DNA from: a virus | Length of the DNA: 27,699 bases | Strand: one strand, 5' to 3' | IMG/VR virus record: IMGVR_UViG_3300025057_000038 | Location: 1-27,699 of that record | In this document: one piece after another, positions 1 to 27,699 of the stretch | Position numbering within the stretch: the first letter of the stretch is position 1 | Layout: each line of letters opens with the position of its first letter | Program-made: the position numbers and the translations under genes | Notes under the pieces: generated by a model | Seen by the model: only the letters and a program-made list of their open reading frames with translations | Database searches by the model: none | Told to the model about the DNA's origin: nothing

Positions 1-3000
1 ATGTGGTATCGTGATAATGTGATTGAACATCCGATTACTAAAGAAAAAATATCAATTTCTAAAGAGCTTTCTACAGAAGCATTTATTGAAAAACAAAAAT
101 TATCTGCTAAGCTTTCTACACTAAGTCAGGCAGACTTTACAGAATATGAAGAAAATCAAGAAGTAACTCAGTTGGATGTAACAAGACAAGAGTATAATCA
201 GTTACATCAGTTATATGACGAAGTAGGTAATCCTAAAACCGGAGATGAGCTTAAAAAAGCCTTGGTAAGAATTCAGTATAAAAAAGAAAGTAACAAATTT
301 TATGAATACGTTATTGATACAGATAATGTACAAAAAGATTTTGATCAATATGTATATAAGTTAGCTGCTGATGGTATAACAGAGGGTAATCCTAAAACTG
401 CAGAAAAGTACAAAACTGCAATAAAAGCCTTTTGGAAAAAGAATTTTAGAGTTGCTGTTACTTCTGAGTACAAAATGAAGATGGAAGAGTTATGGAATAG
501 GTTCTTTGAAGTCAGTACTACAAGTCAAGACCTTGCTAAATTATATGTACAAAGACAAAATATAAAAAATAGGCTTACAGATATTAATGGTCACTCTAGA
601 GCAAATGAATATAGCCCTGAGCAACAAGCTCAACTTAAAGATATAGAAGAAAAAATTTTAAAGATTCAAAATCAAAATAAAGGATCTTTAACAGAATTGC
701 AAAAACTAAGATATGATTTTCTTCAAGGAAAAATGGATGATGAAGGACTTGATCCATCAGAAACAGAAGAATTTAAAGATTTGCATGCAAAAGCATTTGC
801 TGGAGGAGATTCCTTAAATAAGGATCAAATAGCAATACTTAAAGTAATTGGAGAATACCGTAAAAAAATTCCTAGTAGTTATTATATAGACAGTTTTAAT
901 ACGGCACTGGATGAGTTAAATATGAATTCTGTTACAGTAAATACTGTTGAAGATTTTATAAAAAGTGATAAACTTGCACAAGCTCTTAAGAATAAAAAGT
1001 TTGCAACTTGGTTTAATAGAAATCATTACTTAAAAGATAAATGGGATCCTGAAAGTAGAGCAAAAGTCCCTACATATGAACGAACTGCTTTATGGACCAT
1101 TAGTTTACCTATAAATGATGAGTATTATCAAAAAACTACTTTGACTAATCCCGTTACAGGAAAAAAAGTTACTGTAAAGGGTATTCCTTCAAGTAATAAG
1201 TATGGCTATAGAAAAGTAAAAGATGAATACAGAACCATACCTAAAAATGCTAATATAGAAGATTATGTAGGAACTGTTATAAGTAATAAAGGCTCGGAAA
1301 GTTTTTTACCGAGAGAATATAAACCTGGAGATCCTAATAGTGCTTTTGATGCTAAGTATAGAAATAATGAATATTATGATCTTAAATCTAGAGATGATGC
1401 TCAGTTTAAGTTGCTAGAGGCAATTAAAGAGGCTCATCTTGATGTGCAAAAAGATAGGCCAAACTCTTCTAAACTTTACCTAGACGTACCTCGAGAAAGA
1501 AGAAGAAGTAATCTAGAATTTATACAAAGTGGAAAAGCTAAAGAAGAATTAGGAGGTACACTTAAAGGAATAGTAGATAATACACTATCATACTTTAAGA
1601 AAAGAGGAGATGATGTTGAAAGATTTGAAGGATTTAACTTTAATAACGAAGCACTTCTTATAGAGACTGATCTGCAAGGTAATCCCGTGACTAAGATTCC
1701 AGTAGAAGGTTTATACAACATGCCTCTTAACGAACAGTCTTCTGATATTTTAGGTGGGTTATATAGATATCTTCATTCATTAAATGAGCAAGAAATGCTT
1801 ATTAAAAATGAACCTATTGCTAAAGCTATGTATAACGTGTTCAATGACCCTGAGAATGCAATCAAGAATATAAATAAAGCTAGTAGAAATCAATTAAGAG
1901 AAACTGGGTTAATGGCTTTTGTAAAAGCAGAAGATAATAAAAAAGTAAAAGCTCTTAATCACTTTATTGAAAGAACTTGGTATGGTAAACGCTATAGTAC
2001 TTTTGAGCAAGAAAATCCAATGACTACAAGAATAGCAAATATGATGATGGGTGCAGCTAGTAGATCATTTATAGCTATGGATATGGTTTCTGCTTTAAAG
2101 AACAGATTTGGTATGAGCTTGCAGAATGCCATAGAGGCATCAGCAGGTGAGTATTATAATGCAGTATCTTTTGCAAGAGGTAGAGTACTTTCTGGACAAG
2201 CAATGATAGAACTCTCATCCAAGGGTATTTATAGTATTGGACCAAAGAGTTTGCTTGTTCAAATAATGGAGTACATGGACCCTATTGTTGGGAAAACCAA
2301 AGTTGATTTCGGAAAATCTACTTCACGTAACTTTATTAAAGACTTATTTGATGGCTCCTGGATGTACGATCCTAGAAAGTTTTTGGAGGTGGAAGGTGCT
2401 CTTCAAGTATTGTTTGGTATGATGGAGCATCAGAAGGTTGAGCAACGTATGTCAGATGGAACTGTAAAGATGATTCCTTATTCAAAAGCTTTTGAACTTA
2501 ATAAGGATGGTATGCTTGTTCTTAAAGAAGGAGTTGATCCTGAGTGGGGTATAAGAGAAGTTGAACATACATTATTAAAAGGGGAAACTCTAGAAGATTT
2601 AGCAAAACGTTATAATACTACAGTAGATGCACTAAAAGCTAATAATAAATTAGACAATATAAAACAAGTAGCTCCTGGTGATACAATAATAATCTCTAAA
2701 TCCAAAAAGTTTCAAGACTTTAAGTTACGTATGCAGGGTGTAAGTAAACGTCTTAATGGTACATCTGATCGGTTTGATGGACCTCAAGGTGAAAAGTGGC
2801 TTGGATATAGATTATTTATGTTCTATAAAAAATATGCTACAGGAATGTTCTTAAATAGATTCCAAACAGATTTAACTAAATCTAACCGCTGGGGAGATGT
2901 ATATAATTGGGAATTAGGTGTGACTACTAGAGGATATTACATTAGAGGAATGCAAACTATGGGTAAACTAATTAAAACTATGGGTAGTTACTATCCTTTA

Positions 3001-3513
3001 ATGTCACCAAAAGAAAGAGCTGCTGTTAAGAAGATGTTAGTAGAACTTTCTATTTTACTTGCAGCATTCCCTCTTGTTATTATGTTATTTGGTTACTCAG
3101 GAGATGATCCAGATAGATTTAAAAAGATGAGGCAAAGAGAAAAAGATTATGGAACTGTAGGTTGGATTGCAAACCATACACTATATCAATTAATAATGGT
3201 ACAACGTGAAAACTCTGCATTTGTTCCGTTACCTGGGGTTGGTTTAGATGACTGGATTAAATTTGGTGATGTTACTTCAATTGTTACAGGACCTACCATA
3301 AAACTTTATACTAAAATCTTGCAGGATATAATTTACATGGCTACAGGAGATGAAAAAGGTCTTTATAGACAAGATGCTGGACCATACAAGTGGCAAGAAA
3401 AAGGAAATTATAAACTTTGGAATCACTTATTTAGCCTATTTGGTATTAAAGGTAAGAACTATGATCCTGTGTATGCTACTAAGACCGCAGAGATATTTGA
3501 GAACTTGAAATAA
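1..3513 (+). CDS. Very large virion/ejection-type protein with LysM domain (possibly 5'-truncated by window edge)
   Basis: An open frame of 1170 codons begins with ATG on the first base, so the true start may lie upstream. The N-terminal ~600 residues are Lys/Glu-rich and probably helical. Residues ~855-899 form a LysM-like peptidoglycan-binding module (HTLLKGETLEDLAKRYNTT, then a PGDTIIIS end). A hydrophobic segment of ~20 residues lies near 1013-1032 (LLAAFPLVIMLFGY), and the tail is aromatic- and glycine-rich. Large proteins of this kind in podoviral phages are usually internal virion or ejection (cargo) proteins that reach the cell wall and membrane during DNA entry. LysM plus a membrane segment fits that role. 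It is the only large plus-strand gene and converges on the replication operon, as expected for the late/structural strand. The family is not recognised; the role is inference. Confidence 0.6.
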   Translation: MWYRDNVIEHPITKEKISISKELSTEAFIEKQKLSAKLSTLSQADFTEYEENQEVTQLDVTRQEYNQLHQLYDEVGNPKTGDELKKALVRIQYKKESNKFYEYVIDTDNVQKDFDQYVYKLAADGITEGNPKTAEKYKTAIKAFWKKNFRVAVTSEYKMKMEELWNRFFEVSTTSQDLAKLYVQRQNIKNRLTDINGHSRANEYSPEQQAQLKDIEEKILKIQNQNKGSLTELQKLRYDFLQGKMDDEGLDPSETEEFKDLHAKAFAGGDSLNKDQIAILKVIGEYRKKIPSSYYIDSFNTALDELNMNSVTVNTVEDFIKSDKLAQALKNKKFATWFNRNHYLKDKWDPESRAKVPTYERTALWTISLPINDEYYQKTTLTNPVTGKKVTVKGIPSSNKYGYRKVKDEYRTIPKNANIEDYVGTVISNKGSESFLPREYKPGDPNSAFDAKYRNNEYYDLKSRDDAQFKLLEAIKEAHLDVQKDRPNSSKLYLDVPRERRRSNLEFIQSGKAKEELGGTLKGIVDNTLSYFKKRGDDVERFEGFNFNNEALLIETDLQGNPVTKIPVEGLYNMPLNEQSSDILGGLYRYLHSLNEQEMLIKNEPIAKAMYNVFNDPENAIKNINKASRNQLRETGLMAFVKAEDNKKVKALNHFIERTWYGKRYSTFEQENPMTTRIANMMMGAASRSFIAMDMVSALKNRFGMSLQNAIEASAGEYYNAVSFARGRVLSGQAMIELSSKGIYSIGPKSLLVQIMEYMDPIVGKTKVDFGKSTSRNFIKDLFDGSWMYDPRKFLEVEGALQVLFGMMEHQKVEQRMSDGTVKMIPYSKAFELNKDGMLVLKEGVDPEWGIREVEHTLLKGETLEDLAKRYNTTVDALKANNKLDNIKQVAPGDTIIISKSKKFQDFKLRMQGVSKRLNGTSDRFDGPQGEKWLGYRLFMFYKKYATGMFLNRFQTDLTKSNRWGDVYNWELGVTTRGYYIRGMQTMGKLIKTMGSYYPLMSPKERAAVKKMLVELSILLAAFPLVIMLFGYSGDDPDRFKKMRQREKDYGTVGWIANHTLYQLIMVQRENSAFVPLPGVGLDDWIKFGDVTSIVTGPTIKLYTKILQDIIYMATGDEKGLYRQDAGPYKWQEKGNYKLWNHLFSLFGIKGKNYDPVYATKTAEIFENLK

Positions 3514-3540
3514 TTATTGACTACTCGGCATAAAAAAAAA

Positions 3541-3567
3541 GGGGAAGAGCCACGAAAGCCCTTCCCC
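3541..3567. terminator. Bidirectional rho-independent terminator between convergent operons
   Basis: GGGGAAG and CTTCCCC form a 7-bp stem, extended by an inner GC/GC pair after one mismatch. A run of nine A lies on the left and a T-rich stretch on the right, so the hairpin has a U-tract in both directions. It lies between the stop of the giant plus-strand gene and the stop of the minus-strand MazG gene, where a two-way terminator is expected. Confidence 0.85.
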
Positions 3568-3593
3568 TAAATTTTGTTTATTTAAACTTTAAA

Positions 3594-3971
3594 TTAAATA
3601 TATTTACTAATGTCTGGTTTGAAATAATCAGGTCCTTTAAGTACCTTACCATCTGCACGTAGTATAGGTCTACCATCAATTCCTAGTTTACTCATATTTG
3701 ATCGGTGTATCTCATCAAACACATCTTCAATTACATGTTGCATTCCGTGAGCAAGAATAGTCCCACATAGAATGTACAGCTGATCACCCAGAGAGTCAGC
3801 AATATCTATTATATTTTCTTCTTTACAGGCTTCCTTGTACTCATCTAGTTCTTCTTGCATTAAATCTGCTCTAAGATTCCACAATGCATCAGAAATAAGT
3901 ATAGGTTCTTTCTCATTACGTACACTGAATGCATTATGAAATTCTGCTACACTATCTAATTGTTTTTTCAT
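3594..3971 (-). CDS. MazG-like / phosphoribosyl-ATP-diphosphatase-type nucleotide pyrophosphohydrolase
   Basis: This 125-residue protein has the all-alpha NTP pyrophosphatase signature: E40-E41-x2-E44 followed by D59-x3-D63 (IADSLGD), the acidic residues that bind Mg2+ in MazG and HisE-like enzymes. The C-terminal part (DEIHRSNMSKLG, DGKVLKGPDYFKPD) is typical of the short phage version of the family. Such enzymes hydrolyse (d)NTPs to the monophosphate and pyrophosphate; in phages they are thought to clean or rebalance the nucleotide pool or lower alarmone signalling. It is the last gene of the minus-strand block, 17 nt after the small upstream gene and just before the bidirectional terminator. 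The substrate cannot be told from sequence. Confidence 0.85.
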   Translation of the reverse strand: MKKQLDSVAEFHNAFSVRNEKEPILISDALWNLRADLMQEELDEYKEACKEENIIDIADSLGDQLYILCGTILAHGMQHVIEDVFDEIHRSNMSKLGIDGRPILRADGKVLKGPDYFKPDISKYI

Positions 3972-3988
3972 TGTTTATAAAATTTAAT

Positions 3989-4171
3989 TCAAAGATTACT
4001 AATTTCAATAGCCCCATCTGGAAATTCATAGTCTGATGACTTCTCTGAATATTCCAAATCTCCGCAAATCTCATTTGCATGATTTAATGCTTCTTCTTCT
4101 GTCTCAGCTTGAACAACAATTGTGTTAAAGCCATACGATATTCTTGTCACAGGTACTTTAAATTTCTTCAT
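3989..4171 (-). CDS. Small protein of unknown function, 60 aa
   Basis: This compact ORF starts MKKFKVPVTRISYG and continues with an acidic stretch (AETEEEALNHANEI). The pattern is a beta-strand pair followed by a helix (VxVTRxSYGxxxIxVxAxTEEEALxxA), as in small phage proteins that accompany nucleotide-metabolism genes. There is no enzyme motif, cysteine cluster or membrane segment. It sits downstream of a terminator hairpin (4193-4210) and 17 nt upstream of the MazG gene, so the two may form a read-through or separately transcribed pair. The function is unknown. Confidence 0.6.
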   Translation of the reverse strand: MKKFKVPVTRISYGFNTIVVQAETEEEALNHANEICGDLEYSEKSSDYEFPDGAIEISNL

Positions 4172-4192
4172 ATATAATTTTTAAAAAAAGAA

Positions 4193-4210
4193 TGGGGGAT
4201 TTCTCCCCCA
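4193..4210 (-). terminator. Rho-independent terminator after the polymerase/DUF932 genes
   Basis: TGGGGGA (4193-4199) pairs with TCCCCCA (4204-4210) across a 4-nt loop. Read on the minus strand, the 7-bp G/C-rich stem is followed within a few bases by seven T (A-run at 4183-4189). It lies just after the stop of the DUF932-like gene and before the 60-residue gene. Confidence 0.85.
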
Positions 4211-4251
4211 CTCTTGTGAGTTGTTTAACCCTATCCTGTATGGATAAGTTC

Positions 4252-5640
4252 TTACAGCTCAAATGATGAATCAAAGTCATCATCCTCATCATCATCATCA
4301 CTAAACTCAAATGTAAAATCAGGTTCTTCTTCTTTAGGTGCTTGCTCTGTAGTTACAGAAATTACCGTATTATCTTTAGTTGCAAAGTCATTAATAGATC
4401 CGTTCTGGACAGTGATCACACCTTCTTCTGCAGCTTTAACCACATCTTCTGGAGTAATAAACTCTGACTGAGATTCTTCTTCAATTTCTTCCTGATCAAC
4501 AGACGCTATTACTACTTCTGGATTATTATCTACTCCATGGAGCATGTGATTAACTTCTTCTTCAGTAGCCTCAATTGGTTGATCAGTTACCGGTGAGTTA
4601 AGTTCTATTAAAGGAGATTCGTGTTCCTCTGAAGGGTAACTGTTTTCCATTTCTTCAATCTGTCTGAGGATGTTTGTCTGATTTTCTGGCTGACCATAGT
4701 TACTATCTAATGGATCTTCTATAACCTCTTCATCATTTTGTTTTAGACTTATTGTATTTACAATAAAATCTTCTGATAATGAAGAGTGGTTACAATCTAA
4801 ACATTCTAGAATAGTCATAGTTTCCATAGCATCTGGATCCTGCATATCTCCTAATAGTGTAATATTATTAGACATACAGTTAGGACACATATGTTGAGGT
4901 AATGCAGTAGGTAAACTGTAGTTAATCAAATCAAACTCTAAATTAAATAACCAATGTAGTTTACTTTGATCGTCCATCCATGTTCTTGGGTGAGACTTTT
5001 TAAGTGCCCAGGTTACATAATTATAGAATGTCCATAGACTATCTGTACTGCTACCATAAAAATGAGTAGGCTTCTCTATCTCGCTTTTGATAATAGAAGC
5101 TTGCTCAGTATTAATAATCTCATAATCAATAAATAATAAACCAAATAACTCAGCTCTTTTATGATCATCAATAATAATACTGTCCATTTTTGTCTTATCT
5201 TCAATCAACTGCTGATAATACTGATGTGCAGATTCTATCTGATTTTTAATAGTATCTTGTGTTTCTTCATCTGCATTACCAACATGCTTGCGACCCCAAG
5301 TACCCATATCACCTAGCATCATCCCGTTTCCACAAACAAATACATGACCTCCGATTGCACACTTAAATCTCATTTGTTTGTTATAACTATTTGACCAAGC
5401 AAACATCATCCCTACTTCAGGATCATTTTTATAATTAAGATAGTATACACCTTGAGCAATTGTGCCATCATGGGTAGATCTATACTTTTCATCTGTAATC
5501 ACAAACCCGTTAGCTGCTAATTGCTGACGGGTAAAATTAATAATAAACTCATGAGAAATCACTGTGTATGATTCAGCATGATTTGGTAAAGGAACGTCCT
5601 TTAAAAATTGTATGTCAACTTCATTAATTCTTCTTGCCAT
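4252..5640 (-). CDS. DUF932-like phage protein with zinc ribbon and acidic tail
   Basis: This is a 462-residue protein. Residues ~83-112 (SNSYNKQMRFKCAIGGHVF, then VCGNGMMLGD) carry the SNS...R...C...VCxNG pattern of the DUF932 family of phage and plasmid proteins, whose biochemical role is not established. A zinc ribbon follows, with C252-x2-C255 and C280-x2-C283. From ~300 the protein becomes a low-complexity Glu/Asp-rich region ending in an almost purely acidic stretch (FSDDDDEDDDFDSSFEL). Such tails often mimic DNA or act as partner-binding tails. The start follows the polymerase stop with only TT between (TAG-TT-ATG), so translation is probably coupled. A role with the polymerase is inferred from position only. 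Confidence 0.65.
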   Translation of the reverse strand: MARRINEVDIQFLKDVPLPNHAESYTVISHEFIINFTRQQLAANGFVITDEKYRSTHDGTIAQGVYYLNYKNDPEVGMMFAWSNSYNKQMRFKCAIGGHVFVCGNGMMLGDMGTWGRKHVGNADEETQDTIKNQIESAHQYYQQLIEDKTKMDSIIIDDHKRAELFGLLFIDYEIINTEQASIIKSEIEKPTHFYGSSTDSLWTFYNYVTWALKKSHPRTWMDDQSKLHWLFNLEFDLINYSLPTALPQHMCPNCMSNNITLLGDMQDPDAMETMTILECLDCNHSSLSEDFIVNTISLKQNDEEVIEDPLDSNYGQPENQTNILRQIEEMENSYPSEEHESPLIELNSPVTDQPIEATEEEVNHMLHGVDNNPEVVIASVDQEEIEEESQSEFITPEDVVKAAEEGVITVQNGSINDFATKDNTVISVTTEQAPKEEEPDFTFEFSDDDDEDDDFDSSFEL

Positions 5641-5642
5641 AA

Positions 5643-7577
5643 CTAAAATAAACTTAATTGTTGAACCACGGGTTCAAGTATTTCTATTTCTTTCTTTATG
5701 TTTTTTAAATAATAATCATAGTTAATATCATATTCTTCAAATGGCTTGTCAACATATGTATTAAATATTGTTTGTAGCCACTTTCCCGCCTCTACTTGTA
5801 TTTCTCTTCTATCATGATTATGAATTTTTAGAATTTTACAACCTTTGTTAGATATATAATATCGTAAAGTTTTTTGTAGAGGTTCGTATGTGTGCTCTTG
5901 GTTTTCTATTGCAGATTTATAAAAGGTCCATGAACCTTTAATTTTAACTCCGGCACAATAATCATAAATATTTGTATTTGTTTTGATGTAATCTTCAGGA
6001 TCAATACCGTAAACAAAATAATTAAAGATAGCTTTAGCAACAACTAAGTGACTTTTGTTTTTGTGTAGATGAGTGTACTTGTGATTCTGTAAATCTTCCC
6101 ACTCAAATCTACCCTTACACTTGGTAGCCCCATTAGTATAAACACTAATATAATTGTTTACGTCCCATATGTACATTGCAGAATAGTCAGCAAATTCTAA
6201 AATTAGCTTTGTCTTTTCTTCCCATGCTTTACATATGTTTTCATACTTTTCTATGTATTGCTTATCAAATTGAAATGTAGCACCATCTGTATTGGTCTGA
6301 AGTAATATTGAATCAGGAATATTAATTAGTATATCTTCTACAAGCATACTAAGTAATAACTGACCATTCATTGTTGTTTGCATAGTATATTGCGGATCAT
6401 ATAGCCAAGAATATTCACTATTACTATTACCATATGAAGCATTAGCTGCTTCTTTAAATCCCTCAATAATTGCCATATCTCTTTGATCTTTTGGTTTTTG
6501 TTTTTCTGCAAGTCTTACATCAACAATATCATTTTTGTAAACTTGAAAAAACTCATCACCAAGATGTGCAGGAGACATGTTATTCATACATGCAATACTA
6601 GGATATAGAGATGCTACATCTAAATCTTTAATAATCAGATTATCATCAGCAACATACTTACCTGGATCTATACATTGATGAATACCGCCAGCACCATAAT
6701 GAAAATCATATCCTTGAAATTTTAAGTTGTATTTAAAATCACTTTTGGTATTGTATATAACTTTGTTTTTTAACTTTTCAAGAAACATTTGAAAAGGTGC
6801 TGTCTGAAATGATATATAATCAAACAGAATATCTTTAACAATAATCCCTGATCTAAACGTCCTGAGTTCTTGAACCTCTCTCTTGTCATTTCCTGTAGCA
6901 TTGCAATATAGTCCTAATAACAATTGAGATCCCAATCTAGTATTAGAATAGTTAAAACAATTGAGACCGTACTTTTCTTTTATGCTTCTTCTAACATTGA
7001 TTAATGGTTTAGATAGATGTAATATCTTCTTAGTAGATTCAACATCATTAATACAATAGTTAGTAATCATATCTATCTCTTCTTGTGTAGCTACTTTTGT
7101 TGAGTGATGTATTGGCATGTCTTGTAGATTTGGCCAATCCATACTAAACTGAGCCCATTTGAGACTAGTTCTTTTATTATTGTTATCCCAGTGATTGATC
7201 TTAAATACATCAATCTGTTCAATTCCTAGTTGCCATTCAGGATAACGAGAAAACTCATTATTATTACTTCTTTCAATTGTCTCTTGTGCAAAATCATAAA
7301 TCAAACTAACAATATCTGACTGATCTTTTTTAATCAATCTTTTACCTTCTCTTAGTAAAAACTCTGTTATTTGAGAATCAAATGATAAACCATTAAAGGA
7401 AATGTGCTTCTCTTTTAAATCTTTGTTTCTATTTAGAAAATCTAGAAGAGGTTTAATATCATTATTTAGAGAAGAATGTATTTTAAAAATCTTTGTTTCT
7501 TCAGAAATATAATCTTGAAACACGGCCACAAATAAATTGGTCATAGTTTCATAATCCATTACCCAATGAGTTCTCAT
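5643..7577 (-). CDS. Family B DNA polymerase with 3'-5' exonuclease and C-terminal beta-clamp motif
   Basis: This 644-residue protein is a complete family B polymerase. The exonuclease motifs are ExoI D8-x-E10 (MDYETM), ExoII N62...D67 (NGLSFD) and ExoIII Y174-x3-D178. The polymerase motifs are A (D320-VASLYPS), B (K375...N379...Y382-G383) and C (TNTDG, D431). In motif C the usual DTD reads NTD; the second Asp, the better established metal ligand, is kept. A KCKG motif follows at ~486-489. The last five residues are QLSLF, the canonical bacterial sliding-clamp binding sequence. The protein is much shorter than T4-type PolB, and I cannot identify the TPR insertions of protein-primed enzymes. 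The stop is TAG; reading it as a stop places QLSLF exactly at the C-terminus. Confidence 0.93.
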   Translation of the reverse strand: MRTHWVMDYETMTNLFVAVFQDYISEETKIFKIHSSLNNDIKPLLDFLNRNKDLKEKHISFNGLSFDSQITEFLLREGKRLIKKDQSDIVSLIYDFAQETIERSNNNEFSRYPEWQLGIEQIDVFKINHWDNNNKRTSLKWAQFSMDWPNLQDMPIHHSTKVATQEEIDMITNYCINDVESTKKILHLSKPLINVRRSIKEKYGLNCFNYSNTRLGSQLLLGLYCNATGNDKREVQELRTFRSGIIVKDILFDYISFQTAPFQMFLEKLKNKVIYNTKSDFKYNLKFQGYDFHYGAGGIHQCIDPGKYVADDNLIIKDLDVASLYPSIACMNNMSPAHLGDEFFQVYKNDIVDVRLAEKQKPKDQRDMAIIEGFKEAANASYGNSNSEYSWLYDPQYTMQTTMNGQLLLSMLVEDILINIPDSILLQTNTDGATFQFDKQYIEKYENICKAWEEKTKLILEFADYSAMYIWDVNNYISVYTNGATKCKGRFEWEDLQNHKYTHLHKNKSHLVVAKAIFNYFVYGIDPEDYIKTNTNIYDYCAGVKIKGSWTFYKSAIENQEHTYEPLQKTLRYYISNKGCKILKIHNHDRREIQVEAGKWLQTIFNTYVDKPFEEYDINYDYYLKNIKKEIEILEPVVQQLSLF

Positions 7578-7599
7578 ATGTATATTATGTTAGAACAAA

Positions 7600-7623
7600 A
7601 AAGGGAGCTGTTACACTCCCTTT
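7600..7623 (-). terminator. Terminator hairpin upstream of the polymerase gene (TGTAA-type loop)
   Basis: AAAGGGAG (7600-7607) pairs perfectly with CTCCCTTT (7616-7623), leaving an 8-nt loop. On the minus strand the stem is followed by T-rich sequence from the A-run at 7597-7602, so it can end transcripts from the 142-residue gene before the polymerase. The minus-strand loop is TGTAACAG, similar to the loops of hairpins at 11304-11327 and 15636-15654. Confidence 0.75.
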
Positions 7624-7643
7624 CTGTTTGTAATCAAAAATAA

Positions 7644-8072
7644 CTAAGCTGTTACGATAGTTGGTTTTTCTGGCCCTAGATCAATATTAGATATAGGCTT
7701 TTCAAGTATAGTTTTATAATCAAAATTAGATGAATTGACAGCAAAAGTTTTTATGATGTCTTCTGCATCTTTGAGATCTTCTAAGTAGTATTCTTGAAAT
7801 GTTTCTATGTTACGTCTTTCTTCTTTGAAGTCTTTCCCATTTCTACGCTTACCAACTTTAAGAAACTGTGGGTCACCGTTATCATCAAGTTTAGGTAGCA
7901 TGTGAAAAGTATTTTTTGTTTTTGTTGAAATAACTACAAATACTTTAGTAGCTGGATCAAAAATACACTCTACATACGGGCAGTCTTCACTAACCGGAAT
8001 TAATTTAAATGATGGTTCACCGTTCCATGTTACTGAAACAATCATCATATTCTTTCCTATTTCTTTACTCAT
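7644..8072 (-). CDS. Unknown phage protein, 142 aa
   Basis: The function is not recognised. The predicted fold starts with beta strands (MMIVSVTWNG, FKLIPVS, CPYVECIFDPATKVFVVIS), followed by a basic stretch (KVGKRRNGKDFKEERR) and an acidic helix (YYLEDLKDAEDIIKTF). There are no cysteine clusters, Walker motifs or membrane segments. It lies between the recombination nuclease group and the polymerase and is followed by a terminator hairpin, so it is the last gene of its transcript unit. A basic patch next to acidic regions would suit nucleic-acid or partner binding, but nothing decides this. Confidence 0.6.
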   Translation of the reverse strand: MSKEIGKNMMIVSVTWNGEPSFKLIPVSEDCPYVECIFDPATKVFVVISTKTKNTFHMLPKLDDNGDPQFLKVGKRRNGKDFKEERRNIETFQEYYLEDLKDAEDIIKTFAVNSSNFDYKTILEKPISNIDLGPEKPTIVTA

Positions 8073-8094
8073 AATTAATTTTGGTTTTTACAAA

Positions 8095-8661
8095 TTAACC
8101 TATAATATTTGATTTTTCCAAATAAGCGGCTTCAGATAAAAGTGTTTCCTGTTGTAAATCAGGTGGTGTACAGAGTTCTCCCACCTCTCTTAACTTCTCT
8201 TCTGGCCAATTTAGTAGTTTTGAATAAATTGAAAAGTACTTTTCCGGAAACAAGTAGCTATCAACATATGTGTAATTACCACTGTTCTTAGGAAAGAAGT
8301 TTTTCACTTTATTCTTTACCTCTTTATTCATACAACTGTAACGACCATTTATAAAATAATCCCAGCTTTCTTTATAATCAGAATAATCAAATACAAAAAT
8401 TATAGTTTCAGAATCTAATTCAGACGTGTCTATGAGTCTATTATGTTTTAATAATATGTTTTTCTCGAAGTTTAAGTATTCAGGATCTTGTCTTTTGTGA
8501 TATGTTGTAATCAGTTTTGCATCCCCAGGTTTGTATTTGTCATCCCACGAAACATATGTCTGTATAGGAGTCACACTACTACCCTTTTTAATTCCCAAGA
8601 GTGGATACATAAAAATCTTAGATTTTTGAAAATATCTTGGGTAAACTTCGGTTATCTCCAT
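8095..8661 (-). CDS. Unknown phage protein, 188 aa
   Basis: The product is unidentified. It is rich in aromatic residues (Tyr/Phe/Trp) and Lys, with segments such as TETYHKR-like and a motif FVFDYSDYKESWDYF in the middle. There is no clear catalytic triad or metal site. The start follows the PD-(D/E)XK gene stop with two bases between (TAA-TT-ATG), so translation is probably coupled to that nuclease. The next gene follows 22 nt downstream. The coupling suggests it belongs to the recombination group, but that is positional inference. Confidence 0.6.
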   Translation of the reverse strand: MEITEVYPRYFQKSKIFMYPLLGIKKGSSVTPIQTYVSWDDKYKPGDAKLITTYHKRQDPEYLNFEKNILLKHNRLIDTSELDSETIIFVFDYSDYKESWDYFINGRYSCMNKEVKNKVKNFFPKNSGNYTYVDSYLFPEKYFSIYSKLLNWPEEKLREVGELCTPPDLQQETLLSEAAYLEKSNIIG

Positions 8662-8663
8662 AA

Positions 8664-9698
8664 TTATAATATTACTTTACCCACTGCAAGTCCATACGGT
8701 AATCCATACTTACGATTACCATAATGATAATCAACCTGTCCTAGAATACTTTTAAATCTTGACTCCCATTCATTAAGGGTATTTTGGGAAACTTGAAATG
8801 GATAAACTTGATTAAATTTATCTACAACAACAAATGTAATAATAAATTTATAATTATAGACATCAAATTGACGAAGAGAGTTTAAATCCTCTTTTTCCCA
8901 TATTGTTTGCTGAACAAGTTTTTTGTAAATCACTGCTTGCATCCAATATCTATAGTATTCTACAGTTTCTGGAAAATCCTGTAAATTTTTATTAGTTGTT
9001 TTTAAATCATTAATAAATACTATTTCATTTTTAGGGTCAATAACTACATTGTCAATTATACCCTTAAGACCAAAGTCATAATTACTGAGATTGTGTTTTA
9101 ACATAATCTCATTTTTAACTATTAAGTCTGAATCAGAAGATCCTATTTGCATAAGATTTAATACTTCTTCATTCTTTTTTAAGATTTCTACACTTTCCTC
9201 GCACTGTTGTTTCATATCCATGTCAACCACGGTAGATCCTTCAGCTTTAACTAGGAAATCAAAGTAATCTTTGTTCTGATCAGTAAGTACTTTTGCAAGT
9301 CTTTGCTCATCAGTTTTAAGACTTTGATGTAAATTGATCTTAAGTAATGTTTCTAATATTTGTGTTTCAAACGAGTCTAAAGTAGCCCCGTGATATATAT
9401 CAGTATTATCTTTGTAAAACTTATACATTCCTTCAACAATCCACTTATTATTTCCTGTGGGAAGTTTATCTGGTAGGATTAAAAAGTTATCATCAAAGTT
9501 CTCAGGTTCGAGTAAAAGACAATGAAGAACCCTACCTGCTAACAGGTGAGGGTCCATCTTGTCTTCCTTTAAATTAAGAATGTAATGATCAAAAAATAAT
9601 TTTGGTGAATACAATAGCTTGTTTATAGCAGAGTAACTGAAATACTTTTTCTCTCCATTATAAAACTTAGCCATTGCTTGATCATAGGAAATATTCAT
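8664..9698 (-). CDS. PD-(D/E)XK (RecE/Cas4-like) exonuclease
   Basis: This 344-residue protein has the RecB/RecE-type nuclease core: an N-terminal helix with YFSYSAINKLLYSPKLFFD, AGRVLHCLLLEPENFDDNF around H59, E197 (KNEIML), D216 (GLKGIIDNVV), D231-x-K233 (INDLKTT) and Q254-x3-Y258 (MQAVIYKKL). The LHCLLLEPENFDD stretch is especially close to the C-terminal nuclease of RecE-type proteins. No iron-sulphur cysteines are present, unlike Cas4 or AddB. It should resect duplex ends to make single strands for the Sak4-like annealase or recombinase and SSB encoded upstream in the same operon. Its start overlaps the end of the 533-residue gene by 17 nt. Confidence 0.88.
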   Translation of the reverse strand: MNISYDQAMAKFYNGEKKYFSYSAINKLLYSPKLFFDHYILNLKEDKMDPHLLAGRVLHCLLLEPENFDDNFLILPDKLPTGNNKWIVEGMYKFYKDNTDIYHGATLDSFETQILETLLKINLHQSLKTDEQRLAKVLTDQNKDYFDFLVKAEGSTVVDMDMKQQCEESVEILKKNEEVLNLMQIGSSDSDLIVKNEIMLKHNLSNYDFGLKGIIDNVVIDPKNEIVFINDLKTTNKNLQDFPETVEYYRYWMQAVIYKKLVQQTIWEKEDLNSLRQFDVYNYKFIITFVVVDKFNQVYPFQVSQNTLNEWESRFKSILGQVDYHYGNRKYGLPYGLAVGKVIL

Positions 9699-11283
9699 CT
9701 GAATCTTCTTTTTTATTAATATTACTAAAAGGATCTACCTTGGTATATGCTAGAGGAGGAGTTACTTCTTCGGGATACTCACCTTTCTCTATATCATCTT
9801 GGTAAGCTTCAGCCATAAGCTGCTTTTCATCTTCCTCTGATACGTTTTCAACACTCTCCATTTTAACTTTTAACAAAGCTAGATAGTTTTTATCTTCTAC
9901 ATTAGTAGTATGATCTACTTTATAGTATGTGTAATCAATCTCAATAATATCACCAATCTTAGCATCTGAGTACTCATCTTCAAAAATGTATAAGTAATCA
10001 TCGGTGACCTGAGCTACGTTATCACTAGGTATAGATTGTATATCTGCCACTGTTGCAGTATCCTCAGAATCAGGGACCTCAGTTTCTTCATCTGGTGCAA
10101 AATCCTCTAGAAAATTATATGTATAATTCATATTTAATTCTTCAAGAACTTCGCTTTTCAATGTAACAGTTTTGATTTTAATCATGTCTGTCTCACCATG
10201 ACGAATTACATCAGTCCCTAGTCGCTTTAGCACTTCATCCATATTAGATTTAGTTAATTGCTTATGGCTTCGGAGTCTGCTTACTATGTCATTAATATCA
10301 ATACTTAACGAACTATTTGACAGATCCATATATGAGATCAATGCTTTGAAGTTAACGTGTCTCTTCTCACTTCTATACTCCATTAAACCACCATATTTAT
10401 AGAATAACAAGCATAAATACAAGAAACTTTTAGAGTAATTACAATTGGCCATTATCTCCATAGCAACTATATGATTATCCTCATCTCCACTAGAAAACAT
10501 TTCACAAACACTTTCATACACATCCTCATCAATTTCCGTAGCATCCGCACCATTTAATAATGATATGATCTCATTTTGATCTACGATGGGCAAATTGCAA
10601 TTTAAGATTCCATCAATTATTTCTTTATTTTGTCCTTCCTCATTTTTTAAATAATGAACAACATCATATTTATAATCATCAGACTCACTTGAACTAGTTA
10701 ATATTTTTCCGTCTAAATCTTTTAAATAAAAACCAAGATCTTGCATCATACTTTTATCTGTAAAGAAATTATTGTTACTCCAATAATCAATTAATACAAA
10801 ATCTTCTTCATAAGTATTTATAAAAGCCTCTAGTAAAGTTTTTGCCTTATCTAATTCATAACAATTATATTGAGAGTCTTCATCGAAGAAAGGTAATTTT
10901 ATAAAGTCAGACAACCAGATTTTCATAAGATCTGTTGAGACATAATATTTCCAATTATAATCAAACATACGATCTATTGACTGACTACTAACTACTACGT
11001 GAGTAGCTTTATCAATATTACGTACAGATTTTACATTATAATCTGCAGTAAGATTTTTTATTTTTACTCTTGGTATATTTACACCTTTGACAAGATATAA
11101 GTTATCAGACTTGGTAGGACTATATGAACCACCATTAAATTGAGATAGAAAGGTATTTTTACTTTGATTACCAATTATCGAGTTCTGATATGTAATGTCT
11201 ACCATCATATCATCTAAATCGGACATTAGACGAGTTCTCGTATATTTTCCAAAATTAATACTTAAAGTTGCGTAATTTTTCAT
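9682..11283 (-). CDS. Unknown 533-aa protein sharing a small motif with the 136-aa gene upstream
   Basis: The family is not recognised. The N-terminal ~130 residues carry basic and hydrophobic strands (VKGVNIPRVKIKNLTADYNV). A middle block at ~252-298 (EMFSSGDEDNHIVAMEIMAN then FLYLCLLFYKYGG) closely parallels residues 7-53 of the 136-residue protein at 13800-14210. The C-terminal 130 residues are strongly acidic, with a central beta-rich patch (DYLYIFEDEYSDAKIGDIIEI) resembling a small barrel. There are no Walker, zinc or membrane signatures. It begins just after a hairpin that separates it from the MoxR gene and ends overlapping the exonuclease gene. It may be an adaptor or substrate of the MoxR/VWA pair; this is an inference from order and the shared motif. 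Confidence 0.65.
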   Translation of the reverse strand: MKNYATLSINFGKYTRTRLMSDLDDMMVDITYQNSIIGNQSKNTFLSQFNGGSYSPTKSDNLYLVKGVNIPRVKIKNLTADYNVKSVRNIDKATHVVVSSQSIDRMFDYNWKYYVSTDLMKIWLSDFIKLPFFDEDSQYNCYELDKAKTLLEAFINTYEEDFVLIDYWSNNNFFTDKSMMQDLGFYLKDLDGKILTSSSESDDYKYDVVHYLKNEEGQNKEIIDGILNCNLPIVDQNEIISLLNGADATEIDEDVYESVCEMFSSGDEDNHIVAMEIMANCNYSKSFLYLCLLFYKYGGLMEYRSEKRHVNFKALISYMDLSNSSLSIDINDIVSRLRSHKQLTKSNMDEVLKRLGTDVIRHGETDMIKIKTVTLKSEVLEELNMNYTYNFLEDFAPDEETEVPDSEDTATVADIQSIPSDNVAQVTDDYLYIFEDEYSDAKIGDIIEIDYTYYKVDHTTNVEDKNYLALLKVKMESVENVSEEDEKQLMAEAYQDDIEKGEYPEEVTPPLAYTKVDPFSNINKKEDSDEYFL

Positions 11284-11303
11284 AAAATTCTTTTAATACT
11301 AAA

Positions 11304-11327
11304 TAAGCCGGCTTTTACACCGGCTTA
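11304..11327 (-). terminator. Hairpin after the MoxR gene (TGTAA-type loop), possible terminator
   Basis: TAAGCCGG (11304-11311) pairs perfectly with CCGGCTTA (11320-11327) around an 8-nt loop. On the minus strand the loop reads TGTAAAAG, and the stem is followed by a mixed T-rich run (TTATTTAG), not a clean U-tract. It lies in the 102-nt gap between the MoxR stop and the start of the 533-residue gene, the largest gap inside the replication block. Confidence 0.6.
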
Positions 11328-11385
11328 AGTTTGAATAAATTAACCTAATTTTTATTTAATAGGTCAACTGTTTAATGCTAGTTTA

Positions 11386-12561
11386 CTACTTAACTGACAT
11401 TTTTATAACGTTCTTATCCATCATCAATTTACTAAATTTAACCTTGTTACCGGCCATTAGCTCTTTGATCATAAAATATCTAAGATCATCAGTAAATGAA
11501 TCACAATCAGTACTAAGTTTAATTAGTCTATCAGTCATTTGCTGAGAAACTGAATTTTCTGTAGCATGTACTAATGAATAATTCACAATACGAGTAGTAA
11601 TAATACTACTTATATCTGCTCTAAAATCATCTCCCGTACCAATTGCATTATTTAAAGCTCCAAGAACATATGCCTCATTAGGATTAGTAACAATATCCTT
11701 TGGAGATATGATTTGATCTAACTTATTATTAATAAACATAGAGAACATTGATGCAAACTCTGGACCTACTGAACCTTCTCCAATCATTTGAATTAAAGGA
11801 AGCTCCTCTTCAAATTTAGGAATAGATTTAATTGAGTTAAAGAATGTTACAATACTTCTAGGATTAGAATTTTCAGTAACCATCTCAGGATTCATAAGTA
11901 AAAAGTTAATACATCTGTTGTCAATACAAGCTTCTTCAGCCCATTTTGCCCATGTATTTACATCAAACTTAGCTTCTACACTAATAAATCTAGTCTTCTG
12001 AGCTACATCAAGACTAGTAACATTATAGTCACCATTGTCTGGATTAGTAGTAAGAACTATATGCCAGTTCTTAGGTAATTTCCATGAGATGTACTCTTGT
12101 CTATCAATAAGCTCCATAGTAGCTTGCATAAATCTATGATCAGCACGAGTATAATCATCTAATATTAGAAAACCACCTTCTCCTCTACCTTGAATCCATT
12201 CAGGTGAGGCATGTGTCATTCGACTTTGTCCAGTTGGTCTATATTTATGTTTGATATAAGTATTCATAAGATTTTCTTGAACCCATGTGACTTTACCGTC
12301 TTCACGTTTCATTTCAAATTCCTTAAATGGAAAACCAACTAAGTCACCTAATTCTTCTAGCTGAGATAAGTTAAGCTTCATTAACTGCATATTCAGTTCA
12401 TCAGCTAACTGGATCAAAGAAGATGTCTTACCAATACCGGCAGGACCTTCAATATTTACAGCAACAGGTATTTTACCTTCTGTTTGTAAGAATTGATTAT
12501 TCTTAACAATGTGTTTTAGAAAAGATTTTAACTCATCAGTGTTTAATTGTACTTGACTCAT
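11386..12561 (-). CDS. MoxR-type AAA+ ATPase
   Basis: This 391-residue protein has Walker A at 39-47 (GPAGIGKTS), Walker B at ~131-136 (FLILDDYTRAD), sensor 1 Asn173 (VLTTNPDNGDYNV) and a KTRF arginine at ~191. The segment MKLNLSQLEELGDLVGFP matches the MoxR/CbbQ-type region that contacts substrate. MoxR ATPases act as ring chaperones that remodel partners, typically with a VWA-domain protein encoded next door; here the VWA/metallopeptidase gene is 10 nt upstream in the same operon. It lacks any N-terminal protease-associated domain. A likely role is ATP-driven remodelling of a phage or host protein complex during replication. The target is unknown. Confidence 0.88.
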   Translation of the reverse strand: MSQVQLNTDELKSFLKHIVKNNQFLQTEGKIPVAVNIEGPAGIGKTSSLIQLADELNMQLMKLNLSQLEELGDLVGFPFKEFEMKREDGKVTWVQENLMNTYIKHKYRPTGQSRMTHASPEWIQGRGEGGFLILDDYTRADHRFMQATMELIDRQEYISWKLPKNWHIVLTTNPDNGDYNVTSLDVAQKTRFISVEAKFDVNTWAKWAEEACIDNRCINFLLMNPEMVTENSNPRSIVTFFNSIKSIPKFEEELPLIQMIGEGSVGPEFASMFSMFINNKLDQIISPKDIVTNPNEAYVLGALNNAIGTGDDFRADISSIITTRIVNYSLVHATENSVSQQMTDRLIKLSTDCDSFTDDLRYFMIKELMAGNKVKFSKLMMDKNVIKMSVK

Positions 12562-12571
12562 TTTTTTTAAT

Positions 12572-13807
12572 TTAAAGTTCTAACTTAATTACTTTACCTG
12601 GTAATTCTTCATTCATTTGTGATCTTTCAGACAGTACCCAAAGTACTCTTGATTTAGGCCTTATACTAGCCCATGCTTCTCCATCTGTAAAATATACCAA
12701 ACTCGTAAATTTTCTAAGATTTTCATTGTAGTATTCAATAACAGGATCAAATTCAGTCCCTCCTCTACCGTGGACTTCAATTTTACCCTTACCATCATAT
12801 TCTTTAATGCTTTTAATTGCAGCATCACACTGTACGATTGTAATATCTACACCAGTTTTATAAATATGATCAATTTCTTGCATAAACTCTCGAAGTTCAT
12901 CATTACTTACAGATCCGGATGTATCAATAGCTAGCAACATGTGCTGTTTCATCTTAATTTTAAGACCTGGATTATCAGAAAACCTACGATTTTCTTTACG
13001 TCTAAGTTTTTTAGTATAAACTTTTGTTGAAGATCCTGTAAATCTTCTTACATAACCTCTCCAATCAAATTTAGGTGGCTCAGTCTTACCAATATTCTCT
13101 ATATAACCACTAATATGACCTGGAATTCTACCTCTTTTCTTTACGGTCATGTCTGCAGTTTCTTTAAGAATATGATCTAACTGCTTGTCAATCATTTTCT
13201 TTTCTGCTTCAGACAGATCTTCAAAATCTTCCCAAGTACCGTGATCATCAAGATTAATTTCTTGATTATCAGTTCCTCCATTTACACTTATTACTGTATT
13301 ATTTTCTCCCTGATTTAGTGCATCACAAACTTTATCAAAGTTTGGACATCCGCAAGTTCCCTTTTCATCATGATCTTCTTTAGCTTGTTTTAGCTTGTCA
13401 TAATAATATCTAGTACCTGCCTTTTTATCAAGGTTTAACTCCGGATAGTTATCTATAAAAATACCATCTTCTGGCAACCAATCTCTTTCTATATATTGAT
13501 TGATTTCCATATCCATTGCAATATTTGCTAGTTTTTTATCTGAATATTTATGGTAATTAGATAAATGAAAAAATGCAATATGTAATAGTTCATGTTTTAG
13601 AATACCCATCTGTTGTATTTCAGTTAGGGAATTCCAAAAATCTTCATTAATAGTTAACTGATAATTGATATTGTTTTTACTAACACCTGCAGTAGGAACT
13701 CTTTTATTATCCCATACTTTATTCAACATTATCAGAAAAAATCCATAAAAGGGTTCTTTAAGCATTAAGGTTTTACTAACCTTTGCTAAAGTTGATTCTT
13801 TACTCAT
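12572..13807 (-). CDS. VWA-like protein with N-terminal metallopeptidase domain (DUF2201-type)
   Basis: This 411-residue, two-part protein has an N-terminal zinc-metallopeptidase-like motif, KHELLHIAFFH (H72-E73-x2-H76, with a further H81), followed by NIAMDMEIN, which resembles the third-ligand region of DUF2201 proteins. The C-terminal VWA domain keeps a full MIDAS: D295-T-S-G-S299, T351 (GRGGTEFDP) and D375 (YFTDGE). Between them is a Cys-rich patch (TCGCPNFDKVC) and a basic stretch (KKLRRKENRR). DUF2201 proteins are commonly encoded beside MoxR ATPases, as here. The VWA domain would recruit the partner and the peptidase-like domain might process it, but proteolysis has not been shown for this family as far as I know. 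Its start overlaps the upstream 136-residue gene by 8 nt. Confidence 0.85.
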   Translation of the reverse strand: MSKESTLAKVSKTLMLKEPFYGFFLIMLNKVWDNKRVPTAGVSKNNINYQLTINEDFWNSLTEIQQMGILKHELLHIAFFHLSNYHKYSDKKLANIAMDMEINQYIERDWLPEDGIFIDNYPELNLDKKAGTRYYYDKLKQAKEDHDEKGTCGCPNFDKVCDALNQGENNTVISVNGGTDNQEINLDDHGTWEDFEDLSEAEKKMIDKQLDHILKETADMTVKKRGRIPGHISGYIENIGKTEPPKFDWRGYVRRFTGSSTKVYTKKLRRKENRRFSDNPGLKIKMKQHMLLAIDTSGSVSNDELREFMQEIDHIYKTGVDITIVQCDAAIKSIKEYDGKGKIEVHGRGGTEFDPVIEYYNENLRKFTSLVYFTDGEAWASIRPKSRVLWVLSERSQMNEELPGKVIKLEL

Positions 13808-14210
13808 ACTTTCTCATTTTTGTTACATGATTTTTGACAGTCTTTTCAACATTATTTCTCCATTCTTCAAGAAATTTATTATAAATTTCTAAGCCTTTTA
13901 GATCTTTTCTTGCTATTATTATATCTTTTATCTGATTCACCCATCCTTTATGTTTTCTACCTAACATAGAATAAAATAGTTTTTCATTTTCTAGTAATTC
14001 AATCTTATCTAAAAGATTAGAATCTTTCCAAAAATGATATGAAGTACATTCAGAAAATTTATAAATAGTTAAGAAATGACCAATACACTTATTTAAATCA
14101 ATTTGATTTAGTATAGTAATTGCCATCAGTTCATTATCCTTATCTGAAGAATCTAACATTTGGATCAATCTCGCAACTGACTCATCATCTAATTTATAAT
14201 CCTGTTTCAT
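13800..14210 (-). CDS. Unknown small helical protein, 136 aa, sharing a motif with the 533-aa protein
   Basis: This is probably all-helical and basic at the C-terminus (EKTVKNHVTKMRKYE). Residues 7-53 (RLIQMLDSSDKDNELMAITI, then HFLTIYKFSE) align with 252-298 of the 533-residue protein: both have an acidic/Asn turn (S-S/G-D-x-D-N) followed by a helix with A-x3-I/M, then a hydrophobic helix ending in Y-K-F/Y. Similar SxDxDNxxLA motifs occur in repeat-type Bacteroidetes proteins. It overlaps RuvC (17 nt) upstream and the VWA gene (8 nt) downstream, so it is translated with them. It may be a scaffold or adaptor; the function is unknown. Confidence 0.65.
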   Translation of the reverse strand: MKQDYKLDDESVARLIQMLDSSDKDNELMAITILNQIDLNKCIGHFLTIYKFSECTSYHFWKDSNLLDKIELLENEKLFYSMLGRKHKGWVNQIKDIIIARKDLKGLEIYNKFLEEWRNNVEKTVKNHVTKMRKYE

Positions 14211-14637
14211 CTCTAAATAATTCTCTCATATGTATAGCATCAGCTTCATTATCATCATCTCCATCGTAATCCCATTTATCAATGGCACTATTAATCATAG
14301 CTTCTTTATTAGCATTTCCTTTACCAGTAGCAAACTTTTTAATTTCTGTTGCTGAGTATGATCTATAATCAATACTATTTTGCTCACAAAATTCTTCAAG
14401 AACCGCTATAAGCTTAGCTTGATGTATAATTGAATTGGCATGTCTACCGGCAGGTCTTTCATAAACAATAACTTGTAGATCTTCTAGTTCATTAAACTCT
14501 TTAAGTTTAGCTCTAAACCTTATAAGTTTCATTCCCATAGATTCATCTTTTCTTGTTTTAAAATTCCAAGTTCCGTACAAACCTTTATCTAAACACCATC
14601 CTGTAGTTGATGCAATATCTAATGCTAATACTTTCAT
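14194..14637 (-). CDS. RuvC-like Holliday junction resolvase
   Basis: This 147-residue protein has the RNase H-like core of RuvC: D7 in strand 1 (ALDIASTTGW), E60 (VIVYERPAG), and the C-terminal acidic cluster D129/E131/D133 (DDDNEADAIHM). The conserved ATEIKKFATGKGNANKEAM stretch is the usual RuvC loop and helix before the last acidic motif. The length is slightly shorter than bacterial RuvC (~170). It should cleave branched DNA made during recombination-dependent replication and clear junctions before packaging. It overlaps the primase end by 4 nt (ATGA), which fits coupled expression with the replication proteins. Confidence 0.9.
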   Translation of the reverse strand: MKVLALDIASTTGWCLDKGLYGTWNFKTRKDESMGMKLIRFRAKLKEFNELEDLQVIVYERPAGRHANSIIHQAKLIAVLEEFCEQNSIDYRSYSATEIKKFATGKGNANKEAMINSAIDKWDYDGDDDNEADAIHMRELFRDETGL

Positions 14638-15644
14638 GATTTTAGTTTTTCTTTTAACAATGGTAATATCACATCTCTAACATGCTCAATTCCATATATT
14701 TTTATAGAGTCTGACAAATCTTTTTCTAATTCAAGATTTATATTCATAATACTGTATTTATCTGCATATTTTTGTGCAGCCTTTTTACCGGCCTCATCAT
14801 TATCAAATAAAACACAAATATTTTTATACTGTTCTTTTACCTTATCAATATAACTTTGTCTAATTAAAGTGTTTTCACTATCTGGAGCTATACACTCAAC
14901 ATTTACTATATTAAGTTTTTGAAAGGTCATAAGATCCTTTAGAGAAGATGTTATGACTAGGTAATCCTTATTTCCGGTTAACTGCTCAGAACCTTGAACA
15001 TAATTTTTAACTTTGATAAACTTCTTATTACTTACTTTAGGTTGATAAATCTTATACAAAGTCCCATCTTCTTTAAAGTAACCATAAATACTTAAACCGT
15101 TAATTTTAATTCTTGAACAACTACCATCTAAGTTTTCTCTAGACATTTTATAATACTCTAAAGGAGCTACATTATATGCTTCAAGTAATCTTGATCCTAT
15201 CTTGTATTTACTCCAATATTTCTGATCTATATTTGTCCAGTGTCTAATCATATAATCAGTTACCTGATACCTACCATGAGATTTAAAAGTCTTTATAGCT
15301 TTCTTATCATTAGTAAGTAAGTATTCATTATAATCTTCAATAATTTTAAAAGATGCTTCTCCACGAGTAGATAGATTAAACATCCTTCTAACTAAATCTA
15401 AACCATCACCACCATTACCGGATGAAAAATCTTTGTACTTATATACACTCTTAACACTGTCATAGTAAATACACATAGATGGTGTTTTCTCAGTATTAAA
15501 TACAGATTTTATTTTAACATCCTGACCTGTAAGTGACTCAGAAAGATCTAAATAATTTTCAAAAACCCATTCTCTAGGAATATCTGCTAAATCAGAAACT
15601 AAATTTGTTCTTAACATAATATAGAATTTAGTAAAGGGGTCCAT
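14634..15644 (-). CDS. DnaG-like primase with degenerate zinc finger and altered TOPRIM motif
   Basis: This 336-residue protein keeps the order of a DnaG-type primase. Residues 49-57 (FNTEKTPSM) and 68-85 (YKYKDFSSGNGGDGLDLV) match the CHC2 zinc-finger framework, but the metal-binding cysteines are absent. A TOPRIM domain follows: 229-242 (LVITSSLKDLMTF) and 278-290 (VLFDNDEAGKKAA). The DxD pair D281/D283 is kept, while the usual first-motif Glu-Gly reads Ser233-Ser234. No helicase domain is fused; a separate DnaB-like gene lies ~2 kb upstream. It should make primers for the PolB. The start codon lies in the loop of a strong hairpin (15636-15654). Confidence 0.85.
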   Translation of the reverse strand: MDPFTKFYIMLRTNLVSDLADIPREWVFENYLDLSESLTGQDVKIKSVFNTEKTPSMCIYYDSVKSVYKYKDFSSGNGGDGLDLVRRMFNLSTRGEASFKIIEDYNEYLLTNDKKAIKTFKSHGRYQVTDYMIRHWTNIDQKYWSKYKIGSRLLEAYNVAPLEYYKMSRENLDGSCSRIKINGLSIYGYFKEDGTLYKIYQPKVSNKKFIKVKNYVQGSEQLTGNKDYLVITSSLKDLMTFQKLNIVNVECIAPDSENTLIRQSYIDKVKEQYKNICVLFDNDEAGKKAAQKYADKYSIMNINLELEKDLSDSIKIYGIEHVRDVILPLLKEKLKS

Positions 15645-15654
15645 TACAGACCCC
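15636..15654 (-). promoter_or_regulatory. Hairpin presenting the primase start codon in its loop
   Basis: GGGGTC (15636-15641) pairs perfectly with GACCCC (15649-15654). On the minus strand the 7-nt loop is TGTAATG, whose last three bases are the primase ATG, so the first codons (M-D-P) form the downstream arm. No T-run follows, so it is unlikely to be a terminator. It could control translation or be a processing or binding site. The TGTAA loop sequence recurs in the hairpins at 7600-7623 and 11304-11327. Confidence 0.6.
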
Positions 15655-15670
15655 AGTACTAATTAAAATA

Positions 15671-16354
15671 TTAATCTAGACTAAAATCTGAAGATGTTTT
15701 ACTTGGTATTGACATTTCATCATCACCAAAAGACTCAACTTTATTTACTTCAAGTTTCTTAAGATGATCTGACTCAGAATAAGTCATAACACGATCAGAA
15801 TCTTTTTCTGCATATGCATAACCTTGTTTAGATCCTTTCGGTAACCACATATCATAGTTTGTATAACCGTTCTTATTTTCATACTCCTTGCCGGCAATAC
15901 AAAAATCTAAATAGATCCCCTCAAATGGCTTGTCATTATTAAAAGCTTCTACAAATTCTTCAATTGTATCATGCTTATTATCCTGACTTACAAACCAATC
16001 AGATGTTCCAAGAGCTTTACAAAGATTTCCTACAAACATCAAAATAGATTTATCTCTGTAAATCTTTATTCCTGATTTTGTCTGACCGTCTGCAAAAGCA
16101 TATTGACTACCTTTTACACGGCCAATTTGACCAGCATAATGACCTGCATCTGGATTTTCTTGATCAATCATAAAACCTTCAAATCCTTCAATAGGTTCTG
16201 TTTCAACATTCATCATAAAATGATATGCACCTTCAATAAATTTAAAATTATCTAGATAAACACTATTAATTTTTAGTGTATGATTACCTGGTGCAATTGT
16301 TTTAGGTAAACTACTTCCTCCTCCAACTGGTAAATCTGTTGTACTTAATCCCAT
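15671..16354 (-). CDS. SSB-like single-stranded DNA-binding protein
   Basis: This 227-residue protein begins with a Gly/Ser/Thr-rich stretch, then a beta-rich OB-fold-like region with aromatic residues (TLKINSVYLDNFKF, HFMMNVETEPIEGFEGF). The C-terminus is flexible and acidic-tipped (DDEMSIPSKTSSDFSLD), as in SSBs whose tails recruit partners. The size and pattern match SSB-like proteins found next to Sak4-type ATPases and primases in Bacteroidetes phages. It should coat single strands exposed by the helicase and exonuclease. No single decisive motif exists, so position is part of the evidence: it sits between the Sak4-like ATPase (22 nt upstream) and the primase. Confidence 0.7.
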   Translation of the reverse strand: MGLSTTDLPVGGGSSLPKTIAPGNHTLKINSVYLDNFKFIEGAYHFMMNVETEPIEGFEGFMIDQENPDAGHYAGQIGRVKGSQYAFADGQTKSGIKIYRDKSILMFVGNLCKALGTSDWFVSQDNKHDTIEEFVEAFNNDKPFEGIYLDFCIAGKEYENKNGYTNYDMWLPKGSKQGYAYAEKDSDRVMTYSESDHLKKLEVNKVESFGDDEMSIPSKTSSDFSLD

Positions 16355-16375
16355 TTTTGTTTTTTTATTTGTTTA

Positions 16376-17143
16376 TTAATCTATGAATACTTTTTCCCAA
16401 TAGCTTTTGTAATTACCATTTTCATCAACTTCAGAAATAATAATTTCTTCATTTCTTAAATGATCTGGTCTAGCACCACAAGCTATTTCATCTTTTGTTT
16501 TAAAGCTTAGTAAGTTTTTATTACCTTTTCTATACAGATAACCTATAGCATCTGAATTAGAAGCTGTAATTCTTTTAAGCTTTCCTGTTAAATCTAAATC
16601 AAGACTAGAAAACGCAGCACCATCTTTTTCTAATTGAGTATCTTTTACGTGACCCATAAAGATAACATAAGGTGCCCATGTTTTAATATAATCAGCTAAT
16701 TTAACAAATGCCTGTCTTGTCCAGTAATAACCTGCACCTTCGGGCATTCCAATAATAGTTCCATATTTTTCCTTACCTCCTCCTGGATTAAACCAATTTT
16801 TACCCATAGGACTCTTACTATATAAATATTCTGCATATGGAACTGCAATATCTTCTAGAGCAGTTACTGTATCTACAGCAATATACTTGTAAGGATCTTT
16901 TCCTGTTTCCTCTTTCTGTTTTTTGATAGCATTACCAATTGCTTTAATATCATCAACTGATTTTGCTTCAATTTTTAAAGCATCAATGTACTTACTACCA
17001 CCTTCCAAATCAAGGATTAAACACTCAGGCAATGTAGATAAGAGTGTAGTCTTACCTACTTTGGGTTTAGAAAAAATAATTAAATTTTGAGGACTTTTAT
17101 GACTAGCCTCTACCTTTTTAACAGGCAATACAATTTCTGTCAT
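16376..17143 (-). CDS. Sak4-like RecA-fold ATPase (AAA_24 type), recombination mediator
   Basis: This 255-residue protein has Walker A at 25-33 (SKPKVGKTT) and Walker B ending at D91 (YIAVDTV), a short RecA-core protein of the AAA_24/Sak4 type common in phages. The EGAGYYWTRQAF and YVIFMGHVKDTQ strands correspond to later RecA-core elements. Sak4-type proteins promote annealing or strand exchange with a phage SSB; the SSB-like gene directly follows and the exonuclease is downstream in the same block, which gives a complete phage recombination set. The start ATG follows the upstream gene stop by ~10 nt. Confidence 0.85.
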   Translation of the reverse strand: MTEIVLPVKKVEASHKSPQNLIIFSKPKVGKTTLLSTLPECLILDLEGGSKYIDALKIEAKSVDDIKAIGNAIKKQKEETGKDPYKYIAVDTVTALEDIAVPYAEYLYSKSPMGKNWFNPGGGKEKYGTIIGMPEGAGYYWTRQAFVKLADYIKTWAPYVIFMGHVKDTQLEKDGAAFSSLDLDLTGKLKRITASNSDAIGYLYRKGNKNLLSFKTKDEIACGARPDHLRNEEIIISEVDENGNYKSYWEKVFID

Positions 17144-17153
17144 GTTACTATTT

Positions 17154-17672
17154 TTATTTTACTATATCATTTAACCAATCCTTTTTACTGACTGGCTTTC
17201 TAAGAAGAATTGCTGCAAGATCTCGAATAGTCATATGACTTATGGCAGCATCATCTGATATATCTTCATTCATTAACTCTTTAAAATCAGGAAATGGACT
17301 TTCTTCTTCTTTTGGTATTTCATAATCAACTTTAATTAATTCAGCAACAGGTATTAACCATCTAACAGAATTATTACTTTCTACAGTTTCATATTCTGTA
17401 GCATAGTGTGGGTTATAACGCCACTTGTAAAGATTTCTCTCCGGATCTTCTGGATCTAAATCAATACTAACAAACTCTGTGTAGATATCTCTACCTTTCT
17501 TTAACTCACTCTCAAAGAATCCGATATGTAACCCATCCATATCTCTTGGAGTATAAGCACATTTAGGAATAAATAATGGATCACTTACTCCTATTTGTGT
17601 AAATACGGGTTCGTGTAATTTAATCAGCTCTTTTGTTTTTTCTTTACGATTTACTTTTGTTCCCAAACTCAT
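17154..17672 (-). CDS. Unknown protein, 172 aa, between helicase and Sak4 genes
   Basis: The family is not recognised. The N-terminus is basic (KVNRKEKTKELIKLH). The central part is beta-rich (HIGFFESELKKGRDIYTEF, VSIDLDPEDPER), followed by an acidic region (IPKEEESPFPDFKELMNED), then a short helical C-terminus (TIRDLAAILLRKPVSKKDWL) typical of protein-docking ends. It lies 5 nt after the helicase gene and 10 nt before the Sak4 gene, so it is very likely co-expressed with the replisome. A helicase or recombinase accessory factor is a reasonable guess, but only from position. Confidence 0.6.
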   Translation of the reverse strand: MSLGTKVNRKEKTKELIKLHEPVFTQIGVSDPLFIPKCAYTPRDMDGLHIGFFESELKKGRDIYTEFVSIDLDPEDPERNLYKWRYNPHYATEYETVESNNSVRWLIPVAELIKVDYEIPKEEESPFPDFKELMNEDISDDAAISHMTIRDLAAILLRKPVSKKDWLNDIVK

Positions 17673-17677
17673 GATAA

Positions 17678-18679
17678 TTATGTTGTTGATATTCTTCTTT
17701 CTTGTCTCGGAGGTGTGGGTATCTCCTTAACTCTCATTTTTTCAAACTCACCTTCAAAGAAACTAACTCTAGTATCTCCATTTCTACATTTTAAAAAATG
17801 TAAGGCAAGAACTCTGTCATTCTCAATAATAAAACGATCAGGACCATAAAATCTTATTTTTTGTTTTGCAGGTCTATTTATACCAATCACAACATCTGCA
17901 TGCTGAAGAAGAGCATCTGCTCCAAAAATGTCAGATTCTAATACATAATTAGAATACTTACCATCTTCATTTCTATCAGGATTGTCAATGTTACGATTTA
18001 ATTGACTCAGTACTATAAAAATTATAGGAAATCTTCTCTTAAGTTCTGTAAGAGCTTCTCCCAAATTGTATAGCATCTCATACTTATCTCTTTCATCAGG
18101 ACCTTTTTTAAACAATAAAGAATGATCTACAGTAATTATTACCTTAGGATATATTACATCAGTAATCTCACCTGTCTCATCTTTTATTGTTTTACCGTGA
18201 TAATCCATGTATTGTTTTATAATCTTTTTAAAATCTTTAACAGTACACGGAGTCTCTACAATATCAATAGGATATTCTACTTTCTTTTTTGCATGAGCAT
18301 AACATCTTTGTAAATCTTCATTAGACAAAGTGCCTTCAGCACTACATAAGTATTTGTAAGATCTACCTAAAACACTAGAATATTCTCTAATAGCAGATGC
18401 TCTTGCAACCATCTCAAAAGAAAATTTTAGTACTCTAAAATCTTCATTTGGATTTAATGGAAAAGCATTATTTACTATCTGATCACCAATTAAAGTTTTA
18501 CCACTACCTGGTCTTCCTCCAATTACAATAGTACTATGCCACTCCATACCGGCTACCATAGCATCATCTACTTTAGGCCAAGGGGTTCTAATACTCTTAA
18601 TTTTTCCTACTTGACGACCCTGTAAATAATGTAAAGATTCTTCAAATCCTGTTTTTTCACTATTCCAAGCAAACTTCAT
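17678..18679 (-). CDS. DnaB-like replicative helicase, RecA core only
   Basis: This 333-residue protein contains the DnaB C-terminal motor: Walker A at 54-62 (GGRPGSGKT), the FSFEM motif at 87-91, Walker B with D185 (VIITVDH), the H3 segment FIVLSQLNRN (Q226), and the C-terminal KCRNGDTR (~298-304), which corresponds to the KxRNG finger and is followed by the FFEG strand. The N-terminal DnaB domain that binds primase or loader is absent, so the enzyme is a helicase core of the kind seen in several phage families. It should unwind DNA 5'-3' as a hexamer at the fork with the primase encoded downstream. The start overlaps the 61-residue gene by 4 nt (ATGA). Confidence 0.9.
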   Translation of the reverse strand: MKFAWNSEKTGFEESLHYLQGRQVGKIKSIRTPWPKVDDAMVAGMEWHSTIVIGGRPGSGKTLIGDQIVNNAFPLNPNEDFRVLKFSFEMVARASAIREYSSVLGRSYKYLCSAEGTLSNEDLQRCYAHAKKKVEYPIDIVETPCTVKDFKKIIKQYMDYHGKTIKDETGEITDVIYPKVIITVDHSLLFKKGPDERDKYEMLYNLGEALTELKRRFPIIFIVLSQLNRNIDNPDRNEDGKYSNYVLESDIFGADALLQHADVVIGINRPAKQKIRFYGPDRFIIENDRVLALHFLKCRNGDTRVSFFEGEFEKMRVKEIPTPPRQERRISTT

Positions 18680-18861
18680 TCTGTGTTGGTTTTATAGAGT
18701 TCTTTTTTACTAATGTTATATAACAAATGAAAGGCAGTTATAACCAGCTCAATAAATAAATATTGAGTATAGTTAATACTTACAATAAAATTATTAATGA
18801 TGTAATATCCTGCAAAAAATCCAATGATGAGAAATATACAAAGTGTTATAAACTTTCTCAT
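18676..18861 (-). CDS. Small two-helix membrane protein, 61 aa
   Basis: Two hydrophobic segments are visible: LCIFLIIGFFAGYYIINNFI and YLFIELVITAFHLLY. The N-terminus is basic and the C-terminus charged (ISKKELYKTNTE), so both ends are probably cytoplasmic. No signal-peptide cleavage site is evident. It sits between the helicase and the 199-residue gene with 4-nt overlaps on each side (ATGA), an unusual place for a membrane protein, within the core replication genes. Anchoring replication to the membrane or a superinfection or holin-like function are possible; nothing in the sequence decides. Confidence 0.65.
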   Translation of the reverse strand: MRKFITLCIFLIIGFFAGYYIINNFIVSINYTQYLFIELVITAFHLLYNISKKELYKTNTE

Positions 18862-19457
18862 ACAACTTTTTCGCTAAAGTGTGGTTCATTGTAATCATCT
18901 CCTCCATTTAAAATAATATCACAATAATCAGCAAGTTCTGAATCATATGTTTTATCTGTATTTTGTTTTCTAATAAAGTACTGAGAAGTTCTCATGTACT
19001 TAAAGTCTTTCAATTCATATTCTGTAACATACTTTACTGTAGCTTGCAGTATAGTATCCCATTCGTAATCATAATTTTCAAAGAACCATCTAAAATTATT
19101 CTCAATGGTTCTTTTATTAGACCTAGCATATTTACCACTAGGAAGCTTAAATTTAGGAAAAATATCTAGATATCTTTCTATATTCTTTAAGAAATTTTGA
19201 CCCATTAGATCTAAAGAACTCTTCTTCTTTCTTCTCTTAAAATATGTGTCAACTTCCGTGATCAATAAGCTACCTTTAATTGTAACTCGATTATCTTCTA
19301 TAAGATCCGCATTCTTTAGTTTAACTTGTTCCAAAGAAAGATTTACACCTTTATTAGGAACTATCTTATTTTTCATACACCATAGTACATAAAAACTATT
19401 TGGTGTAATTTTACCATCGTAATTTTTACTAAAAATTAGATTAAATATTTCTTCCAT
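18858..19457 (-). CDS. Unknown protein, 199 aa, next to the helicase; possible replication accessory
   Basis: The start is taken as the ATG at 19457, which overlaps the UNG stop as TAATG; an in-frame GTG two codons upstream is less likely. The N-terminal part resembles a short winged-helix (NSFYVLWCMKNKIVPNK, VNLSLEQVKLKNADLIEDNR). A basic centre (YFKRRKKKSSLD) and a helical C-terminal domain rich in aromatics (NNFRWFFENYDYEWDTIL, RTSQYFIRKQNTD) follow. The layout, a winged-helix-like N-terminus plus a helical C-terminus ending in YFIRK, recalls phage replication-initiation or helicase-loader proteins. Its place beside the helicase supports that, but I do not recognise the family. Confidence 0.6.
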   Translation of the reverse strand: MEEIFNLIFSKNYDGKITPNSFYVLWCMKNKIVPNKGVNLSLEQVKLKNADLIEDNRVTIKGSLLITEVDTYFKRRKKKSSLDLMGQNFLKNIERYLDIFPKFKLPSGKYARSNKRTIENNFRWFFENYDYEWDTILQATVKYVTEYELKDFKYMRTSQYFIRKQNTDKTYDSELADYCDIILNGGDDYNEPHFSEKVV

Positions 19458-20173
19458 TACCACTCTATTTTATACTTGTAGTTTTTTTCTATGAGATCTG
19501 TAATTTCTTTAAAAACCCCTTTAGAATCCCAAACACTTTGCTTATTATAAGCGGCACTTGCAGGATGTGATGCTATAAATTTATAATTGGAATCATTAAC
19601 AGCATCTTTCCATTTCTGGGCTTGCTTGCCCAAATATAAATAAACTAATCCATTATTTGACCAAGTTAAAATATCAAATAAATATGCTAAAAAGGGTTGC
19701 CACATATCATAATGACATGCTGTTTTACCTATTGTAGTAGTCAATGCACTATTTATTAATAGTATTCCTTGATTGCTCCAACGTTTTAGATCATAATCAT
19801 TAGAAATTTCATTGTGTCCATTATAGACAGTTGCTGTAATTTCATTTAACATATACTTTAAACTTGGTTGCATTTCTTGTGTTTTACCACAACTAAATGC
19901 TATTCCATCAGCCACTCCAAGTTGAGGATATGGATCCTGACCTACAATAACTAATTTAAGATCTTCATATGGACATTCTTCAAATGCTCTAAACATATCT
20001 TTTAAGGTAGGAGTAAACCTTTTACCTTGTTGAACTTCTTTTATAAGTTGTTTAATAATGTTATCAAAATCACTACTAAATATAAACCCTCTCAATTTAA
20101 ATGCCCAACCACTAGGCTTAAGCTTTTCATAAATCTTAGATTTTATATCTTCAATATCAATTGTTTGTTTCAT
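19457..20173 (-). CDS. ung: Uracil-DNA glycosylase
   Basis: This 238-residue protein is a family 1 UNG. The water-activating loop is GQDPYP (78-83, catalytic D80), with Pro in place of the usual His. The Asn of the uracil pocket is in ILLINSALTTTIG (N141, usually LLLNTVLTV). The Leu-insertion loop is ASHPASAAY (H203, usually HPSPLS). The GVADGIAFS strand and PSLKYMLNEI helix are also typical. It excises uracil from DNA in the base-excision pathway, protecting a phage genome against dUTP incorporation and deamination. It is the first gene of the minus replication block; only 18 nt separate its ATG from the divergent plus-strand gene. Confidence 0.95.
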   Translation of the reverse strand: MKQTIDIEDIKSKIYEKLKPSGWAFKLRGFIFSSDFDNIIKQLIKEVQQGKRFTPTLKDMFRAFEECPYEDLKLVIVGQDPYPQLGVADGIAFSCGKTQEMQPSLKYMLNEITATVYNGHNEISNDYDLKRWSNQGILLINSALTTTIGKTACHYDMWQPFLAYLFDILTWSNNGLVYLYLGKQAQKWKDAVNDSNYKFIASHPASAAYNKQSVWDSKGVFKEITDLIEKNYKYKIEW

Positions 20174-20179
20174 ATTTTT

Positions 20180-20187
20180 TATATTTG
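20180..20187 (+). promoter_or_regulatory. Bacteroidetes-type -7 promoter element (TAnnTTTG)
   Basis: TATATTTG matches the Bacteroidetes -7 consensus TAnnTTTG. It sits in the 18-nt divergent gap between the UNG start (minus) and the ATG at 20192 (plus), only 4 nt before that ATG. The expected transcription start would fall at or almost at the ATG, implying a leaderless or nearly leaderless message. No convincing -33 TTTG at the usual 19-21 nt spacing is seen, so confidence is moderate. Confidence 0.5.
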
Positions 20188-20191
20188 TCTT

Positions 20192-20503
20192 ATGATTAAG
20201 ATGAAAGAATTAAAAGATGATGTTGTACTTGAAATAAAAGTAAACAAAGCATATTATAACATGCTAAAAGCATCATTACTTTATGTATTCAATCTAGAGG
20301 AAGATGATGCTAAAAGACAAGAATCTGCAAAAAATGCAATGTCTAAAGAGTACAAAGATCTTACTGACTATGAAAGAACATTTAGAACAATCACTCTTGC
20401 TATTGCTGAAATAGAAAATGTTGCTACTAAAAATGATCTTTTTGAGGTTTTAGAAATTAAAGAACCTGGTGATAAAGACTATATTCCACCTACTCAAGAT
20501 TAA
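20192..20503 (+). CDS. Unknown small protein, 103 aa, plus strand
   Basis: The ATG at 20192 (MIKMKELKDD) or 20201 is the likely start, just after a -7-like box. The product is helical and charged (LEIKVNKAYYNMLKASLLYV, LTDYERTFRTITLAIAEIE), ending with the acidic/proline segment EPGDKDYIPPTQD. There are no catalytic, zinc or membrane motifs. Its 3' end overlaps the convergent minus-strand gene at 20490 by 14 nt. It is one of three plus-strand genes in a window otherwise on the minus strand, so it may be a differently timed gene. The function is unknown. Confidence 0.6.
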   Translation: MIKMKELKDDVVLEIKVNKAYYNMLKASLLYVFNLEEDDAKRQESAKNAMSKEYKDLTDYERTFRTITLAIAEIENVATKNDLFEVLEIKEPGDKDYIPPTQD

Positions 20504-20858
20504 TATTTAAGTCTCTACCAAGATCAATACAAACATCAATTATAAAAGCCATTTCTTCTTTAGTACAATCAGCAAATGATCTAAAATCATTTTCTTCTGT
20601 GGTCATAATATTAGACTCAGCTTTTACGATATTTTTCATTTCTTCAAAACTGTGACCTGTTTCCTTAGCAATCTGTCTAATACAAGCATGTATTTTAGAC
20701 ATTTGAGCATAAGAAGCATTATTTAAGACAGGATTCATAAAGACTTCTACTTCAGATCCTTCTTTAATTTTATCTAAAAAGATATTGTATTTTACTTTAT
20801 CTTGCTCATTAATATAAACAAGCTTTCCGTTTTTCTTTTTAAACTTAGCAGTAAACAT
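20490..20858 (-). CDS. NinB/Orf-like recombination mediator (tentative)
   Basis: This 122-residue protein has an N-terminal strand pair (MFTAKFKKKNGKLVYI) followed by EVEVFMNPVLNNASYAQMSK, then helices (IHACIRQIAKETGHSFEEM, then MKNIVKAES), ending with SFADCTKEEMAFIIDVCIDL. The pattern S-x2-Q-x3-IHxxIxxIAxxxG...EEMKxxVK...S-xxDC-x-EEM resembles NinB/Orf-type proteins, which help load annealases or recombinases on single strands in lambda-like recombination. A place close to UNG and the Sak4/SSB block fits. The match is by pattern, not by a unique motif. It converges with the plus-strand gene at 20192-20503. Confidence 0.5.
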   Translation of the reverse strand: MFTAKFKKKNGKLVYINEQDKVKYNIFLDKIKEGSEVEVFMNPVLNNASYAQMSKIHACIRQIAKETGHSFEEMKNIVKAESNIMTTEENDFRSFADCTKEEMAFIIDVCIDLGRDLNINLE

Positions 20859-20925
20859 ATTATAATTTTTTTTGTATATTATATATAGAAGCCTAACAGT
20901 CTATCTGTTCAAAGTCAATACATTT

Positions 20926-22068
20926 ATGACTATAAAACAAATCGAAAATTTTCTTAGAGAACGTCCTGGGTATCTTAAAAAAGGTGCAGGATCATTAGCT
21001 CAAATATTAGAGGCTGATGTTAAAAAATGTAAAAGAGCACTACATAAAGTTAGAAAAGAAGTTTCATATCCAAAAGAAAAATCTCACGATCAAAACTTAG
21101 TACTTCGATCTAAATGGTATAATGGTAAAGAATGGTGTGAAAGCTACAGAAATGTAGACACTGATCCTGAACCTTTAGATAAAGAAGATTGGGTAGAAAT
21201 ATTTAAAGAAATAGGACCAATTGATACTATTACTTCTCTTGATCATGTTAAACCTTGCGGTAAAACATTATGTATATGGACTTCTGATAAACATATTGGT
21301 GCTGCAATACCTTCTGACTCTCTTTATAAACGCAAATATAATGAGCACATATTTCATGAAAGAATGTGCAGAGTATTTGATGAAGCAATAAAACTTTACC
21401 AACTTCATGGTAAGTTTGATGAGCTTGTAATTGCAGATCTTGGAGACTCCTTAGATGGTTTCAACGCACTTACTACCCGAGGAGGGCATGGTTTACCACA
21501 AAATCTAAATAATAAAGAAGCAGCTAGAGTGCACTTCTTTACACACAAATGGTTTTTTGAGAGTCTTATCAAATCAGAAATAGCAGAAAAGATTACCATA
21601 CTTAATGTAACTAACGATAATCATTCTGGTGACTTTGGTTGGCAGGCATGTTTTGGTTTAGAACAATATGGTTCATTAGCCTGGCCAAATGTTAAGTTTA
21701 TTAATCAAGAAGAATTCATAGGTCACTATTGTATTTACGACAAAGTGTTTATAACTACTCACGGTAAAGACAAGAAAAATAGAAATAGACCCTTACCTTT
21801 AAAGATAAATGCAGAAGTAGAATCATTTATTATGGATTATGTTATTGACCGTAAATTAGGCAATTATAATGTTCACCTTAGAAAAGGTGATATTCATTTA
21901 AATGATCTAGATTGCTCAAGAAATAAATTTAGTTACTTTAATATAGGATCTGTATTTGGGGCATCTGATTGGATTATGGATAATTTTTCAGATACAAAAC
22001 CATCTTGTGTATTTGAAATTATTGAGCAAGAAGGTAATAATATTGATGCTAAAATTATTTGGTTATAA
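20926..22068 (+). CDS. Metallophosphoesterase with N-terminal winged-helix-like domain
   Basis: The start is taken at 20926 (MTIKQIENFLRERPG); an in-frame ATG 54 nt upstream would add an odd hydrophobic tail inside the divergent promoter region. In the 380-residue product, residues ~1-45 look like a small helix-turn-helix (FLRERPGYLKKGAGSLAQI). A calcineurin-like phosphoesterase follows: D121-x-H123 (TSDKHIG), G173-D174-x2-D177 (DLGDSLDGFN), N230-D231-N232-H233 (VTNDNHSG), and H279-G (ITTHGKDKKNR). These bind a two-metal centre that hydrolyses phosphodiesters. Similar HTH-plus-phosphoesterase proteins recur in Bacteroidetes phages and may be nucleases; the substrate is unknown. The next gene starts directly after its stop. 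Confidence 0.8.
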   Translation: MTIKQIENFLRERPGYLKKGAGSLAQILEADVKKCKRALHKVRKEVSYPKEKSHDQNLVLRSKWYNGKEWCESYRNVDTDPEPLDKEDWVEIFKEIGPIDTITSLDHVKPCGKTLCIWTSDKHIGAAIPSDSLYKRKYNEHIFHERMCRVFDEAIKLYQLHGKFDELVIADLGDSLDGFNALTTRGGHGLPQNLNNKEAARVHFFTHKWFFESLIKSEIAEKITILNVTNDNHSGDFGWQACFGLEQYGSLAWPNVKFINQEEFIGHYCIYDKVFITTHGKDKKNRNRPLPLKINAEVESFIMDYVIDRKLGNYNVHLRKGDIHLNDLDCSRNKFSYFNIGSVFGASDWIMDNFSDTKPSCVFEIIEQEGNNIDAKIIWL

Positions 22069-22374
22069 ATGTTTATTGCAGTTGAATTTAATAGCTCTGA
22101 AGGAAGATATGTAGAACATGTTAATGTTACTCATGTTACAAGACTTTCCTTCAGAGATGCTAAAAATGTTGATGCCGGAACTAAAATACATCTTAGAACA
22201 GGTGAAATTTTAAAATCATCTATCCCAATGGATATTATACACGGAATGATAGATGAAGCCTGGAAAGAAATGGCATCCATAATAGTACTACAGTTTGTAA
22301 ATGACAAACTTAATCTAAATGTAGAATTTAGAGAAGAAATTACACCTTCTGAAAATAGTTCCCAAGAAGAATAA
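22069..22374 (+). CDS. Unknown small protein, 101 aa, directly after the phosphoesterase
   Basis: The ATG immediately follows the phosphoesterase TAA with no spacer, so translation is coupled. The first part is beta-rich with small polar repeats (VEHVNVTHVTRLSFRDAKNV, HLRTGEILKSS), followed by an amphipathic helix (MDIIHGMIDEAWKEMASI) and an acidic tail (EEITPSENSSQEE). The strand order is reminiscent of FlbD or LytTR-like short beta folds, but the similarity is weak. It overlaps the convergent gene at 22340 by 35 nt. It may be a regulator or partner of the phosphoesterase; the function is unknown. Confidence 0.55.
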   Translation: MFIAVEFNSSEGRYVEHVNVTHVTRLSFRDAKNVDAGTKIHLRTGEILKSSIPMDIIHGMIDEAWKEMASIIVLQFVNDKLNLNVEFREEITPSENSSQEE

Positions 22375-22618
22375 GTGAGTCCAATTCTGCAAAACTAGTA
22401 AGTGTTTTACGTTCTATTACAACGTTATCATCATTTAGTAAACATATTTCTATTTGATGATCTTGAGGATTCCAATATAAAGTACCATTAGGTCCTAATT
22501 CTTTTTCAACAATAAAATAGTCATATCCATTTTCTTCAAACCACACAGGATCCGGTGAATCTATTCTTTTAAATCCAAGATCAATGGCAGCTTGATAATT
22601 AATTTTTAATATTCCCAT
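22340..22618 (-). CDS. Unknown small protein, 92 aa
   Basis: The start is chosen at the ATG (22618), giving MGILKINYQAAIDLGFKRI; an adjacent upstream GTG is possible. The sequence alternates strand-like (YFIVEKELGPNGTLYWNP, IEICLLNDDNVVIERKTL) and helix-like parts (SFAELDSLILLGNYFQ), typical of a small mixed fold. There is no enzyme signature. It overlaps the zinc-finger gene's end by 20 nt and the convergent plus-strand gene's 3' end by 35 nt. The function is unknown. Confidence 0.55.
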   Translation of the reverse strand: MGILKINYQAAIDLGFKRIDSPDPVWFEENGYDYFIVEKELGPNGTLYWNPQDHQIEICLLNDDNVVIERKTLTSFAELDSLILLGNYFQKV

Positions 22619-22805
22619 CACCCATGTTTTTATAAGTTTCTCTCAATCTTGCAGGAAGCACTCTTCCGTAGTTACATTTACTACAACATCTTCCTTCTTG
22701 TGATAATGGTGCAGGATTATGCCCTCCTATGCTTAAATATTCTTGCTCACCCATTTGAATTTTTTCATATTCTTCAAACTCTTTATTACATAATATACAT
22801 TTCAT
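22599..22805 (-). CDS. Small zinc-finger protein, 68 aa
   Basis: It begins with C3-x2-C6 (MKCILCNKEFEEYEK) and has a second cysteine set (GRCCSKCNYGRVLPARL), so four or five cysteines can bind one zinc ion in a rubredoxin/treble-clef-like finger. The linker carries the conserved-looking GGHNPAPLSQEGRCC. Similar short GHNP...GRCCxxCN...PARL proteins are common in phages and their role is unknown; DNA, RNA or RNA-polymerase binding is typical for such knuckles. It starts within the stop of the previous small gene (ATGA). Confidence 0.65.
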   Translation of the reverse strand: MKCILCNKEFEEYEKIQMGEQEYLSIGGHNPAPLSQEGRCCSKCNYGRVLPARLRETYKNMGDGNIKN

Positions 22806-22960
22806 TTTTTTTCAGGTTTATGTATTTCTCCTATATGATTCTTAATTAATCCACATACTCTACATTGTTGTTTTAGCTCTATACTGCTCACTGAGATCCA
22901 CTCATGTGTGTGGTTGTTCTCAATAAATCTTACAAGCCAATCAGCTATTCTTTTTTTCAT
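22802..22960 (-). CDS. Small protein, 52 aa, with a CxxC knuckle (gene chain member 1)
   Basis: A short ORF reads MKKRIADWLVRFIENNHTHE, then WISVSSIELKQQCRVCGLIK and HIGEIHKPEKK. It has one C-x2-C pair plus several His, so a metal site with H partners (HTHEW, HIGEIH) is possible. The start is preceded by the repeated 19-nt leader (copy at 22958-22976, with one AC to AA change in the A-run). The stop overlaps the 68-residue gene as ATGA. A CxxC with flanking His and the W-x-S-V pattern recall small host-takeover proteins. The function is unknown. Confidence 0.6.
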   Translation of the reverse strand: MKKRIADWLVRFIENNHTHEWISVSSIELKQQCRVCGLIKNHIGEIHKPEKK

Positions 22961-23108
22961 CTTTTTTTTGGTTTAATTTTTTAACTAATTGAGTAATGTC
23001 AAAAGCTTCCTTAATTAACTTACCCATAGGATCATTTAAGGTAAATCTATTTTTTCCTTGCTCTATTTCTTCAAAAAAGCTACGTCTTTTCTTTTGTTTT
23101 TTACTCAT
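22941..23108 (-). CDS. Small very basic protein, 55 aa (gene chain member 2)
   Basis: The start reads MSKKQKKRRSFFEEIEQGKN and the end LVKKLNQKKDEKKNS, giving many Lys/Arg at both ends around a short helical core (PMGKLIKEAFDITQ). It could bind nucleic acid. The start follows the repeated leader (copy 23106-23124). The C-terminus LNQKKDE is encoded by the next leader copy and continues 20 nt into the following gene, so the ends of this protein and the start of its neighbour share DNA. The function is unknown. Confidence 0.6.
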   Translation of the reverse strand: MSKKQKKRRSFFEEIEQGKNRFTLNDPMGKLIKEAFDITQLVKKLNQKKDEKKNS

Positions 23109-23238
23109 CTTTGTTTTGGTTTAATACGTGTTTAAGTTTCAACTTATTTAGTTTACTATTTTTACTTCTAGTAATTGAAATAATCCAATTGTATTTCTCA
23201 CCATACCATTCACTACCACCTTTAATAAATTTATTCAT
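23101..23238 (-). CDS. Small protein, 45 aa (gene chain member 3)
   Basis: The sequence is MNKFIKGGSEWYGEKYNWII, then SITRSKNSKLNKLKLKHVLN and a QNKDE end. The WYGEKYNWI core resembles the EKYNWVQVGTEKYGR part of the next gene upstream, hinting at a shared origin. The start follows the repeated leader copy at 23236-23254. The tail LNQNKDE is read from the leader copy at 23106-23124, and its stop lies 8 nt inside the next gene. The short length and coupling favour a real gene, not noise, because the start, leader and reading-through tail all recur. Confidence 0.55.
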   Translation of the reverse strand: MNKFIKGGSEWYGEKYNWIISITRSKNSKLNKLKLKHVLNQNKDE

Positions 23239-23348
23239 CTTTGTTTTGGTTTAAACAATGAATCACTCACCTGATTAGGATAGGTGCATAAATGCTGTAT
23301 AATCTCATCAGTATTGATATATACCCGATTGCTATTCTTGTGATTCAT
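23235..23348 (-). CDS. Very small protein, 37 aa (gene chain member 4)
   Basis: This short ORF reads MNHKNSNRVYINTDEIIQHL, then CTYPNQVSDSLFKPKQR. It starts after a leader copy (23346-23364) and stops overlapping the next start (ATGA). The tail FKPKQR is the same leader read in a different frame from the LNQNKDE tails. It has no recognisable motif. The evidence that it is translated is the conserved leader before it and the tight ATGA junction after it, not its length. Confidence 0.45.
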   Translation of the reverse strand: MNHKNSNRVYINTDEIIQHLCTYPNQVSDSLFKPKQR

Positions 23349-23360
23349 CTTTGTTTTAGT

Positions 23361-23588
23361 TTAATCTACTATTCCACCTTGATAAAACTCTCCCATTGTT
23401 TGAGAACGTCTTATCTTAGTTTTAGTACAATACATACTTCTACCATATTTTTCTGTACCAACTTGTACCCAATTATACTTTTCAGTATCATTTATATCAG
23501 GTATATCTTCGTACTTAGTTAATGGTATCTTTTTAATTTCTTCTGTTAGTGGGTGTTTTACTTGCCACTTAAAATCATGTACGCTCAT
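23361..23588 (-). CDS. Unknown small protein, 75 aa (gene chain member 5)
   Basis: The product begins MSVHDFKWQVKHPLTEEIKK and has a centre EKYNWVQVGTEKYGRSMYCT followed by basic KTKIRRS and the end MGEFYQGGIVD. The WVQVGTEKYGR patch looks like a small SH3/OB-type beta turn. It starts after leader copy 23586-23604, and its TAA stop lies inside the next copy. The EKYNW motif recurs in the 45-residue neighbour. It may be a host-takeover small protein; the function is unknown. Confidence 0.6.
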   Translation of the reverse strand: MSVHDFKWQVKHPLTEEIKKIPLTKYEDIPDINDTEKYNWVQVGTEKYGRSMYCTKTKIRRSQTMGEFYQGGIVD

Positions 23589-23600
23589 CTTTGTTTTGGT

Positions 23601-23729
23601 TTAGTTTAAAATATTATAACACATTAAGAATAGTTTTTGAAAAAACCATAACCAAAATAGCCATGCAAATAGTCCACGGAATCTAACTTCATTCAAATTC
23701 CAATTAAATTTATGTTTAATCTTTTTCAT
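23601..23729 (-). CDS. Small membrane-type protein, 42 aa (gene chain member 6)
   Basis: The protein is MKKIKHKFNWNLNEVRFRGL, followed by a strongly hydrophobic and aromatic run (FAWLFWLWFFQKLFLMCY) long enough to cross a membrane. The N-terminus is basic, so it would face the cytoplasm. The start is preceded by the second leader family (TAG-TT-ATG type, AAAACTTTTAGTTATG). Its TAA stop lies in the last leader copy of the 19-nt family. It is the first translated gene after the structured, gene-free region. The function is unknown. Confidence 0.55.
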   Translation of the reverse strand: MKKIKHKFNWNLNEVRFRGLFAWLFWLWFFQKLFLMCYNILN

Positions 23730-23754
23730 AACTAAAAGTTTTCTTTAATAAATT

Positions 23755-24070
23755 TAAGTAGTGTTAAGTCAGAGCAGGTTTCTGCATATTCTTTTTTTCC
23801 ATAAGAATAAGCCACACTAACTGGTTAACTTAACACTGTGTATTAGGCTCTCTGTCTTCTCTATTACCAAGAAGATCTCATACACTTTGCTCCTTCAGTC
23901 ACCATTGGGTTGCCCATCTGTCTCCACGCTTAACAAGAAAATTCACTTATTTGGTAAGTCCTACCATAATAAGCCACTTCTACTACGCTTCCCAGACCTT
24001 AACATGACATTGCCATCCCGAAGGCCACACTTAAATACTTTTTACAATTTACCCGTTTTGGTAAATACTA
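23755..24070 (-). ncRNA. Candidate structured non-coding RNA in the only large gene-free stretch (23730-24127)
   Basis: This is the one stretch over 300 nt without a credible gene. It is visibly richer in G+C than its surroundings and G-rich on the minus strand, the strand of its neighbours. Hairpins seen: ATTTACC/GGTAAAT (24047-24066); an 11-bp stem CTTATT-TGGTA with TACCA-AATAAG and one bulge (23946-23973); TCTTCT/AGAAGA (23855-23875); and a 3' domain with a perfect 10-bp closing stem AGTGTTAAGT/ACTTAACACT (23760-23769 with 23828-23837) around two inner hairpins (GCAG/CTGC at 23774-23785; TATTCTT/AAGAATA at 23787-23809). GTGGCTTATT occurs twice. I see no tRNA, tmRNA, RNase P or group I intron core. 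The class is unknown. Confidence 0.6.
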
Positions 24071-24077
24071 TTTTACA

Positions 24078-24129
24078 TTATATGCTTTTGCATTGAATAG
24101 TGCAGTTAAGTACACTTTTATATGCTTTT
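24078..24129 (-). repeat. 12-bp direct repeat upstream of the RNA candidate
   Basis: TTATATGCTTTT (plus strand) occurs exactly twice, at 24078-24089 and 24118-24129, 40 bp apart. It lies between the stop of the 88-residue membrane gene and the first hairpin of the RNA candidate, where the promoter of that RNA would be expected. A repeated operator or promoter element is possible. Confidence 0.55.
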
Positions 24130-24394
24130 ACATATTAGGAAACATATCTTCTAGTTTTTTTTCTACTTTATCATCTCCAAACATCATAGCTACCAATCCT
24201 AAACATAGAATACTCAGTATTACCATCATTAATACCATGATCATACCACCAGCAAGTCCCAGTAAAAATGCTCCTACTGATTCAGATTCTAAGAGTTTCA
24301 TTGCTCCCCATCCTATACCATAAAGCACTGCAAGGTTGCAGCAAAACCAGGTTAAATAACCCATTCCTAATAATATCTTCTTTAACTTCTCCAT
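24128..24394 (-). CDS. Two-helix membrane protein, 88 aa
   Basis: Two strongly hydrophobic helices are visible: LTWFCCNLAVLYGIGWGAM and a longer one (LLGLAGGMIMVLMMVILSI, continuing LCLGLVAMMF), joined by a short loop with ESESVG. The N-terminus is basic (MEKLKKIL) and the C-terminus charged (DDKVEKKLEDMF), so both ends are probably inside. It starts through the TAG-TT-ATG junction after the 107-residue gene, and the gene-free RNA region follows its stop. Holin, superinfection exclusion or other membrane roles are possible; none is shown. Confidence 0.7.
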   Translation of the reverse strand: MEKLKKILLGMGYLTWFCCNLAVLYGIGWGAMKLLESESVGAFLLGLAGGMIMVLMMVILSILCLGLVAMMFGDDKVEKKLEDMFPNM

Positions 24395-24396
24395 AA

Positions 24397-24720
24397 CTAT
24401 AAGTTTTCTTTATACCATTTGATGAACTCTACTACTGCTTTGTATAAGTCTTCTATATCTGCGGCTATTACCCCATCAATAAGAAGTGTTCTGTATTCAT
24501 CATCACCCCTAAGTTGCTTTGATGTCATACATTTTTTATACGCTAGCATCAACCAATCCCATGAGGAGTGGTATTTTAAATCTTCATCATTATACGCCAA
24601 GTAAATACCTGTGTCTTTGTTAGATTCCAATTGCCACCCATTCTTTTTGAATGGTAAATGTTTATAGAACCTATAACCCATAAACTCCGCTATCAATTTG
24701 TTGTTTTCTGTTGTGTTCAT
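24397..24720 (-). CDS. Small conserved-type phage protein, 107 aa (unknown function)
   Basis: The product begins NKLIAEFMGYRFY and has the signature YHSSWDWLMLAYKKCM and a C-terminal helix (EDLYKAVVEFIKWYKENL). The combination LIAEFMG ... SSWDWLM ... AVVEFIKWY is one I associate with a frequent family of small proteins in Bacteroidetes phages and prophages, without assigned function. The last residues K-E-N-L are encoded in the leader of the next gene, followed by TAG-TT-ATG. It is preceded by the same kind of junction. No catalytic residues can be named. Confidence 0.75.
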   Translation of the reverse strand: MNTTENNKLIAEFMGYRFYKHLPFKKNGWQLESNKDTGIYLAYNDEDLKYHSSWDWLMLAYKKCMTSKQLRGDDEYRTLLIDGVIAADIEDLYKAVVEFIKWYKENL

Positions 24721-24722
24721 AA

Positions 24723-24875
24723 CTACAAGTTTTCTATTTGTTTTAACTCTCTATCTGTTGGTAACATTTTACACGGGCATTCTTTTTTTGGCTTTATATT
24801 ATAAATTGCTGCAAATAATATTGCAAAAACACCTATATAAATCCAAAATCCAGGATCTTTTAATAATCTTTTCAT
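24723..24875 (-). CDS. Small single-helix membrane protein, 50 aa
   Basis: The start is taken at 24875 (MKRLLKDPGFWIYIGVFAIL), which follows the radical SAM stop by two bases (TGA-TT-ATG); a longer frame upstream would lie inside that gene. One transmembrane helix (FWIYIGVFAILFAAIYNI) follows a short basic N-terminus, and the C-terminal part has C-x-C (KKECPCKML) plus a charged tail. The end IENL plus TAG is shared with the next leader, as in the 107-residue gene. The function is unknown. Confidence 0.6.
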   Translation of the reverse strand: MKRLLKDPGFWIYIGVFAILFAAIYNIKPKKECPCKMLPTDRELKQIENL

Positions 24876-24877
24876 AA

Positions 24878-25759
24878 TCAAAATATGTAACGTATTGTAT
24901 TCCAAGGTATGATCTTATCATGTAATTTGATAAATTCCTTTATCCATACCTTCTTAAGATTTCTTTTGTAACGAAGATTTTCTCCTCCATATTGAGAGGT
25001 CTTTGTTTCTTGAACATCAGGATTCCATATTAAATGTTCTCCACTAACACCGTTTTCTAAGTTCCACTCATGCTTTTTTATATTATGAGTTAGAAAAATT
25101 ACTTCTGCCTGAACTTGATTTTTGTAAGCATCTGACACACTATAATTTAGTAGTCTAAATAACTTATCATATTCATCTAGCCATCCATCTTTTACAATAA
25201 CAGGGCTAAAATTAACATGTATATCATACCCAGCATATATAAAATCATTAATTGCTTCTATTCTTTTATAAATAGCAGGTGTGTTAGGCTCTAATTCTTT
25301 TCTATATATTTCTGGCATAAGACTGAACCTTATACGAACTTTTTCTTTCGGGTTAAACTTCAGGAAAGCCTTCGGGATAACTTTTGTAGCTAGTGTAGCT
25401 TTTGCAATAGGGTGATCAACAAAGAATTGAAATATCTTTTCCCAATCATAATACTTATGATGTAAAGCAAAGTCTTCATTACAAGATATATCATAAGTCA
25501 CAAACTCTGGATCAGTTTGATTTGGTTTTTCTACATCTGCATAGAAATATGCATGCTCATTAACAGCAGTGAGCACATCCCCAATATTTTTTGGTACATC
25601 TAGACCAGTGGGTTTATGCCTTTTCATATAACAGTAACTGCAATTTAAGAGACACCCATAACCAAAAGAAGGAGCAATGTAATCACTACTCCTTCCCGAC
25701 TCTCTAATCTTAAATGTTTTTCTAGTAATCTGCTTTACTAAATTATTCTTCTTCATCAT
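24878..25759 (-). CDS. Radical SAM protein of the spore photoproduct lyase family
   Basis: The start is taken at 25759 (MMKKNNLVKQITRKTF), which overlaps the previous gene by 17 nt; the upstream frame would run inside that gene. In the 293-residue product the iron-sulphur motif is C36-x3-C40-x2-C43 (SFGYGCLLNCSYCYMKRHKP), with SFGYGC and the YM-x-R-H-K pattern typical of SPL-like enzymes. Later parts (VTYDISCNEDFALHH, LATKVIPKAF, IRFSLMPEIYRK) fit the rest of the TIM-barrel core. SPL reverses UV-made thymine dimers in spores; phage members may repair UV damage in phage DNA. The substrate here is not proven. Confidence 0.85.
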   Translation of the reverse strand: MMKKNNLVKQITRKTFKIRESGRSSDYIAPSFGYGCLLNCSYCYMKRHKPTGLDVPKNIGDVLTAVNEHAYFYADVEKPNQTDPEFVTYDISCNEDFALHHKYYDWEKIFQFFVDHPIAKATLATKVIPKAFLKFNPKEKVRIRFSLMPEIYRKELEPNTPAIYKRIEAINDFIYAGYDIHVNFSPVIVKDGWLDEYDKLFRLLNYSVSDAYKNQVQAEVIFLTHNIKKHEWNLENGVSGEHLIWNPDVQETKTSQYGGENLRYKRNLKKVWIKEFIKLHDKIIPWNTIRYIF

Positions 25760-26069
25760 GTACTCTACATCCGTATTCTCCTGGTTGTGATTCCCATTCA
25801 CACCCTCTACCTTTTGCATCTGTACAAAAGAAAAATTCATAATCTCCATTATCATCTAATACGGTATCATCTGATCCACATTTAGGGCATTTTGGAAAAG
25901 CTTCTGAGTTCTCAAAAAACTCTTGCATTTTTTCTAAAAATACATCCATAATTAGTTTTTTTGTTTTTATTAAAGCATCTAAATATCCTGCTGAGTATTC
26001 ATCAGCATTACTAAATTTTTCAGCTTTGTTTATTTGAATTTGTAATAATCTGATTATTTTTTTAATCAT
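25743..26069 (-). CDS. Small protein with C-terminal zinc ribbon, 108 aa
   Basis: The start is taken at the ATG at 26069, which overlaps the upstream stop as ATGATTAA; a TTG two codons earlier is possible. The N-terminal half is helical (IIRLLQIQINKAEKFSNADE, GYLDALIKTKKLIMDVF). A C-terminal zinc ribbon carries CPKCGSDD and FFCTDAKGRGCEW, giving four cysteines in a C-x2-C...C-x7-C pattern. The tail is acidic (HDEEE). It ends inside the radical SAM gene. It may act as a nucleic-acid or transcription-related adaptor; the function is unknown. Confidence 0.65.
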   Translation of the reverse strand: MIKKIIRLLQIQINKAEKFSNADEYSAGYLDALIKTKKLIMDVFLEKMQEFFENSEAFPKCPKCGSDDTVLDDNGDYEFFFCTDAKGRGCEWESQPGEYGCRVHDEEE

Positions 26070-26295
26070 CACCAAATTTTAATAACGCATAAGATAATCT
26101 TATACAGTCTTCTTTTGATAAGAATAAGGTAAATGCATCACGAGATGTAGAACCTTGTTCATATTTTATATCTACTTCTATACCTCTTTCTGTTTCATAA
26201 ATACTAACAGATTGTGAGTAATCAGATATAAAAATTTTACTATAAATCGGATTTTTTTTGCTTACTTTCTTTTTGAAGAGATTCTTTATTCTCAT
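26062..26295 (-). CDS. Unknown small protein, 77 aa
   Basis: A basic N-terminus (MRIKNLFKKKVSKKN) is followed by a beta-rich centre (IFISDYSQSVSIYETERGIE, then VDIKYEQGS) and a helical end (FLSKEDCIRLSYALLKF). It has no domain match I can name. The gene starts 56 nt inside the preceding ORF, which is a long overlap for this phage; one of the two starts may be downstream of the one given. It overlaps the following gene by 8 nt. Confidence 0.5.
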   Translation of the reverse strand: MRIKNLFKKKVSKKNPIYSKIFISDYSQSVSIYETERGIEVDIKYEQGSTSRDAFTLFLSKEDCIRLSYALLKFGDD

Positions 26296-26437
26296 TCTCC
26301 GTAAATTTTAAATACTGCTCCCAGTTAAATATCTGTGTTTTATGCATTTCAAATGCATCAGCCATTGTTAAACCACTTGGCAAGTGCCCATCATTAGCCT
26401 CTCTAATTGACATGTATAATTCTTTCATTCTTCCCAT
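26240..26437 (-). CDS. Unknown small protein, 65 aa
   Basis: The ORF reads MGRMKELYMSIREANDGHLP, then a helical part (GLTMADAFEMHKTQIFNW), and ends in a Lys/Glu-rich tail (ENENKESLQKESKQKKSDL) that overlaps the next gene by 56 nt. The conserved-looking core is SIREANDGHLPSGLTMADAF. It overlaps the previous gene by 13 nt. The long overlap with the next gene makes the exact C-terminus unusual, but the composition is coherent. The function is unknown. Confidence 0.5.
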   Translation of the reverse strand: MGRMKELYMSIREANDGHLPSGLTMADAFEMHKTQIFNWEQYLKFTENENKESLQKESKQKKSDL

Positions 26438-26868
26438 AATCTGATTGCTTTTTTAATAAGATCTTTAGCTGCATGATTAATGTGCTTATCTTTAAGCTGT
26501 GCATAAACCTTGAGTTTATTATAATCATCTTTATCAAACATAAGAGTCATGTGATATTTTTTCCGAGGTATATTTTTAGGATGCGGAAATACATACGGAA
26601 ACTTCTTTCTGATTTCTTTAGTATGCTCTAAAAACTTTTCATTATTAACAAGTAAATGAAAATAAGGATTCTTTTTAGAATGATTAATAGAGCATCTGCT
26701 AATTGGCTTTAATAATTCTGATATATTTTTTTCAGACCATCCAAATTTATAATAAAGCAATGCTATAACATAATCTCTTGGATCTAAATACTTAGGTTTT
26801 CTAGTTTTTACATAACCTATATTTTTTTTAAAGTAACGTAAAACATCCCTATCATCATATTTCTTCAT
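26425..26868 (-). CDS. DNA-binding protein, HTH plus ribbon-helix-helix-like C-terminus, 147 aa
   Basis: Residues ~28-75 (DPRDYVIALLYYKFGWSEKN, LKPISRCSINHSKKN) follow the helix pattern of the DnaA C-terminal/Trp-repressor-type HTH: helix, turn, recognition helix with S-x-N-H. A short basic linker (FPHPKNIPRKK) leads to YHMTLMFDKDDYNKLKVYAQ and INHAAKDLIKKAIRLWEE, which resemble a ribbon-helix-helix domain. Two DNA-binding modules in one small protein suggest an operator- or origin-binding regulator. It is near the start of this part of the operon. The role is inferred from fold only. Confidence 0.6.
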   Translation of the reverse strand: MKKYDDRDVLRYFKKNIGYVKTRKPKYLDPRDYVIALLYYKFGWSEKNISELLKPISRCSINHSKKNPYFHLLVNNEKFLEHTKEIRKKFPYVFPHPKNIPRKKYHMTLMFDKDDYNKLKVYAQLKDKHINHAAKDLIKKAIRLWEE

Positions 26869-26910
26869 ATGATAAATAATTAAAGTTTAAATAAATAAAT
26901 AAAATTTAAG

Positions 26911-27174
26911 TTAGATCAAATTGGTACTTTGACATTCTACCATTTCCACATTTAGACCAAACTCACTTAATTGATTTTGCATTTCAAAAATTTCATCAAA
27001 ATTACCCACTTTTATACTGCACTTACCAGTATTATGAGTAATTAAAGAACATTGATCAGCTTGAACTTTATCATGATCACAAATCATCATTAATACTCCC
27101 ATAACTTCAAAAAAGCTATGTTCTGAATCATTAAATAATAGTATTTCATATTTTTTTTCTCCTGTCATAATCAT
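26911..27174 (-). CDS. ClpS-like N-degron adaptor
   Basis: This 87-residue protein aligns with ClpS over its whole fold: strand YEILLFND (N15-D16 match the N-degron-binding N34-D35 of E. coli ClpS), the helix with EVMGVLMMI, A39, LITHNTGK (H47 matches H66), and the end with ...LSEFGLNVEMVE. The third acidic residue of the pocket (D36) is S17 here, and the gate Met (M40) aligns with Phe21. The long N-terminal extension that controls ClpA in bacterial ClpS is missing. ClpS hands N-degron substrates to ClpAP-type proteases; a phage version may steer, compete with or block host turnover. It overlaps the previous gene by 4 nt (ATGA). Confidence 0.75.
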   Translation of the reverse strand: MIMTGEKKYEILLFNDSEHSFFEVMGVLMMICDHDKVQADQCSLITHNTGKCSIKVGNFDEIFEMQNQLSEFGLNVEMVECQSTNLI

Positions 27175-27662
27175 ATTTTTATAATTGATTCACCAACTTG
27201 ATCCATAGAATCAACTATTTCAGAAAAGCTATAATTATCATCAATGTTATAATTAATATACGTAGTAAAATACTTTTTTTCAATAATTGTCTGTAATTTA
27301 TTTTTTAATGTAGACATATAATGAAAATAAGGTTCTTCTAATACGGCTAAATCATTGTATGCTGAAGATAATTTAGCTAAGAATAAATTTACAGAAGTTG
27401 TAAATCCATCTTTAATAAATATTTTTTCATTGTAAGAATTATATAAATCAATTAGTCCCATCATACAGTCTGAATCTGATTTGATATAAGCATTAATTGG
27501 CTCTTTAATGTATTCTTCTAGCCATTCTGAAAAAAAATTGACATCTTTCTTTAAAAGATGTCTATATTCAGGGTAATCCTGTAATTCGTCAGAATCATTA
27601 AGAGCACTGGATAATTTGGTTAGTGCTCTTAATAATCTGATAGTATTTGCATTAATTTCCAT
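27171..27662 (-). CDS. Unknown helical protein, 163 aa
   Basis: The product is largely helical and acidic (LLRALTKLSSALNDSDELQD, FFSEWLEEYIKEPINAYI, NLFLAKLSSAYNDLAVLEEP, LKNKLQTIIEKKYFT), with no enzyme or zinc motif. It is translated just before the ClpS-like gene (ATGA overlap), so it could be a substrate, partner or regulator of that adaptor, but nothing beyond position supports this. It starts overlapping the previous gene by one base (TAATG). Confidence 0.6.
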   Translation of the reverse strand: MEINANTIRLLRALTKLSSALNDSDELQDYPEYRHLLKKDVNFFSEWLEEYIKEPINAYIKSDSDCMMGLIDLYNSYNEKIFIKDGFTTSVNLFLAKLSSAYNDLAVLEEPYFHYMSTLKNKLQTIIEKKYFTTYINYNIDDNYSFSEIVDSMDQVGESIIKI

Positions 27663-27699
27663 TAATCAAGTTTAACTTTAAAGTCTTTCCACTCAATTT
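27662..27699 (-). CDS. C-terminal end of an upstream gene (partial)
   Basis: The minus strand reads IEWKDFKVKLD followed by TAA at 27662-27664, which overlaps the next start as TAATG. The tight overlap matches the junctions elsewhere in this block, so this is probably the end of a further gene beyond the window. Nothing can be said about its function. Confidence 0.5.
   Translation of the reverse strand, partial: IEWKDFKVKLD

What the first reader, a model, noticed from the sequence alone, without database searches (positions are those of the whole stretch)
23730..24127. Structured RNA candidate in the only large gene-free stretch
In a window with almost no intergenic DNA, ~400 nt lack a credible gene, have higher G+C than their surroundings, and carry several perfect or near-perfect stems: an 11-bp stem with one bulge (23946-23973), a 10-bp stem closing a two-hairpin domain (23760-23837), a 7-bp hairpin (24047-24066), and a 6-bp hairpin (23855-23875). 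No tRNA, tmRNA, RNase P or group I intron features were recognised, so it may be an undescribed phage RNA.
Basis: partly seen in the sequence, partly recalled or inferred. Interest (0 to 1): 0.85.

Follow-up and report, generated by a model that had tools for sequence, protein, structure and literature searches.

The report
Near-invariant structured RNA in crAss-like phage
A gap between genes in a crAss-like phage holds about 300 bases that fold like a complex RNA and are 98.7% identical in a distant relative whose genes have drifted far apart, so it is probably a functional non-coding RNA that matches no known family.

Summary
The gap is real. It is the longest coding-free stretch of the record and the G+C maximum at 150-250 nt, and Rfam and tRNA/tmRNA searches find nothing. 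Taken alone, its stems are only mildly better than chance (z -1.6 on the minus strand). The decisive evidence is a second copy in a 47.5-kb IMG/VR contig (IMGVR_UViG_3300025057_000010, here G023), at the same place between the SPL-like gene and the gene matching 20490-20858. Window 23739-24047 is 98.7% identical there (4 substitutions in 309 nt, no indels). The abutting 88-aa gene is 84% identical (dS 0.44), and other shared genes are 48-81% identical with near-saturated synonymous sites. All four substitutions fall on unpaired positions of the minus-strand fold; one completes a 10-bp stem, and the copy folds better (z -3.2). No minus-strand frame codes. Best reading: a ~285-310-nt structured RNA built on a four-helix junction, probably made from the minus-strand small-gene operon, with no Rfam family. 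Covariation is untestable with two near-identical sequences, and recent recombination of this tract is not excluded. Function and mechanism are inferred.

The parts
23739..24047 (-). Conserved core of the proposed non-coding RNA (309 nt)
   Evidence: 98.7% identical to G023:13124-13432, no indels; G+C maximum of the record; no coding frame on the minus strand
23752..24036 (-). Closed structural domain, helix P1: 24029-24036 pairs with 23752-23759
   Evidence: Base-pair probability 0.81; all pairs kept in both copies
23892..24024 (-). P2 domain: 24018-24024 with 23892-23898; its arm carries the bulged hairpin 23945-23974
23838..23885 (-). P3: 23880-23885 with 23838-23843; the inner hairpin 23855-23875 is less certain (refolds in G023)
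23760..23837 (-). P4: 12-bp helix 23826-23837 with 23760-23771, inner stem 23803-23812 with 23784-23793, a perfect 10 bp in G023
   Evidence: local z about -3.3
24128..24394 (-). Upstream 88-aa gene, hydrophobic, no family; present directly upstream of the RNA in both phages
   Evidence: 77% aa, 84% nt identity to G023, dS 0.44
24048..24127 (-). Variable 5' flank: hairpin 24047-24066 broken in G023; a stretch of about 55 nt with two ATGYAAAAGCATATAA copies is absent there
23601..23729 (-). Downstream 42-aa ORF; starts 22 nt after P1 ends; its leader and sequence differ in G023
   Evidence: no significant similarity to the G023 35-aa ORF

Best explanation
Window 23739-24047 encodes, on the minus strand, a structured non-coding RNA of about 285-310 nt. 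It would be made as part of the small-gene operon transcript and held as one domain by helix P1, with a P2-P3-P4 junction. Most likely it acts in trans as a stable folded RNA, binding a phage or host protein or ribonucleoprotein during infection. SHOWN: no coding frame on the minus strand, the G+C peak, the shared site in two phages, 98.7% identity, all four changes at unpaired positions of the predicted fold, no Rfam match. INFERRED: transcription from the minus strand (from operon direction and from the substitutions fitting that strand's fold), release as a separate RNA, action in trans, and the partner, which is unknown.
For: Second copy at the same site in G023 with 4 substitutions in 309 nt, against dS 0.44 and dN 0.13 in the abutting gene and dS about 0.9-1.6 elsewhere. 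P of 4 or fewer changes at the neighbour's synonymous rate 7e-48, at its non-synonymous rate 3e-12. All four changes unpaired (about 1.6% by chance) and the MFE falls by 5.5 kcal/mol, reached by 1.7% of random 4-substitution sets. G023 copy z -3.2. Highest G+C of the record. On the plus-strand fold two of the four changes hit paired positions.
Against: No covariation is measurable. Window-copy folding z is only -1.6. No promoter or terminator stands out. No expression data. A 95%-identical patch inside the DNA polymerase gene shows that parts of these genomes are unusually similar, possibly by exchange, so some of the identity may reflect recent recombination. Only two members found.
Confidence: 0.5

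Rival explanations
1. A cis-acting structured leader or junction RNA: the fold controls expression (attenuation, processing or translation) of the downstream run of small genes.
For: P1 ends 22 nt before the next ATG. In both phages the RNA sits between upstream genes that begin with the leader AAAGAAAACTTxTAGTTATG and downstream genes that mostly begin with AAACCAAAACAAAGATG.
Against: The first downstream ORF and its leader differ between the phages, and the ORFs have no significant similarity. Loops as well as stems are near-invariant, more than a simple leader needs. No complementarity between RNA and leaders beyond chance.
Confidence: 0.25
2. A DNA-level element (replication origin, packaging or recombination site) whose inverted repeats act as DNA.
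For: Non-coding, highly conserved, with inverted repeats that can form on either strand.
Against: G+C-rich rather than AT-rich, no iteron array, 300 nt near-invariant. The four changes spare pairs on the minus-strand fold but not on the plus-strand fold.
Confidence: 0.1
3. A recently exchanged segment: the identity reflects recombination between co-occurring phages (or a chimeric assembly) rather than constraint on an RNA.
For: A patch inside the polymerase gene is also 95% identical. The 88-aa gene has lower dS than the rest, so this part has been exchanged more recently.
Against: High identity starts and stops at the edges of the predicted RNA. The changes fall only in unpaired positions. 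A non-coding filler of 300 nt would be costly in so dense a genome.
Confidence: 0.13
4. A protein gene missed by the ORF call.
For: A plus-strand ORF of 69 aa (23887-24096) stays open in G023 (86 aa).
Against: TTG start, antisense to the operon; covers only part of the conserved block; its one substitution is non-synonymous; no relatives; all minus-strand frames closed.
Confidence: 0.02

Closest known systems
GOLLD and ROOL RNAs (ornate phage/prophage RNAs; PMC12286853)
   Same: Phage-encoded, non-coding, multi-helix, function unknown
   Different: GOLLD often exceeds 800 nt and the studied ROOL is 659 nt; both often lie near tRNA islands. Here about 300 nt, no tRNA in the record, no Rfam match
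Group I/II introns, DGR and retron RNAs
   Same: Compact multi-helix RNA found in phages
   Different: Not inside a gene, no Rfam match, no reverse transcriptase in the window record or in G023
Structured 5' leaders (riboswitch-like, attenuators)
   Same: Sits in an operon just upstream of a start codon
   Different: No known riboswitch match; the downstream gene is not conserved

Membership tests
Any Rfam 15 family (incl. GOLLD, ROOL, HEARO, group I/II intron, tmRNA, RNase P, 6S) | Covariance-model match at the gathering score | tested here: not met
   None at gathering; nothing plausible at E up to 10 for either copy
tRNA / tmRNA | ARAGORN match | tested here: not met
   0 genes
GOLLD / ROOL | Length above about 600 nt and proximity to tRNA genes | tested here: not met
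   Core 309 nt; no tRNA in the record; family properties from PMC12286853
Retron / DGR RNA | Reverse transcriptase gene in the same phage | tested here: inconclusive
   No PF00078 match in either record, but both records may be partial genomes
Structured non-coding RNA (general) | Covarying base pairs across relatives | tested here: inconclusive
   Two sequences, no varying pair except one gained
Structured non-coding RNA (general) | Conserved without coding capacity, changes avoid paired positions | tested here: met
Structured non-coding RNA (general) | Transcript detected | not testable with these tools
   No RNA-seq available

The most novel reading that the evidence does not exclude
The founding member of a new RNA class of crAss-like phages: a ~300-nt RNA under nearly base-by-base constraint (slower than the amino-acid-changing sites of its neighbour gene), with a four-helix junction in which P3, P4 and P1 abut, serving in trans in host takeover or as a structural RNA or ribonucleoprotein core.
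Probability: 0.35. Interest if true: 0.65.

Novelty: new member of a known kind. Interest (0 to 1): 0.5.

Why it matters
I found no described structured RNA for this group of phages; the literature searched was open-access only. A ~300-nt RNA that changes more slowly than the protein-coding positions around it would be a rare phage molecule with strict sequence demands, such as a catalytic RNA, an RNP scaffold or a takeover RNA. Two copies with four differences give a ready construct for probing, pull-down and deletion tests.

Tried and rejected
Rfam at gathering and relaxed thresholds, ARAGORN: nothing. Gaps of about 400 nt next to SPL genes in relatives proved to be protein-coding when read. 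A 19-mer hit in L143 and five of the six 16-mer hits were chance matches. Eighty loci from a 14-mer scan held no homolog. Two genome-contig scans: none, then ten chance matches. A weak collinear-looking hit in L010 lies in coding sequence. Covariance model R1 over 1.19 Mb of related phage DNA finds only the two copies. Pairing of the RNA with the gene leaders, suggested by internal repeats, is weaker than for random windows. Loop-loop pseudoknots: no candidate of 5 bp or more with 2 G-C pairs. Homology of the downstream small ORFs: not significant. Phage and plasmid records: no convincing match. One script timed out and was rerun smaller; a first listing of substitutions was off by one base and was redone.

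Full report
CONTEXT. The window is a complete 27,699-bp IMG/VR virus record. Its DnaB-like helicase matches human-gut crAss phages at about 30% amino-acid identity. The right half is a dense run of small minus-strand genes.

THE OBSERVATION. 23730-24127 is the longest gene-free stretch. All minus-strand frames are closed; the plus strand offers only a TTG-started 69-aa ORF without relatives. It holds the G+C maximum of the record at 150-250 nt, a recognised sign of structured RNA in AT-rich genomes (general knowledge). The stems exist, but their number is ordinary for this genome and the fold of the whole stretch is only mildly better than shuffles (z -1.6 minus, -2.2 plus). The sequence alone therefore left the case open.

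SEARCH FOR RELATIVES. Neighbouring proteins led to about 150 related loci, none with the element (checked). A 16-mer from the P2-P3 junction then found contig IMGVR_UViG_3300025057_000010, handled here as G023. It holds a full copy of the core at 13124-13432.

THE COMPARISON. In G023 the copy lies, as in the window, directly after the same 88-aa gene, between the SPL-like gene and the homolog of 20490-20858. The two phages are distant: the other aligned genes share 48-81% of nucleotides and their synonymous sites are near saturation (dS about 0.9-1.6); the 88-aa gene shares 84% (dS 0.44). The RNA core 23739-24047 shares 98.7%, with four substitutions and no indel. At the 88-aa gene's synonymous rate this has P 7e-48, and at its non-synonymous rate 3e-12. 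Identity falls away at both ends: upstream at about 24035-24048 (a broken hairpin, then a difference of about 55 nt) and downstream at 23739. Part of the identity may stem from recent exchange: the polymerase gene also has a patch of 95% identity. That the tract limits coincide with the fold argues that the RNA unit is what is kept.

STRUCTURE. Both copies give the same minus-strand architecture. P1 closes the domain (24029-24036 with 23752-23759). P2 (24018-24024 with 23892-23898) carries a long arm with the bulged hairpin 23945-23974. P3 (23880-23885 with 23838-23843) and P4 (23826-23837 with 23760-23771) abut each other, and P4 abuts P1, without linkers. The four changes (minus-strand letters: 24025 G>A, 23853 A>G, 23824 C>T, 23786 T>A) are all at positions unpaired in the window fold; 65% of the domain is paired, so about 1.6% by chance. 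The last turns a U-U mismatch into a U-A pair, giving a perfect 10-bp inner P4 stem. Stabilisation this large occurs in 1.7% of random 4-substitution sets. G023 has z -3.2. In the plus-strand fold two of the four changes hit paired positions. No covariation can be scored with two such similar sequences, and the two tests above are not independent of each other.

WHAT IT IS. The best reading is a structured non-coding RNA of about 300 nt from the minus-strand operon. Transcription, release and action in trans are inferred. A cis-acting leader for the downstream genes is the main rival: P1 ends 22 nt before an ATG, but the downstream ORF and its leader differ between the phages. A DNA-level site and a recently exchanged tract remain possible.

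KNOWN FAMILIES. No Rfam family matches. It resembles in kind, but is not a member of, the ornate phage RNAs GOLLD and ROOL, which are about two to three times longer and often near tRNA islands (PMC12286853). No reverse transcriptase is present in either record. No paper found in the searches describes structured RNAs of this phage group; the library is open-access only.

VERDICT. It is a new orphan RNA of a known kind; its function is unknown beyond inference.

Noticed in passing
window starts 22960, 23108, 23238, 23588; L029 4805-5240; L031 9838-10351; L155/L160: Many small genes begin with the same leader, TTTAAACCAAAACAAAGATG, overlapping the end (NQNKDE) of the gene before. In relatives L029 and L031 the same leader joins some of the same small genes in a different order, suggesting a cassette array shuffled at a repeated junction.
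   Followed up: partly
window starts 23729, 24394, 24720; G023 12007-12832: A second repeated leader, AAAGAAAACTTxTAGTTATG, often overlapping the end (KENL) of the preceding gene. In both phages it is used upstream of the RNA, while the first leader is used downstream; in G023 the leader just after the RNA looks like a hybrid of the two.
   Followed up: partly
window 24070-24133: Two copies of ATGYAAAAGCATATAA 40 nt apart on the minus strand, just upstream of the RNA core; found nowhere else in the record without mismatches and absent from G023.
   Followed up: partly
L029 4687-4800: A non-coding, foldable stretch of about 114 nt directly after the SPL-like gene and before the leader array; unrelated in sequence to the RNA here and without relatives among the fetched loci.
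   Followed up: partly
window 6365-6655: A patch of the DNA polymerase gene is up to 95% identical to G023, while the rest of the gene is lower with third positions at about 50-78%; possibly a recent exchange.
   Followed up: partly
window 24878-25855: SPL-like (spore photoproduct lyase family, PF20903) protein: over 500 IMG/VR stretches encode a relative, up to 68% identical, yet none was found in the annotated phage records searched.
   Followed up: no
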